The position numbers and the translations under genes were made by a program. The notes under the pieces are model-generated. The model made no database searches and was not told the origin of the DNA. It saw only the letters and a program-made list of their open reading frames with translations. A stretch of DNA of 64,000 bases. Source: a candidate division BRC1 bacterium ADurb.Bin183 (GTDB lineage: Bacteria; Sumerlaeota; Sumerlaeia; MWCT01). Below, piece after piece: positions 1 through 64,000 of this stretch. The stretch is from NCBI GenBank assembly GCA_002070185.1, contig MWCT01000012.1:1-64000 (forward strand), written 5' to 3'. Each line of letters begins with the position of its first letter. Position 1 is the first letter of the stretch.

Positions 1-28
1 TTGATAATTTTAAACGAAGAGGAAACCT

Positions 29-244
29 ATGGACCAAAAAAAAGCAATTATCGCCGAAAAAGCGCCGAAAGCAATCGGACCCTATTCGGCAGCTATCTCC
101 TACGGAAATTTCATTTTTACATCGGGTCAACTCGGTCTGATCCCGGAGACCGGTGAACCTGCCGGTAACGCGGCTGTTCATCGAGGAGATCATTTTGGAG
201 TGCCGGCGCAAACGCATCACAAAGGTGGATATATTGGGTTTTGA
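29..244 (+). pseudogene. ridA: ridA 5' fragment (enamine/imine deaminase), truncated
   Basis: The first 46 or so codons encode a clear RidA/YjgF amino terminus: the KAPKAIGPYSAA stretch, then FIFTSGQLGLIPETGE. RidA proteins hydrolyse reactive enamine/imine intermediates made by PLP enzymes and are usually about 125 residues long. Here the similarity stops near position 165, and the frame then runs about 25 unrelated codons to a stop at 242-244. From about 165 the DNA belongs to a type III methylase gene in another frame (next entry). The residues that complete the active site near the carboxyl end, including the conserved arginine, are missing, so no working RidA is expected. The ATG at 29 has a GAGG-like ribosome site (GAAGAGGAAACCT). 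Fragment identity is confident. Whether the junction is real or an assembly join is open. Confidence 0.85.
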
Positions 245-917
245 GTTTGAGATGGGACTTTTTCCAAACATACTCGATGAGGCGCGGTCGAAGGGGATTG
301 ATATTGCGCCGAAATATATTCCCGCCGAGGTTTTTGATAAGCGGGCGGTGGAAAAGAATCAGGTGGTCTTCCATGATGTGGCGGCTATCGAGGTCAAGCC
401 GCATATCAAAAAACGGAGCGTGGCGGTGGAACTGACCGATTTTTCGGTTTTCTATTCTCAGGATTCCATCGCTAATGCCGAGGCGGCGATCAAGGAGAAA
501 GGCAGCCGTATCGTTGTGGAAAAGGGACAAATCGTCAAGGTGTCGAAGGACAAAAATGGTATTGTCACTCGCGAGGTTCTGACAAAGCATTGGACGGACT
601 GGATAGATTACTGGGCGGTGGATTTTGATTTTGAGAGCAAGCGGGAGATTGTGAGAGTCTTGAAAGATCCGCCGAAACAGACAGTACTCAAAGGGATGGA
701 AAAGCCGGAACAGATGGTTATGCCAGAATATGAGGAGGTGTGGACGGGCGATTATATTTTTGAGAACGAGTGGCAGAGTTTCCGCACAAAGAAGGAACGT
801 TCTATAGAACTGAAGAGCGTGTTTCATGAATGCGAGCCTGGCAAACGCAAGATTGCAGTCAAGGTGGTGGATATATTCGGGAATGATACGATGACTATCA
901 TAGAGGTGAGGGTTTAA
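153..917 (+). pseudogene. mod: Type III DNA methylase (Mod) carboxyl-terminal fragment
   Basis: The open frame from a GTG at 153 encodes 254 residues matching the end of type III modification subunits (COG2189): RLFIEEIILECRRK, ILGFEFEMGLFP, WTDWIDYWAVDFD, a WQSFRTKK segment, and VVDIFGNDTMTIIEV at the end. The catalytic parts of a Mod protein (the DPPY motif IV, the FxGxG motif I and the target recognition domain) would lie upstream and are absent. The gene is joined to the ridA 5' end near 165, so the GTG at 153 is probably not a natural start and the first four or so residues come from the ridA side. In type III systems Mod carries the sequence recognition for both methylation and restriction, so this fragment should be inactive. 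It is followed by kilA-N and res in the order typical of such loci. Confidence 0.85.
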
Positions 918-1006
918 TCCCATCGAATTCGATGGGTTTAAATACTGCGAAACTGCCAGAATTAGAATAGGAGCAATAGAATAATAACCTGTCAAGGAGA
1001 TGAAAC

Positions 1007-1426
1007 ATGGCAAAGATTAATGTGAAAGGCAGGGAAATATCCATAATCAACAAGAAAGAAGAAGATTATATATGCCTTACGGATAAGGACATCGCTTTTG
1101 AGTTCGCTTCATGGGTTTCCGTTGAATTTAAATTATATCTTATTAAGGAATTCCAGCGGCTGAAGGAGGAAGAACGGAAGCAGCTCGGATGGGACATCCG
1201 GCGGAATCTGGCAAGGATCAATTACCGAATTCACACCGACGCGATTATGCGGACGTGCCGCAGCTTGTTTTGCCTTTCCAATCTGGAAAACCTGAATGCC
1301 CTGTTCATCCGCGAAAATATGCCGCAGGGGGAACGGCTTCAAAAGTTGAATCAGATTGCCATTCAGCAGATGAGGCTTCTGACCGATGAGAAACGGACAA
1401 AACGGCTGGAATCAAAGGAGAAATAA
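1007..1426 (+). pseudogene. KilA-N domain protein with two internal deletions
   Basis: Translation gives 139 residues that match pieces of a KilA-N/ORF6N-type protein often found between mod and res. Visible pieces are MAKINVKGREISII, then DIAFEFASW..SVEFKLYLIKEFQRLKEE, then GWDIRRNLARINYRIHTDAI, then LSNLENLNALF and ERLQKLNQIAIQQM. As I recall the family, full-length members are about 270 residues, with about 90 residues between YICLTD and KDIAFEF and about 50 to 60 between HTDAI and CLSNLENL. Both blocks are missing here (joins near 1084 and 1240-1248). After the second join the expected RDYADV.QLV lies in the neighbouring frame (1240-1269). One extra T in the T4 run at 1268-1271 restores the original frame. 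The KilA-N DNA-binding fold must be badly broken. AAGGAG precedes the ATG by 7 bases. The stop overlaps the res start by one base. Confidence 0.75.
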
Positions 1427-4110
1427 TGGCACTTCATCCCAATTTTCCAGAATCGCCTTATGCGATTCTCGACCCTTCTATTCGCTGGTTTCCGGCGGAT
1501 GAATCGCTGCGGGAAACGAGCATGGAAAAACTCATGCCGCCGCTGGTGTCCGAACTTCGTAAAAAGATTCGAGAATGGCGGGACAGCCGATATGCCGGCG
1601 CAACAGAGACAAGCATAAGTCTTCTCAACTGGTGGTTTAATACGCCGCATCTGATGCCGAAAGCAGATGGGACAACGTTTGAGTTCCAGTATTATTTCGC
1701 TCAGCAAGAGGCATTGGAAACGATCATCTATCTTTACGATGTTGCGGGGGTTCAGGATAAATACGATTTGATGCGATATGATAGCACTGGTAAGGTTTCC
1801 GCGAGTTTATTTGACGAGACATGGCGTCGTTTTGTCTCCAAAATGGCGACCGGAGCGGGAAAAACAAAGGTCCTTAGCCTTATCCTGACATGGAGTTTTT
1901 TCCATAAACTCTATGAATCGGAATCCAATCTGGCACGCAACTTTCTTGTGATTACGCCAAACATCATCGTTCTGGATCGGATACGGAAGGATTTCGATGG
2001 ATTGCGCATCTTTTTTCATGATCCCGTTCTTCCCGATAACGGTTATGGCGGACAAAACTGGCGCGATGATTTTCAACTGATCCCACATGTTCAAGATGAT
2101 GTTCGAATCATCCGCCCGACAGGAAACATCTTTTTAACCAATATTCATCGGGTTTATTCAGGTGATGATATTATTCCCTCTCCCGACGATGAAGATTTGA
2201 GAGATTATTTTCTCGGCAAAAGACCAACAGGCGCAACAACTGATTCCAAAGTGGACTTGGGAATGATTGTCCGGGATATTGATGAACTGGTGATATTAAA
2301 CGATGAGGCGCATCATATTCACGACCCGAACATGGCGTGGTTCAAATCTATTCAAGATATTCATAACCGATTAAAACAAAAAGGGTCGGAGCTTGCATTG
2401 CAGGTGGATGTTACAGCAACACCGAAACATAATAACGGAGCCATTTTTGTTCAGACAATATCAGATTATCCGCTTGTTGAAGCTATCAAACAAAACGTGG
2501 TCAAACATCCGGTTCTGCCAGATGCACCCAGCAGGGCAAAATTAGTAGAGCGTAAAAGCGCAAAATATACGGAACAATATGCCGATTATATTCATCTTGG
2601 TGTGGTCGAATGGCGCAAGGCTTATGCCGAACATGAAAAAATAGGCAAGAAGGCTATTCTTTTTATCATGACCGATGACACCCGAAATTGTGATGATGTT
2701 GCCCAATATCTTGAAGGCAATTATCCCGATCTCAAAGATGCAGTCCTTGTCATACACACAAAGAACAATGGTGAAATTTCTGAAGCAAATACGAAAAAAG
2801 ACAAGGAGGAATTGGAATGGCTTCGAAAACAGGCAAATGAAATAGACAATGCGGATAATCCTTACAAAGCAATTATATCTGTCATGATGCTCAAAGAGGG
2901 CTGGGACGTTCGGAATGTTACAACAATTGTCGGGCTGCGTCCTTATGCTGCCACAAGCAATATCCTTCCCGAGCAGACATTGGGACGGGGATTGCGCAAG
3001 ATGTATCCCGGCGGCATAGAGGAATTTGTAAGCGTTGTGGGAACAAAGGCTTTTATGGATTTTGTCGAATCCATACAGGCTGAGGGTGTCGTCCTTGAAA
3101 GGAAACCGATGGGCGAAGGCACAAAACCAATTGCGCCTCTTGTTATTGAAGTAGATACCGGAAATACGAAGAAAAATATTGATGCTCTTGATATTGAAAT
3201 ACCCGTTATGACTCCGCGTGTTTACAGAGAATATAAAAACCTTTCAGATCTTGACGAGACTTCTCTACAACATCAGCGTATTATGTTCCTGCAATTCAGC
3301 GTGGAAGAACTTAGGGAAATTGTGTTTAAGGATATTTGCAACGGGGAAATAACGCATAAAACAATTCTGGATACGTCAGGGATTGCCGATTATCGGAGCG
3401 TAATAGGTTATTTCGCACAAACCATTATGCGCGAACTGCGGCTTGTCAGCGGTTATGACGTCCTTTACCTAAAGATCAAAAATTTTGTGCAGAATGAGTT
3501 ATTTGACAGGGTCGTGGATTTAGAAGATCTTAACACTTTGCGAAACCTTTCTGAACTCTCTGCCAGCAAAACATTACTCGAGACTTTCAAGAAAGCAATC
3601 AATGCCCTAACGGTTAAGGATAAGGGCGATGCAGAAATAAGAGATACAATAAAGCTGCGACAGACTCGTCCGTTTATTGCCAAGGAACAAGGTTATATCA
3701 TACCGAAGAAAAGTATCTTCAATCGAATAACTGGGGATAGTACATTTGAACTTGAATTTGCCGGTTTTCTGGAGCGTTGTGATGATGTTTTATCATTCGC
3801 AAAGAATTATCCGGCTGTGGGCTTTAAACTGGATTACGTCAATGCAGAGAGTCATATTTCCAACTATTATCCGGATTTTTTTGTCAAACTATCCAACAAA
3901 CAAATTATCATTGTTGAAACAAAAGGGTTGGTAGATATTGATGTTCCTCTCCAGATGGAGCGACTTCGTCAATGGTGTGAAGATATTAATCGCATTCAAA
4001 CAGAAGTGAAATATGACTTTGTTTTTGTTGGTAACAATGAGTTTAAGGATTTCAACCCTACTTCATTCAAAGAGTTGATTGATTCATTTAGGCATTACAA
4101 AGAACCTTGA
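1426..4110 (+). CDS. res: Type III restriction enzyme, Res subunit
   Basis: This is a full-length 894-residue Res-type protein. Superfamily 2 helicase motifs are present: Walker A ATGAGKTK at about residues 141-148, DEAH at 293-296, VTATP at about 329, and the motif VI-like QTLGRGLRK near 525. A PD-(D/E)xK nuclease site lies near the end: Y-Y-P-D at 814-817 and E-T-K at 831-833. In type III systems Res forms a complex with Mod, hydrolyses ATP and cuts DNA near unmodified sites. It cannot find sites without Mod. The ATG overlaps the kilA-N stop (TAATG) with AAAGGAG just upstream, so the three genes form one unit. Since mod is only a fragment, Res is probably an orphan here unless a Mod acts from elsewhere. 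No frameshift or missing motif was seen inside Res. Confidence 0.93.
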   Translation: MALHPNFPESPYAILDPSIRWFPADESLRETSMEKLMPPLVSELRKKIREWRDSRYAGATETSISLLNWWFNTPHLMPKADGTTFEFQYYFAQQEALETIIYLYDVAGVQDKYDLMRYDSTGKVSASLFDETWRRFVSKMATGAGKTKVLSLILTWSFFHKLYESESNLARNFLVITPNIIVLDRIRKDFDGLRIFFHDPVLPDNGYGGQNWRDDFQLIPHVQDDVRIIRPTGNIFLTNIHRVYSGDDIIPSPDDEDLRDYFLGKRPTGATTDSKVDLGMIVRDIDELVILNDEAHHIHDPNMAWFKSIQDIHNRLKQKGSELALQVDVTATPKHNNGAIFVQTISDYPLVEAIKQNVVKHPVLPDAPSRAKLVERKSAKYTEQYADYIHLGVVEWRKAYAEHEKIGKKAILFIMTDDTRNCDDVAQYLEGNYPDLKDAVLVIHTKNNGEISEANTKKDKEELEWLRKQANEIDNADNPYKAIISVMMLKEGWDVRNVTTIVGLRPYAATSNILPEQTLGRGLRKMYPGGIEEFVSVVGTKAFMDFVESIQAEGVVLERKPMGEGTKPIAPLVIEVDTGNTKKNIDALDIEIPVMTPRVYREYKNLSDLDETSLQHQRIMFLQFSVEELREIVFKDICNGEITHKTILDTSGIADYRSVIGYFAQTIMRELRLVSGYDVLYLKIKNFVQNELFDRVVDLEDLNTLRNLSELSASKTLLETFKKAINALTVKDKGDAEIRDTIKLRQTRPFIAKEQGYIIPKKSIFNRITGDSTFELEFAGFLERCDDVLSFAKNYPAVGFKLDYVNAESHISNYYPDFFVKLSNKQIIIVETKGLVDIDVPLQMERLRQWCEDINRIQTEVKYDFVFVGNNEFKDFNPTSFKELIDSFRHYKEP

Positions 4111-4283
4111 AACAATAAAACACCAAGAATCTTGTTTAAGTTCAATGTCCGCCAACATACTTTTCATCAGCACAAATTGTAAAATCTTTTTTTAGAATCG
4201 CATTGCAGCTTGACGATTTGATGCGAGGATAATTAGCATCGGTTTAGATTTTTGGGTGAAATTTAAAAAAAAAGGGACGAAAA

Positions 4284-5756
4284 ATGGTTGGTAAATGTGC
4301 GGGGTTGCTGCCTGAGGCGGGTGTTATTTTTGAGAAGAGCCGCAAGGGTCGGCGAGCGGTTACGCCGCCTCGATGCACTGTCCCAGCAGCGCCGGCGCTT
4401 CCTGAATCTATGCGGCGCAAAAATCCGCCGCGTCTGCCGGAAATCGGTCAGCCGGATTTGGTCAGGCATTTCACCAATCTCTCCCGTAAAAATTTCGGCG
4501 TGGATTCGGTCTTTTATCCGCTCGGCTCCTGCACGATGAAGCATAATCCTAAAATTAACGAGGCGGTTTCTGCATTGGCTGGTTTTGCCAAACTCCATCC
4601 GCTCATTCCAGCTTCTGAGGCGCAGGGTATGTTGAAATTGTGTTATGAGATGCAGGGCTTTCTTGCGGCGTTGACGGGTCTGCCCGGTGTTTCGCTGCAG
4701 CCTGCGGCGGGCGCGCATGGGGAGCTTGCCAGTATGTTGATTATGCGGGCGTGGTTCCGCTCACGAGGCGAGAATGAGCGACGCACGATTTTAATCCCTG
4801 ATACTGCGCACGGCACGAATCCCGCCTCGGCGTCGTTTGCGGGTTTCATCCCCCGCGAGATTGCATCCGGTCCAGACGGGCAGATTAACATCGAATCGCT
4901 CAAGGCTGCTATTGGTTCCTCTCTTGCTGGTATCATGATAACCAATCCGAATACTCTTGGGCTTTTTGAAAAACGAATTGTTGAGGTTTGCAATTTGATT
5001 CATGAGGCGGGGGGATTGGTTTACATGGACGGCGCGAATTTCAATGCCATTATGGGCGTGGCGCGTCCGGGAGATTTTGGGATTGATTTGATGCATTTCA
5101 ATCTGCACAAAACTTTCAGCACGCCTCATGGCGGGGGCGGACCCGGCGCGGGTCCTATTGCGGTTACGGCGGCGCTTGCGCCATTTCTGCCAAAGCCGGT
5201 CATCATTCAAAGAAAAGACGGTTCATACGCATTTGATGAGGCATGTCCGCAATCTATTGGACGGATGCGCGGTTTTTATGGGAATCTTTCGGTTGTTGTG
5301 CGCGCATACGCTTACATCCGCGCGCTTGGGTTAGACGGTTTGCGGGAGGCGGCGCGTGCGGCGGTTTTGAACGCCAATTATCTGCGCGCGCGTTTATCAA
5401 AAACATTCGAAATTCCCTATAACGATCATTGTATGCATGAGTTTGTCATCAGCATGAAGGAGCAAAAAAAGATGGGCGCAAAGGCTCTGGATTTTGCCAA
5501 AGCGTTGATTGACTGCTCCATCCATCCGCCAACGATATATTTTCCGTTGATTGTCCACGAGGCGATGATGATCGAGCCGACTGAGACGGAGAGCCGCGAG
5601 ACGCTTGACCGTTTTGCGGATATTTTAGAGGAATTGAACAGGAAAGCGCAGTCTGAACCGGCGGCGCTGACAAACGCGCCGGTCACGACTCCGGTCAGCC
5701 GTTTGGATGAACTCGCCGCGGCGCGCACGCCGATTTTATCATGGCAAGAGGATTAG
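4284..5756 (+). CDS. gcvPB: Glycine dehydrogenase (decarboxylating) subunit 2, P-protein beta chain
   Basis: The 490-residue protein is the beta half of the two-subunit glycine cleavage P-protein, which decarboxylates glycine with PLP and passes the aminomethyl group to lipoyl-H-protein. Family marks are IFEKSRKGRR near the start, NFGVDSVFYPLGSCTMKHNP, PDTAHGTNPASA, and the PLP lysine in NLHKTFSTPHGGGGPGAGP at K276. Length is normal for GcvPB. The alpha chain GcvPA and the H and T proteins are not in the window; gcvPA is normally the gene just before. Upstream lies a 173-base AT-rich gap after res without a convincing riboswitch. The ribosome site is weak (AAGGGACG). A Zn-ribbon gene starts 4 bases after the stop. 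The first 12 residues do not look conserved. Confidence 0.93.
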   Translation: MVGKCAGLLPEAGVIFEKSRKGRRAVTPPRCTVPAAPALPESMRRKNPPRLPEIGQPDLVRHFTNLSRKNFGVDSVFYPLGSCTMKHNPKINEAVSALAGFAKLHPLIPASEAQGMLKLCYEMQGFLAALTGLPGVSLQPAAGAHGELASMLIMRAWFRSRGENERRTILIPDTAHGTNPASASFAGFIPREIASGPDGQINIESLKAAIGSSLAGIMITNPNTLGLFEKRIVEVCNLIHEAGGLVYMDGANFNAIMGVARPGDFGIDLMHFNLHKTFSTPHGGGGPGAGPIAVTAALAPFLPKPVIIQRKDGSYAFDEACPQSIGRMRGFYGNLSVVVRAYAYIRALGLDGLREAARAAVLNANYLRARLSKTFEIPYNDHCMHEFVISMKEQKKMGAKALDFAKALIDCSIHPPTIYFPLIVHEAMMIEPTETESRETLDRFADILEELNRKAQSEPAALTNAPVTTPVSRLDELAAARTPILSWQED

Positions 5757-5760
5757 CGGG

Positions 5761-6006
5761 ATGGCAAAGCAGGACGTTGTTGCGGATAATCTTCAGAAGG
5801 CGTTCGTCTGCCCAAAATGCCGATGCAAGGACGCGCAAGTCCGGCGGTTATTTGTCAATTCCGCAGGCTTTCTCAATTTCATGCCGGTGATATTTTATTC
5901 GGTGACATGCACGCTTTGCGGCTACACGGAATTTTACGATGAGCTTGCCTATAAAAAGCAGACCGAACAAGCCGCCGAAAAAATCCGCGCCGTTCAGGAA
6001 ATATAA
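5761..6006 (+). CDS. Small zinc-ribbon protein (DUF2082/COG3478-like)
   Basis: The protein has 81 residues with two CxxC-type pairs, CPKC near residue 19 and CTLC near residue 51, around a hydrophobic strand segment (FLNFMPVIFYSV), followed by GYTEFYDELAY. This layout matches the short nucleic-acid-binding Zn-ribbon proteins of COG3478. The molecular role is not known. The ATG at 5761 is preferred over an upstream in-frame ATG inside gcvPB because the family begins close to the first CxxC and because this ATG follows the gcvPB stop by 4 bases, suggesting coupling. The stop codon directly abuts the stop of the convergent SpoIID-like gene with no base between them. Confidence 0.75.
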   Translation: MAKQDVVADNLQKAFVCPKCRCKDAQVRRLFVNSAGFLNFMPVIFYSVTCTLCGYTEFYDELAYKKQTEQAAEKIRAVQEI

Positions 6007-7278
6007 TCAATAAACGCTTTCCACGCGCGATGTGGGATAGTAATGTGCGAGAATCTCGCGGAAGTTTTTGCCGCTGTGCGCCATGGCAATCGCTCCGGTC
6101 TGGCACATGCCCACACCATGCCCCCAGCCGGCGCCCCTGATGATGAATTTATCTGGTCGAGATTGAGGTCCTTGGGTATCAACCACAAAAGCGGCGCTTT
6201 TCAGAGGCGGGTCAAAAACCTGACGAATCTCCAATTCAGGTCCGGCAATCAACGAGCCGGTTTCTCCGACAAACTCGACCTCAATCAATCTTCCCGAAGA
6301 TCCGCGTTTTATTGGTTTGATTGCGATAACGCGTCCGATATCTTTTTTGGATGAGGCGATTCTTTTACTCAAATCATCAGCGGTAATTTCCCGTTCCCAG
6401 CGGAAGTTTTTGCTTGCCCAATCCGGCACGTTATACTTGTTGGGATTGCAAAAGACATTCGGGTCCGCCTCAAGCCAGCGGCGCAAGTATTCCTCTTTGG
6501 AAAGGTCGTAATCGAAAGTTTTTTCGCCGTCATAAACGGCGGTATCCCAGTATGACTTTTCCCCTACCCGCTCATGCCAGACGTTGCGAATATCTTCCGT
6601 GTGTCCGCCGCAGCTCGAGGCATAATATGCGGGGATGGGCTTGCCTTCAAATATCAGAGCCAACCCGCGCGTGGCAAGGACTGATTCATCCGAGCCTGCT
6701 GTGCGTTTTGTGGTTCCTGTGAACGCTTGTGATTCGACATCTGAACCGGTGTCGTGATGCGTTCCCGCATATTTGCCGGTCATCAAGGCAAGCAACGCTT
6801 CAGAACGCGCGGCGACTGCCTGCGCTCGGAGCGCTTCCTGTGGCGATGTCGGGCCAATTTCTGACGGCACAACTCCGCGGAGGTATTCTTCCATTGTGAG
6901 GACGTTGACCACATCGAGGTTTCCTTTTGCGTTGGGGAATATTTCAATACGTCCTTCGTATGTGCGGTCTTGAGTGCCTTCCCACCACCAACCGACGCCG
7001 AAGGGAACTTTTTTAATTTCCATGATGCCGCATGGTTCTGTGGCTTCGAGGGCGAATGAATCGAGCGTGAATTTGCCGCCCGAGCACTCGAGGAGGATTT
7101 TCCCATTGCTAAAAAATATTTTTGCTTCGGCAAGAGCGGGCAGATCGGCAATAGCCGAGCCGTCAAGTTTTTTTGCCTTCCAAAGGGTCGCCGGAACGAT
7201 GGTTAAATTCGGCGATGAATGAACGAGCAACACTCTGATAATCGGGTTATTCATGTTTATATTCGCAGATTGAGCCAT
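6007..7278 (-). CDS. SpoIID/LytB domain protein (probable peptidoglycan lytic transglycosylase)
   Basis: The 423-residue protein contains a SpoIID domain. It shows LTMEEYLRGVVPSEIG, where the glutamate of PSE is the presumed catalytic acid, then EALRAQAVAARSEAL, SCGGHTED, and the terminal GAGWGHGVGMCQTGA with HYYP after it. In Bacillus SpoIID cleaves denuded peptidoglycan during engulfment. Related proteins occur in many non-spore-formers and act on cell-wall glycan strands. No clear signal peptide is seen; the start MAQSANINMNNP is polar, so export is uncertain. The ATG lies 2 bases after the transketolase stop and has an AAGGAGG site within the end of that gene, so the two are translationally coupled. 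No sporulation genes are nearby. Confidence 0.88.
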   Translation of the reverse strand: MAQSANINMNNPIIRVLLVHSSPNLTIVPATLWKAKKLDGSAIADLPALAEAKIFFSNGKILLECSGGKFTLDSFALEATEPCGIMEIKKVPFGVGWWWEGTQDRTYEGRIEIFPNAKGNLDVVNVLTMEEYLRGVVPSEIGPTSPQEALRAQAVAARSEALLALMTGKYAGTHHDTGSDVESQAFTGTTKRTAGSDESVLATRGLALIFEGKPIPAYYASSCGGHTEDIRNVWHERVGEKSYWDTAVYDGEKTFDYDLSKEEYLRRWLEADPNVFCNPNKYNVPDWASKNFRWEREITADDLSKRIASSKKDIGRVIAIKPIKRGSSGRLIEVEFVGETGSLIAGPELEIRQVFDPPLKSAAFVVDTQGPQSRPDKFIIRGAGWGHGVGMCQTGAIAMAHSGKNFREILAHYYPTSRVESVY

Positions 7279-7280
7279 AA

Positions 7281-9305
7281 TTATCTGCCTCCTTTTTTGA
7301 AATCGTTTAACAATTTTTCAACCCTTTCAACGACTGCTTGAGGGGTGAATCCGTATTTTTCTCCGAGGACTTTGGGCGGAGCCGAGGCGCCGAATTTTTC
7401 AACAGAATGAATGCCTCCGTGCGCGCCGACATAACGTTCCCAGCCCATGCCGCGCCCAGCTTCAACCGCGAGCCTGACCGGCATGTCATCCGGCAGGACT
7501 TCTTTTTTATAATCCTCCGTTTGCTCTTCGAACAAATCCCAACTTGGGAAACTCACCACGCGGGTTTTAATTCCTTTTTCCAATAAAATACGATGCGCAT
7601 CAAGAGCGGTCGAAACCTCCGAGCCAGTTGCGATAATAATGCAATCTGCCGGTTCGTCTTTGCCGCATAGAACATACGCGCCGCGGCTTGTCATCAGCGG
7701 GAAAGAGCATCCATATTTTGCAAGATGCGGCAACCCTTGCCGCGAAAGGATGATAGCGGTTGGGCCTTGGCGGCGCAAGGCGGATTTCCAAGCCTCAAGC
7801 GTTTCCGCCGCATCAGCAGGGCGAATTACGGAAAGTCCCGGTATCAGCCTTAATGATGCCATATGCTCAACGGATTGATGTGTGGGACCATCCTCGCCAA
7901 GAAAAATGCTGTCGTGCGTGAAGACGTAGATGACTTTAAGGCGCATCAACGCCGCGAGTCTGATTGCGGGTCGCATATAATCTGAGAAGACAAGGAACGT
8001 TCCGCCGAACGGTATAATCCCTCCATAAAGCGCCATGCCGTTCATAATGCCGCCCATGGCGTGTTCGCGAATCCCGAAATGGATATTTCGCGCGTTGAAA
8101 TTCTGCGCCGAAAGGCTGCCATATCCTTTCAAAAATGTTACATTGGATGGGGCAAGGTCGGCGCTGCCGCCCACCAGATTGGGGACAACAGGCGCAAGCG
8201 CTTGGAGCGCTTGACCAGAACTGGCGCGGGTGGCGACGGATTTTTCGGTATCGAATTCAACGTGGAGATTATCAAGAACTTTTTCAGCAGGACATTGATG
8301 GTATATTGTCCATAGATTTGCCTTTTCCGGGAATTTTGCGCAATATCTTTTGAACAATGAATTCCAATCATCTGATTTCTTTTTTAATTCTTCGGCTCTT
8401 TTTTTGAACAATTCATAAACGGCATCCGGAACATAAAAATCCGCATCTTCTGGAAATCCGAGATTCTTTTTTGTTAGACGGATTTCTTCCGCGCCCAGCG
8501 GCGCGCCATGGGATTGTGCGCTGTCGCGCACATTGGGACTTCCTTGTGCGATGTGTGTGTGCGCAATGATGAGCGAGGGGCGATGTTTATCCGCCTTTGC
8601 TTTTTTGATGGCTTTTTCAACGGCGTCCATATTGTGCCCATCCACTGAAATCGTCTGCCATCCGTAAGCCTTAAAACGCCGCGCCACATCCTCTTTGGAA
8701 AAAGTGAGAGATGTAGAGCCTTCTATTGTGATGTTGTTGCAATCATAAAGATATATCAAATTGCCAAGACCAAGATGCCCTGCGAGCGAAGCAGCCTCAG
8801 CGGCGATCCCTTCCATGATATCGCCATCGCTGACAATGCCATAAATGAAGTTATCCACTATAGGAAACTGCGGCTCATTGAAGACGGCTGCAAGATGGCG
8901 GGCGGCAATTGCCATGCCGACGCCATTGGCAAAACCCTGCCCCAAAGGACCTGTGGTCGTTTCTACGCCGGGCGTGTGATTGTATTCGGGATGTCCGGGG
9001 GTTTGCGAGCCCCACTGGCGGAACTCTTTTAATTGCGACATGGGAAGGTCGTATCCCGCAAGGTGAATCAGGGAATAAAGGAGCATCGAGCCATGACCGG
9101 CTGAGAGAATAAAACGGTCGCGGTTTGCCCATTGGGGATTTGCGGGATTGAATTTGAGAAATTTGAGCCAGAGGACTGTTGCCATATCGGCGCTGCCCAT
9201 CGGCATTCCGGGATGACCCGAATTCGCCTTTTGCACGCCATCCATCGCCAGACATCGGATTGTGTTTGCAGCCAGCATCATGAGGTCTTGAGAATTTGTT
9301 TTCAT
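7281..9305 (-). CDS. tkt: Transketolase
   Basis: The protein is a full-length (674-residue) transketolase, the TPP enzyme that moves two-carbon units between sugar phosphates in the pentose phosphate pathway. Clear blocks are [11 protein letters not shown] near the start, [14 protein letters not shown], the TPP/Mg loop [13 protein letters not shown], the [13 protein letters not shown] block, and [15 protein letters not shown]. Starts at TTG 9311, GTG 9308 and ATG 9305 are all in frame. The ATG at 9305 is chosen because the AAGGAG site at 9312-9317 is 6 bases away. It lies 41 bases after the PilB/GspE-like gene and is coupled to the SpoIID gene, so the three probably form one transcript. The mix of carbon metabolism and envelope genes looks coincidental. 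Confidence 0.97.
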
Positions 9306-9346
9306 CACCAACTCCTTATATGGAAATTATTTTGTAATAATCAAGC

Positions 9347-11944
9347 TTATGAGGTTACGCGCAAAACTTCTTCCACAGTGGTCAAGCCGTTTTTAATTTT
9401 AATCATACCTTCTTCGCGGAGGGTGTGCATCCCCTTTTTTTTGGCAAGGGCGCTGATAACTGAGACTGCGGGGTCAGTTTCAAGGATTTTTTTCATTTCA
9501 CTATCGGGAATCAGCATTTCAAATATTCCCGTGCGCCCGAAATATCCTGTATTATTGCATGTCTGGCATCCCGTTCCTTTCATAAACACGATATCGGTTT
9601 CATCCAAAAGACCGATGAGTTCCAAATCAGGTTTTGAGGGTTTATAGGGCTTTTTGCAATCAGGGCAATTGAGGCGAATCAGACGCTGGGCTATGATAGC
9701 AAGGAGCACAGGCGCGAAACGTTTCGTGGGAATGCCCAGGTCATTCAATCGGGTGAAAGCAGTCGGCGCGTCAATTGTGTGAAGCGTTGTAAAGACAAGG
9801 TGACCTGTTGTCGCGGCATCAATGCCGATGTCTGCGGTTTCCTTGTCGCGAATTTCTCCCACCATGATAATGTCGGGGTCTTGGCGCAGTATGGAGCGCA
9901 AACCTGTGGCAAATGTAAAATTGGCGGCAACATTCACCTGCTGTTGGCTGATGCCCTCCAATTTATATTCAATAGGGTCTTCAATTGTGACTATGTTCTT
10001 ATCGCCGGTATTAATTGTGTGGAGGGCGACGTATAGGGTTGTGGATTTGCCGCTGCCTGATGGTCCGGTGACAAGGACAAGCCCGTATGGTTTGCGGATG
10101 GTGCGTTCAAAATTTTCAAGGTTTTCGCCATCGAGTCCAAGTTTTGTGGAATCAACAAGGATGGATGTGGGGTCAAGAATGCGAATGGAAACTTTTTCTC
10201 CTTGGGCTGCGGGCGATGTGCTAATGCGCAGATCAAGGTCGCGGCTGTCCACCCACATGCTCATGCGTCCATCCTGCGGGATTCGCTTTTCCGATATATC
10301 CAGATTAGTCATAACCTTGATGGCGGAAACGACGGTGTCTGAAACATCTTTGGGCAGGTTCAGGATTTCATAAAGCACGCCGTCAATGCGCGCGCGAATT
10401 TTCAAGCCTTCCAAATCCGGTTCGATATGCAGATCGCTGGAACGTTTTCGATAGGCTGTGGTTATAATGGCGCGAATCAATTTCGCCATAGCATCCTTTT
10501 CAAGAATATTCATTCCCTCGGCATACGTTCCTCTTTTTTTGGAAGCCGCCTGGACGGTTTTGACAAGGTGGAAGATGTAATCTTCAAGGCTGTAAAGGGG
10601 TGTGATGTTCTCATGGCAATGAGGGCAGATGCGGAAGTCGTAATTGGCATAAATATCAATATTATCAATGGCTTTTTTGCAATAGGGGCATCTGTCGCGC
10701 TTTTTTCCCAGACTTATAAATGTCTTGAATAAAAGGATAATCAAATAGGCGGCAAGCCCAACAAGTCCGGTGTATTTGACGAAGGTTGCCATCCGCGCGG
10801 CAAGGAAATCCGCGCGGCTTCCGCGCCACTCAATAATTATCGCAGGAACAACCCAATAAAATAATATTATCAACAGTCCAAGGATTATAAGCGGCGGAAT
10901 GTTTGATTCTGTTGTCCTTTCCCAAATGAGCGCAAAGGCTGTTTTATATTGTTTATTGGTCATCTCCTTCCAGACTTTTTTCCAGAATGCTTTAAAGGGA
11001 AGCGGCGGTGCGGCTACAGTCTGGGTTGGGGCGGCGGGAGTTTCTGTGCTCTGATTTTGTGTCGGCGGAGAGGGCTTTGGCGTCTCTTCTGTGTTTGCTC
11101 GTTCATTTTTTGCTTCTGCTGTTTGCCTAAGGTATATCTGAAATTTTTGTTTGATATCGGGGTTGGATGCAAGGTCATATCCTTTTCTGAAGGCTTCTTC
11201 GGCGGCTTTATATTTTTTTTGATGTTTGAGATTAAATAGACCGCTTGATTCAAGAATCTGCAAATATCGGGGTTCGTTCTGCGGAGTCATGCTCAAGGCT
11301 TTTTCAAGGTTTGCTTCAATCTGGCTATAAAGGGCGGGGTTATTTTGATTAAAATCGGCAACTGCCTGATTGAAATACGCCTGTGAGAGTTTGTTTTTAA
11401 TATCATCTCCCAGGCTTTGCCAGCGAGGATATTGGCGAATAAATTTTTGAAATGCCGGTTTATTTGCGCCGTTAAAAAGAGATTCATATTGATTAATCGC
11501 CGTCTTAAGCTGCGCCGCATCCTCGGAGGTTTTGTCAGCAAGGGCGAGCGCCTGTCCCAGCGCAGAATCGAGCGTTTGAAATAGCATGCCGCTCCCCTGC
11601 TCATTTGTTTCAAGCGCCTCGATGAGAATTAAAACGGCTTCATGAGGTTTGCCTTGCGACAAAAGCGCGTTTGATTTATCATAAACCTGACGGATATTTG
11701 CCGGGAGTTCTATGCTTTCTGTCTTTTCAATCTTATCAATCTCGGACATCGGGACATTTATTTTAACGAGCGATGGAAACGATAAGATTGTGACTTTTTC
11801 ATCCGTTTGATTTGAGATTTTCCCCTCGATAACGGAGCCGTCTTTTTTGCGAATCAAATCAGCGAATGAAAGGGAGCATGCCGCAAAAACAATGAGGAGA
11901 AGAATAACTTGACTTATTATCCCAAGATTTCTTTGTTTGTTCAT
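9347..11944 (-). CDS. Membrane-anchored GspE/PilB-type ATPase with exported-type N-terminal region
   Basis: The protein has 865 residues. Residues 470-865 form a type II secretion/type IV pilus assembly ATPase: RSSDLHIEP, GPSGSGKST with K633, TIEDPIEY, GEIRDKETADIG (Walker B), TTLHT, and the zinc site C760/C763/C793/C796. In front of it lies an unusual part: a signal-peptide-like segment (1-28, ending FAACSLSFA), a small beta-type domain (29-75), a helical TPR-like region (80-280), a Pro/Thr/Gln linker (285-315), two hydrophobic helices (350-367 and 391-411), and a Zn-ribbon CPYC 419-422/CPHC 440-443. Ordinary PilB and GspE are soluble and have none of these. Two helices after an export signal would leave the ATPase outside, so one segment must behave differently. 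No pilin, PilC or secretin genes are adjacent. Assignment of the ATPase domain is firm; the role of the front part is unknown. Confidence 0.9.
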   Translation of the reverse strand: MNKQRNLGIISQVILLLIVFAACSLSFADLIRKKDGSVIEGKISNQTDEKVTILSFPSLVKINVPMSEIDKIEKTESIELPANIRQVYDKSNALLSQGKPHEAVLILIEALETNEQGSGMLFQTLDSALGQALALADKTSEDAAQLKTAINQYESLFNGANKPAFQKFIRQYPRWQSLGDDIKNKLSQAYFNQAVADFNQNNPALYSQIEANLEKALSMTPQNEPRYLQILESSGLFNLKHQKKYKAAEEAFRKGYDLASNPDIKQKFQIYLRQTAEAKNERANTEETPKPSPPTQNQSTETPAAPTQTVAAPPLPFKAFWKKVWKEMTNKQYKTAFALIWERTTESNIPPLIILGLLIILFYWVVPAIIIEWRGSRADFLAARMATFVKYTGLVGLAAYLIILLFKTFISLGKKRDRCPYCKKAIDNIDIYANYDFRICPHCHENITPLYSLEDYIFHLVKTVQAASKKRGTYAEGMNILEKDAMAKLIRAIITTAYRKRSSDLHIEPDLEGLKIRARIDGVLYEILNLPKDVSDTVVSAIKVMTNLDISEKRIPQDGRMSMWVDSRDLDLRISTSPAAQGEKVSIRILDPTSILVDSTKLGLDGENLENFERTIRKPYGLVLVTGPSGSGKSTTLYVALHTINTGDKNIVTIEDPIEYKLEGISQQQVNVAANFTFATGLRSILRQDPDIIMVGEIRDKETADIGIDAATTGHLVFTTLHTIDAPTAFTRLNDLGIPTKRFAPVLLAIIAQRLIRLNCPDCKKPYKPSKPDLELIGLLDETDIVFMKGTGCQTCNNTGYFGRTGIFEMLIPDSEMKKILETDPAVSVISALAKKKGMHTLREEGMIKIKNGLTTVEEVLRVTS

Positions 11945-12086
11945 AGATTTAGTTCATAAGTTTTTGAATTAATTGTTTTTGTTGAAATGTTGAAGAGTTT
12001 TTTTTTGTTAAGCAAAATTAAAAAATTGTGTAAAGATGCATCCAATCATTTGCAAGGAAAAAACTCCAAATCTGTCAAGAGGGTAT

Positions 12087-13550
12087 ATGTTTAACGAAAT
12101 TCTTGATGAAGCTATGGATGTCCTCGCGGCAAATAAAGCCGCTTATGGCGATGCGCGCATTGTGGAATCCATGAGCGAAGGCATAGCTGTCTCCGGCAAA
12201 AAGCCTGAGGAGATACGCCGTATGGAATCCGCAGGTTTTGGCGTTCGCGCGTTATTTGACGGCGGTTGGGGGTTTGCCTCATGTAAAAACATGGACATCT
12301 CTTCGGTGCGCGCCACGGTTCTTAAAGCGGTTTCCATTGCCCGTTCGAGCGCAAAAGTCAAATCGCCCAAAGAGCGATTTATCCCGTCGGAAAAAATCCA
12401 AGATGAATATATCGCCCCATGTAAAATTAATCCTTTCTCCGTGCCGCTTGAAGATAAATTGTCTCTTTTATATAAGGCGACAGAGGCAATGTTAAAAATC
12501 AAGGGCATTAAAATAGCGCAGGGATTTCTTGAATCTTTCCATACAAAAAAATATTTCGCCTCGACTCAAGGCTCGCGTATCAAACAGGATATCATCGAAT
12601 GCGGCGGCGGGCTAACGGCTTATGCCATCAAGGATGGTCATGTGCAGCAGCGTTCTTATCCAACCTCTTTTCATGGCAATTTTGCCTCTGCGGGATGGGA
12701 ATACGTTCAGGGGCTGGATATCGCCGACCATGCGACAGAAACAGCGGAGGAGGCGGCGGCGCTTTTGAAGGCAAAGGAATGCCCCTGCATGGATGATGCG
12801 ACTATCATCCTTGCGCCGGATCAGCTCGCTCTTCAGATACACGAGTCCATAGGGCATCCAATTGAATTAGACCGAATCCTTGGGCAGGAAGCCAGTTTTG
12901 CAGGCACTTCTTTTTTGAGACCTGAGATGTTGGGATGCTTTTTATACGGTTCTCCTTTTGTGACGGTTGTCGCCGATGCAACAACTCCCAACGGGCTTGG
13001 GACTTTTGGTTATGACGATGAAGGAACGCCCGCCATGCGTTTTCCTATCATAGAGGAAGGCGTCCTCCAACATTTTCTTTCATCATGCTGGACAGCGCCC
13101 ATGCTTCAGGGGTCTCCCCGCTCCAATGGGGCGGCGCGAGCGGATGGCTGGTCTTGCATCCCTCTTATCCGCATGACAAACATCAATCTCGAACCGGGGG
13201 ATTGGGATTATCAAGATTTAATATCAGATACAAAACATGGCTTTCTTTTTCAAACGAATAAATCATGGAGCATTGACGATAAACGAATCAACTTCCAATT
13301 TGGAACTGAGGTTGCGCGAGAAATCAAAAACGGCAAACTGGGCAATCTCTACAAAAACCCAGTTTACACCGGCATTACTCCGCAATTTTGGCGTTCCTGC
13401 GATGCTGTATGCGACGCGAATTACTGGGAGTTAATCGGCATCCTTGATTGCGGCAAAGGCGAGCCGGTGCAAACGATGCATGTTGGACACGGCGCATCGC
13501 CTGCCCGTTTCAGGAATGTCAAAATCGGCTCATCCAGCAGGATTGGATGA
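12087..13550 (+). CDS. tldD: TldD/PmbA-family metalloprotease, TldD type
   Basis: The protein is a 487-residue TldD-like zinc metalloprotease. The metal motif HExxxH is HESIGHPIELDR at residues 252-257, preceded by ILAPDQLALQI. Glycine-rich blocks follow, such as GLGTFGYDDEGTPA and the SPRSNGAARADGW region. TldD with TldE (PmbA) processes microcin and CcdA peptides in E. coli; in most bacteria the substrate is unknown. No tldE partner is next to it. The ATG at 12087 is chosen over an upstream in-frame ATG at 12036 because GAGGG precedes it by 5 bases and because the family begins around this point. It is divergent from the PilB/GspE-like gene and is followed 7 bases later by the O-antigen-ligase-like gene. 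Confidence 0.9.
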   Translation: MFNEILDEAMDVLAANKAAYGDARIVESMSEGIAVSGKKPEEIRRMESAGFGVRALFDGGWGFASCKNMDISSVRATVLKAVSIARSSAKVKSPKERFIPSEKIQDEYIAPCKINPFSVPLEDKLSLLYKATEAMLKIKGIKIAQGFLESFHTKKYFASTQGSRIKQDIIECGGGLTAYAIKDGHVQQRSYPTSFHGNFASAGWEYVQGLDIADHATETAEEAAALLKAKECPCMDDATIILAPDQLALQIHESIGHPIELDRILGQEASFAGTSFLRPEMLGCFLYGSPFVTVVADATTPNGLGTFGYDDEGTPAMRFPIIEEGVLQHFLSSCWTAPMLQGSPRSNGAARADGWSCIPLIRMTNINLEPGDWDYQDLISDTKHGFLFQTNKSWSIDDKRINFQFGTEVAREIKNGKLGNLYKNPVYTGITPQFWRSCDAVCDANYWELIGILDCGKGEPVQTMHVGHGASPARFRNVKIGSSSRIG

Positions 13551-13556
13551 AACTTC

Positions 13557-16394
13557 ATGGCAAATCAATTCACATGCATTCAAAAATATTTGAAAAAATT
13601 ATGTCATTTGTTGATTCTTTCGATTCTTTTTACCGTTCCATCAATATATCCTTTCAAACTTTCTCAGGGTTTGTTGGATAAAATAAATGCATGGGCGGGA
13701 AATCACGGGCGCCTTATTAGGTCGCTTTGGGAGTGGCAGCTTGAGCCTTACTTGTATTTTGGTCTTTCTCCGCTGACGCTCAAATGGTTGATAGCGCAAT
13801 CTTATATTGCGGCGCTTTTGGTTGCCTTCATTTTGCTGAAAGTTTTTTCTTCCGGCGGACGCTCTAATTTTTTTAAAAACATCCCATTTATCCTTTCTTT
13901 TATTCTCATTATTTATTCGGGAATATCTGCGCTTCTAATATCTCCAACAATCCACGTCAGCATCATGGCATTTTACAGTCTTGTCCTATTCGTTGTTTTC
14001 TTTTACATCGTTTCCGATGTTGAAAAATCGCCCTCCTTTATCATCAAAACATTTTCACTGATTTCCTGCGTCAGTTTGATGTTGTCTTTTATTGCCTTGT
14101 TGCAGCATCTGCAATTGTCGGATGGGTTCATGCTCCGCTTTGACCGAGTTCGCAACAGCATGGGTTCATTTATTGGACATAATACGGGGCTTTCCTCGTA
14201 TCTAATGACTTCCTATTTTATTGCAATCGCCGCTTTAAGCTTCATAAGAAACAAGTGGATTCGTTATATTCTTTATCTTCTACTTGTCATGGAAGGTTTT
14301 GTAGTTGTCGCGGCGCAAAGCCGAGCTGTGATTGCAATTTTATTTTTCCTCACTCCCATATATCTTGTTTATCTTCACAAAACGACAGGGTTTAGCATTC
14401 GTATCCAGCGGTTGATAACGGCTGGTTTGATTTTGTGTCTTATTGTGCTTTCCCAGATTATTGCTCGTCCATGGAATCCTTTTTATTTTCGCGACGCCCC
14501 GCTCGTAAACCGTTTGCAAGCGTTCAATCCAGAAAACCTGAAAGGGACTCGTCTTCGGATTCTAACGGCATCTCGGTCTTTGCTTCGAGAATCGCCGTTT
14601 TATGGGCACGGCTTTGCCTCTTTTCAGTATGTGTATCCCAAAGCGCAGGCTGATTATTACACTGAGCATCCCAACACTTTGCTTATCCCAACCGATTTGC
14701 GGAGCCAGCAGGCGCACAATGATTATTTGCAGATTTCCATTGAACTGGGCTTTGGCGGATTGTTGTTGATAATGTTGACGCTTTATCTTTTTTTACGGCG
14801 CGGTCAGCGAGCCGCGGAGGAGGTATCCGCCATCTGGCAAAGGCGTCTGCTATGCGCCATTTTCTTTTCATTAACTGCCTATCTTATGCATTGTTTTGTG
14901 GATTTTCCGCTGCAGATTCCTCCCCTTTCTTTGCTCATTCTTTTTTTATTAGCCGTTTGGACATCTGGCGAGCGGATATGGTTAAATCAAAAGGAGCAAT
15001 CAACCGCGCCGTCTCCCGCTTTATTATTAATGGGTTCCTTTTGGGGAAGAGTGTTTATCATCGTATTGCCTTTATTGTTAATCGCTCTTACTCCATTGGC
15101 AAATATGATAAATTTGAGAGCCTTTCGAAGCGATCTTATCTTTTATAAATCGGATATGTATATTCAAACGTTCCATCAATTCCCATCGCTTCCAACAAAG
15201 GAAAGACTTCTTTTATTAAATAATGCGGTTGCCTTGGCGCATCAGGGAACTCGGCAAGACCCGCTCAATAGCGAGATGCAATTCAAGTTTGGCGAGGCTT
15301 CCTATCTACTCGGAGCGTTCTCATGGGATCTGGCGAAAGAGGCTGAAAAAGTTGCTAATGATAAAGAGTTTGAGTTCTGGAAATATTCGGCGCGGCTAAA
15401 TCTTTTGCGCGCAGTGCGTTCGCTTGAGACCGCCCTCAATGAATTCCGATTCCACTCGGTTTATTATTTAATAGGGGTCTGCGAGGAAATACTTGCCAGA
15501 ATAGAGCCGGAAAAAAATCATCTCAGCCGAGCGCGGGAGAATTATGCAATAGCCGTCCGCTATTCTCCCGCTTATGCGCCCGCTCTAAAAGATTATTCAG
15601 AACTTCTTGTGAGAACCTCTCAAAATCTCTCAGAGCGAGAAAAGGCAAAAGCCACATCCGAAATAATAGCGCTGCGCCGTTTGGTGTTGAAGTATCAACC
15701 GGCTTTCTATCAGAAGTATTTCACGGATAGGGCTTATGATGCTCTGATTCAGGAGGATTATGAGCAGGCGATTCCTCTTATGATTGACCTTGTGCAAGTT
15801 GAGCCTGATAATACAAGCCTCCAGATGCAGCTTATAACGGCATTATGCCTTGCCGGTCAATTTGAATATGCGCAAAAAGTCCTTGATGAAATGTCTCATT
15901 CTCATCCAAAGCACCCCGATTTTTATGAAGCCTATGTTTCGTATCACCTTTTCCGAAAGGATTATGCGGCGGCGCTGCCTTATATTCGCAAACGTCTTGA
16001 ATCGCAGGGAACTAATAATAATATTTTTGAAACTCTGGAAGCCCTTTGCTTGGAAGCCCTTGGGAAAAATGACGAAGCCGCTCCCAAAATCGCAGAGTTG
16101 GAAAAGAAAAGCAAAGAAGACCCGACCTATCTTCAAATGCTGGGTATGATGTATATTGATTATTTTGATAATGAAAAAGAAGGAATCCCCTATCTTGAAC
16201 GCCGCGCCGCCCTCCCCATCGCCACAAACTCAAAGGTGTATTATAAACTGGCTCAACATGAGATAAAACAAGGCAATATCAATCAGGCAAAAATATACTT
16301 GGAGCGCGCCTTACTTAATCCGCCCAAATTTAAAAAGGCGCGAGCGCTTTACAATCAAATATCGCAGGGGAAAGGAATAGAGGCTGATGAATAA
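13557..16394 (+). CDS. O-antigen ligase/Wzy-like membrane protein with C-terminal TPR domain
   Basis: The 945-residue protein has two halves. Residues 1-530 hold about a dozen hydrophobic helices and a large loop typical of the Wzy_C/O-antigen ligase family, with the SRAVIAI segment, the loop motif FYGHGFASFQYVYP and the QAHNDYLQISIELGFGG block just before a late membrane pair. Residues 560-945 are helical TPR-type repeats (AYAPALKDYSEL, DYEQAIPLMIDLVQVEPDN, GNINQAKIYLERAL). Such proteins join or polymerise lipid-linked glycans in the outer leaflet of the inner membrane. The TPR part probably sits in the periplasm and binds partners. The start ATG is 7 bases after tldD; the end overlaps the epimerase gene by 8 bases, so a functional link with the epimerase is likely. 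Confidence 0.85.
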   Translation: MANQFTCIQKYLKKLCHLLILSILFTVPSIYPFKLSQGLLDKINAWAGNHGRLIRSLWEWQLEPYLYFGLSPLTLKWLIAQSYIAALLVAFILLKVFSSGGRSNFFKNIPFILSFILIIYSGISALLISPTIHVSIMAFYSLVLFVVFFYIVSDVEKSPSFIIKTFSLISCVSLMLSFIALLQHLQLSDGFMLRFDRVRNSMGSFIGHNTGLSSYLMTSYFIAIAALSFIRNKWIRYILYLLLVMEGFVVVAAQSRAVIAILFFLTPIYLVYLHKTTGFSIRIQRLITAGLILCLIVLSQIIARPWNPFYFRDAPLVNRLQAFNPENLKGTRLRILTASRSLLRESPFYGHGFASFQYVYPKAQADYYTEHPNTLLIPTDLRSQQAHNDYLQISIELGFGGLLLIMLTLYLFLRRGQRAAEEVSAIWQRRLLCAIFFSLTAYLMHCFVDFPLQIPPLSLLILFLLAVWTSGERIWLNQKEQSTAPSPALLLMGSFWGRVFIIVLPLLLIALTPLANMINLRAFRSDLIFYKSDMYIQTFHQFPSLPTKERLLLLNNAVALAHQGTRQDPLNSEMQFKFGEASYLLGAFSWDLAKEAEKVANDKEFEFWKYSARLNLLRAVRSLETALNEFRFHSVYYLIGVCEEILARIEPEKNHLSRARENYAIAVRYSPAYAPALKDYSELLVRTSQNLSEREKAKATSEIIALRRLVLKYQPAFYQKYFTDRAYDALIQEDYEQAIPLMIDLVQVEPDNTSLQMQLITALCLAGQFEYAQKVLDEMSHSHPKHPDFYEAYVSYHLFRKDYAAALPYIRKRLESQGTNNNIFETLEALCLEALGKNDEAAPKIAELEKKSKEDPTYLQMLGMMYIDYFDNEKEGIPYLERRAALPIATNSKVYYKLAQHEIKQGNINQAKIYLERALLNPPKFKKARALYNQISQGKGIEADE

Positions 16395-17406
16395 TTGTTT
16401 AATCACCGGCGGCGCCGGATTTATTGGAACAAATCTCGCCCAGCGGCTTATTCGCAGCGGGAAAAAAGTGCGCATCCTTGATAATCTTTCCCGCGCCGGT
16501 GTTGATAAAAATCTTATCTGGTTGCAAAAAAACTTTGCGGGTCAGTTTGAGTTTATCAAAGAGGATGTTCGAAATTTTGGCGCCCTTCATGACGCAGTGC
16601 GCGGCGTGGACACAATATTTCATTTTGCGTCGCAGGTTGCCGTAACAACGTCCGTTGCCGACCCGCGAACGGATTTTGAGATAAACGCCGGCGGCGCTTT
16701 TAATATCCTTGAGGCGGCGCGTCTTTCCGGCAATTCCCCTGCTATTTTATTCACCTCGACCAACAAGGTTTACGGCAAAATGGAGGATATGGAAGTTGTA
16801 GAAAAAAACGGACGTTATGAATTGGCTAAACTGCCGCAAGGGGTTGATGAGTCGCAACCTCTTGATTTTTATTCGCCATACGGATGTTCGAAGGGAACCG
16901 GGGATCAATATATGCGCGATTATGCTCGGATTTATGGAATGAAAACGGTTGTTTTCCGAATGTCCTGCATATATGGTTATCATCAATTCGGCAACGAGGA
17001 TCAGGGCTGGGTTGCTCATTTTATTTTATCCGCGCTTTTCGGTCATCCCTTAAAAATTTATGGCGACGGCAAACAGGTTCGGGATATTTTATTTGTGGAT
17101 GATTTGACGGAGGCGTTTTGCCGCGCCGCAGAAAACCTTGACCAAACGGCGGGGCAGGTTTTTAATATCGGCGGCGGGACGCAAAATAGCATCAGTCTTT
17201 TGGAACTGATTTCAATCCTTGAAGAAATATCCGGGCAAAAGATTCCTGTCGAATACTTTGATTGGCGCCCCGGCGACCAAAAGGTCTATGTTAGCAATAT
17301 CGCCCGAGCAAAAAGAATTTTTCACTGGCAGCCGCGCATCTCCCGCGAGGAAGGCATCCGACGTTTATACGATTGGGCGCAAAAAAATCAAAATATGTTT
17401 AAATAA
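16387..17406 (+). CDS. NAD-dependent sugar epimerase (CDP-paratose 2-epimerase-like SDR)
   Basis: The protein has 339 residues and is an extended short-chain dehydrogenase. It begins with the nucleotide-binding GGAGFIGTN. A conserved FTSTNKVYG block sits at the middle, and the catalytic YxxxK is YGCSK, with SPYGCSKGTGDQYMRDYAR around it. The STNKVYG wording and the IYGYHQFGNEDQGWVAHF block are characteristic of CDP-paratose/CDP-tyvelose 2-epimerases (RfbE/Tyv), though UDP-glucose 4-epimerase relatives cannot be excluded. It would make a nucleotide sugar for a surface polysaccharide, which agrees with the O-antigen-ligase-like gene it overlaps by 8 bases. A strong hairpin terminator follows within 15 bases. 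Confidence 0.88.
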   Translation: MNNCLITGGAGFIGTNLAQRLIRSGKKVRILDNLSRAGVDKNLIWLQKNFAGQFEFIKEDVRNFGALHDAVRGVDTIFHFASQVAVTTSVADPRTDFEINAGGAFNILEAARLSGNSPAILFTSTNKVYGKMEDMEVVEKNGRYELAKLPQGVDESQPLDFYSPYGCSKGTGDQYMRDYARIYGMKTVVFRMSCIYGYHQFGNEDQGWVAHFILSALFGHPLKIYGDGKQVRDILFVDDLTEAFCRAAENLDQTAGQVFNIGGGTQNSISLLELISILEEISGQKIPVEYFDWRPGDQKVYVSNIARAKRIFHWQPRISREEGIRRLYDWAQKNQNMFK

Positions 17407-17419
17407 AATCTCTTAAAAA

Positions 17420-17453
17420 AAACCGCCGGTTGCGATGAATTAACCGGCGGTTT
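17420..17453. terminator. Bidirectional rho-independent terminator
   Basis: A perfect 12-bp stem (AAACCGCCGGTT at 17420-17431 pairing with AACCGGCGGTTT at 17442-17453) closes a 10-base loop. It sits between the convergent epimerase and the 1609-residue secreted protein gene. The run of A residues on the left gives a long U tract for minus-strand transcripts. The right-hand T tract is shorter, so the plus-strand action may be weaker. Confidence 0.9.
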
Positions 17454-17469
17454 ATTAAACGCCCTTCTT

Positions 17470-20400
17470 TTACTTTATCATAATCCAGTCAGTGACGTTT
17501 GTCGGCGGTGTTATAGTGATATGGAAGTTCTGGTTGGTTATGACGCCGCCCGCGCCGTCTGATAGATTGAATTTAAAATCATCGGATGAGGCAAAGCCGC
17601 CGTTATGCGCATAGGCGACTCGATTGTTATTGATGTCATCCTGTGTAAAGGTTGTTGCAGGCGAACCGTTGAGCCTGATTGTTCCATTGGATGGTCCTGT
17701 CGTGATTGTGAAGACTAATTGAGACGCCGTGTTATCAACATCCTCAGCCTTGAGGACGTTTTGCCTGATGACTTTAACTTCGCCGCGCGAGCAAACCAAG
17801 CCGGCATTTTTCGTCAACACCGGCGCATCATTAACTGGGGTCACGTTGATATTGAACACGGTGGAGGGGATTGTCCCGCCTTGACCATCGCTCACTGTGA
17901 ACGTGAAAGAATCAGCGGTTGTTTCGCTGCCGTCGTGTGTGTATGTAATGCTATTGGCATCAATATCCGCCTGCGTGAACGTGCCCCCCGCTCCAAGCGC
18001 GGCAGCGCCTTTTTTCAACGTTCCTCTGATTGGCGTAATGCCTATTGTGTAAATGAGTTGGGACGCGCCCTGTTCGGGGTCGGTGGCTCTTAAAAGCGAT
18101 GTTGTTATTGTTCCCGAGCCGCCTTCTAAAACTGTGAGCGGCGAATTATTTACTAAAGTCGGAGCGACATTGACGGCGGCAATATCCCCTGAATTGCGCG
18201 GATTGAGCGTGTAACGCGTGCCGTCGTGGCTGACAACGCCGGTGATGGAATAGGTCCGTCCGATTGTTACAGGCGCGGAGCCTCCAAATTGATGCCATGC
18301 TTCATCATCCACATAGACCTTTGTTATCCCGCCATCTGTTGTTATGCTGAAATAATATTCTGACGAAAAATTATTCGGTGTTGTGGCGAGAGCGCTGGCA
18401 ATAGTCACGAGCGCTCCCTCATACTGCTCGGCTGGGTTAGTGTTTGGTGCAATGGTGTTGGCTATATCGGCGCATGTGACGACGGTTGCCGCAAAGGGCG
18501 TCCCTGTTGTTTTGGATATCAGAATCGGGTTTTGAATCTGCGTTACGGTGTTCGTTTCAAAAACTTGTCCGACTACAATGGGCTGTTCTCCCACCGATAC
18601 AAGGGATTTGAATGATGCGCTTGTAATCAAGATGCCGCGGTTGGCGCCGGCGGCATCGGCAATCCATACTTCATTTACGCCGTCATTGGCGAAAACAATG
18701 CCGCGTGTGGTGATTTTATATGCTGGGTTCAGCGGCGTTCCTGTATTAGGTTGAATATTATTAATCGCCGTTAAACCGGCATAGAATGTTATGTTTTGAT
18801 TGACGCAACCGGGACCGCCGCCATTTGGCTGAACATTATTCACAGTCAGCGTATCAGCGACGCGGTCGCCAGATACTGAGGCGGTTGTGTGGAGGATGAC
18901 CACCTTGTAATCGCTGCCATCGCGTGCGGCTGTATCAAAAGTTATGCCGGGAATGGAGTAATTGGCGGCGGTTTGCGCGCTTGCCAAATCCACGTTTTTA
19001 TCAAAGATAACTTTTACTTCACGGCTTGAAATTGAATAAGCATCAACAACCGATGGAGCCGTATCAATGGTAAGATTATCAATCCATGTTCCTTCCTTTG
19101 AAACGGGACCGCCGGCGTGGTTTTCACGGAATCCCACTTGAAAGGCTCCGGATGTTGGACCGCCTGATGGGATGTCTCCCTGATAAACGACCGTGTTGTT
19201 CAGTTTGACAACAAGGCGATTGGATGTATTGGCGTTGGGATCAATGCACATATAAAAGGTTGTCCAACTGCCCGCGGTGATTCCAAGTTCAGAAATAGTT
19301 TTTGAGGCAAGCAATGTAACTGGGGTTCCATCCATGTTGTCATTGGATGCATAGACAAACTCACACACTCCCGGATGATTGGGACGTCCGTTATTTAAGT
19401 CAACCCCTGGCGCATTTTCGTAAATCAGCCAGTAGCCGGAATCGTAACCGGAATCATTGACCGAGATGGAGGTAAAGAATGTGCTGCCCTGCCTGCCACA
19501 GATGCCGATGGCGGACGCTTGCGCCGGGTCTGTTGACGGCTGAATATAAATTTCTCCGGATACTTTATAGCCGGTATTATTCGCTCCAAGTGATGCATCG
19601 CCTATGACGGAAATGACGCCGCCGCCGGTTGTATCAACACAACGATGGGCGTTCCCGCCGCTGGGCGACGCGGGGAGTCCGGCTGTTGTGGGATTTGCAA
19701 CGGTGAAACTTTGATAGGTTTGAAACGCATTGGCAGGCGCTGTCGAAAAATTATAGGTTGTCGGAAATGTTGTTATTGAGCTTCCATTGGGGCTCCCGGG
19801 TGTGTAAGGCATAAAGGTAAAATCATCGAAATTAACAAAAGAATTATTGCCATCGGGGAAACGTCCCAGAGTATACGGCTTTGTTCCGCCGCTATCTGTT
19901 CCGGTGCCAATAGCTCCGCACCATGGATAACCGTTATCCGTCGCCCCAAGAGCAAAGGGACGATTGAGGTATCCCATGCCGCCCATTGCCCTATAAACCA
20001 CAGAATCATAGACATAACCGGTTGATGAGTCATAAAGTTGTATTGCCGCGGGAGATATATCGGGGATATCGTCCACGCTCGCGCTGAAACCGGTTGAATA
20101 ATCAACGTTGGCTGTATCGGGGTCTCCCACCACAAAAAAACCATACCCGCCGGCGTCATTGGGAATGGTCTGCCCGCCAAGGGCGATTGTTGTCACAGAC
20201 TCAGAGTCTCCGCTTAAAAAGCGTAATTCAAAATTGGCTGGCAATGCGCCTGCGGGTCCATAGATTTCCACAAACTCTTTGGAATTGCCATGATACCGAA
20301 ATTCATTGATAACGTAATTTTTGGCGTTCGGCGGCGCGGGCGACCAACGCAGTTCATCGAAATAAACGGAGCCGCCGCCTGTGGATGAACCGTTTTCTAT

Positions 20401-22299
20401 GAGGAATCCAATAAGCGCCAGATCGCGCGCCCCCGCGCCGTCGGTGTCAATCGTTCCATCGCCATCTTTATACTGATTAAAGTCTGTGTTATAAGCCGAG
20501 ACGGGATCTGCGCGTAAGTCCCACGTCAAAGTTCTCCAGCCGGAGGAATTTAGACTGTATTGTTTGCTCTGTTCAAGTTCGCCTTTTTTGTCCATCAATA
20601 TCATTCGCACGGTTCGGTTGGCATATGCGGAAGGGGTATAAACATCCACCATGACTTTCGAGTTCAGGCTGAAAAAACCCTTTGCCGCCCAGAGGTCTTG
20701 TTGTGTTGTTTCAGTGTGATGCCCAAGGATTTCGTATCTGAATAATTCTCTTCCGTTTGCGCCGGAAAAATTAAAATTTATTCTCATACAATTTGTGGTA
20801 TTGGCAGGTTTGCCAGTTCCGGCGGGAGCGGCAACAATGCTTCTGAATGTTGAATAAGAGCCTGCATTTACATCATCTTTTCGGTCATTGGCAGCAGCGC
20901 CGTTATCGCGCCAGCGGGCATCAAGCGCTTCCCATTTTTCAATCGGATAGGCGCGAGTTCCCGGCGGCGCAAGCATTTCGAGCGTTGCCTGATAAATCAT
21001 CGGATAGGTGCGGTTTTTACTTTCCAGTTTCCCCGATTCCATGTCGAAAGATTTGAAGGATGATGAATAATTCGGCGCCATCCACATAAGCGACCAGAAG
21101 CCAACGCCGCGGAGTTTTCTTCCGGGGTAACTTGAACCAATCCAGCTGCGGGCGGCGCGAATTTTTACGGCAAGGGAGATTTCGTCATCATACATAATTG
21201 TTGTATAATCTGTTCCGTTGTAATAAGAAAACCAAGGCGATTCTGCACCGGAACGATACTGACGAGTGCGTAGAGTAGCGCTTAGTGTTGTATTAAATTT
21301 TGCGGCGCAATAACCGTATGAGCCGTTATGATTAATCACGCTGGCGCCATAACCCGCTGTAACGGTGTCAAAACTAACACCATAGGAGGGCAATGTCAGA
21401 ACCATTTTTTCCGGCGGGCATCCGGCATCCATATACTTATTTACCTGCGTCACATAGCTGCTTTGCGGAGCTACGGCAATTGCCGTCGTACTCCAACTGC
21501 CCGACCACGGATAGCAGCTGTAATTAATATAATCAAGGTCATCAATCGCTCCGCTTATGAGTATGCTAAAGCGTGAATAATACGTTGGGCTCAAATAGAT
21601 TGAAAGTTCCTTGTCAGCATTCAACGCCGCGCGCAGTTTTGCGATAAAATCAACGATTCCATTTGTTGTGGCTACTGAGGTGCCGCTGTCAAAAGGTTCA
21701 AAATCAAGATTAACTCCTGCGCAATTGTCCGAGGTATTATTGACAATGGCTGCCACTTCATTCGCAAGTGTTTGACGTTTGCCATCATCCTGCATAACGG
21801 AATCAAGGATACTTGGATCAAATCCGTTATTTATTATTGTAAAAATAACTTTTACACCGCATATATCTGCGGCGCCGCCTGGTTTCAATTCCGCTGCGCG
21901 CGATGTCCAACCGCCGCTCGAAACATTTCCATTTGAATTGAAACTTGAAAATTCCGCCGCTATATGAGTCAACGCTTGCCAGCAATATTGATGTGCGATT
22001 GAATCGTTTTGCGCATAACCAAGCACAATAAAATCATTTGTGTTGATGCTTGGCGTGCTTAAAAGGCGTTTGGCTGGAATTTTGGTCTCTTCCGCCGGTT
22101 GGATTTCATAATCTTTTTTTGCAAGAAAGGGTTCAATCATCGTTTGTTGAGTTCCGTGTTCGCTATATCCTAACGGCATACCTTGAACATCTGCCTCATT
22201 TTCAGAATCAGGGGAGGGGGTTTGTCCAAAGCAGGAAAATCCAACCGCTATCAACCAACAAACAAGAAAAAGGGCACAAATCTTTTTCATAATTTTCAA
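17470..22299 (-). CDS. Large secreted multidomain protein: GH18-like hydrolase, Lamin-tail and CSPG/cadherin-like repeats
   Basis: The protein has 1609 residues. An N-terminal signal (MKIMKKICALFLVCWLIAVG, possible lipoprotein cysteine C23) is followed by a GH18-like domain (about 85-420). This domain carries GVNLDFEP at 195-202, with E201 as the presumed catalytic acid, and a final LRGVGFWSLMW strand, as in YaaH-type and chitinase-like enzymes. Next come a jelly-roll-like stretch, a Lamin-tail-like domain (about 660-820, NYVINEFRYHG..KEFVEIYG), a laminin-G-like part, a Big_5-like segment (about 1090-1140), an OB-type segment, and two CSPG/NG2-like repeats (about 1390-1600, with FTQADIDANSITYTHDG and TQDDINNNRVAYAHNGG). 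No anchoring signal is visible at the carboxyl end. A role in hydrolysing or binding extracellular glycans is likely; the exact substrate is unknown. Confidence 0.85.
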   Translation of the reverse strand: MKIMKKICALFLVCWLIAVGFSCFGQTPSPDSENEADVQGMPLGYSEHGTQQTMIEPFLAKKDYEIQPAEETKIPAKRLLSTPSINTNDFIVLGYAQNDSIAHQYCWQALTHIAAEFSSFNSNGNVSSGGWTSRAAELKPGGAADICGVKVIFTIINNGFDPSILDSVMQDDGKRQTLANEVAAIVNNTSDNCAGVNLDFEPFDSGTSVATTNGIVDFIAKLRAALNADKELSIYLSPTYYSRFSILISGAIDDLDYINYSCYPWSGSWSTTAIAVAPQSSYVTQVNKYMDAGCPPEKMVLTLPSYGVSFDTVTAGYGASVINHNGSYGYCAAKFNTTLSATLRTRQYRSGAESPWFSYYNGTDYTTIMYDDEISLAVKIRAARSWIGSSYPGRKLRGVGFWSLMWMAPNYSSSFKSFDMESGKLESKNRTYPMIYQATLEMLAPPGTRAYPIEKWEALDARWRDNGAAANDRKDDVNAGSYSTFRSIVAAPAGTGKPANTTNCMRINFNFSGANGRELFRYEILGHHTETTQQDLWAAKGFFSLNSKVMVDVYTPSAYANRTVRMILMDKKGELEQSKQYSLNSSGWRTLTWDLRADPVSAYNTDFNQYKDGDGTIDTDGAGARDLALIGFLIENGSSTGGGSVYFDELRWSPAPPNAKNYVINEFRYHGNSKEFVEIYGPAGALPANFELRFLSGDSESVTTIALGGQTIPNDAGGYGFFVVGDPDTANVDYSTGFSASVDDIPDISPAAIQLYDSSTGYVYDSVVYRAMGGMGYLNRPFALGATDNGYPWCGAIGTGTDSGGTKPYTLGRFPDGNNSFVNFDDFTFMPYTPGSPNGSSITTFPTTYNFSTAPANAFQTYQSFTVANPTTAGLPASPSGGNAHRCVDTTGGGVISVIGDASLGANNTGYKVSGEIYIQPSTDPAQASAIGICGRQGSTFFTSISVNDSGYDSGYWLIYENAPGVDLNNGRPNHPGVCEFVYASNDNMDGTPVTLLASKTISELGITAGSWTTFYMCIDPNANTSNRLVVKLNNTVVYQGDIPSGGPTSGAFQVGFRENHAGGPVSKEGTWIDNLTIDTAPSVVDAYSISSREVKVIFDKNVDLASAQTAANYSIPGITFDTAARDGSDYKVVILHTTASVSGDRVADTLTVNNVQPNGGGPGCVNQNITFYAGLTAINNIQPNTGTPLNPAYKITTRGIVFANDGVNEVWIADAAGANRGILITSASFKSLVSVGEQPIVVGQVFETNTVTQIQNPILISKTTGTPFAATVVTCADIANTIAPNTNPAEQYEGALVTIASALATTPNNFSSEYYFSITTDGGITKVYVDDEAWHQFGGSAPVTIGRTYSITGVVSHDGTRYTLNPRNSGDIAAVNVAPTLVNNSPLTVLEGGSGTITTSLLRATDPEQGASQLIYTIGITPIRGTLKKGAAALGAGGTFTQADIDANSITYTHDGSETTADSFTFTVSDGQGGTIPSTVFNINVTPVNDAPVLTKNAGLVCSRGEVKVIRQNVLKAEDVDNTASQLVFTITTGPSNGTIRLNGSPATTFTQDDINNNRVAYAHNGGFASSDDFKFNLSDGAGGVITNQNFHITITPPTNVTDWIMIK

Positions 22300-22472
22300 T
22301 CTCCTTAAAAAAATTATTAAAAAAAATAATTATTCATCGTTAGTTTTATTTATATCAGAGTCAGCAATACAAGCCGTCAAGCATGAATAACGGGAAATTT
22401 TTCTTGCCGGCAATATTTTGCGCATGTTAACAAAATTTTCAATTTTGATAAAAGAAAGGGGCGCATCAAGAA

Positions 22473-23732
22473 ATGTCCTGGAAAAGCATCGCCCGAGATG
22501 ATGTCAAATCATTTAAAACTTTGGGACTTCTTGGAGAGATATTCCGCCTATCCATGAAGATGCAAAAGGATGGGGAATCTTTTTTACCGCTTCATTTAGG
22601 CGATCCGGCGCGATTTGATTTCCCGCCGCTGCCTTCATTCAAGGATGGCATTATTAAAGCGCTTGATAATCCTCTCTCCTATGCTTATGGAAATCCTCAA
22701 GGCTATATGCCTCTTGTTGAAAAGATAGCAGATATTGAGGGCGTGGAGCCGCGTTATGTTTTTACGGGAAACGGCGTTTCGGATATGATGGATAAATTCT
22801 TTAATGCCACTGCAATCAAGGGAACAAACGTTCTTTTGCCGGCGCCGGTTTTTGCTCCTTATTTTGACCTTAATACCAAGAACAACATCGAAAGCCGTCT
22901 TTATCGTTGCGACCCTCAAACGTGGCAGCCTATTTTTAATTCTTTGGAGTCGCAAATTGACGATTCAACTTCAATTATTCTGATTAATTCGCCTAATAAC
23001 CCCACCGGCGCGGTCTATCAAGAATCGGTCATCAAGGCAATTATCCAACTGGCGGACGAAATCGGGAAAAAACGCCGCAGCCAAAATATCCCGCCGCTTT
23101 GTCTTATATTCGATGAGATTTACAGCGAACATTATTTTGATGAAAAACCCACCGATATTCGCCCGCTTATCGCGGATAAAGAATTCAGCTGGGTTGTTTT
23201 CAACGGAGCCTCAAAAGCGTTTAATGCGACTGGGCTGCGCATGGGATATGCTGTGGTCGGCGGCGCAGAAAAAGAAGCCATGCGCGAGGTTTTATACAAT
23301 GAATGCATCCTTCCTTTGTGTATGAACCTCCCCTATCAAGCGGGTTATCTTGCTGCATTGAGCGATCCTGCCAAGTTCGATTATTTTGCCGGCAATCGCG
23401 CCAAATTGAAAAAACGCCGCGACCTCATGCTCAAAGCCTTTGCTAAAATTCCGGGCATTAGCGCGGTCAAACCGCAAGGCGCTTTCTATATGATAATTAA
23501 AATGGATACAGAGTTTAGGACAGACCTTGACCTTGGTTTGTCGCTTTTATCCGAAGTCAAAATCTGCACCAGCCAGTTGAGCGCTTTCTTTGATGATAAA
23601 ACACATCCCGGAGGCACGATGCTGCGCCTTGTGATTCTTCCGCCGGAAGATGTTCTTGAAGACGCCATGACGCGCATCGCAAGTTTTATGGAGCGTCACG
23701 GCAAAGACGGTTCAAATTCCAAAGACGCATAA
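22473..23732 (+). CDS. Class I/II PLP-dependent aminotransferase
   Basis: The 419-residue protein is a fold-type I aminotransferase. It shows YGNPQGYMPLVEKIA, NSPNNPTGAVY, an IFDEIYSEHYF block with the aspartate that holds the PLP nitrogen, and the PLP lysine in NGASKAFNATGLRMGY. The overall sequence resembles AlaC/aspartate-type transaminases, probably acting on alanine, aspartate or a related amino acid with 2-oxoglutarate. The substrate cannot be fixed. It starts 173 bases from the divergent secreted-protein gene with a GGGGCGC-like ribosome site. Its last 47 bases overlap the carboxyl end of the convergent GT87-like gene in antisense, which is unusual. Confidence 0.9.
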   Translation: MSWKSIARDDVKSFKTLGLLGEIFRLSMKMQKDGESFLPLHLGDPARFDFPPLPSFKDGIIKALDNPLSYAYGNPQGYMPLVEKIADIEGVEPRYVFTGNGVSDMMDKFFNATAIKGTNVLLPAPVFAPYFDLNTKNNIESRLYRCDPQTWQPIFNSLESQIDDSTSIILINSPNNPTGAVYQESVIKAIIQLADEIGKKRRSQNIPPLCLIFDEIYSEHYFDEKPTDIRPLIADKEFSWVVFNGASKAFNATGLRMGYAVVGGAEKEAMREVLYNECILPLCMNLPYQAGYLAALSDPAKFDYFAGNRAKLKKRRDLMLKAFAKIPGISAVKPQGAFYMIIKMDTEFRTDLDLGLSLLSEVKICTSQLSAFFDDKTHPGGTMLRLVILPPEDVLEDAMTRIASFMERHGKDGSNSKDA

Positions 23733-24903
23733 CAAAAACCGTATATAATATCAATGCAACAGGCGCATTGAAGGATAACACGCTCAAACCTCGAAAGCTG
23801 AAAACATCCGCCACCCTGCCGGCGATGGATAACCAGAAATACCCCGCCATAATTATCGCAAGGGGAATGCCCGTTATCAATTTTTCGCGGGCAAGGCGGA
23901 ACGCCAAGAGCAAGCCGGCAAAAGACCAGTTGAAATGATGATACTCTAATAAAGGCGATATGACGGGGATCAAGAGCGTTCCAATGATGAAGATAAAAAT
24001 TTCTCCCTTTTTGCTTTTGATAATCTGACGGTTTATCCAAATGGTTGCCATATATGAAATAAATAACAACAGACTCCATAGATGAAATATAAATTGCATT
24101 TGTTGCGGGTTTTCATGAACTGAATGAAACAGATGTCTTGTTATGACCGTTGGGATGGAATAAGAGACCTCCATCCAGCGAACGCCTAAATGAGGCAAGA
24201 CATTGGCTACAAGATAAATCTCATTGCCCACAGAGCCTGTAACAAAAAGAATAATAATATATATTCCAAACGTTATAGAAGCGCCGGCAATCACCTTTTT
24301 TTTCCCGGTAAGAATATAGGGTATTAATAAAAAAATCGGCATGATTTTTATCATGGCAGAAAGGGCTATCATAACCCCCGTCCAAGTATCTTTCCCCCGG
24401 TGTATGCCCCAGCCTGCAAGCACGATAAAAATTAAGACCCATGAGGATAAATTGCCGGGGCGCAATCCATCCGTATTGGGGCTGAAAAATAAAGTTAAAA
24501 ATATCGCCACAAGCCACCAAGGCAGAAAAAGACGAGAATGTCCGGAAGATAATTCAATAAAAGTTCCAACGCCTTGCCCCGCCGGTCTATATCCCCATAT
24601 CACAACACACGCGGAAAAGATAACAAGGATGATATTTGCAATATCCCATGCCCTTTCCGCATCTTTGATGTTTTTAAAAATTAAAAGAGGCAGATTTAAC
24701 CACGCTACAAATTGCGGATAATTGAACGAGAGATAAAGATCTCCTGTATAAGGCGACTCGCCCTTCACCAGATGTTCGGCGACATAATAATGTTTCCAAA
24801 AATCAATTCCCTCAATTCGGAGCGGTATAATGATAAGCTCTTTGATGCCGATAAAAATGCATATAATTAAGAAAAACCAAAATAGCTTGGGTGAGCCTTT
24901 CAT
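23686..24903 (-). CDS. GT87/DUF2029-type polytopic membrane glycosyltransferase
   Basis: The protein has about 405 residues and roughly ten hydrophobic helices. The first loop carries EGIDFWKHYYVAEHLVKGESPY, where the aspartate and the short motif resemble the acidic active-site loop of polyprenyl-phosphate-sugar-using GT-C transferases (GT87, DUF2029), and NTDGLRPGNLSS lies further on. Such enzymes add mannose or other sugars to glycolipids outside the membrane. The ATG at 24903 is chosen because AAGGA is 6 bases upstream; an in-frame TTG lies at 24909. It follows pepA by 39 bases. Its end overlaps the convergent aminotransferase by 47 bases. The sugar and acceptor are unknown. Confidence 0.75.
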   Translation of the reverse strand: MKGSPKLFWFFLIICIFIGIKELIIIPLRIEGIDFWKHYYVAEHLVKGESPYTGDLYLSFNYPQFVAWLNLPLLIFKNIKDAERAWDIANIILVIFSACVVIWGYRPAGQGVGTFIELSSGHSRLFLPWWLVAIFLTLFFSPNTDGLRPGNLSSWVLIFIVLAGWGIHRGKDTWTGVMIALSAMIKIMPIFLLIPYILTGKKKVIAGASITFGIYIIILFVTGSVGNEIYLVANVLPHLGVRWMEVSYSIPTVITRHLFHSVHENPQQMQFIFHLWSLLLFISYMATIWINRQIIKSKKGEIFIFIIGTLLIPVISPLLEYHHFNWSFAGLLLAFRLAREKLITGIPLAIIMAGYFWLSIAGRVADVFSFRGLSVLSFNAPVALILYTVFVMRLWNLNRLCRDAP

Positions 24904-24942
24904 TATCAATCCTTGAAGTATTTCGAGGAATCTATGATGGAA

Positions 24943-26403
24943 TTACGTTGATGCAAGACGCTCGGCAAGGCGGACAATGGTTCGGATAGTCACGCCGGTT
25001 GCGCCGGGGCGAAAATATTTCCATGATGAGGTATTCAGCGATGTTCCGGCGATATCAAGGTGAATCCATGGGACGCCTTCCGGTTTAAATTCGGATAAGA
25101 AAAGAGCTCCATGAATCGCGCCTCCCTCGCGGACGTTTCCTATGTTATTCAAATCTGCATAATCACATTTTAGTTTTTCTATATACTCACGATGGAGAGG
25201 CAGTTCCCAGAATAATTCTCCGGCTTCTTCGGCGGCTTCCATGAATGCTTTATTAAAATCTGGATTGTCTCCAAACAAACCCGATATAGAGCCGCCCAGC
25301 GCCATCGCGCAGGAACCGGTCAGCGTGGCGATATCAATGAGATGGGTTGGGTTCAACGTTTCCGCCAAGGCAAGGGCATCTGTCAGAATCAAACGACCTT
25401 CGGCATCTGTATTGTCAACATGCACGGTTTTGCCGTTTTTTGCTTTGAATATAGCGCCGGGAAGCGTGGCGCGGGAGCCGATAGCATTTTCCGCTGCCGG
25501 GACAACAGCTGTCACAGTAATGGGTATTTTCTTTTGAGCCGCCGCTGCAACGATATAAAGCGCCGCCGCTGCCCCTGCCATATCGCCTTTCATTTCCCAC
25601 ATACTTTTGGGCGGCTTGATGCATATACCGCCGATGTCAAATGTTATCCCTTTGCCTACTATGCAGAGGTGTGTTTTGCTCTTTGTTTTGCTTGGTTTGT
25701 ATTTTAACACAATCATTCGAGGCGGTTTTTGCGAAGCGGCGCCAACGGTCAAAAGTCCGTTATATCCTTCTTTTTTCAGACGCTTTTCATCAAAGATGTC
25801 GCATTCAAGCGCAAATTGTCGGGATAATTTTTTTGCCGTTTGCGCCAGTTTTTCTGGTGTGGCGATATCTCCCGGTTCATTGGTAATATCCCTTGCCTCA
25901 TTAACTAATTTACACAATTTCATAATATCTTCGACCGGCTTGGATAAAGCTTTTATATCTTTTGGACGACAATATATATTCACAATCTCAACTAATTTAT
26001 TCTTATCTTTCTTTTTTGTTATATATCGGTCAAAGCGATATGCGCCGAGGCAGACGCCCTCAGCAATATACGGGATAAAATCCTGGGCGTTTTCGCAGTT
26101 GACAAGAAAAGACATTTTTTTTTCTTCGAGTTTTTCCGCCTTTTGGAGAGCGTCTGCGGCAAGAATTTTTACTGCTTCTGTTCGCGGAAAGTGTTTCACT
26201 GAGCTCAAAGATAAAAAATAAATATATCCAAAAGTATCGCCGTTTGAAATCGGCATAAGCAGCGGTTCGCGCCCTTTATTTATAATGGCTTTTTGATATT
26301 GTTCCGGAAGACCTTCATAGAATATATTTTCGTCATCATAAAAACAGGCAATGAATTCTTTTTCGGTAAAGGTTTTCGGAGCGGTTTTTAGCTCGATTTT
26401 CAT
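24943..26403 (-). CDS. pepA: Leucyl aminopeptidase, M17 family
   Basis: The 486-residue protein is an M17 cytosol aminopeptidase. It contains the metal-site blocks GKGITFDIGGICIKP, MWEMKGDMAGAAA and the family signature NTDAEGRLILTDAL. The bicarbonate-site arginine is in the NTDAEGR block. It is a two-metal enzyme that releases N-terminal residues from peptides in the cytoplasm. The N-terminal half is divergent, as usual. It lies 46 bases after the glutamate dehydrogenase gene in the same direction, consistent with a peptide and amino-acid breakdown unit. Length is normal for the family. Confidence 0.95.
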   Translation of the reverse strand: MKIELKTAPKTFTEKEFIACFYDDENIFYEGLPEQYQKAIINKGREPLLMPISNGDTFGYIYFLSLSSVKHFPRTEAVKILAADALQKAEKLEEKKMSFLVNCENAQDFIPYIAEGVCLGAYRFDRYITKKKDKNKLVEIVNIYCRPKDIKALSKPVEDIMKLCKLVNEARDITNEPGDIATPEKLAQTAKKLSRQFALECDIFDEKRLKKEGYNGLLTVGAASQKPPRMIVLKYKPSKTKSKTHLCIVGKGITFDIGGICIKPPKSMWEMKGDMAGAAAALYIVAAAAQKKIPITVTAVVPAAENAIGSRATLPGAIFKAKNGKTVHVDNTDAEGRLILTDALALAETLNPTHLIDIATLTGSCAMALGGSISGLFGDNPDFNKAFMEAAEEAGELFWELPLHREYIEKLKCDYADLNNIGNVREGGAIHGALFLSEFKPEGVPWIHLDIAGTSLNTSSWKYFRPGATGVTIRTIVRLAERLAST

Positions 26404-26449
26404 ATTATTTTTCTCCAGTTTTTCCGGTGTGGTTTTATTGGGCGCGGCG

Positions 26450-29326
26450 TCAGTCTTTAATTTTCATGTCTTCGATATATGAGGAGAAATCCACTTCAGA
26501 GGGGTTTAGACCATGAGTATAAATAAAATCGCTGGCGATGATTGAGGCAAAGATGGAGCGTTGATAAGCGACTGGAATTCTTTTAAGAATTGTTTTAATC
26601 CCCAGCTTATTCAACAATACTTTTGGAATGTGTTTGCTGATGACAACTTCCCTCAATTTTTGCGATTCAAAAAGGTTGGAGTTGAAAACTTGATTTCCTA
26701 ATGTATTGATTTTTTCGCTGAGGCGGTCTGTTAGAATGGCAAAAGGGGTGTTATTCTCGCGGTTTTCTCGCCAGAGGATATCAAATTCCCGCCGCGCGTT
26801 GTGGCGGATACATTCCAAAACTTCCTCGATGTATTTTTTTCGAAATGGATTATCTTTTTTGGCGCTGGTTGTTAAAAGGGCATCATATTCATCATTGGAA
26901 AGCGCAAGAGACGCCAAAACTTCAAGCGATGAAGATGTTACTCCGCCTTTGTTTGAGGATGCATCCTTGATTAGGATGCAATTTCTTTTTTCAAGTTCAA
27001 GCCTTGCCTCTTGGGAAATGAAAAGATTTGCGCCTTCTACGATTATTTTAAAAGCCAGCTCGCCTTTAGCGTTCAGCAGTTGCTTCCAATTGAGTATGTG
27101 AATGGATTGCGGTCTGCCTCCGCATGGCACAAAAATATCGGCGCGAGCGTATGGCGTTAGATGAAAATTGTTTCGGAAATCTGTTCCGTTTGCAACCACA
27201 GTTCCATCGAACAATTTTACCGAACGGTCTTCAATAAGCACGAGGAAACCTTCTTTGGATATTTTTTTTCGGTCAAAGTTTTTAACCATAGAACGCAATT
27301 TGGCAAGCCGCCGCAGTTCGTTAGTGTCAATCCCTTTTGCATCATATAAAGCGCCGCTTCCATCCACAACGGCAATATATTTATTTTGTGAGACGAGTAT
27401 TTCATTGCTTCCCAAGTCTCCGTCAGGACCGCCTGTTTGGAACTTGGTAACATTTTTTTCATCCAGTCCCAGTTTTTTAAGGATTTGCAATTCGTATTCA
27501 TGAACTCCCGCAGTGGTCATGCCATACAAATCGTGGGGAATTCCGCCCAATTTGGGGCTTTTGCCTGTTGTGAATGCCTTCCAAAAAATATACCCGCGTT
27601 CACGCGCATATTGCGACGCCCAATCCATGTAATGCGCCGAGCCTTCGTCCGGACCAAGGAAAAGAATTTCTTCGCGCCCAAAATAATCTTTAACCTCCGG
27701 TTCTTTAAGAACAAGGTCGAGCAAGCCGTCAATGTATTTCTTAAAGGCGATCTCTGCCATGTTCTGGTATTTTGCGCCAAGGAGAATGGCGCCTTTGGAG
27801 CCGCCTTCGGGTATGTCTTTATTTTTCTTTTCCTGTGTGTGGGCAAGGCGGTAATTTTCGTCGAAGATAAAATCCGCGTTGGAAACGTAATCGCGCATTG
27901 TTGCCGAGCGGACAATGCGAATTCCGCCGCGGGCAATCTCATGGAAACGAATATGGAATCCCAAGAATTCTTTGCCCGCCACAAAAAAGATGCCAAAGGG
28001 AAGGTCGGGGTAATTGCTTGCATCTAAAACATCCGGAGATAATCGGAAGGATATGGACGTTTTGTTCTTTTTATAGAAATTAGTTTTGAGAATTAACCGA
28101 TTGAATCCTATAAATGATTGTACGATGTTTTTGTGAATATCCAACGAAACATTTGTTTTGAGTTTTTCCAAGACATCGGCTATCGGCTCCGGAGATTGAT
28201 GAGGCTGAGGATTGGGGGCGAACCGTTGCTGAAAATCACAATAAAGCGATTTGATAATGTCGGGGTATTGGCGTATTGTTTGAAAGATTCTATCCAATGT
28301 ATAGGTGTCCTTGACAAGGCGAATCTTCAAGAAACGCAGGATGCCTCGCAATTCTGGTTTTTGCGCCAGTTCCTTTTTAAGCTCCTCGATTTGTTCTGTG
28401 TGCGAGGTGATGAATTGATGTGCAAGGTGGGCGAGACAAAATGCATATATGTATTCTGTTGCTGTGAATGTGCCTTTGATAAAGAGGTCATCAATCGGCA
28501 TTTTTCCAACAAGGGCAATCATGCTTATATCCTGCTTGAGTTGTTCCAGCAGTTTTTTGTCCTTAATTTCTTTAAGATAAAACGAGAAAATACGGCGCCC
28601 GTCTTTCATCGGCTCAACATATTTCCGCGTTGTCAAAAGTCCATAAGTGTTCATGACTCCAGAAAATTTGGAAAGAAAATCTTCTGAGGTATAAGGCGGC
28701 AGCGATGTCATGATTCGTGTTTCATGCGTGTCAGGTTTTTGCGATATAGCCACATAAGGGGCAAGGCATGTGCGGGATGCCTCATATACCTCTTCATAAC
28801 GTTTAATCGTTTCCTTTGTGGATGTTTTCAAGAACTCCACATTGATGTTGTTATAAAAATCTGATTTGTGTTTTCGAGACTCTTCGAAACGAGGATGTTC
28901 AATAAAATAAAGTCGAAGGAATGAAGCCCCGCCCGCTTTGCCATGGGTGCGATATGATTGGAGTCTGTAATTGTCAAAAAGGCGATCTATACGCAATTCA
29001 ATCTCAGTGGTTTTATCGAGCGTGTCGGCGACAAGGTAAAAATTTTCATCGTGTTGCTCGCTGCGAATATCCACGTCCACTTCCGACAAACAAGCGTTTT
29101 CGGAGATTATCTCCGCCGCCCGCAGCGATTCAACATGTCCGGCTATCACATTCAAGGGCGTTGTCTGAAAATAATATTTATCAATCCCCAACGCGCCAAA
29201 GAAGCTCATCATTTTTGCGTGTATGCGTTCTTTTGTAAAGTTATTCTTTTGAATAAGCATCTCTTCGATTTTTTTCAGATTTTTTTCCATCAACCCGGAT
29301 TTTTCAGCCAAAGATTTATAATCCAT
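26450..29326 (-). CDS. gdh: NAD-specific glutamate dehydrogenase, large (115-kDa-like) type
   Basis: The protein has 958 residues from the ATG at 29326, which has an ideal AGGAGG site 6 bases upstream; an in-frame start at 29356 lacks one. The catalytic core spans about 460-850 and shows FHEIARGGIRIVRS, DIPEGGSKGAILLGA with the active-site lysine, PDEGSAHYMDWAS, TTGKSPKLGGIPHD, and GGPDGDLGSNEIL for NAD binding. The long N-terminal region (about 1-450) is typical of the roughly 1000-residue class found in fungi and some bacteria, distinct from the small hexameric GDH and the 180-kDa class. These enzymes usually work in the catabolic direction, making 2-oxoglutarate and ammonia. It sits among a threonine aldolase and an aminopeptidase. 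Confidence 0.92.
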   Translation of the reverse strand: MDYKSLAEKSGLMEKNLKKIEEMLIQKNNFTKERIHAKMMSFFGALGIDKYYFQTTPLNVIAGHVESLRAAEIISENACLSEVDVDIRSEQHDENFYLVADTLDKTTEIELRIDRLFDNYRLQSYRTHGKAGGASFLRLYFIEHPRFEESRKHKSDFYNNINVEFLKTSTKETIKRYEEVYEASRTCLAPYVAISQKPDTHETRIMTSLPPYTSEDFLSKFSGVMNTYGLLTTRKYVEPMKDGRRIFSFYLKEIKDKKLLEQLKQDISMIALVGKMPIDDLFIKGTFTATEYIYAFCLAHLAHQFITSHTEQIEELKKELAQKPELRGILRFLKIRLVKDTYTLDRIFQTIRQYPDIIKSLYCDFQQRFAPNPQPHQSPEPIADVLEKLKTNVSLDIHKNIVQSFIGFNRLILKTNFYKKNKTSISFRLSPDVLDASNYPDLPFGIFFVAGKEFLGFHIRFHEIARGGIRIVRSATMRDYVSNADFIFDENYRLAHTQEKKNKDIPEGGSKGAILLGAKYQNMAEIAFKKYIDGLLDLVLKEPEVKDYFGREEILFLGPDEGSAHYMDWASQYARERGYIFWKAFTTGKSPKLGGIPHDLYGMTTAGVHEYELQILKKLGLDEKNVTKFQTGGPDGDLGSNEILVSQNKYIAVVDGSGALYDAKGIDTNELRRLAKLRSMVKNFDRKKISKEGFLVLIEDRSVKLFDGTVVANGTDFRNNFHLTPYARADIFVPCGGRPQSIHILNWKQLLNAKGELAFKIIVEGANLFISQEARLELEKRNCILIKDASSNKGGVTSSSLEVLASLALSNDEYDALLTTSAKKDNPFRKKYIEEVLECIRHNARREFDILWRENRENNTPFAILTDRLSEKINTLGNQVFNSNLFESQKLREVVISKHIPKVLLNKLGIKTILKRIPVAYQRSIFASIIASDFIYTHGLNPSEVDFSSYIEDMKIKD

Positions 29327-29470
29327 GTCCGCCCTCCTCATGTAATTCAAATCCAACGGAAAATCTCAAATCCATCTTACACCATATAAAAAATTAGAAT
29401 AAAAATACCGCATACGGCAATCAAGGGTTTTTATTCGCACAATACGTTTTTCAACCTTTCATTTTTTTAT

Positions 29471-30397
29471 TTAATATTTTAAACCGGAAAGGGCAATTCC
29501 GCGCATTATCTGTTTTTGGAATATAAGGAACAAAATTATCGGCGGGATTGTGGCAAGTATAAGAGCGGCAAGAACGGCGCTTTCGCTCACTGGTTGTTGA
29601 GAGAAATTATAAAGTTTGAGCATGATGGGATGAAATTTTTCATTGTGCATAACAACCATTGGCCAGAAGAAATCATTCCATGTTCCCATAAATGAGAAAA
29701 TGGAGAGAACGGCGATAATTGAACGCGATAGCGGAGCCGCAATGATAAGAAATATTCGCCATTCGCCGGCTCCATCAATGCGCGCCGCCTCGATAAGGTC
29801 ATTCGGGATATCGTCAAAAAAACCTTTGAACACGAAAACATTAAAGGCGTTAGCGCCGGCGGGAAGCATAATTGCAAGCATTCCGCCGCCCCATTTATCC
29901 TGCAATAAATTGATTCCAAGAAACGGGATTTGTTTGACCGTCAGATAGAGCGGAATCATAATCGCTTCGAAAGGAACCATGAGCGTCACAAAAAAAAGAA
30001 ATGCCATGACGCGCGCAAAACGGCTGCGAAATTTCGATACCGCATATCCGGCAAGGGCGCTCGGCAAAAGGCTGCAAACCCAGACGCCCAACGCAAGTAT
30101 AACCGTATTCATGAAGTATCTTGTGAAGTTAACTTTATTCCATGCCTCCGCATAGTTCTCCCATTCCCATTCAAGCGGTTTGGATAATGGCTCGGGGAAT
30201 ATTTTCGGCGGAAAGGCGAATATATCGCGGGGCGCTTTAAGGGCGTTCATAACGCCCCAAAACAGCGGAATCATGGTTGTCAGCGCGCCCATACAAAGGC
30301 AAAGAAACACAAGCCAGTAGAAATATTTCACGCTGGGCTTTTTCAAGTCCGAGCGGGAAAGAAGAGAACGCGATTCCGATGTGTCCTTTTTAGCCAT
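29471..30397 (-). CDS. ABC transporter permease, sugar type (MalG/UgpE-like)
   Basis: The 308-residue inner-membrane protein has six predicted helices and the CUT1-family EAA loop EAARIDGAGEWRIFLIIAAPL, which contacts the ATPase. The end IMRGIALSGLKY is typical of MalG-like permeases. It partners with the MalF-like permease 12 bases upstream. No substrate-binding protein and no ATPase are encoded nearby, so a shared MsmK/UgpC-type ATPase and an unlinked binding protein are probably needed. The long first periplasmic loop is about 45 residues. The substrate cannot be inferred from permeases. The adjacent 144 bases before the glutamate dehydrogenase start may hold a separate promoter. Confidence 0.9.
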   Translation of the reverse strand: MAKKDTSESRSLLSRSDLKKPSVKYFYWLVFLCLCMGALTTMIPLFWGVMNALKAPRDIFAFPPKIFPEPLSKPLEWEWENYAEAWNKVNFTRYFMNTVILALGVWVCSLLPSALAGYAVSKFRSRFARVMAFLFFVTLMVPFEAIMIPLYLTVKQIPFLGINLLQDKWGGGMLAIMLPAGANAFNVFVFKGFFDDIPNDLIEAARIDGAGEWRIFLIIAAPLSRSIIAVLSIFSFMGTWNDFFWPMVVMHNEKFHPIMLKLYNFSQQPVSESAVLAALILATIPPIILFLIFQKQIMRGIALSGLKY

Positions 30398-30409
30398 AAA
30401 AGTTTTTTG

Positions 30410-31288
30410 TTAAAATTTTGATAATACCTTTTTCTGCATAAAAAAGTAAAACAGCGATAGCGCCACCAATGTCACAAAGAGAATCATGCTCATGGCTGTT
30501 GCGATACCCATGTTCATGGAGTGAAAAGCCTTTTCATAAATGAAACTCATTATCGTCATTGTTTTTCCTTTTGTCATAATAAAAGGTTCTGCAAAAATTT
30601 TGAATGTGCCGATAACTTGGAGAATAAGAAGGATGCTCATAATGGGGAGCAATTGGGGCAGTGTGATATGCCAGAGGCGGTGATGTATGCTTGCCCCGTC
30701 AATCTCCGCCGCCTCGTAGAGATCCGGCGATATGCCCTGCAAAGCTGCCAGATAAATTATCATCGTCGCCCCCGCCCCGCGCCATGTCGCCATAATCACA
30801 ATCGAAAAAATTGCCATATAATCTGTATAAAACCATCCGACAGGTCCCAGATCGAATTGGCGAAGGATTGTATTGAACAATCCCCCCGGACCCGGATGAT
30901 ATAAAAATTTCCATATTAGCGAAATGACAACGACTGGCAAAATAGCGGGAAGATAATATCCCAGTCTTAAAAGCCCTTTGGCATGCCGCATTTCATTAAT
31001 AAGAATCGCAAGCATGATAGGCACAAAATAACCTATGAGAAGAGCCAGAAAGACGAATAATAAAACGTTTCGCCAAGCGGCGGAAAAATTGGGATCTGCA
31101 AAAAGGTCTCGATAATTCTGCAATCCTATCCATACTGTTTTTTTGTTGGGATTGATGCTGAAATCTTGAAAGGAGATTATCACGCTCCAGATAATAGGCC
31201 ACCAAGAGAACAGTGCAAAAAACAAGACAGCCGGCGCCAGAAAGGACGCCCCGCTTTTATATTTTAAGTTCGATTTAGTAAATTTCAT
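30410..31288 (-). CDS. ABC transporter permease, sugar type (MalF/UgpA-like)
   Basis: The roughly 292-residue protein has six helices and the EAA loop YEAAEIDGASIHHRLWHITLP. The start FLAPAVLFFALFSWWPIIWS is typical of MalF/UgpA permeases. The ATG at 31288 is preferred; an in-frame TTG at 31300 gives four more residues, and neither has a strong ribosome site. It pairs with the MalG-like permease that follows 12 bases later. The gene follows threonine aldolase by 82 bases in the same direction, an odd place for a sugar transporter. Neither binding protein nor ATPase is present. Confidence 0.9.
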   Translation of the reverse strand: MKFTKSNLKYKSGASFLAPAVLFFALFSWWPIIWSVIISFQDFSINPNKKTVWIGLQNYRDLFADPNFSAAWRNVLLFVFLALLIGYFVPIMLAILINEMRHAKGLLRLGYYLPAILPVVVISLIWKFLYHPGPGGLFNTILRQFDLGPVGWFYTDYMAIFSIVIMATWRGAGATMIIYLAALQGISPDLYEAAEIDGASIHHRLWHITLPQLLPIMSILLILQVIGTFKIFAEPFIMTKGKTMTIMSFIYEKAFHSMNMGIATAMSMILFVTLVALSLFYFFMQKKVLSKF

Positions 31289-31370
31289 TCTGGCAACCAA
31301 TTAAATGGTGAACTTTTCCTGCGCGCTCCTTTGAAATGTCAATACATTTTACCGCAACACATTCAAAATA

Positions 31371-32405
31371 TTAGCTATGGCTCATATCTGCTTTTATGAA
31401 TTTTTCCGCAGTCTCAATCACGAAATCAATATCAGCCGCTGATATTCCATAATGGGTCACAAGCCGGAAGGGGTAATGCCCGCTCCCAATTAGAATTCCT
31501 TTTTCAGCCATATACGGGACGAAATAATTTTTGATGTTTTGGTCGAGGGCAACAAAAACCATGTTTGTCTGAACAAGCCGCATGTCCAGATGAAAACCGC
31601 GAATCATACTAAAACCTTGCGCAAGGCGTTGGGCATTGAGGTGGTCCTCTTCAAGGCGTTCAACCATTTCTGTGAGAGCGATAATACCTGCGGCGGCTAT
31701 TATGCCCGCTTGACGCATTCCGCCTCCAAGCATTTTTCGCCATCTTCGAGCCCGTTTGATAAATTCTGTTTTACCGCAAAGCAAAGAACCGACAGGCGCG
31801 GCAAGTCCTTTGGAAAGACAAATAGAAACGCTGTCAAAATGTTGGGCAATCTTTCGGGCATCTATTTTCAATTTGATGGCTGCATTGAAGATGCGCGCGC
31901 CATCAAGATGCGTGGCGAGTCCGTGTTTTTTTGCAAAAACATCCGCCTCCTCAATATATTTCAGCGGGAGCGCTTTGCCGCCTTGTGTGTTTTCAAGACA
32001 AAGAAGTCTTGTTTTGGCGAAATGAAAATCGTCGCGTTTAATATATGAGGCAACCTTATCAAGATTGAGCGTGCCATCTGGTTCATAATCAATCGGCTGC
32101 GGTTGCACTCCGCCCAATACGGCTGCCCCGCCCGCCTCGTATTTGTAGTTGTGGGCTGTTTGTCCTGCGATATACTCATCTCCCCGTTGGCAATGCGTCA
32201 GGACAGCGATGAGGTTGCTTTGTGTGCCACTTGAGACAAAAAGCGCTGCTTCCTTGTCCATTTTTTCTGCGGCGATAGATTCCAATTTATTGACGGTTGG
32301 GTCTTCTCCGTAGACGTCGTCGCCCACCTCTGCGGTTGCCAATGCCGCGCGCATTCTGGATGAAGGCAGGGTCACCGTATCGCTGCGCAGGTCTATCTTT
32401 TTCAT
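31371..32405 (-). CDS. ltaE: Low-specificity L-threonine aldolase
   Basis: The 344-residue PLP enzyme cleaves L-threonine or L-allo-threonine to glycine and acetaldehyde. Family marks are MKKIDLRSDTVTLPS at the start, GDDVYGEDPTVN, FVSSGTQSNLIA, HLDGARIFNAA with the PLP-pairing aspartate, and the PLP lysine in CLSKGLAAPVGSLLCG. GGGMRQAG follows. It heads the minus-strand run of two permeases, glutamate dehydrogenase, aminopeptidase and GT87-like gene. AGGAT lies about 12 bases before the ATG. The glycine it makes could feed the glycine cleavage system whose P-protein beta chain is encoded at 4284. Confidence 0.93.
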   Translation of the reverse strand: MKKIDLRSDTVTLPSSRMRAALATAEVGDDVYGEDPTVNKLESIAAEKMDKEAALFVSSGTQSNLIAVLTHCQRGDEYIAGQTAHNYKYEAGGAAVLGGVQPQPIDYEPDGTLNLDKVASYIKRDDFHFAKTRLLCLENTQGGKALPLKYIEEADVFAKKHGLATHLDGARIFNAAIKLKIDARKIAQHFDSVSICLSKGLAAPVGSLLCGKTEFIKRARRWRKMLGGGMRQAGIIAAAGIIALTEMVERLEEDHLNAQRLAQGFSMIRGFHLDMRLVQTNMVFVALDQNIKNYFVPYMAEKGILIGSGHYPFRLVTHYGISAADIDFVIETAEKFIKADMSHS

Positions 32406-32713
32406 ATATATTATTACATCCTAACTCTGGCAGTCTCTTTATAGCGCCGCAGGCTTTCAGGCAAAAAAAAGGCGACATTAGTTCAAGATATTGTTTCGGC
32501 GGTTTTGTAAATACGCTCCATTTTCCTAAAGTTGTGCGGAGCCGCAGGTCTCTTAAATTTGGCTCTTTTATTCTTTAGATTTAATCGGAAATAAAATATT
32601 GTTCAATAATTTCAGCCGTCAAGTTTTTATTCGTTTCTTATCTGATTGACACCGACAGGTTAAGATACGTAGTTAACTTGTTTTGTAAATCAACAATGCA
32701 AGGGGACTCATTT
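32406..32713. other. Divergent intergenic region between ltaE and gmk
   Basis: About 308 bases without a supported gene. It must hold the promoters of ltaE (minus) and gmk (plus). A TTGACA is at 32646-32651, but no good -10 follows at the right distance. The stretch 32443-32478 contains short pieces reminiscent of a glycine riboswitch core, but the full pattern is missing (see rejected items). A small in-frame upstream extension of gmk reaches 32678. Confidence 0.5.
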
Positions 32714-33328
32714 GTGGCAATTGAATTAAAGCGCAACGGAATGCTGATTGTTGTATCTTCGCCATCCGGCGGCGGGAAATCAACGGTCATTAAGGCTTTG
32801 CTCAGCAATGATCCGGAGATGGAATATTCCGTTTCTGTGACAAGCCGTCCACCCCGCCGAGGCGAGAAAGACGGCGAATCATATCATTTTGTCAGTGATG
32901 AACAATTTCAAAAATGGATTGATGAAGGGCGTTTTTACGAATGGGCGTTTGTGCACAATTTCCGTTACGGCACGCGAAAAGATATCATCAAAGAGAAACT
33001 TTCCCGTGGTATGGATGTTATCATGGATCTTGATTTTCAGGGCGGTTTGAATATCAAACGCCAGTCGCCGGACGCCGTGCTTATCTTTTTATTGCCGCCG
33101 ACTATGGAGATTCTTGAACAAAGGCTGCGCGACCGCCAAACAGACAGCGAAGAAACCATTCAAATACGTTTGAGGAATGCCTATGAGGAAATCAAGCATG
33201 CCACAAAATATGATTACATCTTGATTAATCGCGCGCTTGATGATACTATTTCAAAAGCTCAAAGCATCATCGCATCAGAAAGACACAAAGCAATTCGATT
33301 AAAGATATTGGGATTGGATAATGATTAA
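32714..33328 (+). CDS. gmk: Guanylate kinase
   Basis: The roughly 204-residue protein is guanylate kinase, which makes GDP from GMP and ATP. The P-loop is SSPSGGGKST, followed by SVTSRPPRRGEKDGESYHFV, which binds GMP, and FYEWAFVHNFRYGT. The C-terminal part shows RLRDRQTDSEETIQIRL. The GTG at 32714 is chosen because AGGGG lies 8 bases upstream; an ATG at 32696 and a TTG at 32678 are in frame but lack a ribosome site. The end overlaps coaBC by 8 bases. In many bacteria rpoZ (omega) sits between gmk and coaBC; here there is no room for it. Confidence 0.95.
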   Translation: MAIELKRNGMLIVVSSPSGGGKSTVIKALLSNDPEMEYSVSVTSRPPRRGEKDGESYHFVSDEQFQKWIDEGRFYEWAFVHNFRYGTRKDIIKEKLSRGMDVIMDLDFQGGLNIKRQSPDAVLIFLLPPTMEILEQRLRDRQTDSEETIQIRLRNAYEEIKHATKYDYILINRALDDTISKAQSIIASERHKAIRLKILGLDND

Positions 33329-34532
33329 GGGGAAAAAAATTCTTCTTGGTGTTTCAAGCAGTGTTGCTTGTTACAAGGCGGTGGAGCTGGCAAGATTGTT
33401 TTGCAAAGCCGGTTGCGAAGTCCGTGTTGTCATGACTCCCAATGCCGCCAATCTGGTGCAGCCTTTGCAATTTGAAGCCGCAACAAGACAGCCCGTATAT
33501 TGCGATGTGTTCAACCGCCGCGCTCCATGGGATGTGGAACATATCTCGCTTGCCCATTGGGGCGATATATTTGTTATCGCGCCGGCAACTGCTAACATTA
33601 TGGCAAAGATGGCAGGCGGCATCGCCGATGATGCGCCAACCACACTTTATCTTGCTTTTGCAAAACCCGTTTTTATTGCGCCAGCTATGCACACCGAGAT
33701 GTGGCATCATCCCGCAACTCAAAGCAATCTTGGAATTTTATTAAAACGCGGCATTCATGTAATCGGTCCAGCATCGGGGGATCTTGCCTCAGGGGATAAA
33801 GGGCTCGGACGCATGGCGGAGCCCCAAAAAATTTTTGAATTTGTTGTAAAATTTTTTAAGCCATCTCAATCGCTGGGCGATAAAAAAGTTTTAATAACTG
33901 CGGGACCCACGCGTGAAATGATAGATCCCATTCGTTTCATATCCAATAGATCCTCCGGAAAAATGGGGTATGCCCTTGCAGAAGAAGCGGCGCAGCGCGG
34001 CGCAGATGTGACGCTTATCAGCGGGCACACTAATTTGCCGGCGCCAGCCAATGTTAAAATAATCCGCATAACCTCGGCGATTGAGATGCACCAGGAAGTT
34101 CTTAAACTGGCTCATCAAACAGAGATATTTATATTTGCCGCCGCCGTTGGAGATTATCGCCCCGCAAAGACCGCTAATACAAAGATAAAAAAACAATCGG
34201 ATGAGATAACGCTGAACTTGGTCAGGAATCCCGATATTGCAAAAGAAATCGGCAAAAACGCCAAACAAAATCAAACCTTAATAGGTTTCGCCGCCGAAAC
34301 AGGCAATCTTGAAGAATATGCTCGAAAGAAATTGAAGGAAAAAAACTTTGATATGATTATCGCCAATGATGTCTCTTCAAAAGAAATCGGCATGGGCTGC
34401 GATGAAAACAAGGTATCGTTTATCTACGCAAAAGGGAAAATGGAAACAGCCGGTCCGGCGCTCAAAAGAGATTTGGCTGTTGTTGTCTGGGATAAAATCG
34501 AAAAAATCATAACAACAAAAAAGGAGAGGTAA
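33321..34532 (+). CDS. coaBC: Bifunctional phosphopantothenoylcysteine decarboxylase/phosphopantothenate-cysteine ligase
   Basis: The 403-residue protein has both coenzyme A biosynthesis domains. The CoaC flavoprotein half (1-180) shows LGVSSSVACYKAVELAR, HISLAHWGD with the catalytic histidine, PATANIMAKMAGGIADD, and PAMHTEMW. The CoaB half (190-400) shows ITAGPTREMIDPIRFISNRSSGKMGYALAEEA and AAVGDYRP, with KIKK nearby for CTP binding. Length is normal. It overlaps gmk by 8 bases and is followed by pilT after 3 bases, so the three genes are one transcript. Confidence 0.96.
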   Translation: MIKGKKILLGVSSSVACYKAVELARLFCKAGCEVRVVMTPNAANLVQPLQFEAATRQPVYCDVFNRRAPWDVEHISLAHWGDIFVIAPATANIMAKMAGGIADDAPTTLYLAFAKPVFIAPAMHTEMWHHPATQSNLGILLKRGIHVIGPASGDLASGDKGLGRMAEPQKIFEFVVKFFKPSQSLGDKKVLITAGPTREMIDPIRFISNRSSGKMGYALAEEAAQRGADVTLISGHTNLPAPANVKIIRITSAIEMHQEVLKLAHQTEIFIFAAAVGDYRPAKTANTKIKKQSDEITLNLVRNPDIAKEIGKNAKQNQTLIGFAAETGNLEEYARKKLKEKNFDMIIANDVSSKEIGMGCDENKVSFIYAKGKMETAGPALKRDLAVVVWDKIEKIITTKKER

Positions 34533-34535
34533 GCC

Positions 34536-35636
34536 ATGGCTGTAAATTTCGGGCAATTATTATCCAATATGAAAATCGTCGGCGCTTCGGACTTGCATAT
34601 CAAATCCGGCGCTCCTCCCGTTTATCGCATCATGGGAAAACTCACCCCTATCAATCACCCGCCCATTTCAAAGGAAGAAGTTAGCGCCATTGTGGCAAAA
34701 ATATTGCCGGAAAAAATGAAAGACATGCTTCAAAAAGACGGCTCTTGCGATTTTGCCTTCAGCATTGATGCCGCCACGCGCTTTAGAACAAACGCCTATT
34801 ATCAAAAAGGGGCGCTGAATATTGCGCTGCGCCGTCTCCAATATGAAGACCTAAGTTTTGAACGATTGGGATTGCCGCCAGTTCTTGCCAATATCGGTAA
34901 ATTAAAAAGAGGCATGGTTTTGACAACAGGTCCTACAGGAACAGGAAAATCCACAACAATGGCGGCGATCGTTGATTACATTAATAACACGCGCGCAGAA
35001 CACATCATCACCATTGAAGACCCTATCGAGTTTGTGCATAAGGACAAATTGAGTCTTGTGGAACAGCGCGAGATCGGGCTTGATGCACGGTCTTTCGAAG
35101 AAGGCTTGCGCCATGCCCTTCGTCAAGACCCTAATGTTATCATGATCGGGGAAATGCGCGATCGCGAAACAATACTAATCGCCATCAGGGCTGCCATGAC
35201 AGGGCATCTTGTCATCAGCACGCTGCATACCATCAACGCCGTTCATACGGTGTCGCGCATGGTCAAATATTTCTCGGTGGAGGAGCAGGATTCCATGCGC
35301 AATGAGATTGCGACCGCGCTCAAAGCGGTGGTTTCACAGCGGCTTGTCCCGACAAAAGACGGAAAAGGGCGCATCCCTTGTGTGGAAGTTATGATTGTCA
35401 ACGATATTGTCAGGAAACTGATTATGGAAAACCGCATCCTCGATATTGAACAGGTTATCCGTAACGGCGTGGATGAGATGCAGTCGTTTGATCAATCGTT
35501 GGCGCATTTATGCCGCGCCGGCAAAATCAGCATGGAAACGGGCGAGGAGTATTCCGACGATATCGCCGGTTACAGGCGTTTGTGCAAAGGCGTCAGCGCC
35601 GGGACAGATAGGGCAGGTCTTATCGGAGGCTTCTAA
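34536..35636 (+). CDS. pilT: Type IV pilus retraction ATPase PilT
   Basis: The 366-residue protein is a PilT-type ATPase: SDLHIKSGAPPVYRI, then Walker A GPTGTGKST, ITIEDPIEFVH, RHALRQDPNVIMIGEMRD as Walker B, and TGHLVISTLHT. The C-terminal AIRAAMTGH and QRLVP segments fit PilT rather than PilB. It drives pilus retraction and twitching. AAGGAGAGG lies 7 bases before the ATG. No other pil genes are adjacent; the separate membrane-anchored PilB/GspE-like protein at 9347-11944 could be the opposing extension motor. It is co-transcribed with coaBC, and its stop is 30 bases from the convergent lipoprotein gene. Confidence 0.95.
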   Translation: MAVNFGQLLSNMKIVGASDLHIKSGAPPVYRIMGKLTPINHPPISKEEVSAIVAKILPEKMKDMLQKDGSCDFAFSIDAATRFRTNAYYQKGALNIALRRLQYEDLSFERLGLPPVLANIGKLKRGMVLTTGPTGTGKSTTMAAIVDYINNTRAEHIITIEDPIEFVHKDKLSLVEQREIGLDARSFEEGLRHALRQDPNVIMIGEMRDRETILIAIRAAMTGHLVISTLHTINAVHTVSRMVKYFSVEEQDSMRNEIATALKAVVSQRLVPTKDGKGRIPCVEVMIVNDIVRKLIMENRILDIEQVIRNGVDEMQSFDQSLAHLCRAGKISMETGEEYSDDIAGYRRLCKGVSAGTDRAGLIGGF

Positions 35637-35666
35637 TCCGGTTCCCTCCGCAATAAACAAATCTTT

Positions 35667-37571
35667 TTATCGCGGTTCGAGTTCGCTGGCGTCGCGGCGC
35701 TCTGCCATGCGAAATTGAATAGCGAACGGCAGGTTGGAGATGTAAGAGCCGCCGTCCGTGCGTATGCCGCGCTGCAGGCGTACCCTGTAATTTGTACCGG
35801 GTTGCAGTTGGACAAATACTCGCAGCACCGACCAACCTGTTTCAGGGTCGTTCACAATTCTGAGTTGCGGCACAGTATCCGGCGAAGGAGAAACATCAAC
35901 ATTATCGTTTGTTAACGTTCGGGGGTCTATGCTCGCATTAAAAAAGAACAACATCGGATGTTGCAAATTAACAAAGGCGTTTTTTTCGCCATTATCCGGA
36001 CTGCTTCCCGTCACGCTTGCCTTGCCTGTTGAAAAGGTGAATGTATAATCTTCCTCCATTTGAATGTTTTGATAATCTCTTGCCGCCGAGCTGATAGTGA
36101 CGGTGTATTGCGTATCAAATGATAAAGGGTTCTTATCTCCGGTTCCGGATAATTCCACATATAAGAGGTCAAAATCGCTGTATCGGCTTTCGCGTCCGCT
36201 ATAGATTCTATAATCCACAGCTGGGCGAATCGAAAAGGCGCGGCGCAGAGAATCGGGGCGCATGTTCTTATTAAATCGGACATAAAGCGGGGTGCGTTTT
36301 TGAATCATAACATCCGTTTGCTCATCGCCCGGATCGGTGTAGATAATCTCCGGCGGCGTCACACGGATCTTGAGCGAGATTTCATCAAGGTTAAATTCTT
36401 CCCCCTGCCTGACTTCCACGCCTTCTCTCGTTTCAGGAACATATCCTTCTGCCTGAGCTAAAACGGTGTATGTGCCGGCTGGCAGTCCGCTTAATGTATA
36501 TTGCCCCGCTGAATCGCTGACGGCAACATGGGATGTTCCGGCGAGGGCGATCGTGGCTCCGCTATGGTCTTCCGCCTCGCTTAAATGCACAAACCCTTTG
36601 ATGCTTCCCTGCTTTGATGATTCGGAGGGGATTTCATCCATGATTATGCCGACATTGATATATTCTAACGTTTTGAGATCCACCTCCTCTTTTTCTCGAA
36701 TCCTAAAAAAAGGGGATACCGCTGTCAGGGTATATTTGCCCGGCGTAATGTTTTCGAAAACGAATTTGCCTTCTGAATCTAAAAGCGCCACTTTTGAGGC
36801 GCCTTCCAGCGCAACAACCACAGTATCAAATCGGTTATCCAGTTTATTTTTGAGGTCGCGCAATTCAACAGTTCCGTAAATTGTTCTGACCTTTGGCGGC
36901 TGCTTAACCATTATCAGTCTTATTGTCGGTATTTGTACCGGGTCGCCGGAGGGGATATTAACGCTTGTGGTTTGGGAGATATAACCCGCTTTGGAAAATT
37001 GGAGGGTGTAAGAGCGCGAAGGGAGATTATAGAACCGATACATTCCTTCCGCATCGCTGACAGTTTTATAATTTGTGCCTTGTATTTGGACAAGCGCCCC
37101 GTCAGATTGTTCTGCGCTATCCAGTTCAATCTTTCCAAAAAGTCCGCCGAGGGATTCACCGGATATATCTGGGGATTTTTCCATAACCATATTAGGCAGT
37201 GTGATGGCGGAGGCGGGTTTTTGCGGCGTTCCTTCAATGGCAAGAGCGCCGAGGGAGATTGGATTATACCCATCCATGCGCGCTTCAATTTGGTAAGTTC
37301 CAAGCGGCACAGACATGATAGTATAACGCCCTTCTTTATCTGTAAAAGCCATCAAAGATTTTCCCGATGCAAAAACAAGAATGCCGGAATGGTCGTCTTT
37401 ATCAGGAAGTTGAATCATGCCATTAATGTTGGTTTTATCCCATTGCTCAACAATGTTTTGGTTATCGGATGCTGGCTGCAGCGGCGCCTGTTCGCCTTTT
37501 TTTTGGCATGACAAAAAAAGAATAAAAACTGTAAGCAACAAGATGAATTCTGATAGTTTTAATATTCTCAT
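35667..37571 (-). CDS. Lipoprotein with four carboxypeptidase-regulatory-like repeats and two Big_5 domains
   Basis: The 634-residue protein begins with a lipoprotein signal (LLTVFILFLSCQKKG, cysteine at about 22). Four beta-sandwich repeats of the CarboxypepD_reg type follow, each ending in a GxYxxxxLPxGxYxxxxxxxGY-like pattern: TDKEGRYTIMSVPLGTYQIE, SDAEGMYRFYNLPSRSYTLQ, DSEGKFVFENITPGKYTLTA and SDSAGQYTLSGLPAGTYTVL. Two Ig-like Big_5 (SbsA-type) domains follow: IIYTDPGDEQTDVMIQKRTP and TGSSPDNGEKNAFVNLQHP. It is probably a surface or periplasmic lipoprotein with a structural role; no enzyme domain was seen. It lies downstream of the NHL-repeat gene with a 163-base gap that contains a 14-bp palindrome. 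Confidence 0.8.
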   Translation of the reverse strand: MRILKLSEFILLLTVFILFLSCQKKGEQAPLQPASDNQNIVEQWDKTNINGMIQLPDKDDHSGILVFASGKSLMAFTDKEGRYTIMSVPLGTYQIEARMDGYNPISLGALAIEGTPQKPASAITLPNMVMEKSPDISGESLGGLFGKIELDSAEQSDGALVQIQGTNYKTVSDAEGMYRFYNLPSRSYTLQFSKAGYISQTTSVNIPSGDPVQIPTIRLIMVKQPPKVRTIYGTVELRDLKNKLDNRFDTVVVALEGASKVALLDSEGKFVFENITPGKYTLTAVSPFFRIREKEEVDLKTLEYINVGIIMDEIPSESSKQGSIKGFVHLSEAEDHSGATIALAGTSHVAVSDSAGQYTLSGLPAGTYTVLAQAEGYVPETREGVEVRQGEEFNLDEISLKIRVTPPEIIYTDPGDEQTDVMIQKRTPLYVRFNKNMRPDSLRRAFSIRPAVDYRIYSGRESRYSDFDLLYVELSGTGDKNPLSFDTQYTVTISSAARDYQNIQMEEDYTFTFSTGKASVTGSSPDNGEKNAFVNLQHPMLFFFNASIDPRTLTNDNVDVSPSPDTVPQLRIVNDPETGWSVLRVFVQLQPGTNYRVRLQRGIRTDGGSYISNLPFAIQFRMAERRDASELEPR

Positions 37572-37691
37572 ACGGTTCCTGTTTTCGTTGAATTATTTTT
37601 CAGTTTTAATAAGTTGGGCATGTTAAATACGTCAAGCCAATAATGGTTCACAGTCTCGCCAAACTTTTTTCACAATATGGTTTTTCATAAA

Positions 37692-37705
37692 ACCAAACGT
37701 TTGGT
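37692..37705. promoter_or_regulatory. Perfect 14-bp palindrome, possible LacI-type operator
   Basis: ACCAAACGTTTGGT is a perfect palindrome centred on CG, like LacI/PurR-family operators. It lies 121 bases upstream of the lipoprotein gene at 35667-37571 and 30 bases downstream of the NHL-protein stop. A short hairpin (TGGTTTTTCATAAAACCA) overlaps its left edge. No regulator gene is nearby, so function is a guess. Confidence 0.35.
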
Positions 37706-37734
37706 GCGGCGGCGGTGTTAATACCGTCTGATAC

Positions 37735-40242
37735 TCATGGTTGCTCCTCAAGAAGTCGAATACACGATGAGGCGCGATCTACAAATAAGACACGTCCCAG
37801 ATTATCCAGAGCAAGCCCGCGCGGGTCGGTATATTCAAACTGCCCAATTGGCTGAGGTCTTATTTGTTTGTATAGTTTGCCGTCGGGCGTATAGAGGACT
37901 ACTCCGCGTTGGTCGGGATCGGATATGTATGCGTTTCCATTTGCCGTAATAACAATGTCAGTCGGGTTTCGGAATTGTCCGTATGAGCGTATCATGTAAT
38001 ATTTATTTTTGCTTGTGACTTTGAACACATAACAGGTTTTGCGTCCCGCATCAAGAACATGGGCTTCTCCATCGGGCGCAAAGGCAACCGCAATCGGGTC
38101 TTCCAGAACTCCTTCTCCAAAACGTTCGATATACCGTCCTTGCAAATCGTATAATTTAACGCGCCGATTGCCTTTATCCACCACAACCATTTCGGATTTA
38201 ATATTAAAATCAACATCCACCGGCTCATTCATCTCATCAACCGGCGTTCCGCTTGAACCAATCGCGCGTAAAAATTCGCCATCGGCATCATAAAATTCCA
38301 CACGGTTTTTTTGTTTATTGCACACGGCAAGCTCGTTTTGCGGCGACCAGGCAATATTAGATATTTCCAGATTTTCGCCCGGGAGGGGATGCAAAAAAAA
38401 TGGGTGGAGGCGCCCATTTTCTCCTATTCGATGTATTCTCCCGATGCCGACATCATTAATATACCCAAACCCTTCGCGAGAAAGCGTCATGTCCTTGCAC
38501 AATAAACTGGATGGCACAAACACCCAGTTGGAAAACGGGCTGTCATGTCCCGATTCATCAACGGCTGTTAGGGCGTAATAACAATCTTCATTAGCAAAAG
38601 GGATCCCATCAGCGGAAGTCGCAGACGATGTAATTTCTTTTATAAAAACGAAGTTTTCCAAATTGCTTCCGGAGCGAAATTTTCGGGCATATAATTTATA
38701 TTTTTCAATCTTTGGGTGGAGCGACGGCTGCCATTGAAACTGAAGTTTTTTTGCTGACTGCCTTTGCCCGAGAAAAAGCAGGGGCGCTGAGGGTGCATTG
38801 CCAGAAGGGATATCGGTTTTAATCTGAATTTTCACCGTTTTAATATCGCTATTTTCATGCTTTTTTGCCGCCTCGCGCCAAAAGGCAAGATTAAAATCAG
38901 GCACGCTCAGCCAGAAGTAATCCGATTGCCCGTTGGCTCGCACGTCAATAAGAAACAATCCGTTTTCGCAAGAAAGTTCAATCTTGCCAAAGGGATTGGG
39001 ATGCAGCCGAAAACCGCGGTCTGTTTCGAACACTGGGGCTTCGCGGTTGGGCAATAACAAAGCGCCTTCATCGTTTGTATATCCCACAAACACCGAATCG
39101 CGGCTGATGCCGTTTTTTTGATTTCTTTGATAAATGCGAACGCGTCCGTTTGATATTGGCTCGTCCAGCCGATCTTTCAAAATCAATTCGTAATAATCGG
39201 CAAGGTCATAAAAATAATCTCCGCAATATCCGCGCGGGCGTCCATATTGCTTGTTTAGAGCCAGCACGCAAATTTCTGAAAAACGGAATTCACCGGAGGG
39301 GCTCCCGACTATCAACGGAGAATGGATATAATGCCAATAAAGCGGCAGTCCATCGGGTCCCGGGACCATATTGTTTGCGTTCTGCACATCGAGTTTGCTA
39401 TGGTCTGCAAGTCCGAGTTTCTCGCAAATGGAAAGGATGATGCCGCCATTCCAACGTTTTGGCAAATCTTTCATGTCTTTTGATGGTTCGATGACAATAG
39501 AACCTTGCGAATCGGCAAGCGCCTGAATTTGCATTCCTTCCAGTTCTTGCGGTGTTTGATAAAAAAATATCCTATCGGCATATATTTGCTCAAGGCATCC
39601 TTCGGGTGCAGAGGGATATTTTGATTCGGATAAAGCTGTGTTCAAGCGGGCAACATGCGCCTGAAGCCAATCAACGGCGCTGAAACTGCCTACAAGGTTC
39701 ATAGATTTATGAAATGCCGCATCCACGCTTTTATGAATAAAAAAACAAAAAGGAAGCGCGTTTGTGCGTATGGATATTTGATTGTTCTTGAAACAGAGGT
39801 CTTGCGCCGCTGGGTCTTTATAAATCAACTCGCCGCTAATCGAGTGTTTCCCCTCCTGCCATAACCAGTTCAAACTGATTTTAACTGATTCATTTGCCTT
39901 TAGCGATGCAACCGGATTTTCTTGAATGCTTTTGCCATCCAGTTTCCAAACAAAAACGGCATTCGGCGATGGGATATTTCCCTGATTAATAACATGCGCC
40001 GTGAATACAGCGGCGACGCCGGGTTCGAGCCAATGATTTCGGGGACGGGGCGCATTGCTTTTAAGCAGAGGAAGACCGTCTTTGATTTCAATTTGTCCAA
40101 TCCATGAAGGGTTTTGAGGTTCTCGCTGTATAAAGGCGATGGATAAATCAGAAGCCTGCGCGAGAGGATCGAGTGCAAACCCGCTGATATATATATTCCC
40201 CAAAAGCAATATACAAATGAAACACAAACTCTTCTGTTTCAT
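37735..40242 (-). CDS. Secreted protein with CARDB-like, fibronectin-like and NHL-repeat domains
   Basis: The protein has about 835 residues from the ATG at 40242, which has AAGGA 8 bases upstream; longer in-frame starts would overlap the Nudix gene. A signal peptide (MKQKSLCFICILLLGNIYIS) is followed by a CARDB-like domain (about 65-135). A middle part of unknown type (about 135-480) follows, then a fibronectin-like domain (about 510-590, APLLFLGQRQSAKKLQFQWQ). The final part is an NHL-type beta-propeller (about 610-835) with repeated units such as NEPVDVDFNIKSEMVVVDKG, DPIAVAFAPDGEAHVLDAGR and NPTDIVITANGNAYISD. NHL propellers usually bind proteins or carbohydrates outside the cell. The ligand is unknown. 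It follows the Nudix gene by 20 bases. Confidence 0.8.
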   Translation of the reverse strand: MKQKSLCFICILLLGNIYISGFALDPLAQASDLSIAFIQREPQNPSWIGQIEIKDGLPLLKSNAPRPRNHWLEPGVAAVFTAHVINQGNIPSPNAVFVWKLDGKSIQENPVASLKANESVKISLNWLWQEGKHSISGELIYKDPAAQDLCFKNNQISIRTNALPFCFFIHKSVDAAFHKSMNLVGSFSAVDWLQAHVARLNTALSESKYPSAPEGCLEQIYADRIFFYQTPQELEGMQIQALADSQGSIVIEPSKDMKDLPKRWNGGIILSICEKLGLADHSKLDVQNANNMVPGPDGLPLYWHYIHSPLIVGSPSGEFRFSEICVLALNKQYGRPRGYCGDYFYDLADYYELILKDRLDEPISNGRVRIYQRNQKNGISRDSVFVGYTNDEGALLLPNREAPVFETDRGFRLHPNPFGKIELSCENGLFLIDVRANGQSDYFWLSVPDFNLAFWREAAKKHENSDIKTVKIQIKTDIPSGNAPSAPLLFLGQRQSAKKLQFQWQPSLHPKIEKYKLYARKFRSGSNLENFVFIKEITSSATSADGIPFANEDCYYALTAVDESGHDSPFSNWVFVPSSLLCKDMTLSREGFGYINDVGIGRIHRIGENGRLHPFFLHPLPGENLEISNIAWSPQNELAVCNKQKNRVEFYDADGEFLRAIGSSGTPVDEMNEPVDVDFNIKSEMVVVDKGNRRVKLYDLQGRYIERFGEGVLEDPIAVAFAPDGEAHVLDAGRKTCYVFKVTSKNKYYMIRSYGQFRNPTDIVITANGNAYISDPDQRGVVLYTPDGKLYKQIRPQPIGQFEYTDPRGLALDNLGRVLFVDRASSCIRLLEEQP

Positions 40243-40261
40243 CAACATCTTCCTTTGACCT

Positions 40262-40723
40262 TCAATAATAAAAACACACGTCATATCCTTTGAGTTTGCC
40301 GTTTTTGTAAATAAATCGTCCTGAGAAAAATGCTTTTTCCTCAAGCCATGGCAAAAATATTCTATCTCCTTCCCACAACGGAAGATTAAGCAATTGCTCG
40401 TCTTCTATCCATTCAAGGCGCCCTTCATTAGAATCAATTAAATTTCCCTCATACTTATAGGCTGTAAAAACAAACGCATACCAGTCGTTTTCACCATCAA
40501 ATTCAGGGAACGTCAAAAGTCCCCGCAGGTGCGGATTTTTTATAATCAAGCCGCTTTCTTCGCGCACCTCGCGGATAACTCCATCTTCTGGGGTCTCCCC
40601 TTTTTCCATTTTTCCGCCCAGACCATTCCACTTATTGGCATGGATATCATTGTTTTTTTTAATGCGATGGAGCATCAATGTTTTTCCGTCTTTTTTGATA
40701 TAACACAACGTTGCAAGTATCAT
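40262..40723 (-). CDS. Nudix hydrolase (MutT/NUDT1-like)
   Basis: The 153-residue protein has a complete Nudix box, G-x5-E-x7-REVREESGL, at residues 37-59. The rest resembles the 8-oxo-dGTP diphosphatase/NUDT1-type branch (NKWNGLGGKMEKGE, and the LTFPEFDGENDWYAFVF strand). It would hydrolyse a nucleoside diphosphate linked to another moiety, perhaps oxidised dNTPs. Its ATG overlaps the stop of the upstream GT-C gene (ATGA), and AAGGAT lies 6 bases before it, so translation is coupled. Its presence between an envelope glycosyltransferase and a secreted protein gene has no obvious functional meaning. Confidence 0.93.
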   Translation of the reverse strand: MILATLCYIKKDGKTLMLHRIKKNNDIHANKWNGLGGKMEKGETPEDGVIREVREESGLIIKNPHLRGLLTFPEFDGENDWYAFVFTAYKYEGNLIDSNEGRLEWIEDEQLLNLPLWEGDRIFLPWLEEKAFFSGRFIYKNGKLKGYDVCFYY

Positions 40724-42153
40724 TTTAATATCCTTTTAAAAACGCGCAGAGTCACGTCTTTGCCTGGAACAAGAAACATAACCTCATACAGGCTGGCACC
40801 TTCTCCCACACTTTTGAAGGAAATCGGCTCGTTTAATTTTTCCAATGTTTCGTCTCCCTTCATATAATGGCTGTTAATAATAATCATGGGGCGATACATG
40901 GCTGCAAGATAATCATACCGGTAAAAAGCCTCTTTAGGCATATTCCTGTGTATCAACCCTGCCGGGTCGAGAAATAAATATTCGGGCAAATAATATCCAA
41001 AAATACCGATTTCATCGGCGAGGATCTTGTTTCCTTTCGGGACTTTTTGCCTGATTTGATTAATCGCCATGATTGATTGATTGTATCGCTCTTGATTGAA
41101 TATGTTCATATCAGGCAATGCCCAAAGCCTCCATAAAAGCAATGCAAGAAATAGCGAGTATAAGACTTTTTCGGGAATTGGTTTCAATAAATATCCGCGC
41201 AGAAAACGAGCGATACCGTATATCCCTGCTCCCATCATAAAAGGGTAAAGCAACCATAAGGTATAATAATACCAGCGATAACTTCCGGGGACGCCTAAAT
41301 ACCAGTAGGCGCCTTGATGAATGACACACCACACAAGAGGCATCCAATATTTTTTGTAAGGGAAAAAAATCAAACCGCCCAGAGCAAAAAACGAAGTCGT
41401 AATGCTGTTTTTGTTTAGGAAAAACTCCTTTAAGGTGCTGAAAAACCCTCGGGCAAAAGAAATCCATCGGTCGGGGCGTATGCCTTGCCTTGCTTTGGCA
41501 TAAAGCGTATTGGGGAAGAAATCCCCGAAATATGATTTGCTGAAAATGAACCATGGTGCAAGAATCAGCAATCCCGGAATCAACGCGCCATACATTATCC
41601 TTTTCTTGCGCAAGAAAAGATATCCGGTTAAGAGCAAATAAAAAAGCATCCCCTCCATCCGGGTCAGGGCATAGAAACATTGGAAAATTGCCGAAGCCGT
41701 CCATTTTTCCTTTTCGTAAAAATACAATGATGCCATGATACAAAAAAAACAAAGAGGCACCTCATTGCCCCAGAGTTGCTTCAACGGAAGAAAAACGAAA
41801 AGCGCCAGACCAGCCGCATAGCCAATTAATTCATTTCCTTTCTGCTTGAAATACAAAAAGCAAAAAATCGCCGCGCCAAATAGCGCAAGCGCATTTATCA
41901 AGCGCAATGACCAGACAGGTGAAATTCCTATTTTGATACATGCCGCTGAGAGAATGGCGAGCAAAGGCGTGGTCGTTCCCAAAACTTTTTCCCCTTCATT
42001 GAAAACAAAACCTTTTCCAGCAGCCAGATTAGCGGCATAACGAAGCGTGATATAAAAATCATCCATATAAACCTGATATGTGGATAAGGCATAACAGGCG
42101 GCAAGTCCAGCAAGGACAGGCATCAAATATTTATTGAGTTTCGGTTGAACCAT
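40720..42153 (-). CDS. Polytopic membrane GT-C glycosyltransferase-like protein
   Basis: The 477-residue protein has about ten or more hydrophobic helices. The first extracellular loop contains YMDDFYITLRYAANLAAGKGFVFN then GEKVLGTTTPL. This D-D pattern is typical of GT-C enzymes related to AftB (GT89) and other polyprenyl-phosphate-sugar transferases, in which the first-loop acidic pair is catalytic. The C-terminal soluble part (about 370-477) is likely periplasmic. It would transfer a sugar to an envelope glycan or lipid; sugar and acceptor are unknown. Its ATG overlaps the cardiolipin synthase stop by one base (TAATG), and its stop overlaps the Nudix start, so cls, this gene and the Nudix gene are tightly coupled. 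Confidence 0.75.
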   Translation of the reverse strand: MVQPKLNKYLMPVLAGLAACYALSTYQVYMDDFYITLRYAANLAAGKGFVFNEGEKVLGTTTPLLAILSAACIKIGISPVWSLRLINALALFGAAIFCFLYFKQKGNELIGYAAGLALFVFLPLKQLWGNEVPLCFFCIMASLYFYEKEKWTASAIFQCFYALTRMEGMLFYLLLTGYLFLRKKRIMYGALIPGLLILAPWFIFSKSYFGDFFPNTLYAKARQGIRPDRWISFARGFFSTLKEFFLNKNSITTSFFALGGLIFFPYKKYWMPLVWCVIHQGAYWYLGVPGSYRWYYYTLWLLYPFMMGAGIYGIARFLRGYLLKPIPEKVLYSLFLALLLWRLWALPDMNIFNQERYNQSIMAINQIRQKVPKGNKILADEIGIFGYYLPEYLFLDPAGLIHRNMPKEAFYRYDYLAAMYRPMIIINSHYMKGDETLEKLNEPISFKSVGEGASLYEVMFLVPGKDVTLRVFKRILK

Positions 42154-43595
42154 TACAATATCGGTGAAAACAACCTACAGGCGTTTTCCGCCGCATGAAT
42201 CCATCCGGGGCGTTTTTTAAATATCGCTCCATTGACCTCTTCTGAATCAGCCAAATCCTGCAAAAATCTGTTCTCAAGTTCGGCGATAAGAACCGGGGAA
42301 TAAATCAAACAATTAACCTCGAAATCAAGATGAAGGCTGCGGATGTTAAAGTTTGCCGTTCCCACAGAGGCGAGCAAGCCATCTGCCAGAATGACTTTGG
42401 CGTGGAACATCCCCTTTCCATATCGCCAGATTCGGACGCCGGCGGCGAGCATTTCTTCCCAGTAGTAACGCGCAGCCAGATAAGGAAGCCATTGATCCGG
42501 CGGCTGCCCTTGCGTGAGAAGCCGAACATCCACTCCCATATTGGCAGCCATGCGAAGTCCGTCTATCATAGTTTCATCAGGGATAAAATATGGCGTGGAA
42601 ATCCAAAGCCGCTGCCTTGCTCGCGCCGCAACGGTGTAATACCATTCTCGGATGGCGTTAACATCCTGATCCGGTCCGCCGGAAATTATCTGCAAGGCAT
42701 AGCCCTGAGATGCCGTTGCATCGGGGAAAGACTCCTCATCCGGCTCAATCTGCTCATGAGAGGCAAAGTTCCAGTCTTCGGCAAACACATAAGCGAGATT
42801 GCCGACGGTTGGTCCCAAAATTTTGAGATGGGTATCCCTCCAGTATCCCAAATTAGGATCTTCACCCAGATACTCTTTTCCGATGTTCATCCCGCCAATA
42901 AAACCGGTTTTGCCGTCCACAACAAGGATTTTGCGGTGGTTTCGCAAATTGACCTGAATGCGGCGGCGAAGGATGTTTATCGGCAGGAAAGGCGCGGCTC
43001 TTCCGCCTGCCTGAATCAGCGGTTCAAGGGTTGATTTGCGAAGTTTGTGCGAACCGATGGCATCATAGAGCAGCCGAACCTTTACGCCTTGTTTTGCTTT
43101 TGCCGCCATGCGTTCAATGAATTGTTTGCCAACGTGATCATTTTGGAATATGTATGATTGAAGATAAATATATTTTTTTGCTGAATCAATTGCCTGATAC
43201 ATCGCGCCGTAAGCGCTGTTTCCCTCATAATATAAAGAAACTTCGTTGCCGGATGTAGCGGGAATATTCGTGAGCTTTGTCATTAACTCTCGGAGCGGAG
43301 ACCAATATTCAGAAAGCGCGCCGGCGGGATATGTGGCGGCGCTTTTGGACAAAGTGGGGCATAATGTGTGGAATCTCCGCCGTTGGCGTTTTTTGCGTTT
43401 CAAAGGACGATGAATGTGATTGTTGCCAAATAAAATAAATGCGATCGCGCCGATAAACGGCAGAAAAATAATAGCAAGACTCCATGCAAGGGCTGATACC
43501 GGCTCCCTTTTTCTTTTCAGCGCAGTCAATACCAATCCCAGGGTTATCAAATAGCCGCATACTGAGATTATTTCCAATAAAAGTTTATTAGACAT
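42153..43595 (-). CDS. cls: Cardiolipin synthase
   Basis: The 480-residue membrane protein has the two N-terminal hydrophobic helices of bacterial cardiolipin synthases (PLDNc region, with ALAWSLAIIFLPFIGAIAFI). Two phospholipase D HxK(x)4D motifs follow: HRKILVVDGKTGFIGGMNIG near residue 220 and FHAKVILADGLLASVGTANFN near 395. It joins two phosphatidylglycerol molecules, or a phosphatidyl group to another lipid. The end WIHAAENACRLFSPIL is ordinary. The gene is the first of the coupled cls/GT-C/Nudix group; its promoter should lie in the 467-base region upstream. AGAAGGG precedes the ATG at a short distance. Confidence 0.94.
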   Translation of the reverse strand: MSNKLLLEIISVCGYLITLGLVLTALKRKREPVSALAWSLAIIFLPFIGAIAFILFGNNHIHRPLKRKKRQRRRFHTLCPTLSKSAATYPAGALSEYWSPLRELMTKLTNIPATSGNEVSLYYEGNSAYGAMYQAIDSAKKYIYLQSYIFQNDHVGKQFIERMAAKAKQGVKVRLLYDAIGSHKLRKSTLEPLIQAGGRAAPFLPINILRRRIQVNLRNHRKILVVDGKTGFIGGMNIGKEYLGEDPNLGYWRDTHLKILGPTVGNLAYVFAEDWNFASHEQIEPDEESFPDATASQGYALQIISGGPDQDVNAIREWYYTVAARARQRLWISTPYFIPDETMIDGLRMAANMGVDVRLLTQGQPPDQWLPYLAARYYWEEMLAAGVRIWRYGKGMFHAKVILADGLLASVGTANFNIRSLHLDFEVNCLIYSPVLIAELENRFLQDLADSEEVNGAIFKKRPGWIHAAENACRLFSPIL

Positions 43596-44062
43596 CAGCC
43601 CTTCTCTTTTCGCTCATGCCGCTATAAACAATAATCGAGTTTTTTTGCGATGGCGTTTTTTTGAATTTGCACATGTGTCAAATATCCGCTGGAATTTGTT
43701 CTCTTCATTCTTTTTTCATTTTGAACACGGGGATGATTCCAATACCGCCATCAGCCCGTTTTTACAAGTATTCCATTATATGTGGAAAAAATTTGTTTGA
43801 CGGATTTGGCGCCGCATAATTTTTGGGATCGCCTGCGAAAAACAAAAAATATCTAAACCGCGATTTTATCAACAATCACAATTGGGGGCAATATTATCGT
43901 CAACGTTTTTTGACGCCCGCTGTGTGATTGCCAATAATAATCTTGGGATTTACGCCACTGTGTCAAGTCCAAAACCGGTTAACGGCAGGGTTTATGAATT
44001 TAAAAGATTAAACAAACCTTCCCAAGCAATTTGTTGGGACCTTTGAAAGATGAAGGGGGCGA
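43596..44062. other. 467-base intergenic region with nested inverted repeats
   Basis: No gene or known RNA is recognised between cls and the GT4 gene. An outer inverted repeat CAATCACA (43873-43880)/TGTGATTG (43923-43930) encloses a hairpin CGTCAA-CGTTTT-TTGACG (43898-43915). The hairpin has no T tract, so it does not look like a terminator. The region probably holds the promoter for the cls group. Confidence 0.4.
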
Positions 44063-45196
44063 TTATTTTGATGTGAGGAGGTTTTGATAAAGGGCTAAAT
44101 ACTGTTCCGCCGTGTTGGCGATATTGAATTTTGAAAGAACCCGCTGACGCCCCGCCGTTCCGAATGCTTTCCGTTTTTCTGGGTTATCGAGGAGATGGCA
44201 GATTTTATCCGATAGCGCGTCCGAATCCCGAGGCGGGACAATAAAACCGCAAACGCCATCTTCAACTATTTCCGGCAATCCTCCGCTGTTTGCGGCGACA
44301 ACAGGCACCTCGCAAGAAAGCGCCTCCGCCGCGGTCAGTCCGAAAGATTCCGTCAGGCTTGGCTGAACCAGTATATCCAAAGATGCGATAAGTCGAGACG
44401 TCAAACCCGCGACATGCCCCAGAAATTTGACGCGTTTATGGAGTCCGAGTTTTTCAACTTCCTCTTCCATTTTTTTGCGCAATGCGCCTTCTCCGACTAT
44501 GATGGCAAGCAATTCAGGGAAATGAATAAATACTTTGGGAAGGGCGTTGATAAAATATTGAATACCTTTCATTTCAATTAGATTGCCCACAAAACCGATC
44601 ATGTTTGTGACGTGCATATCGCAGATATAGTTTCGATAATTTTCTTTTTCATATCGGGTCATGGGGAAATATACGTTTGTATCCACGCCGTTATGAATAC
44701 GCACAACTTTTTGTTCGGGAAGTCCTTCAGCCAGAAGGCATGATTTCACATAATCGCTCACGGCGATGATTGCCTTTGCATGATGGGAGGTGCGAATATA
44801 GCATTTTTTCACAAGGGCTCTTACGGCTTTCCCCCAGTGCGCCCAAGCATGGATGCCATGTTCTGTGGATACAACAACGGGGATAGACGCCTCTTTTGCC
44901 GCCAGACGCCCGACGATATCCGCCCGCACAAGGTTTGTGTGAAGGACATCAAATGGTTCATGGCGCAAGAGTTTTTTCAGGGCTAAATATTTCGGATAGT
45001 CCCAAAAGCCTTTCATCCCAATAAAATAAGTCGGGATTCCCTTGTTGATAAAACTTTCCCTAAGGACGCCGTCTCTGGACAAGGCGGCGCAATAAACCCG
45101 CGCATCTTCATGAGAAGCAAGGTGCGCGGCGATCCGGTTAATTAGCAATCCCGGACCGTCATCTTTATAGGCGTTGAGCAGGTAGAGTATCTTCAA
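44063..45196 (-). CDS. GT4-family glycosyltransferase
   Basis: The 377-residue protein is a GT-B fold glycosyltransferase of family 4. It starts MKILYLLNAYKDDGPG, from a TTG codon at 45196. The fit of this start to the family is the reason for choosing it, and no strong ribosome site precedes it. The middle carries FIGNLIEMKGIQYFINALPK-like wording (FVGNLIEMKGIQYFI) and the sugar-nucleotide EX7E block is ESFGLTAAEALSCEVPVVAA. HTNLVRADIVGRLAA fits the acceptor side. It would add a sugar from a nucleotide donor to a membrane-linked glycan at the cytoplasmic face. The 200-base gap from the divergent pentapeptide/J-domain gene holds its promoter. Confidence 0.9.
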   Translation of the reverse strand: MKILYLLNAYKDDGPGLLINRIAAHLASHEDARVYCAALSRDGVLRESFINKGIPTYFIGMKGFWDYPKYLALKKLLRHEPFDVLHTNLVRADIVGRLAAKEASIPVVVSTEHGIHAWAHWGKAVRALVKKCYIRTSHHAKAIIAVSDYVKSCLLAEGLPEQKVVRIHNGVDTNVYFPMTRYEKENYRNYICDMHVTNMIGFVGNLIEMKGIQYFINALPKVFIHFPELLAIIVGEGALRKKMEEEVEKLGLHKRVKFLGHVAGLTSRLIASLDILVQPSLTESFGLTAAEALSCEVPVVAANSGGLPEIVEDGVCGFIVPPRDSDALSDKICHLLDNPEKRKAFGTAGRQRVLSKFNIANTAEQYLALYQNLLTSK

Positions 45197-45397
45197 AATT
45201 CGGCACCGTTAAGCGGACAATAAAATATGTTAGCCTGATAACATGTCCATTTCTTAGTTGGTATATATTACGTCCCTTTTTCCTAAGTCAATTTTCATTT
45301 TCACCGTCATGAAATTTATTCTTGATTTTACTTCGGCGCGGCATCATTGCTTTCGGTAATTTATTTTGTTGAATAACCCATTAAGAGGGATTTCTTT

Positions 45398-46513
45398 ATG
45401 GTTGACCCACGCGTTGAAAAATTTATATTAGGCATCCTCTCTGATGCGGAGCGAGTCGCCCAATGGAACCGTTTTCGTTCAGAAAATAAAATAATTGACC
45501 TGAACAAGATAGATTTGAGCAACAAAGATTTGAAGGAATTCAACTTTACAGATATTGAAATGGCGGCGGCAAATCTTTTCAATGCCGACCTTGCCGGCGC
45601 CGACCTTTCCCGCGTCAATCTGAGTTATGCCAATCTGCAACGTTCCAATCTGGCAAATGCGTTTTTGACAAGCGCCAATCTCAAAGTGGCGGATTTGCGC
45701 GGGGTAAACGCGGTTGATACCAATTTCGACTTTGCCGATTTGACGCACGCCAAATTGAATGGGGCATGGATGGTCGGCTCCAGCTTTGCCGGCGGCAATC
45801 TTTCGGGGGCAGACCTCCGCGGCGCCAATTTAAAATTTGCTAACATGACCAATACAATCCTTGCCGGCGCTAATGTGGAGGAGGCGGATTTGACCAATGT
45901 TGAATTAACGCCCGAGCAAATCAAATCCACAAAAAATTATGGGCGCGCCATCATCCGCGGCGCGCATACCGCTGGGGCATCTTCTACGCCATCCAAGCCT
46001 AAAATGAAAACGGAGGAATCTCACGACGATCTTTTTACAGAAGATGATTGCTATAAAATCCTTGAAGTTTCCAAAGAGGCATCACTGGAAGAAATCGAGC
46101 ATGCTTACCGTCAGAAAGCGAAGGAATACCATCCCGACCGTGTGCATAATCTTGGAGAAAAGTTGCGCATTGTCGCCCAGCGCGAGTTCGATCGCGTTCG
46201 GCATGCGTATAAATCGCTGACTCAGCACAAAGTCAAGCCCGCCGAAGCAATGGAAAATATCGTTTCGGGAGAAATCCTCGCGCGTAAAAAGAGCAAGGAT
46301 CTTCAAATCGAAGATTACCTCGAGTTGATTAAAATGAATCCCTATAACGACAAATTGCAATACAATCTTGGGCTTCTTTATTTCCAAAAAGGGTTTGTGG
46401 ATTTAGCCGTTGATTCGTATGAAAAGGCGCTGAAGGTCAATCCATACAATGTCCACGCCCAGCACAACCTCCGCGTGGCAAAACTGCTCAAAGCACTTTC
46501 GGGCGAAAAATAA
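45398..46513 (+). CDS. Pentapeptide-repeat/J-domain/TPR fusion protein
   Basis: The 371-residue protein has three parts. Residues about 45-175 form pentapeptide repeats (ADLAGADLSRVNLSYANLQ, GADLRGANLKFANMTNT) with the A(D/N)LxX rhythm of a right-handed quadrilateral beta-helix. Residues 216-277 form a J-domain with HPD at 245-247 (YRQKAKEYHPDRVHN), the motif that stimulates DnaK-type Hsp70 ATPase. Residues about 300-365 are TPR (NDKLQYNLGLLYFQKGFVDLAVDSYEKALKVNP is split by a loop). There is no signal peptide or membrane segment. A cytosolic co-chaperone or scaffold role is inferred, with unknown client. AGAGGG lies 8 bases before the ATG. It is convergent with the acyl-CoA dehydrogenase gene. 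I do not recall this three-part order as a named family. Confidence 0.85.
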   Translation: MVDPRVEKFILGILSDAERVAQWNRFRSENKIIDLNKIDLSNKDLKEFNFTDIEMAAANLFNADLAGADLSRVNLSYANLQRSNLANAFLTSANLKVADLRGVNAVDTNFDFADLTHAKLNGAWMVGSSFAGGNLSGADLRGANLKFANMTNTILAGANVEEADLTNVELTPEQIKSTKNYGRAIIRGAHTAGASSTPSKPKMKTEESHDDLFTEDDCYKILEVSKEASLEEIEHAYRQKAKEYHPDRVHNLGEKLRIVAQREFDRVRHAYKSLTQHKVKPAEAMENIVSGEILARKKSKDLQIEDYLELIKMNPYNDKLQYNLGLLYFQKGFVDLAVDSYEKALKVNPYNVHAQHNLRVAKLLKALSGEK

Positions 46514-46532
46514 AAATCAATTTTGTAATTAA

Positions 46533-47693
46533 TTATTTCTTCTTCTGTGCGGCTTCTTTGATGAGCTCCAGCCCGATGATGGTGCGCTGGATCTGGTTTG
46601 TCCCTTCGTAGATTTGGGTAATTTTGGCGTCGCGCATATATTTTTCAACGGGGAATTCGCGCATATATCCATTTCCTCCGCAAATCTGAATGCAGTCAAT
46701 TGTCGCTTTCATGGCAACGTCGGATGCGTAACATTTTGCCATGGCTGAAATTTTGGATGCCTCGGGGTCATTGGCATCCACCATCCGCGCCGCTTGATAA
46801 ACGAGGAGACGCGCAGCTTCAATCTGCATGGCGCAATCCGCCATCATGTGCTGAATTGCTTGAAAACTTGAGACGGGCTGCCCGAACTGGATGCGGGTGC
46901 GCGCGAACTCGATGGCTTCTTCAAGGGCGCCAGCGGCGATGCCAACTGCTTGGGCGCCGATGCCGGGACGGGATTTGTCAAAGGTGTTCATGGCGATGCG
47001 GAATCCGCGATTTTTTTTGCCGAGCATATTTTCCTTAGGGACGCGGCAGTTTTCAAAACGAAGTTCGCGCGTATCGGAGCAACGAATGCCGAGTTTCTTT
47101 TCCTTTGAGCCGACGATGAAGCCGGGGAAATCTTTCTCCACGATAAAAACCGAGATGCCGCGCGCGCCTTTGCCCGGTTCAGTGGCGGCGAAAACAGTCA
47201 ATATGTCAGCCGCGCCGCCGTTTGTAATCCACTGCTTTGTCCCGTTCAGGATGTAATAATCGCCCTCCTCGCGGGCGGTTGTTTCAATAGAACCGGCGTC
47301 GCTCCCAACATTAGGCTCTGTCAAGGCGAAGGCGGCAAGGTATTCGCCGGAGGCAACCTTTGGCAGGTATTTATTTTTTTGGTCTTCCGTTCCATGTAAA
47401 ATGATTGGATAGGAACCGAGGGCGTTGGCGGCAAAGCAGACTGCCACGCCGCCGCAGATTTTGCTGAGTTCCTCCGTTGCGATGGAAAGTTCCATGCATC
47501 CGCCGCCGAGTCCGCCATATTTTTCTTCGATATAAATGCCCATCATATTGGACTGGGCGAGAATTTTCATAATTTCATAAGGATATACTTCCTCCTCATC
47601 CAGCCTTGCGCGCTCAGGTTTAACTTTTTCGATGGCAATCTCCCGCGCCAAATCGCGGATGTCCTGCTGAACTTCATTAAAACCGTAATCCAT
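46533..47693 (-). CDS. Acyl-CoA dehydrogenase (short-chain/butyryl-CoA type)
   Basis: The roughly 386-residue flavoprotein oxidises an acyl-CoA to the 2-enoyl-CoA. Family blocks are ALTEPNVGSDAG, TKQWITNGG, FMIRF-like loop positions near IRCSDTRELRFENCRVP, and the terminal IYEGTNQIQRTIIG carrying the catalytic glutamate seen in short and medium chain members. The ATG at 47693 is chosen because an AAGGGAT site lies upstream and because the family begins MDY/MDF; an in-frame start at 47744 adds 17 atypical residues. No etfAB, thiolase or hydratase genes are near. Chain length cannot be set. Confidence 0.94.
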   Translation of the reverse strand: MDYGFNEVQQDIRDLAREIAIEKVKPERARLDEEEVYPYEIMKILAQSNMMGIYIEEKYGGLGGGCMELSIATEELSKICGGVAVCFAANALGSYPIILHGTEDQKNKYLPKVASGEYLAAFALTEPNVGSDAGSIETTAREEGDYYILNGTKQWITNGGAADILTVFAATEPGKGARGISVFIVEKDFPGFIVGSKEKKLGIRCSDTRELRFENCRVPKENMLGKKNRGFRIAMNTFDKSRPGIGAQAVGIAAGALEEAIEFARTRIQFGQPVSSFQAIQHMMADCAMQIEAARLLVYQAARMVDANDPEASKISAMAKCYASDVAMKATIDCIQICGGNGYMREFPVEKYMRDAKITQIYEGTNQIQRTIIGLELIKEAAQKKK

Positions 47694-47827
47694 ATCCTTA
47701 TCCCTTTCTTCATATAAAATTATGAGATTTATCTCTTTTAGCAAAGCCTCAAAGTCAATTGGAAAAATGCAAAGATTTTTGATGATTTGCCAGCCCTAAA
47801 AAAAGTTTGATTTGAGGGCGAGGAATT

Positions 47828-48742
47828 CTAAAATAATTCCGAACAGATGACGCCCGCAACAATGAGTATGCCACCCAAAATCTGCGGGATGGTCATTTGT
47901 TCGTTCAGGATGAGGTATCCAAGAATCGCCACAAGAAGCGGCTCGGCGCTGTATATCAACGCCGCCCTTGTCGAGGTTGTAAATTTCTGATATTGGTTTT
48001 GCAAGAGTGTTGTCAAAAGGGTGCAAAATAATCCTAAAAATATTACAATCGCCGCTAATTGGAATTCGGGAAGAATAATCCTCTCCCCTGCTGCAGCAAA
48101 ATATATCCAGCACAGAACCGCCATGGCGACAAACTGGACGAAAACAAAGGGGAGTATCTGGATGCCTCTGGTTGTGTAGTAAGAAAGCAGCACGATATAA
48201 AAACCCCACGTAACGGCGCAAATCAGGGTCATGATATCGCCGCGGTTGATGGCGCTTTGTTCCGCAAAGGGATTCAAAAGCAGATATAGCCCTGTCAGGG
48301 CAAGAAACGTCCCCACAATCGAGCCCAAAGGGGGGATTTTCTTTTCGATGGCGATGGATAGAAAGGGAATGAATATAATGGAGAGCGCAGTGATAAATCC
48401 GCTTTTGGTTGTGGTTGTGTATTGCAGACCTATCGTCTGAGTCAGAAAAGCGACGTAAAGCAAAGCGCCCAGCAAGATGCCAGCGCGCAATTCGATCTTT
48501 TTAATCTGTTGAATGATTTTGGGCTTCCAAAGGAACAACGCTATGGCGCTGATGGTAAATCGGTATGTTATGAGGGAATTGGGCGTAAATGACGCGCCTT
48601 TCCAATATTGCGGGGTGATTGCCCGTTGAACGAGTATAAACGTTGTGCTCCAAAGGATTGTGACAAAAACCAGAACCCCTTCTGCGATAAAGTGATTAGG
48701 CGCGAGTTCGTTTTTTTTCAGCACTGCTCCCCCTTTAATCAC
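47828..48742 (-). CDS. EamA/DMT-superfamily transporter
   Basis: The 304-residue protein has about ten hydrophobic helices in two EamA repeats, with VFVTILWSTTFILVQRAI at the start, LTGLYLLLNP in the middle, and STRAALIYSAEPLLVAILGYLILNEQMT near the end. These are drug/metabolite exporter features; substrate is unknown. The start is probably a GTG at 48742, or GTG 48724 after an AAAGGGGGA run; neither is ideal. Its upstream edge meets direct repeat A within 8 bases, so the repeat may carry its promoter or leader. Confidence 0.85.
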   Translation of the reverse strand: MIKGGAVLKKNELAPNHFIAEGVLVFVTILWSTTFILVQRAITPQYWKGASFTPNSLITYRFTISAIALFLWKPKIIQQIKKIELRAGILLGALLYVAFLTQTIGLQYTTTTKSGFITALSIIFIPFLSIAIEKKIPPLGSIVGTFLALTGLYLLLNPFAEQSAINRGDIMTLICAVTWGFYIVLLSYYTTRGIQILPFVFVQFVAMAVLCWIYFAAAGERIILPEFQLAAIVIFLGLFCTLLTTLLQNQYQKFTTSTRAALIYSAEPLLVAILGYLILNEQMTIPQILGGILIVAGVICSELF

Positions 48743-48749
48743 CTTCCGC

Positions 48750-49110
48750 CTGATTCTTCAAAATAGTTGCAATTTGTTAAAAATAATAGTGCCCGCCGGA
48801 GGCCCTGTTTTATAAAGGAGTTAAATAAACAAACCAGTTAAAGAATGGGTTTCCGATGATGAATAAGAGCCAAACAAAGCAGAGGATGGGCAATCAAGAT
48901 ATATTTTGAGGATGCAAACGCGACGGCATTTTAGCGATTTGGTGCTGGCGGAGCGGTTGACAGGTCGTCTGGGTTTGTGATCGTATTTATTCAATTGCGG
49001 GGCTTTTATACGCGCAGCCGGCGCGTGTGGCACGCCATTCCCAGCTTTCCCCCGCCATCTCCCCCTTTTCATCTCTCAACGGACACATATATTTTTTCAC
49101 TATTTTGAAG
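48750..49110. repeat. Direct repeat A flanking the DUF262 module
   Basis: This 361-base non-coding stretch is an imperfect copy of 51234-51490, in the same orientation. Shared tracts include TTGCAATTTGTTAAAAATAA, TGAATAAGAGCCAAACAAAG, GTTGACAGGTCGTCTGGGTT and ACACATATATTTTTTCA. Copy A has two extra blocks (about 48815-48860 and 48885-48950) lacking in copy B. A hairpin ACGCGC-AGCCG-GCGCGT (49010-49026) matches a differently paired hairpin in B. It lies directly between the EamA start and the DUF262 stop. Confidence 0.9.
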
Positions 49111-49124
49111 GATCAAGGATCCAT

Positions 49125-50996
49125 TCATGACTCTATTCTTTCCACTTGAGTCTCAATTCCATCAACATCATCTTCATCGGTTATAATCAAATCTTCTACA
49201 TTTGGGCTTTCTTTTGTCTTCCACCGCTGATTTATCCATTGAATTATTTCATTTCTGCGTTTATCGAACTCTATCCTTGTCCAATCATCATATTGGGAAA
49301 TTTTACGCTCCTGCCGAATATCGGAGTTGATGTAACTGGGACTCTGTCCCGGCTGCCCTTTCTTACGTTCGAACTCGAAGTTCGAATATTTGGAATTATC
49401 CTTTGTGAGTACAAGGTTACCAATGTCATGCAGACATTCCTTGATGTCCTCTGGGTTTTTCCATACTTCTTTCCAGTGAGAACCCTCCATGAGATTCTGT
49501 GGGAGTATGTGTTCGATGGTGGAATCCTTCAAATCCTTCCAATCCAGGCGTGGTTGTTTCCCTTGCCCTTCTGTCGCCAATAAATGAAGTTCATACTCAT
49601 ACAGCGTATATTTCAGGCGATTACGGCTTCCATACCAGTCGCTGGGCTGAGCGTTCGAACTCTGAAAAGAATCTTCGCTGGCGTAATACCGCGTCAGTTC
49701 GTGTATTGACTCAGTAATACCGGGTAGTGATTGAGGTTTTTCGAGAACTTCATTGCCCCAGCGATAGAAACTGGATTTCCCTGAATCGCTTCGTCGGCCG
49801 CGATACAGAAATACCCGGTACGCATAAATCTCGAGTGCTTTTAGAAGTGAGATGTAATTCTCTTCAATAATTTTATCGGATTCTCGATGTTTCCGGGCGG
49901 CAACAAGGAGTGGCAGAAAATTTGCAATGTTGCCGGTGTTGTGAATTTTGGTTAGCCAAATCAATTCATCGCCAGATATAGTGTTGGAGGATGTTGGACT
50001 GGTTATAATAGCATAGTGCTTTGAAATGGCTCCAAGGTTATTCGAAAAATCTTTTATGAATTTTTTTGTGTCTTCTTTGGACTTAATGTTAAAGTTTTTC
50101 AGTGGAATACAATCATCATTCTTAAATCCATTGTAACCAATCCAGTTCCTGGGTGAATGGGTACAAAATAATGTCCAGGCAGTCCTTAGGCATTGATCTT
50201 CGTTGCCAACGCATGTTCCAAGATTGTTATATACGTCTTTCCAGTTATTATTGATTATAGTGGTTAATGAAGCGCGTTCTACCTCATCGCTTTCATTTCG
50301 CGAAACCCAATACATTAAATAATTTTTTAATAGCTCTAAAACTGAAAGTCCTTTTCCTCTTGAGTTCATCAACTCAAAAGTCATGCCAATTTCGCATTCC
50401 TCCTCGATTGTGTAAAAGGTAAAAACCAATTTGGAGGTCATTGCAAGGTATAGGGCCCGGAGATAGCCAACACCGCCTTCAGTATCGTCTGCCAATTTTT
50501 CCTCTATATGACTTTTAAAATAATTGTAAGCTGATTGGAGACGTTTTTCATGCGTCGTATCAGGTGTTGTATTAGATTGTCCTGTGTTAAGTAGATTATA
50601 AAAATAGTTATTGGCGTTATTATTGAGTGTCAACTTGCAAGTGGTTTCCGAAAACAAAAAGAGAGATTTTTTCGCTTCATAGGCGGTTTCACCTTTTTCA
50701 ATCAATTTGCGAATAATGATAGATAGATAAAGACAAGAGGTGACGAGCCTTTGTTGACCATCCACAATATCAACTGTTTCAAGCCTGTCAATTCCGTAAA
50801 TCTTGGCGGGCTTGCTTTTTTCTTGGTAGACCACCACCGTTCCGGCATAGTGATTTTTTACCTCTTCATTCACCAGTGCATCAATATCTTGAATGAAATC
50901 ATTCCATTGTTTTTTATCCCATGCATATCCTCGTTGGTAATCTGGGACTTGAAATAGGTTTTTTGAAAATAAGTCATTGAGTGTTTTCTTTTCCAT
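49125..50996 (-). CDS. DUF262/DUF1524 protein (single-chain GmrSD-like restriction nuclease)
   Basis: The 623-residue protein carries an N-terminal DUF262 domain with FQVPDYQRGYAW (15-26) and IVDGQQRLVT (DGQQR 79-83), a ParB-like NTP-hydrolysing fold. A C-terminal DUF1524 HNH nuclease follows with STIEHILPQN (494-501) and DIGNLVLTKDNSKYSN. Fusion of both parts on one chain is the layout of GmrSD-type type IV restriction enzymes, which cut modified phage DNA. A role in phage defence is inferred. AAAGGAG precedes the ATG. The gene looks more AT-rich than its neighbours and lies in a 2.1-kb interval bounded by direct repeats, which suggests acquisition. Only a remnant of one other gene is in the interval. 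Natural targets cannot be read from the sequence. Confidence 0.92.
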   Translation of the reverse strand: MEKKTLNDLFSKNLFQVPDYQRGYAWDKKQWNDFIQDIDALVNEEVKNHYAGTVVVYQEKSKPAKIYGIDRLETVDIVDGQQRLVTSCLYLSIIIRKLIEKGETAYEAKKSLFLFSETTCKLTLNNNANNYFYNLLNTGQSNTTPDTTHEKRLQSAYNYFKSHIEEKLADDTEGGVGYLRALYLAMTSKLVFTFYTIEEECEIGMTFELMNSRGKGLSVLELLKNYLMYWVSRNESDEVERASLTTIINNNWKDVYNNLGTCVGNEDQCLRTAWTLFCTHSPRNWIGYNGFKNDDCIPLKNFNIKSKEDTKKFIKDFSNNLGAISKHYAIITSPTSSNTISGDELIWLTKIHNTGNIANFLPLLVAARKHRESDKIIEENYISLLKALEIYAYRVFLYRGRRSDSGKSSFYRWGNEVLEKPQSLPGITESIHELTRYYASEDSFQSSNAQPSDWYGSRNRLKYTLYEYELHLLATEGQGKQPRLDWKDLKDSTIEHILPQNLMEGSHWKEVWKNPEDIKECLHDIGNLVLTKDNSKYSNFEFERKKGQPGQSPSYINSDIRQERKISQYDDWTRIEFDKRRNEIIQWINQRWKTKESPNVEDLIITDEDDVDGIETQVERIES

Positions 50997-51148
50997 AATT
51001 ACTCCTTTATATCTATATCTGATGAGTCAGAAAAGATCTGCTCATACAAGTCTATTCTTCCATTTTAAAAGTTCGTGCAACCTACCTTTGATAAGTGGAG
51101 TTATAAAACATGGGTTTTCTCTTTTGAGGTTTTCACAATCGAAACCAG

Positions 51149-51233
51149 CTATTTAGCAATTTCATTGCATTCCTTCAAAATGGATTTCAACCATTTATTA
51201 TCAATAGATTTATAAGAAAATAATAATTCCCCC
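51149..51233 (-). pseudogene. Possible 3' end of a lost gene, cut by repeat B
   Basis: Reading leftward from the inner edge of repeat B gives an open frame of about 27 codons ending in TAG at 51149-51151: GELLFSYKSIDNKWLK then SILKECNEIAK. It has the look of a real helical protein tail. It lies just upstream of the DUF262 gene in the same direction and begins where repeat B stops. No family is recognised. Chance is possible at this length. Confidence 0.3.
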
Positions 51234-51490
51234 CTGATTTTTCAAAATTGTTGCAATTTGTTAAAAATAATAGTGTCCGCCGGTGACCCTGTTTTATTGG
51301 TGAATAAGAGCCAAACAAAGCAGAGGGCGGAATGGTTGACAGGTCGTCTGGGTTTGTGGTCGCATCTATTCAATTGCAGGGCTTTTATTCACGCTGCCGG
51401 AGCGTGCGGCATGCCATGCTCAGCTTTCCCCCGCCATTTCCCACTTTTCAACTCTCAACGAACACATATATTTTTTCATTATTTTGAAGG
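51234..51490. repeat. Direct repeat B flanking the DUF262 module
   Basis: This 257-base copy of 48750-49110 lacks two blocks present in A but follows it closely elsewhere. Its hairpin CACGCT-GCCGG-AGCGTG (51390-51406) occupies the same place as the hairpin of A but with different paired bases. A palindrome GGCATGCC follows. It lies 249 bases before the transglutaminase-like gene; the bases between B and that gene hold a possible promoter and no gene. Confidence 0.9.
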
Positions 51491-51554
51491 TGGAGGGTTG
51501 GTTGGTGTATTAAAAAAGTATTTAAATATTATTAAATAATTCACCTTTTTTTGT

Positions 51555-51581
51555 GTGACAGTCCTGTTTGAGTGGTATATT
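51555..51581 (+). promoter_or_regulatory. Candidate sigma-70-type promoter for the transglutaminase-like gene
   Basis: GTGACA (51555-51560) and TATATT (51576-51581) are one base each from the -35 and -10 consensus, with a short 15-base spacer. It lies 158 bases before the ATG at 51739. A small GC-rich hairpin followed by T residues (about 51655-51672) lies in the leader. Confidence 0.3.
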
Positions 51582-51738
51582 AGATTTAGCGAGACAGGAT
51601 TTCGAGAGTAAAGAGAAGCCATTCCTCTCCCCCTAACCTCATCCACATCTCACCCGCTGCGGCGGCTTTTTTATTTGAGCTTTACAATTGCTGCATTAAA
51701 AGAGCAGAGTCTTTTCAAAATTTTGGGGAGGTTATTCC

Positions 51739-53214
51739 ATGAAACATCTTTTTTCAATGGTCGTTGCAATCTTTGCTCTTTTGGCGGTATTTCCAACTGT
51801 TTCTGTTTCTGAAAATACTGCCGAACCTGTTCAACATGCCCGCGAGCTTTTGCGCACTGGCGATATAAAGATGGCTGAGAAGGTTCTCACCGATGCGTTA
51901 ATAACCGACATGAACGCGGATAAATTTGCCATTAGATGGGAAATGGAACGTATCCGCCGCATTCGGCTTGATTATGATACTTCAGAGGATGAATTGACCT
52001 CCGAGTGCATCAGGAAGATAAAGAATTGCACAAAAGATGAGGTTCGTCAATGGGAAGCAGAAGGCAAGTTTGATGTGATGATGATTGACGGGCAGAAGAG
52101 ATTTTTTTCCTCGTCGGTTTCCAATCTTGCCAAAAGATATCCTGAGATTCGCAAACGTTTTAAGGATTATTCAGAAAAGGACAGTTTTGGGGAACGCATT
52201 CTTGCTATGGCGCTTCGTATGAAGGATGAGGCAAAGAAAGGCAATTCGCCTTATGTGGCTCCTTTCCGTTTGGGGGCAAAGCAAACGCTCACCCCCAAAA
52301 AGGAATTTGTCATGGCGGGAGAGACGATACGCGTTTGGCTGCCTTATCCGCGGGAAACGGATTGTCAGAAGGATATCACTCTTATCAGCGCCACCCCTGA
52401 GCCAAAAGCGATAGACGCTCCGCAAAGCAATATTCGCTCTGTTTATTTTGAGGCGGATGTCAGCGATGACAAACAAACATCATTCAGCGTGCAGTATGAA
52501 TTTACCTCTTATGGTTTTTATCAAGAGGTGGATCCCGCTAAAGTGAAAGAGGATTTATCAGATCCTGTTTACATTCAGCATATTTCCGAGGAAGAGCCTC
52601 ATATTATTTTCACGCCGGAAATCAAGGCGCTGGCAAAGAAGATAGTCGGCGATGAGAAAAATCCATACATCAAAGGGAAATTAATATATAACTGGATTTG
52701 CGAAAATATTGTTTACAGTTATTCTCGGGAATATTCCACGCTGCTGAATATTCCGATGTATGTTTATGAACATCGTTATGGCGATTGCGGGCAGCTGGGC
52801 TTGTTATTGATAACGATGTGCCGAAGCGTGGGCGTTCCGGCGGCATGGCGTTCCGGGTGGGAATGCATGTCCGGCGATGGATGGGGAATGCACGATTGGG
52901 CGGCGATTTATATCAAGCCTTATGGGTGGCTTTTTGCGGATCCGTATATGGGCGTCTGGGCGATGCACGAATCCACGCTGCCGGAAAAAGAGCGTTTATT
53001 CCTGAAGGATTTTTATTATGGGAATCTTGACCCTTGGCGGTTGGAGGCGAATGCGCAAAATAATGCTCCGCTCAAACCTGCGAAGTTTGATTTTCGCTCT
53101 GAAACGGTGGATTTCCAGCGCGGCGAGGTCGAGTCCGGCGGGCGCAATCTTTATTTTGGGGAGTTTCGCAGAAGCATGCGTTTGGAAAAAATCAAAGACC
53201 TTTTAGAAAAGTAA
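51739..53214 (+). CDS. Secreted transglutaminase-like (cysteine protease fold) protein
   Basis: The 491-residue protein has a signal peptide (MKHLFSMVVAIFALLAVFPT, cleavage near VSVS-EN). An N-terminal helical region (about 30-160) is followed by a beta-rich part (about 185-270). The transglutaminase-like core is at about 300-410, with the catalytic triad C350 in RYGDCGQLGLL, H385 in GMHDWAAIY and D401 in LFADPYMG. These proteins hydrolyse or cross-link peptides; prokaryotic members often act as cysteine peptidases in the periplasm. GGGAGG lies 8 bases before the ATG. The inositol monophosphatase gene starts 6 bases after the stop, so they are co-transcribed. Confidence 0.88.
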   Translation: MKHLFSMVVAIFALLAVFPTVSVSENTAEPVQHARELLRTGDIKMAEKVLTDALITDMNADKFAIRWEMERIRRIRLDYDTSEDELTSECIRKIKNCTKDEVRQWEAEGKFDVMMIDGQKRFFSSSVSNLAKRYPEIRKRFKDYSEKDSFGERILAMALRMKDEAKKGNSPYVAPFRLGAKQTLTPKKEFVMAGETIRVWLPYPRETDCQKDITLISATPEPKAIDAPQSNIRSVYFEADVSDDKQTSFSVQYEFTSYGFYQEVDPAKVKEDLSDPVYIQHISEEEPHIIFTPEIKALAKKIVGDEKNPYIKGKLIYNWICENIVYSYSREYSTLLNIPMYVYEHRYGDCGQLGLLLITMCRSVGVPAAWRSGWECMSGDGWGMHDWAAIYIKPYGWLFADPYMGVWAMHESTLPEKERLFLKDFYYGNLDPWRLEANAQNNAPLKPAKFDFRSETVDFQRGEVESGGRNLYFGEFRRSMRLEKIKDLLEK

Positions 53215-53220
53215 AATCAT

Positions 53221-54003
53221 ATGAACGATTTAAGAAAAGTCCTTCTCGATGCTATCCGCCAAGCGGGCGATGTGCTTATGAGCTATTACGGCAAGCTGGA
53301 ACATATTCAAACCAAAACCGGCGAGATTGACCTTGTTACTGAAGCAGACCATCATTCCGAAAAAACAATCATCGGCGCCATTCGCCAAAATTTTCCCGAG
53401 CATCGGATTCTTGCGGAGGAATCAGGTATGAATGCGTCCGGTTCTTCGGATGTGCGCTGGGTGATAGACCCGCTGGACGGCACGACAAACTTTGCGCATT
53501 CATTCCCCGCATTTTGCGTTTCAATCGGCGTCGAACAGGCGGACAAAATGATTCTGGGCGCTGTGTATAATCCTTATTACAAGGAATTATTTTCCGCCGG
53601 ACGCGACGAAGGCGCATTTTTGAATGAGCGGCAGATTCGCGTGTCGCAGATTAAAGAACTGAATACGAGCCTTTTAACAACAGGCTTTGCTTATGATAGG
53701 CGGGAACGGGCGGATTATTATCTAAATTTTTTCAAGACGTTTATGATGCGCTGCCATGGGGTTAGGCGCGTGGGGGCGGCGGCGTTGGATATGTGCGCGG
53801 TAGCCTGCGGACGAATTGAGGGTTATTGGGAGGAGAATTTAAAACCATGGGACACGGCTGCGGGCTGGTTGATTGTCGAGGAGGCTGGGGGTCGCGTCAG
53901 CGATTTCACCGGAGGGCATTTTTCGATTGATAAAAAACAGCTTCTTGCCACAAACAATTTCATCCATAAAGAGATGACGCAAATCATGTCATCATTATTG
54001 TAA
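53221..54003 (+). CDS. suhB: Inositol monophosphatase family protein
   Basis: The 260-residue protein is a Mg-dependent phosphatase of the IMPase family. It has the metal motifs EADHHSE (EAD near residue 41), AEESG, IDPLDGTTNFAHSFPAFCVSI (the DPxDGT site near 82), and PWDTAAGWLIVEEAGG near 205. Likely substrates are inositol phosphate or related sugar phosphates such as NADP; SuhB in E. coli also helps rRNA transcription. It follows the transglutaminase-like gene by 6 bases and is ended by a strong hairpin terminator. Confidence 0.92.
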   Translation: MNDLRKVLLDAIRQAGDVLMSYYGKLEHIQTKTGEIDLVTEADHHSEKTIIGAIRQNFPEHRILAEESGMNASGSSDVRWVIDPLDGTTNFAHSFPAFCVSIGVEQADKMILGAVYNPYYKELFSAGRDEGAFLNERQIRVSQIKELNTSLLTTGFAYDRRERADYYLNFFKTFMMRCHGVRRVGAAALDMCAVACGRIEGYWEENLKPWDTAAGWLIVEEAGGRVSDFTGGHFSIDKKQLLATNNFIHKEMTQIMSSLL

Positions 54004-54016
54004 ACAACACACAATA

Positions 54017-54050
54017 AAAAAGGCGGGTTCGCAATCCGACCCGCCTTTTT
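54017..54050. terminator. Bidirectional rho-independent terminator
   Basis: AAAAAGGCGGGT (54017-54028) pairs perfectly with ACCCGCCTTTTT (54039-54050) around a 10-base loop, with U tracts in both directions. It ends the suhB transcript (plus) and, 67 bases beyond its stop, the hup transcript (minus). Confidence 0.95.
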
Positions 54051-54117
54051 CTTTCCGCTCATTTTTGGATGATGCGGAAATTTAAAGCTCCCCTGAAGGA
54101 ACGGCGAACTGTAAAAA

Positions 54118-54390
54118 TCAGATCAACTCTTTGAGTTTTTCCGCCGGCTTAAAACGCACCGTCTTGGACGCGGGGATGCTAATTTCCTCGCCGGTCTTGG
54201 GGTTGCGTCCTTTGCGGGCTTTGCGCTTGGCAACGGCAAAACTGCCAAATCCGGGAACGAGGCATTTTTTGTCTTTTTTGATGGCTTTGCCAATGATGGC
54301 AAAGACGGCATCAAAAATTTCTTGGGCTTTGGCTTTGCTCTGGATATCGGTTTCTTTAACCAGGGCTTCAATCATTTCGGCTTTTGTCAT
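54118..54390 (-). CDS. hup: HU-family DNA-binding protein
   Basis: The 90-residue protein is a typical HU subunit: MTKAEMIEALVKET, an AIIGKAIKKDKKCLVPGFGSF turn, and the DNA-contacting arm ARKGRNPKTGEEISIPAS with the proline that intercalates in the minor groove. It ends FKPAEKLKELI. It bends and compacts DNA and is needed in replication, recombination and gene control. AGGAAGGAG lies 9 bases before the ATG. It stands alone, with its own leader, a candidate promoter 120 bases upstream, and the bidirectional terminator downstream. Confidence 0.97.
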   Translation of the reverse strand: MTKAEMIEALVKETDIQSKAKAQEIFDAVFAIIGKAIKKDKKCLVPGFGSFAVAKRKARKGRNPKTGEEISIPASKTVRFKPAEKLKELI

Positions 54391-54419
54391 AGAGAATTCT
54401 CCTTCCTTTCGTTATATTA

Positions 54420-54442
54420 TTTAAAGGGCAACGCCCCTTAAA
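54420..54442 (-). promoter_or_regulatory. Inverted repeat in the hup leader
   Basis: TTTAAaGGGC-AAC-GCCCcTTAAA forms a hairpin with one A-C mismatch about 30 bases before the hup start, close to its ribosome site. In the transcript it could affect translation of hup. There is no T tract. Confidence 0.3.
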
Positions 54443-54509
54443 TCCCCATTCACAATACGAATCACAAAGAAAGATAACTATCATAGTTTTCCGAACAACA
54501 ACGAATAAT

Positions 54510-54539
54510 CTTGTATGTAATGATGCCTTCAATTGTCAA
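54510..54539 (-). promoter_or_regulatory. Candidate sigma-70-type promoter for hup
   Basis: On the minus strand TTGACA (54539-54534) is a perfect -35 box and TACAAG (54515-54510) a partial -10 box at 18 bases. Transcription would start near 54503, giving a leader of about 113 bases with the hairpin at 54420-54442. Confidence 0.4.
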
Positions 54540-54825
54540 GGCAATTATTAACAGCGGTGAAAATATTTTTACAATTGCGGCTCTGTGGGGCTTGATATAC
54601 ATAGGATTGCCCATGCGCCCCGCCGCAACGGTTGATTTTATGCGTCTTTTCCTGATTTAAGAGAATGCCGCCCTTAAAAATAGAACCTTATTTTAAATTA
54701 GACGCATACAACAATGCTCCCAAACTGGTTGCGCCACGCGCCGAGTTCCCATAATCCAAAAATAAAATAACGGCGCAATAGGCGCTATTGGGCACGCGGC
54801 GGAAATAAAACCTGTCTGATTTGGG

Positions 54826-57800
54826 TTAATCGTATTCTCCGACGCAAACATCGCCAAAGCGAACATATCCTGGTTCGGCAGCGGGGCGCGTTCCGTTCGA
54901 ATATATATTTATTATGGGCGCCCATATTCGCGCGCCTTTGGGCGGTTGTGATGCAACGGAAAAACGCGACGGTCCTGCGTGCCGCAGGATGCCTTCCTGC
55001 GCGCCAATAACAGGCGAGCCCGGCAGTATGCCCTGCGATGGGTCTTCTCCAAAAAAAGCAATTCCAAGCGTTGCTGAATGGTTTATTAAGTCAAAGGTTT
55101 CAATCATGGACTCAGCCAATACCAAATTGGCGTTTTGAGGAATCGGTCTCAACGGCGCAACCAAAATGATACCATTTGAATCATGAGGGATTTCAACTTC
55201 CGCAGAAGGTTTTTGAATAATTCCAATAGACCGTTTATCTTCTAATCTTAAATTTGAAAGATTCCCGTTGATACCCCATCCCGGTAAAATTTTTTCTTTG
55301 TTGTCTTTTTCTATGATGTCTATTGGAATTGTTTTTGGGGCGCGCGCGCCATAAAGCCCGACTGAAAGGCGTTGGTCATTTAGCGCTTCTCCTTCTGATA
55401 TGCGCCTCAACGATAAATTGCCGAGGATGGCAGTAATTTCTTCATCCGGTTGAAGATTATATTTTGCCAATGCCCCGCTGACAAGATTAACGGCAATGGA
55501 ATGCACGCCGGAAGATGGGACGCTGATGGGCATGGTGCGAACATCCCATGTATTATCGCCTTTTTCAAAGGGAAGAATCCCCTGAAATTGATTGTCACAG
55601 GCGATATCAAGCCAGACAGGATGAGGCTTATCATAAGCGCCTTTATCATGCACTGCTTGGATGGTCAGCTCATAAAAGCCGGCATGGGGGAAATCGAACC
55701 AATATTCCACTCCGACCTTTCTTGTCAAAACAAGCGCGGGTTTGCCTTGATATTCTTTTTCCTCCACAAAGGAATGAAATGGGATAGTGAGATTGCGCGC
55801 GGAGAAAGGAATCGGCTTGGGTAGGTCGAGGATATTCCAAAGCAAAGAGGGATAAGGCGCGGGGTGTTTGAATACTGCGCCGAGGTTGTGTTTGCCGCTT
55901 GTCAGATAAATGCCGCCGTTCGCAATAAAATCGCGAAGAGAACCGCAGGAGCGTCCATCCACGTAGATTTCTACATCATCGAATAAGGAATCGGATGTTT
56001 GGCTTTGCGCAGATTCAATGCTGACTGTGTATGTTGATGCGCCATCCACATCAACCAAACGTTCAAAAAGAATGCTTCCGTTATTCAAAACACTCTGATT
56101 ATCTTTTTCGTTGTATTGAAGCCGAAGTCCATAAGGGAAATTGAGATAAGAGTCTTTGATGTTCACACGAAAAAGATGTATGTCGCAATCTTTATCAAAA
56201 GCCGAAGGAGCGAATTCAACAAAATTCAAATGTTTGTAAGCCCAATCCAATATCTCTTTGGTGTAATCAATATCCCAAGAACGGGGCAGCCAACCGGATG
56301 ACAAATTGCGAGCAAGTCCTCGAAGTTGAGCCAGCCGCACACCGGTTTCCCCTCTTGTGTCATTGAGGCGTATGGTGTTTCGCATAGAAAGACCCGCTTT
56401 GGGGAGGTAATAGCGCAAAGGCTCCCATTCTCCAAAGCTTTGGAAGATGATTGGATCTTCCGGCTTGGCTTTTTCCTTCCAGATTTTGACAACGCGTTTA
56501 AAATTGGGATGCGGGTTAATCATTCTTCCCATGATGGAAAAAATGTTAGCGATTAGAATTGGCGCAAAAATTAAGTATGCGGCACGGCTGCGCCAGACGC
56601 CGCGGCTTGTGTTTGTCCTATGAAGGCGCCCAACAAGCGCAAGACCGAGAAAGATAGATGCATTGAGACTCCACCCGATGTAAGCTGAAACAGGGCTTCT
56701 GTTTTCCCATTTCAAAATAAAGGCGAGTATAACACCGGTTATATAAACAACAAACACGCCCCAAAGAATAAGAGGGGCGGATTTTTCGCGATAGGCAACT
56801 TTGACAACCGCCTCTCCTGAAGGCTCGTCAGCAGAAAACAGCCCCGCCCATCGGGACAGGTAAACGGCTCCTGCTGCGATAAATAAAGCATAAAGCGGAA
56901 ACAGGGCGCTTAAGTATCGCATGTGAAAATAGCGGTCGGCTTTTAAATTGAAAATCAGCACGAAACTTCCAATGATTGATATTATGCCTAATATGCTAAT
57001 CCACGGTTTATGTTTCAAACCAGCAAATAGACCGATGCAGAGGATGAGAAAAGCGCCCCATGAAAGTGAAGCCTCAAAGGAGGATAAAGGGTATGAAAAA
57101 GATGCGAGGTTGCGTCGAAAATAATCGAAAAAAAACTCATGTCCGAATTTTATATTGCTGAAAGTCGCCCCGAGTTCGATGCGTTGCTGCAGAATATTAG
57201 TCATGCTCCGTATGCGCGGCATGGCTTTTGTAATGATTAGGACGCCAAGGGCAATCAGGACAAGAAGATAAAAGATTCCCATCGCTTGCCGCCCCTGCCG
57301 AAACCAGTTCACAATCCATAAGGCGCGCCGATGCCTCGAAGAAGATATTCCCCTTGCTATCATAACGATTACTGCAGGTCCGACAAGAATGCCCGCAAAA
57401 GGATGAAAAGCAAGACCCAACAAGAAACAGAGCACGGATAATATCATATCAAGCGGATTGGCATCTGAAATATATCTTGCGAAAAATAAGAGCCCTGCGG
57501 TGGAAAAGAAAATTACCGCAGCATAATAATTGGCGTCAAGGGAGTAGTTAAAGTGATATGAAGAGAAAGCCATGAATGCCGCCCCTATCCATGCCGCCTG
57601 CTTGCCAAATGCGCGGCGAATCATCATGAATAGAACGGGGATGGATAGCGAGCCCCAGAGGACGCAAGGCAGCCGCAGCATTTCCGATGAATCGTGAATT
57701 GAAAGAAAAGCCTTTCCAACAATAAAATGCAAAGGGTGCATTGTATTGAGGATTCGCCAAATCGGTCTTTTACAGTCAAAATAAACATACACCTCATCAA

Positions 57801-58029
57801 GCCATAGACTCTCCGCGCTCAACCAAACAAGCCGCAATAGAAACGCTAAGCCGACCATAATCCAAAGACCGGCGGGGATTGGCTCGAATGAACGCCATGA
57901 GGGCAAATCATGCCAACGGTCTTGAAGCCCGTTTTCGTAAGATGCGTCAGGGCGATGCGATGTTTTGGCTGGCTTATAGGGATTCGGAGAACTCGCGGCG
58001 GCTTTTTTGTGTTTTGATTGTCTAACCAT
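54826..58029 (-). CDS. GT39-family (PMT-like) membrane glycosyltransferase with large C-terminal domain
   Basis: The protein has about 1067 residues. About 60-520 is a polytopic GT-C region of the PMT_2/GT39 type, with the first-loop AESLWLDEVYVYFDC motif whose D-E pair is the expected active site and LHFIVGKAFLSIH just after. About 560-1067 is a soluble part containing beta-sandwich-like segments (YTVSIESAQSQTSDSLFDDV, GFYELTIQAVHDKGAYDKPH) and probably faces the periplasm. The family transfers a sugar from a polyprenyl-phosphate donor to protein, lipid or glycan. The ATG at 58029 (MVRQSKHKKAAA) is chosen because it clears the asnB stop at 58040; an in-frame start at 58131 would overlap it. 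It is the last gene of the GT2/asnB/GT39 group. Confidence 0.8.
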   Translation of the reverse strand: MVRQSKHKKAAASSPNPYKPAKTSHRPDASYENGLQDRWHDLPSWRSFEPIPAGLWIMVGLAFLLRLVWLSAESLWLDEVYVYFDCKRPIWRILNTMHPLHFIVGKAFLSIHDSSEMLRLPCVLWGSLSIPVLFMMIRRAFGKQAAWIGAAFMAFSSYHFNYSLDANYYAAVIFFSTAGLLFFARYISDANPLDMILSVLCFLLGLAFHPFAGILVGPAVIVMIARGISSSRHRRALWIVNWFRQGRQAMGIFYLLVLIALGVLIITKAMPRIRSMTNILQQRIELGATFSNIKFGHEFFFDYFRRNLASFSYPLSSFEASLSWGAFLILCIGLFAGLKHKPWISILGIISIIGSFVLIFNLKADRYFHMRYLSALFPLYALFIAAGAVYLSRWAGLFSADEPSGEAVVKVAYREKSAPLILWGVFVVYITGVILAFILKWENRSPVSAYIGWSLNASIFLGLALVGRLHRTNTSRGVWRSRAAYLIFAPILIANIFSIMGRMINPHPNFKRVVKIWKEKAKPEDPIIFQSFGEWEPLRYYLPKAGLSMRNTIRLNDTRGETGVRLAQLRGLARNLSSGWLPRSWDIDYTKEILDWAYKHLNFVEFAPSAFDKDCDIHLFRVNIKDSYLNFPYGLRLQYNEKDNQSVLNNGSILFERLVDVDGASTYTVSIESAQSQTSDSLFDDVEIYVDGRSCGSLRDFIANGGIYLTSGKHNLGAVFKHPAPYPSLLWNILDLPKPIPFSARNLTIPFHSFVEEKEYQGKPALVLTRKVGVEYWFDFPHAGFYELTIQAVHDKGAYDKPHPVWLDIACDNQFQGILPFEKGDNTWDVRTMPISVPSSGVHSIAVNLVSGALAKYNLQPDEEITAILGNLSLRRISEGEALNDQRLSVGLYGARAPKTIPIDIIEKDNKEKILPGWGINGNLSNLRLEDKRSIGIIQKPSAEVEIPHDSNGIILVAPLRPIPQNANLVLAESMIETFDLINHSATLGIAFFGEDPSQGILPGSPVIGAQEGILRHAGPSRFSVASQPPKGARIWAPIINIYSNGTRPAAEPGYVRFGDVCVGEYD

Positions 58030-58039
58030 CAATTTGACC

Positions 58040-59959
58040 TTACCTTTTGAAATCGGACATGAAAAGGTTCCACCAATTCTGAAAAATGAAAAGCGTCCAG
58101 AGGAGTTTGCGGTTATCTTTTTTCCCTGCAAAATGTTGATTCATAATCTGGGAGATGTAATCCGCATTGAACAATCCCTGCTTTTGAATCCGGGCAGGTT
58201 CAAGAAGAGCGCAAAGCGATTCTTTCAGCGGACCCTTTAACCATTCGGCGATGGGAATGCCAAATCCCTTTTTACGTCTGTTAATTATTTCACGAGGAAG
58301 AATGCCTTCCATCGCCTTTTTAAAAAGATATTTGGCGGTGAACCCGCGGAGTTTCCAACGGTTGGGAAAGCCGCATAGGAGGTTGACGACGTTAAAATCC
58401 ATAAAAGGGGCGCGCGCCTCAAGGCTGCACGCCATGCTCGCCCTATCCACTTTCACAAGGATGTCATCTTGAAGATAAAGTTTGCAGTAGAGATAAATGA
58501 TGCCGTCGAGGTCGTCATATTTTTCAAGCCGGCGGAGATTATTATCAATTATATCGTAGGCTTTTTCCGTATCAAAAGAATCCAGCATTTGACTGGAAAG
58601 CAGTTGGTTTTGTTGGCGGGGCATAAAAGAGCCGAGCCATGCAAAATGGCGTTTGCCGTAATCATAATTCAAACCGGCAAAAAACTGTTTGATTATGAAA
58701 TCACAGCTTATGTTCTTTGTGGACACTGGAAGCAGGTTGGCTGTTTTTTGGAGCAGGGTTATCAACGGGGATGGCAGAACGCCCAGTATTTGAGCCGGAC
58801 GATGCGCGAGAAAGGGGTCGTATCCTGCGAATAATTCATCTCCCCCATCGCCGCCGAGGGCAACGGTCACATGCTTTTTTGTGAACTCAGAAAGGAGGTA
58901 TGTTGGTATGATGGATGGGTCAGCCATCGGCTCATCCAGAATGGAGCAAATCTTTGGAAGTATTTGCAAGAGGCGTTCCGGCGGCAGCAATTCTTCGCGA
59001 TGGTCTGTGCCGAAATGTTTAGCCACAAGGCGCGCATAATGGGATTCGTTAAATGTTTTTTCCTGAAAGGAGATGCAAAAGGTTTTTATCTTTTCGCAGG
59101 GCATCATCTGCGACATCATGGCGACAACGGAGCTGGAATCAATGCCGCCGCTGAGGAAAACTCCGAGCGGGACGTCGCTGATGAGGCGCCGCTGGACGGC
59201 TTCCCGATATGTTTCGAGAAAGGAGCGTTTGGCTTCTTCAAAGGTGCAATCGGTTTTATCAAATCGAATATCCCAATATGGCTGGGGTTTGATAACTCGG
59301 CGGTTTTCTATCGGCGCATTCAAATCAATGATGAAATAATGTCCGGGCTCTAACTTAAAAATGCCTTCAAAAATTGTTGCCGGCGCGGGAATATACTCGA
59401 AGGCAAGATATTGGCTCAGGCTGGAAACCGATAAGTTGCGGGGTGCATCGGGATAAGCCAAAAGGGCTTTGAGTTCCGAGCCGAAGATGAAAATATCGCC
59501 TTGCACGGAATAATAAAACGGTTTTTGCCCCATGCGGTCGCGCGCGCAAAAAAGCCGTTCGCGCCTTTCATCCCAAAGCGCAAAGGCGAACATACCATTC
59601 AATTTTTGCAGGCATTGTTCGCCCTCTTCTTCATAAAGATGGACTATCGTTTCCGTATCGGAATTCGTGGCAAAACGGTGGCGTCCGGTTGTTTCGAGTT
59701 CTTTTCGAATTTCGGCAAAATTATAGATTTCGCCGTCGAACACGATGGCAATGGAGCCGTCTTCGTTGAAGATGGGCTGGCGTCCGCTGACGAGGTCAAT
59801 GATGGAAAGGAGACGATGAGCCAAGGCAACGTGGTTTCCAAAGTAATAACCTTCGTCGTCAGGTCCTCGATGAATCAGACATGCGTTCATCCTCCGGAGG
59901 ATGTCCTGCTGCGGGAGTTGCCCTTTTTTCAGATTCAGATAACCGGTTATTCCACACAT
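58040..59959 (-). CDS. asnB: Asparagine synthetase, glutamine-hydrolysing
   Basis: The 639-residue protein has both domains. The class II glutaminase domain begins MCGITGYLN with Cys2 as the nucleophile, and carries LIHRGPDDEGYY and VFDGEIYNFAEIR. The synthetase domain has the PP-loop SGGIDSSSVVAMM (near residue 270) and GGDGGDELFAGY. It makes asparagine, or it amidates a sugar-linked acid in polysaccharide clusters; the wording resembles the amidotransferases found beside exopolysaccharide genes. The stop is 11 bases from the GT39-like start, and the GT2 gene ends 10 bases before its start, so all three share a transcript. A role in surface glycan synthesis is likely from the context. Confidence 0.93.
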   Translation of the reverse strand: MCGITGYLNLKKGQLPQQDILRRMNACLIHRGPDDEGYYFGNHVALAHRLLSIIDLVSGRQPIFNEDGSIAIVFDGEIYNFAEIRKELETTGRHRFATNSDTETIVHLYEEEGEQCLQKLNGMFAFALWDERRERLFCARDRMGQKPFYYSVQGDIFIFGSELKALLAYPDAPRNLSVSSLSQYLAFEYIPAPATIFEGIFKLEPGHYFIIDLNAPIENRRVIKPQPYWDIRFDKTDCTFEEAKRSFLETYREAVQRRLISDVPLGVFLSGGIDSSSVVAMMSQMMPCEKIKTFCISFQEKTFNESHYARLVAKHFGTDHREELLPPERLLQILPKICSILDEPMADPSIIPTYLLSEFTKKHVTVALGGDGGDELFAGYDPFLAHRPAQILGVLPSPLITLLQKTANLLPVSTKNISCDFIIKQFFAGLNYDYGKRHFAWLGSFMPRQQNQLLSSQMLDSFDTEKAYDIIDNNLRRLEKYDDLDGIIYLYCKLYLQDDILVKVDRASMACSLEARAPFMDFNVVNLLCGFPNRWKLRGFTAKYLFKKAMEGILPREIINRRKKGFGIPIAEWLKGPLKESLCALLEPARIQKQGLFNADYISQIMNQHFAGKKDNRKLLWTLFIFQNWWNLFMSDFKR

Positions 59960-59969
59960 GAGGAAACCA

Positions 59970-60935
59970 TCATTTCAACTTTCGGGATTCCGACTGGACG
60001 TTTCGATTCTCGCGCACAAGGTAGGTTCTTTTGTTGCCTGTTTCATAATAGATGCGGATGCAGATTTCAGCAAGCAGTCCCATCAAAATGGCGTTGAAGC
60101 CCAGGACAAATAAAAGAACGCACAATTGGGGCAGCGGCGTTTTTATAAATGAGATGCCATAAATCATTTTAAGGAGAAGCGCCCAGATGCCGGCGAGGAA
60201 GCCGCCGATGATGCTCAGGATGCCGAGAAAACCAAAGATGTGTATCGGCTTTTGCACATATTGTCCGAGGAATTTGATGACTATCAAATCCAGAATGACT
60301 TTCATTGTCCGTTCGATGCCGTATTTGGATTTGCCGAATTTTCTGGGGTGATGGGTCACTTCGATTTCTGTGACTCGGGCGCCATGCCAGACGGCATAAA
60401 TGGGAATGAAACGATGCATCTCGCCGTAAAGTCGGACGTCTTCGATAACATCCCGCCGATAGGCTTTTAATGTGCATCCATAATCATGGAGCGGGACGCG
60501 GCTAATTATGGAGATAATTTTGTTTGCGACATGAGAGGGGAAGTTTCTCACCAGTGTATGGTCTTTGCGATGGCGCCGCCAGCCGCTAACCACATCATAC
60601 CCCTCCTCCATTTTAGCAAGGAGGCGCGGTATATCATGAGGGTCGTTCTGGAGGTCTCCATCCATAGGGATGATAATCTCCCCGCTGGAATAGTCAAAAC
60701 CAGCAGCCATAGCGGCAGTCTGCCCGAAATTACGTTTGAATGAGACAACCTTGATAAGAGGAATTTTATCTGCAGCTTCATTCATCTCTCGAAGCGAGCC
60801 GTCTGTGCTGCCATCATCAACAAAGATGATTTCGTATGATTTGCCCAGTGTAGAAAGCACCTCTAAGACTGATTCAGTCAAAGGGCGTATGTTCTGCTCT
60901 TCATTATAGATAGGGATAATGATGGAAATATCCAA
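59970..60935 (-). CDS. GT2-family glycosyltransferase (DPM1/GtrB-like)
   Basis: The roughly 321-residue protein is an inverting GT2 enzyme with two C-terminal membrane helices (IHIFGFLGILSIIGGFLAGIW, LPQLCVLLFVLGFNAILMG). The catalytic domain shows DISIIIPIYNEEQNIRPL, FVDDGSTDGSL, PMDGDLQNDPHDIPRL (the DxD region), and SGWRRHRKD. This is the polyprenyl-phosphate mannose/glucose synthase type, making the lipid-linked sugar that GT-C enzymes use. The TTG at 60935 is preferred: GGGAG lies 6 bases before it and the family begins right there. A GTG at 60974 adds 13 residues. It precedes asnB by 10 bases and could supply the donor for the GT39-like enzyme. Confidence 0.9.
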   Translation of the reverse strand: MDISIIIPIYNEEQNIRPLTESVLEVLSTLGKSYEIIFVDDGSTDGSLREMNEAADKIPLIKVVSFKRNFGQTAAMAAGFDYSSGEIIIPMDGDLQNDPHDIPRLLAKMEEGYDVVSGWRRHRKDHTLVRNFPSHVANKIISIISRVPLHDYGCTLKAYRRDVIEDVRLYGEMHRFIPIYAVWHGARVTEIEVTHHPRKFGKSKYGIERTMKVILDLIVIKFLGQYVQKPIHIFGFLGILSIIGGFLAGIWALLLKMIYGISFIKTPLPQLCVLLFVLGFNAILMGLLAEICIRIYYETGNKRTYLVRENRNVQSESRKLK

Positions 60936-61037
60936 TTTGCTCTCCCGATGCGCGTCCAAAACATTAACAAACACTCTGTTCTTCTATGGACGAAAGGGAA
61001 GCGGTGTCAAGCGTGAACGTGGGGAAAGAAGGTTATC

Positions 61038-61478
61038 TTATTTGGATTCTGCCGGTGCAGCGGCTTCTGCGGGTGTTGCCTCTGAAGCAGCGGCTGCTGC
61101 GGGGGTTGTCTCCGGAGCAACGGCTTCTGCGGCGGGTGTTGCCTCTGCCGCTTCTGGCGCGGCGGCTGGCGTCGTTGCCGCAGGGGTGGCGACGGGTGCG
61201 GCGGCAGCTTTCAATTGATCGCTCAACTTGGTCTGCTTCAACATCCTTCCGCCTAAAAGGGTCAGCGCCAGAGAAAGGACAAAAAACAAAATTGCGCTGA
61301 CGGTTGTCCATTTGGTCAGTGTTTTTTCAGCACCGGAGGCTCCCAGAGAATCGGTGAGGGGGTTGGCTCCCCCCAACATCCCAGAAAGTCCGCTCCCCTT
61401 GCCTGATTGCAAAAGGATAACGAGAATCAAAAAGGCGCATGCAGCGGTGAAAACCAGGCTCAACAACACCAGGATCAT
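61038..61478 (-). CDS. secG: Preprotein translocase subunit SecG with Ala/Pro-rich tail
   Basis: The 146-residue protein has the two helices of SecG (residues 1-22 and 57-80) with GKGSGLSGMLGGANPLTDSLG between them, a standard family loop. SecG sits beside SecYE and helps proteins cross the inner membrane. The final 55 residues are low-complexity Ala/Pro/Thr/Glu (for example AAATTPAAAPEAAEATPA is typical of the composition), longer than the usual tail. The tail is in the cytoplasm or periplasm depending on orientation; its role is unknown. It lies 103 bases before the GT2 gene in the same direction. Confidence 0.93.
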   Translation of the reverse strand: MILVLLSLVFTAACAFLILVILLQSGKGSGLSGMLGGANPLTDSLGASGAEKTLTKWTTVSAILFFVLSLALTLLGGRMLKQTKLSDQLKAAAAPVATPAATTPAAAPEAAEATPAAEAVAPETTPAAAAASEATPAEAAAPAESK

Positions 61479-61596
61479 TTGAACGTTGCCTCACAAAAAA
61501 AGATAATTGAACATGTTCTGGTAATACAGAAACAAAGCTTTTAGGAAAGTAGTGAGACTGACTAATGGCTGTCAATTACAAAGTGCATAACAACTG

Positions 61597-62304
61597 CTAA
61601 ATATTTTCATAGGGAATCGGGTCAACAACGCCCGCCTCCTGAAAGGCGCGCAAGCGCCGCAGGCAGCTGTCGCAGCGTCCGCAGGCTTTTTCCGATTGCT
61701 CATAACAGGACCATGTCAGATGAAGCGGGGCGTTGAGTTCGCGTCCTTTTTGAACTATCTCTTTTTTCGACATTTTGATGAGAGGGGCGGCGACTTTTAG
61801 GCTCCGTCCTGCCTTGCTGCCAACCTCCACAAGTTTGTTGAACGCTTCATAAAATTCGGGTCTGCAATCGGGATAACCGGCGGAATCTCCCGCCACAGCG
61901 CCGATATAAATGCGGCGAGCGCCAATAGTCTCCGCCCATGACACCGCCATGCAAAGGATATGCGCATTGCGGAATGGGACATACGTTATTGGTATTTCCC
62001 CATTGCCCTCTTCCTCGAGTTTTTCAAACTTGGGAACGGGGATGGAGTCGTCTGTAAGGGCGGAACAGCAGATAGAGCGCAGATAATCCAGCGTTATCAC
62101 TTTGCGAAAAAAAGATGGGATTTTATAATAATCCGCGATTTGATGAAATGCTAAACGTTCGCGCGCCTCGGTGCGCTGGCTATAATCCACATGCAAAAAA
62201 GCGGCAGCGCCCTCATTTAAGGCAATGGCGGCGGTCACACAGCTATCCATGCCTCCGCTGACAAGCACAATCCCATGGGGGTTGTTCGCAGATAAATCCG
62301 TCAT
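61597..62304 (-). CDS. queC: 7-cyano-7-deazaguanine synthase
   Basis: The 235-residue protein is QueC, the ATP-using enzyme that turns 7-carboxy-7-deazaguanine into preQ0 on the way to queuosine-modified tRNA. It shows the PP-loop SGGMDSCVTAAIAL near residue 17, the YVPFRNAHI block, and a C-terminal zinc site TWSCYEQSEKACGRCDSC-LRR with four cysteines. The AAGGAG site lies 6 bases before the ATG. No queDEF neighbours are present. It is divergent from ddl. Confidence 0.97.
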   Translation of the reverse strand: MTDLSANNPHGIVLVSGGMDSCVTAAIALNEGAAAFLHVDYSQRTEARERLAFHQIADYYKIPSFFRKVITLDYLRSICCSALTDDSIPVPKFEKLEEEGNGEIPITYVPFRNAHILCMAVSWAETIGARRIYIGAVAGDSAGYPDCRPEFYEAFNKLVEVGSKAGRSLKVAAPLIKMSKKEIVQKGRELNAPLHLTWSCYEQSEKACGRCDSCLRRLRAFQEAGVVDPIPYENI

Positions 62305-62389
62305 AAAAATCTCCTTGCATTCGATTGCGCAATATTCGAGTTCTTTTCACAATTGATGTGCGCAAGCAATAATATTCTTGGGGCTTTCT

Positions 62390-63493
62390 ATGCAATCCAA
62401 AAGAATAAAAACAGCCCTCGTTTGCGGCGGGGTCTCGCCAGAGCACGAGGTATCGCTTTCATCCGGGGCGACTGCCGCTTTGAATCTTGATCCGGAACAA
62501 TACGACCTTCTGCCGATTTGCATCCGCAAGGACGGCGGTTGGCTCATACCGGAGGAGTGGCTCGGCGGGCAAAGAACGGAAAACGATATCCGCTCTTATT
62601 TTGATATTTTCCGCTCTCCTGTTGGCGAACGTGTGGATGGCATTCGTTTTTTGCCGGTGGAAGACGCGCTTCCCTTTTTAAAGATGAGGTCTCCCGATGT
62701 TGTCTTTATTCTTCTTCACGGAAAGGGAGGCGAGGACGGCGTTATTCAAGGGTTTATGGAATTTGCAGGATTGCGCTACACGGGTCCGGGCGTTTTAGCA
62801 AGCGCATTGGCAATGGATAAGATTCGCTGTCTGCGGCTTTTGGCTAGTCAGAATTTCCATGTGCCTCCATACGTATACCGCCTTGAGCTGCCGCCGGAGT
62901 TTGACGTTGGCGCTCTGGCGCATGTGGCGGAAAAGAAATTCGGGTTTCCGTGTTTTGTCAAACCGGCGCGTGTCGGCTCAAGCGTTGGTATGAGCGTGGC
63001 AAATAACCATCAGGAGCTTGTGGACGCTATACGATTGGCGCGGATGTTCGATTCGCAAATTTTGATTGAGGAGTTCATCAAGGGCATTGAAGTTACTTGC
63101 GGGGTGATTGACCGCATTAATGGAAAGGGAGCGGAGGAGCGGCTGATTCTTCCGCCTACGGAAATCGTGGTCGAAAAAGCCCCTTTTTTTGATTATGAAT
63201 CAAAATACACAGCCGGCATGACACAGGAGATTACCCCGGCTCGTCTGTCGGCGAATATGTTGGCGCGGGTTATGGATATGACCGGCGAGATGTATCAGTT
63301 AATCGGCTGCAGCGGCATGAGCCGATTTGATATGATTATTCGCGAGGATGAAATTTTTGTCCTCGAGTGCAACACAATTCCGGGCATGACGCCGACATCG
63401 CTTTTGCCAAAGGGCGCAAAAGCATTAGGGATTGAGTATCCGCAACTTTTAGATATTATGATTCATTATGCGTTGAGAAAATATGTTCAATAA
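62390..63493 (+). CDS. ddl: D-alanine-D-alanine ligase
   Basis: The roughly 367-residue protein is an ATP-grasp enzyme that joins two D-alanines for peptidoglycan. Marks are GGVSPEHEVSLSSG at the start, LLHGKGGEDGVIQG, GSSVGMSVA, the omega-loop-like KAPFFDYESKYTAGMTQ, and FVLECNTIPGMTPTSLLPK with the metal-binding glutamate and asparagine. The ATG at 62390 is chosen since GGGG lies 6 bases upstream; a TTG at 62378 is in frame. It is divergent from queC. The surA-like gene starts 11 bases before its stop. Confidence 0.95.
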   Translation: MQSKRIKTALVCGGVSPEHEVSLSSGATAALNLDPEQYDLLPICIRKDGGWLIPEEWLGGQRTENDIRSYFDIFRSPVGERVDGIRFLPVEDALPFLKMRSPDVVFILLHGKGGEDGVIQGFMEFAGLRYTGPGVLASALAMDKIRCLRLLASQNFHVPPYVYRLELPPEFDVGALAHVAEKKFGFPCFVKPARVGSSVGMSVANNHQELVDAIRLARMFDSQILIEEFIKGIEVTCGVIDRINGKGAEERLILPPTEIVVEKAPFFDYESKYTAGMTQEITPARLSANMLARVMDMTGEMYQLIGCSGMSRFDMIIREDEIFVLECNTIPGMTPTSLLPKGAKALGIEYPQLLDIMIHYALRKYVQ

Positions 63494-64000
63494 AAACCGC
63501 AATGTGACGATTATCCGGATTGCAGCATGTCTGCTTATTCAATGCGTTTTTTTTGCCGCGGGAGCAAAGGAAATCATCGAGACCACTGTGGCTGTTGTTA
63601 ACGATTCCGTGCTTGTCCTCAGCCAGCTGCAAGACCACATCCGCCGGGAGGCGTATCTACGGGGCATCCTTCCCGCCCCGATTTCTTCCGAAACACGCAA
63701 AAGGATATTGGAAGAATTTATTGAAGATGAGTTGCTTTTTCAAGAGGCTCAAAGGAAAAAGATTCAGGCGCCGGCTGAAACCATTGACAACATGACCGAC
63801 CGCTTTGTTCTTCAGGTGGAGGGGCTTTTTTCTTCTTATGCGGAATATCTGAAATATATTGACATTGAGTTTATTGACCTGCCTGATTTTAAAAGGCGCG
63901 CAAGGGCGATGGAGGAGCGCGAATATCTAATCAACACGCTTGTTTCAATGAATATTGCCTTACAGGAAAAAGATGTTCTGACTTTTGCCGAGCAGTTGAA
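63483..64000 (+). CDS. SurA-like periplasmic chaperone/peptidyl-prolyl isomerase, partial (continues beyond the window)
   Basis: An open frame begins at ATG 63483, inside the last 11 bases of ddl, and runs without a stop to the window end (172 codons). A signal peptide (MFNKNRNVTIIRIAACLLIQ..AAGA) is followed by TTVAVVNDSVLVLSQLQDHI, the SurA N-terminal pattern (VAVVND..V..SQL), then ILEEFIEDELLFQEAQRKKI, typical of the SurA_N helical domain. The PPIase (parvulin) part would follow beyond 64000. SurA folds outer-membrane proteins in the periplasm. The overlap with ddl suggests translational coupling; the ribosome site is weak. Confidence 0.85.
   Translation, partial: MFNKNRNVTIIRIAACLLIQCVFFAAGAKEIIETTVAVVNDSVLVLSQLQDHIRREAYLRGILPAPISSETRKRILEEFIEDELLFQEAQRKKIQAPAETIDNMTDRFVLQVEGLFSSYAEYLKYIDIEFIDLPDFKRRARAMEEREYLINTLVSMNIALQEKDVLTFAEQL

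Follow-up and report, generated by a model that had tools for sequence, protein, structure and literature searches.

A GspE/PilB-type ATPase with a predicted membrane anchor and exported domain in the phylum Sumerlaeota

The window (the whole stretch of 64,000 nucleotides analyzed here) carries a gene whose product joins, in one chain, a signal peptide, a domain predicted to be exported, a predicted transmembrane helix and an ATPase of the GspE/PilB class. We read this protein as an integral-membrane variant of the class, with a periplasmic barrel and TPR domain, one crossing of the membrane and a cytoplasmic ATPase, that would act as a self-anchored motor in place of docking on PilM or GspL; we put the probability of this reading at about 0.6. 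The anchored ATPase is a widespread feature of the uncultured phylum Sumerlaeota. An assembly ATPase lying in the membrane with an extracytoplasmic domain of its own would represent an arrangement new to such motors.

Extension ATPases of the GspE/PilB kind drive polymerization via PilC/GspF, and GspL and PilM are the docking partners that hold the assembly ATPase at the membrane. According to the retrieved part of a review, PilB sits in a cytoplasmic socket of PilM, with its N-terminal domain as the likely contact; in some species this domain is a cyclic-di-GMP site, and the known assembly ATPases are six-copy rings (PMC11656802). Docking and signal input of type IV filament ATPases, which involve separate proteins and the N-terminal domain, are described there as poorly understood. 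A naturally occurring variant whose ATPase forms one chain with membrane and periplasmic parts would allow the role of docking to be tested directly. In the retrieved main text of the same review, the terms "transmembrane" and "signal peptide" occur zero times, and the retrieved part of a paper on Sumerlaeota (PMC8092238) gives one sentence to pili. No assembly ATPase with a signal peptide or a transmembrane segment was found among the papers listed in a literature search, which covered titles and the beginnings of abstracts, most subscription journals lying outside its scope.

The gene is a single open reading frame on the minus strand that starts with ATG and encodes 865 residues. Its features are the following.

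9347..11944, minus strand: whole gene of the membrane-anchored GspE/PilB-type ATPase (open reading frame and Pfam)
11861..11944, minus strand: signal peptide, residues 1-28 (hydrophobic core; likely cut SFA|DLI, placed by eye)
11726..11860, minus strand: five-stranded beta barrel, residues 29-73, predicted periplasmic (AlphaFold2)
11093..11701, minus strand: TPR-like helical solenoid, residues 82-284, predicted periplasmic (AlphaFold2 and structure matches)
10997..11092, minus strand: proline-rich linker, residues 285-316 (invariant prolines; low pLDDT)
10817..10897, minus strand: transmembrane helix 1, residues 350-376, with a predicted outside-to-inside direction (hydropathy, alignment, AlphaFold2)
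10769..10831, minus strand: basic stretch after helix 1, overlapping the end of the helix, predicted inside (net charge in 29/29 rows)
10712..10765, minus strand: second hydrophobic segment, residues 394-411, interpreted as interfacial or re-entrant (hydropathy, alignment)
10616..10690, minus strand: four-cysteine ribbon CPYC...CPHC, residues 419-443 (zinc binding assumed from the motif)
9359..10498, minus strand: T2SSE ATPase domain, residues 483-862 (Pfam)
10040..10066, minus strand: Walker A, GPSGSGKST (pattern in 29/29 rows)
9845..9871, minus strand: Walker B, IIMVGEIRD (pattern in 29/29 rows)
9557..9667, minus strand: C-terminal tetracysteine, CPDC...CQTC (pattern in 29/29 rows)

The earlier note, made from the letters of this DNA, had described an ATPase fused to a signal peptide, an exported-type domain and hydrophobic segments, and this is confirmed by the reading frame, the Pfam T2SSE match, the hydropathy profile and the AlphaFold2 model. 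Several positions outside the ATPase domain are strongly conserved. The linker prolines P289, P294 and P313 are invariant in nine of nine aligned rows, and of the 28 relatives 26 share W364 and 27 share P367 within helix 1. The ribbon cysteines at positions 419, 422, 440 and 443 are invariant in 18 rows (the window protein and 17 relatives) and, in the larger alignment, are kept in all 28 relatives, the window row being outside this count. A weak Pfam line (PF06750, E = 0.19) raised the possibility that the ribbon is a relative of the four-cysteine domain of prepilin peptidases. When profiles were compared, using 21 prepilin peptidases, the hhalign probability was 0.1 out of 100 and the ribbon itself stayed unaligned; the idea was rejected.

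The ATPase half belongs to a familiar class. Pfam T2SSE matches residues 483-862 with an E value of 1.6e-122, and the closest solved structures are those of GspE, 4kss, 4ksr and 1p9r (E = 1.1e-112), followed by PilF/PilB. Like GspE and PilB (PilF; PF00437), the protein has Walker A and B motifs, Asp and His boxes and a C-terminal tetracysteine, and patterns for all of these are found in the window protein and in the 28 other Sumerlaeota rows. The patterns were widened after the Asp box had first been scored in 20 of 29 rows; they are a rough test, since even in their widened form some of 30 ordinary ATPases are missed (the Asp box is found in 21, Walker B in 25 and the His box in 27). The equivalog models place the window protein below their cut-offs, at 488 of 630 bits for GspE (TIGR02533) and 464 of 676 for PilB (TIGR02538), a score that separates poorly because only two of the five ordinary paralogues in the same genome pass one of these cut-offs. 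The core is also related to that of the retraction ATPases PilT and PilU, and here the score for TIGR01420 is 167 bits, short of the cut-off of 319.

The difference from GspE and PilB lies upstream of this core. Where these have an N1/MshEN domain, the window protein has a signal peptide, a predicted exported barrel and TPR region, a transmembrane helix and the ribbon. No MshEN match (PF05157) was detected in the window protein at E values up to 1, nor in five anchored relatives scanned at E values up to 0.1; the domain is thus present in five of the five ordinary paralogues of the genome and in none of the six anchored proteins scanned. Ordinary ATPases are described as cytoplasmic and devoid of transmembrane segments, whereas the window protein is hydrophobic at residues 13-31 and 353-371 (19-residue Kyte-Doolittle maxima of 2.59 and 2.92), with further maxima at 388-406 (1.98) and 395-413 (2.02). 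By the same measure, a 19-residue segment with a hydropathy of at least 1.5 upstream of the ATPase occurs in none of 32 ordinary GspE/PilB-type frames, five from the same genome and 27 from five other genomes among the matches listed, three of them shorter than 450 residues. The earlier note was right that an assembly-type ATPase held in the membrane, and equipped with its own exported domain and ribbon, differs in design from soluble PilB. GspL and PilM offer another comparison: they hold the ATPase at the membrane, an end that the anchored protein would also serve, but with anchor and ATPase as one chain. The likeness here is one of role, taken from the description of these proteins.

In a tree of 70 ATPase domains, a single branch with a support of 100/99 separates the 37 anchored rows (29 from Sumerlaeota and eight from a second phylum) from 30 ordinary and three PilT rows. 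The root of this tree is not known and several branches are long, including PilT and two rows with lost motifs; a single origin of the anchored form is allowed by the tree, not proved. L102, a duplicate of L096, and the non-PilT rows spanning fewer than 330 domain residues (L022, L104, L130 and L135) were kept out of the tree and of the motif counts. One row on a long branch, L128 (genome G007), is a 757-residue ATPase frame adjoining a PilC gene, with about 376 residues ahead of the ATPase domain and no hydrophobic segment.

Relatives of the anchored protein were sought in several ways. With residues 1-488 as the query, matches were obtained in 35 of 61 genomes, every one of these 35 in Sumerlaeota, and in none of the 21 genomes outside the phylum; some of the weak rows correspond to the exported part only and are not necessarily the same gene. 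Leaving aside the window itself (L009) and L022, where only a 235-residue ATPase fragment is in frame, the 30 loci provide 28 relatives, which were aligned with the window protein in 29 rows. The search for homologues of the same architecture, proposed in the earlier note, was successful: the same domain order is found in single frames of relatives. Stop-to-stop frames are 816 to 1077 residues long in 24 of the 29 rows. Of the shorter ones, L018 (582) and L031 (638) are truncated where their contigs end; the rest are L020 (761) and two polytopic proteins, L028 (707) and L030 (690). These frames also bear on the idea that 9347-11944 might consist of two genes, fused through a sequence or assembly error near residues 280-345. 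Nothing except the unusual layout speaks for such an error, and it is excluded because relatives in other assemblies cross these residues in one frame; the likelihood that we would still grant it is negligible.

The distribution was followed further with profile A1, built from the helix-to-ribbon region of 18 rows. It matches 32 of 40 Sumerlaeota genomes and 10 of 346 other genomes; two of the eight Sumerlaeota genomes in which it has no match are at least 90% complete. Two of the matching genomes outside Sumerlaeota represent one family, and the form is present in nine of the 14 genomes of that second phylum, in proteins with the same kind of start, a helix bearing a WYxP motif and the second segment. 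Beyond both phyla, G167 gives a match at 1.6e-7, and seven further matches fall between 3.9e-4 and 7.6e-4. In a related search, eight records were from Candidatus Sumerlaeota (older name BRC1) and the ninth, from Prevotellaceae, matched over the ribbon only. Some members depart from the common form. In L013 (genome G029), the signal peptide is closely followed by an in-frame stop, reflecting either an assembly error or a broken gene, and the row was taken from after this stop. L028, L030 and L034 have a membrane region in place of the exported domain, in which five, five and seven helices, respectively, are predicted ahead of the ribbon.

The fold of the N-terminal part was predicted with AlphaFold2. 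A full-length model from nine rows forms a barrel at residues 29-73 and helices from 82 to 284, and its helices 350-376 and 394-411 coincide with the two hydrophobic segments. Across the barrel and the helical part, the ten-residue means of pLDDT lie between 81 and 93, with five exceptions: 79 (41-50), 68 (51-60), 58 (71-80), 74 (81-90) and 68 (111-120). In a separate model of the N-terminal part, these means range from 72 to 98 through the final helix. The full-length model is poor in its ATPase half (mean pLDDT of 57.2), which was left unused. Foldseek and VIA-align match the N-terminal part to TPR and 14-3-3 structures, including 3sf4 with Z = 14.6 over 132 residues at 3.1 A; the top row, 3fp4, has Z = 15.2 at 11.6 A. 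By the tool's own warning, such Z scores are common for helical repeats. In the barrel region, NCBIfam NF047433 aligns with residues 15-53 at 25.3 bits, against a cut-off of 43. A 747-residue frame at G000:C10:15571-15894 is weakly similar to residues 13-117 of the window protein (E = 2.4e-6) and is perhaps another exported protein with a similar start.

The arrangement of this chain in the membrane had been presented as inconsistent, since a signal peptide followed by two crossings would leave the ATPase outside. The difficulty is real only if the second segment fully crosses; the comparison of 29 rows argues that it usually does not. The best reading of the aligned sequences is a periplasmic N-terminal domain, one crossing and a cytoplasmic ATPase. 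An approximate insertion energy is lower for helix 1 than for segment 2 in 28 of the 29 rows (the exception being L010), and that of segment 2 is above zero, that is unfavorable, in 27; the scale is a rough one with approximate weighting, by which helix 1, too, lies above zero in eight of the 29 rows. The median uncharged run is 23 residues in helix 1 and 14 in segment 2, where the longest such run measures 10 to 17 residues in 24 of 29 rows. In seven second-phylum proteins (L098 and L103 being outside this count), a charged residue stands 10 to 11 positions past the glycine that opens the segment. A hydropathy threshold of 1.5 would make segment 2 a helix in 12 of the 29 rows, and the segment also reaches 1.7 in L104 and L105. 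Most likely, then, the second segment does not cross, a conclusion that is less certain for the window protein than for the family. Indeed, a second crossing is possible in the window protein and in its closest relative (the L010 row) because their segment 2 energies are negative (-0.6 and -1.8, respectively). The re-entrant helix offered earlier as a way out fits the second segment across the relatives, and the window protein's own sequence does not settle the matter because its second segment is hydrophobic enough.

The other way out, an uncleaved first segment that keeps the N-terminal domain inside, would make residues 350-376 and 394-411 a membrane hairpin with both ends of the chain in the cytoplasm. 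For the window protein, the hydrophobicity of the two segments would allow this, and both outer flanks are net positive. It is disfavored by the starts of the relatives, which resemble signal peptides (judged by eye) in 23 of the 23 rows with a readable, non-polytopic N-terminus, and by the stretch after helix 1, which the hairpin would place outside although it is net positive in 29 of 29 rows. This stretch is also more positive than the one before the helix in 28 of the 29, with a tie in L012. Moreover, segment 2 is short in most rows, and the ribbon of L038 is preceded by just a signal segment and a single helix, hence no second helix. We regard the hairpin as improbable. Among the polytopic proteins, the loop charges of the five helices of L028 fit a cytoplasmic C-terminus, and those of L030 and L034 alternate weakly.

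The sequences themselves establish one gene, its order of domains, intact ATPase motifs, the lack of an MshEN match and the spread through a phylum; folds and topology are predictions, and the ring, the sharing of a platform and the gating are inferred. Taking the single crossing as the preferred topology, the following mechanism can be proposed. The signal peptide would send the N-terminus out and would probably be cut, leaving the barrel and the TPR solenoid in the periplasm. Helix 350-376 would cross back, so that the ribbon and the ATPase come to lie in the cytoplasm just under the membrane, with segment 394-411 resting on the membrane or dipping into it but not crossing. Several anchored copies, probably six, may assemble into a ring that is kept at the membrane by the helices of the copies themselves and not by docking of an N1/MshEN domain on PilM or GspL, and this ring may push on a shared PilC/GspF platform. 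On the outer face, the TPR domains could bind an envelope partner (an alignment complex, a secretin, a pseudopilin or cargo) that would place or gate the motor from outside. More tentatively, since we consider it somewhat doubtful in this full form, the protein could be a single-chain type IV filament motor, comprising ATPase, anchor and periplasmic TPR receptor, that two phyla have shared from old and that bypasses both PilM/GspL docking and cyclic-di-GMP control, the periplasm gating it directly.

The main alternative keeps the same anchored topology and supposes that the protein is no longer a filament motor, serving instead as a signaling or scaffold ATPase that reports the state of the periplasm to the cytoplasm. 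The setting of the gene is in its favor. The gene is solitary: across 21 loci (those of 20 relatives plus the first 40 kb of the window), the ATPase is the only family that occurs in more than five. Among the 40 nearest neighbors in the 20 relatives (38 scanned with Pfam and two with NCBIfam, at E values up to 1e-8), there is no pilus or type II secretion family; ten have no match at all and one has an FHA domain. For L087, a 152-residue frame was skipped and the next gene scanned instead. The gene's own contig, C12, has no T2SSF/PilC match, while four of the five ordinary GspE/PilB-type ATPases of the genome directly adjoin a T2SSF (PilC-type) gene, and no tie of the anchored ATPase to a given filament was found on that contig or among the 40 neighbors. 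In addition, one second-phylum family (L103 and L105, L104 being cut) is anchored and keeps Walker A and the tetracysteine, with the usual Asp and His boxes lost and Walker B altered, suggesting a non-catalytic or changed role in that family. Against this alternative, all 29 Sumerlaeota rows retain the ATPase patterns and the tetracysteine, and GspE and PilB are still the best matches of the domain. Also against it, a PilT-family gene (417 bits, cut-off 319) is located about 3 kb downstream in L094, separated from the ATPase gene by two others. We judge this alternative unlikely, while taking it more seriously than the hairpin, and retain the self-anchored motor as the preferred reading.

A few observations concern the surroundings of these genes. 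The genome has PilM-type genes. The best of them lies at C2:317217-318329, and a secretin is encoded at C2:312711. At L005 (G000:C4), an ordinary MshEN ATPase has no adjoining PilC, and a PilT-like match lies shortly downstream. TPR genes two places off in L095 and L096 match PilW far below the cut-off. In the window, a PilT-family retraction ATPase (TIGR01420, 419 bits) is encoded at 34536-35636 on the plus strand, about 22.6 kb from the anchored ATPase gene, after a pantothenate flavoprotein gene and a guanylate kinase gene. Positions 13557-16394 (plus strand) encode an O-antigen-ligase-type protein with C-terminal TPR repeats, a family that recurs, among the 21 loci, only in the closest relative, L078. 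Finally, positions 17470-22299 (minus strand) encode a protein of 1609 residues that combines a glycosyl hydrolase 18 domain with cadherin-like repeats.
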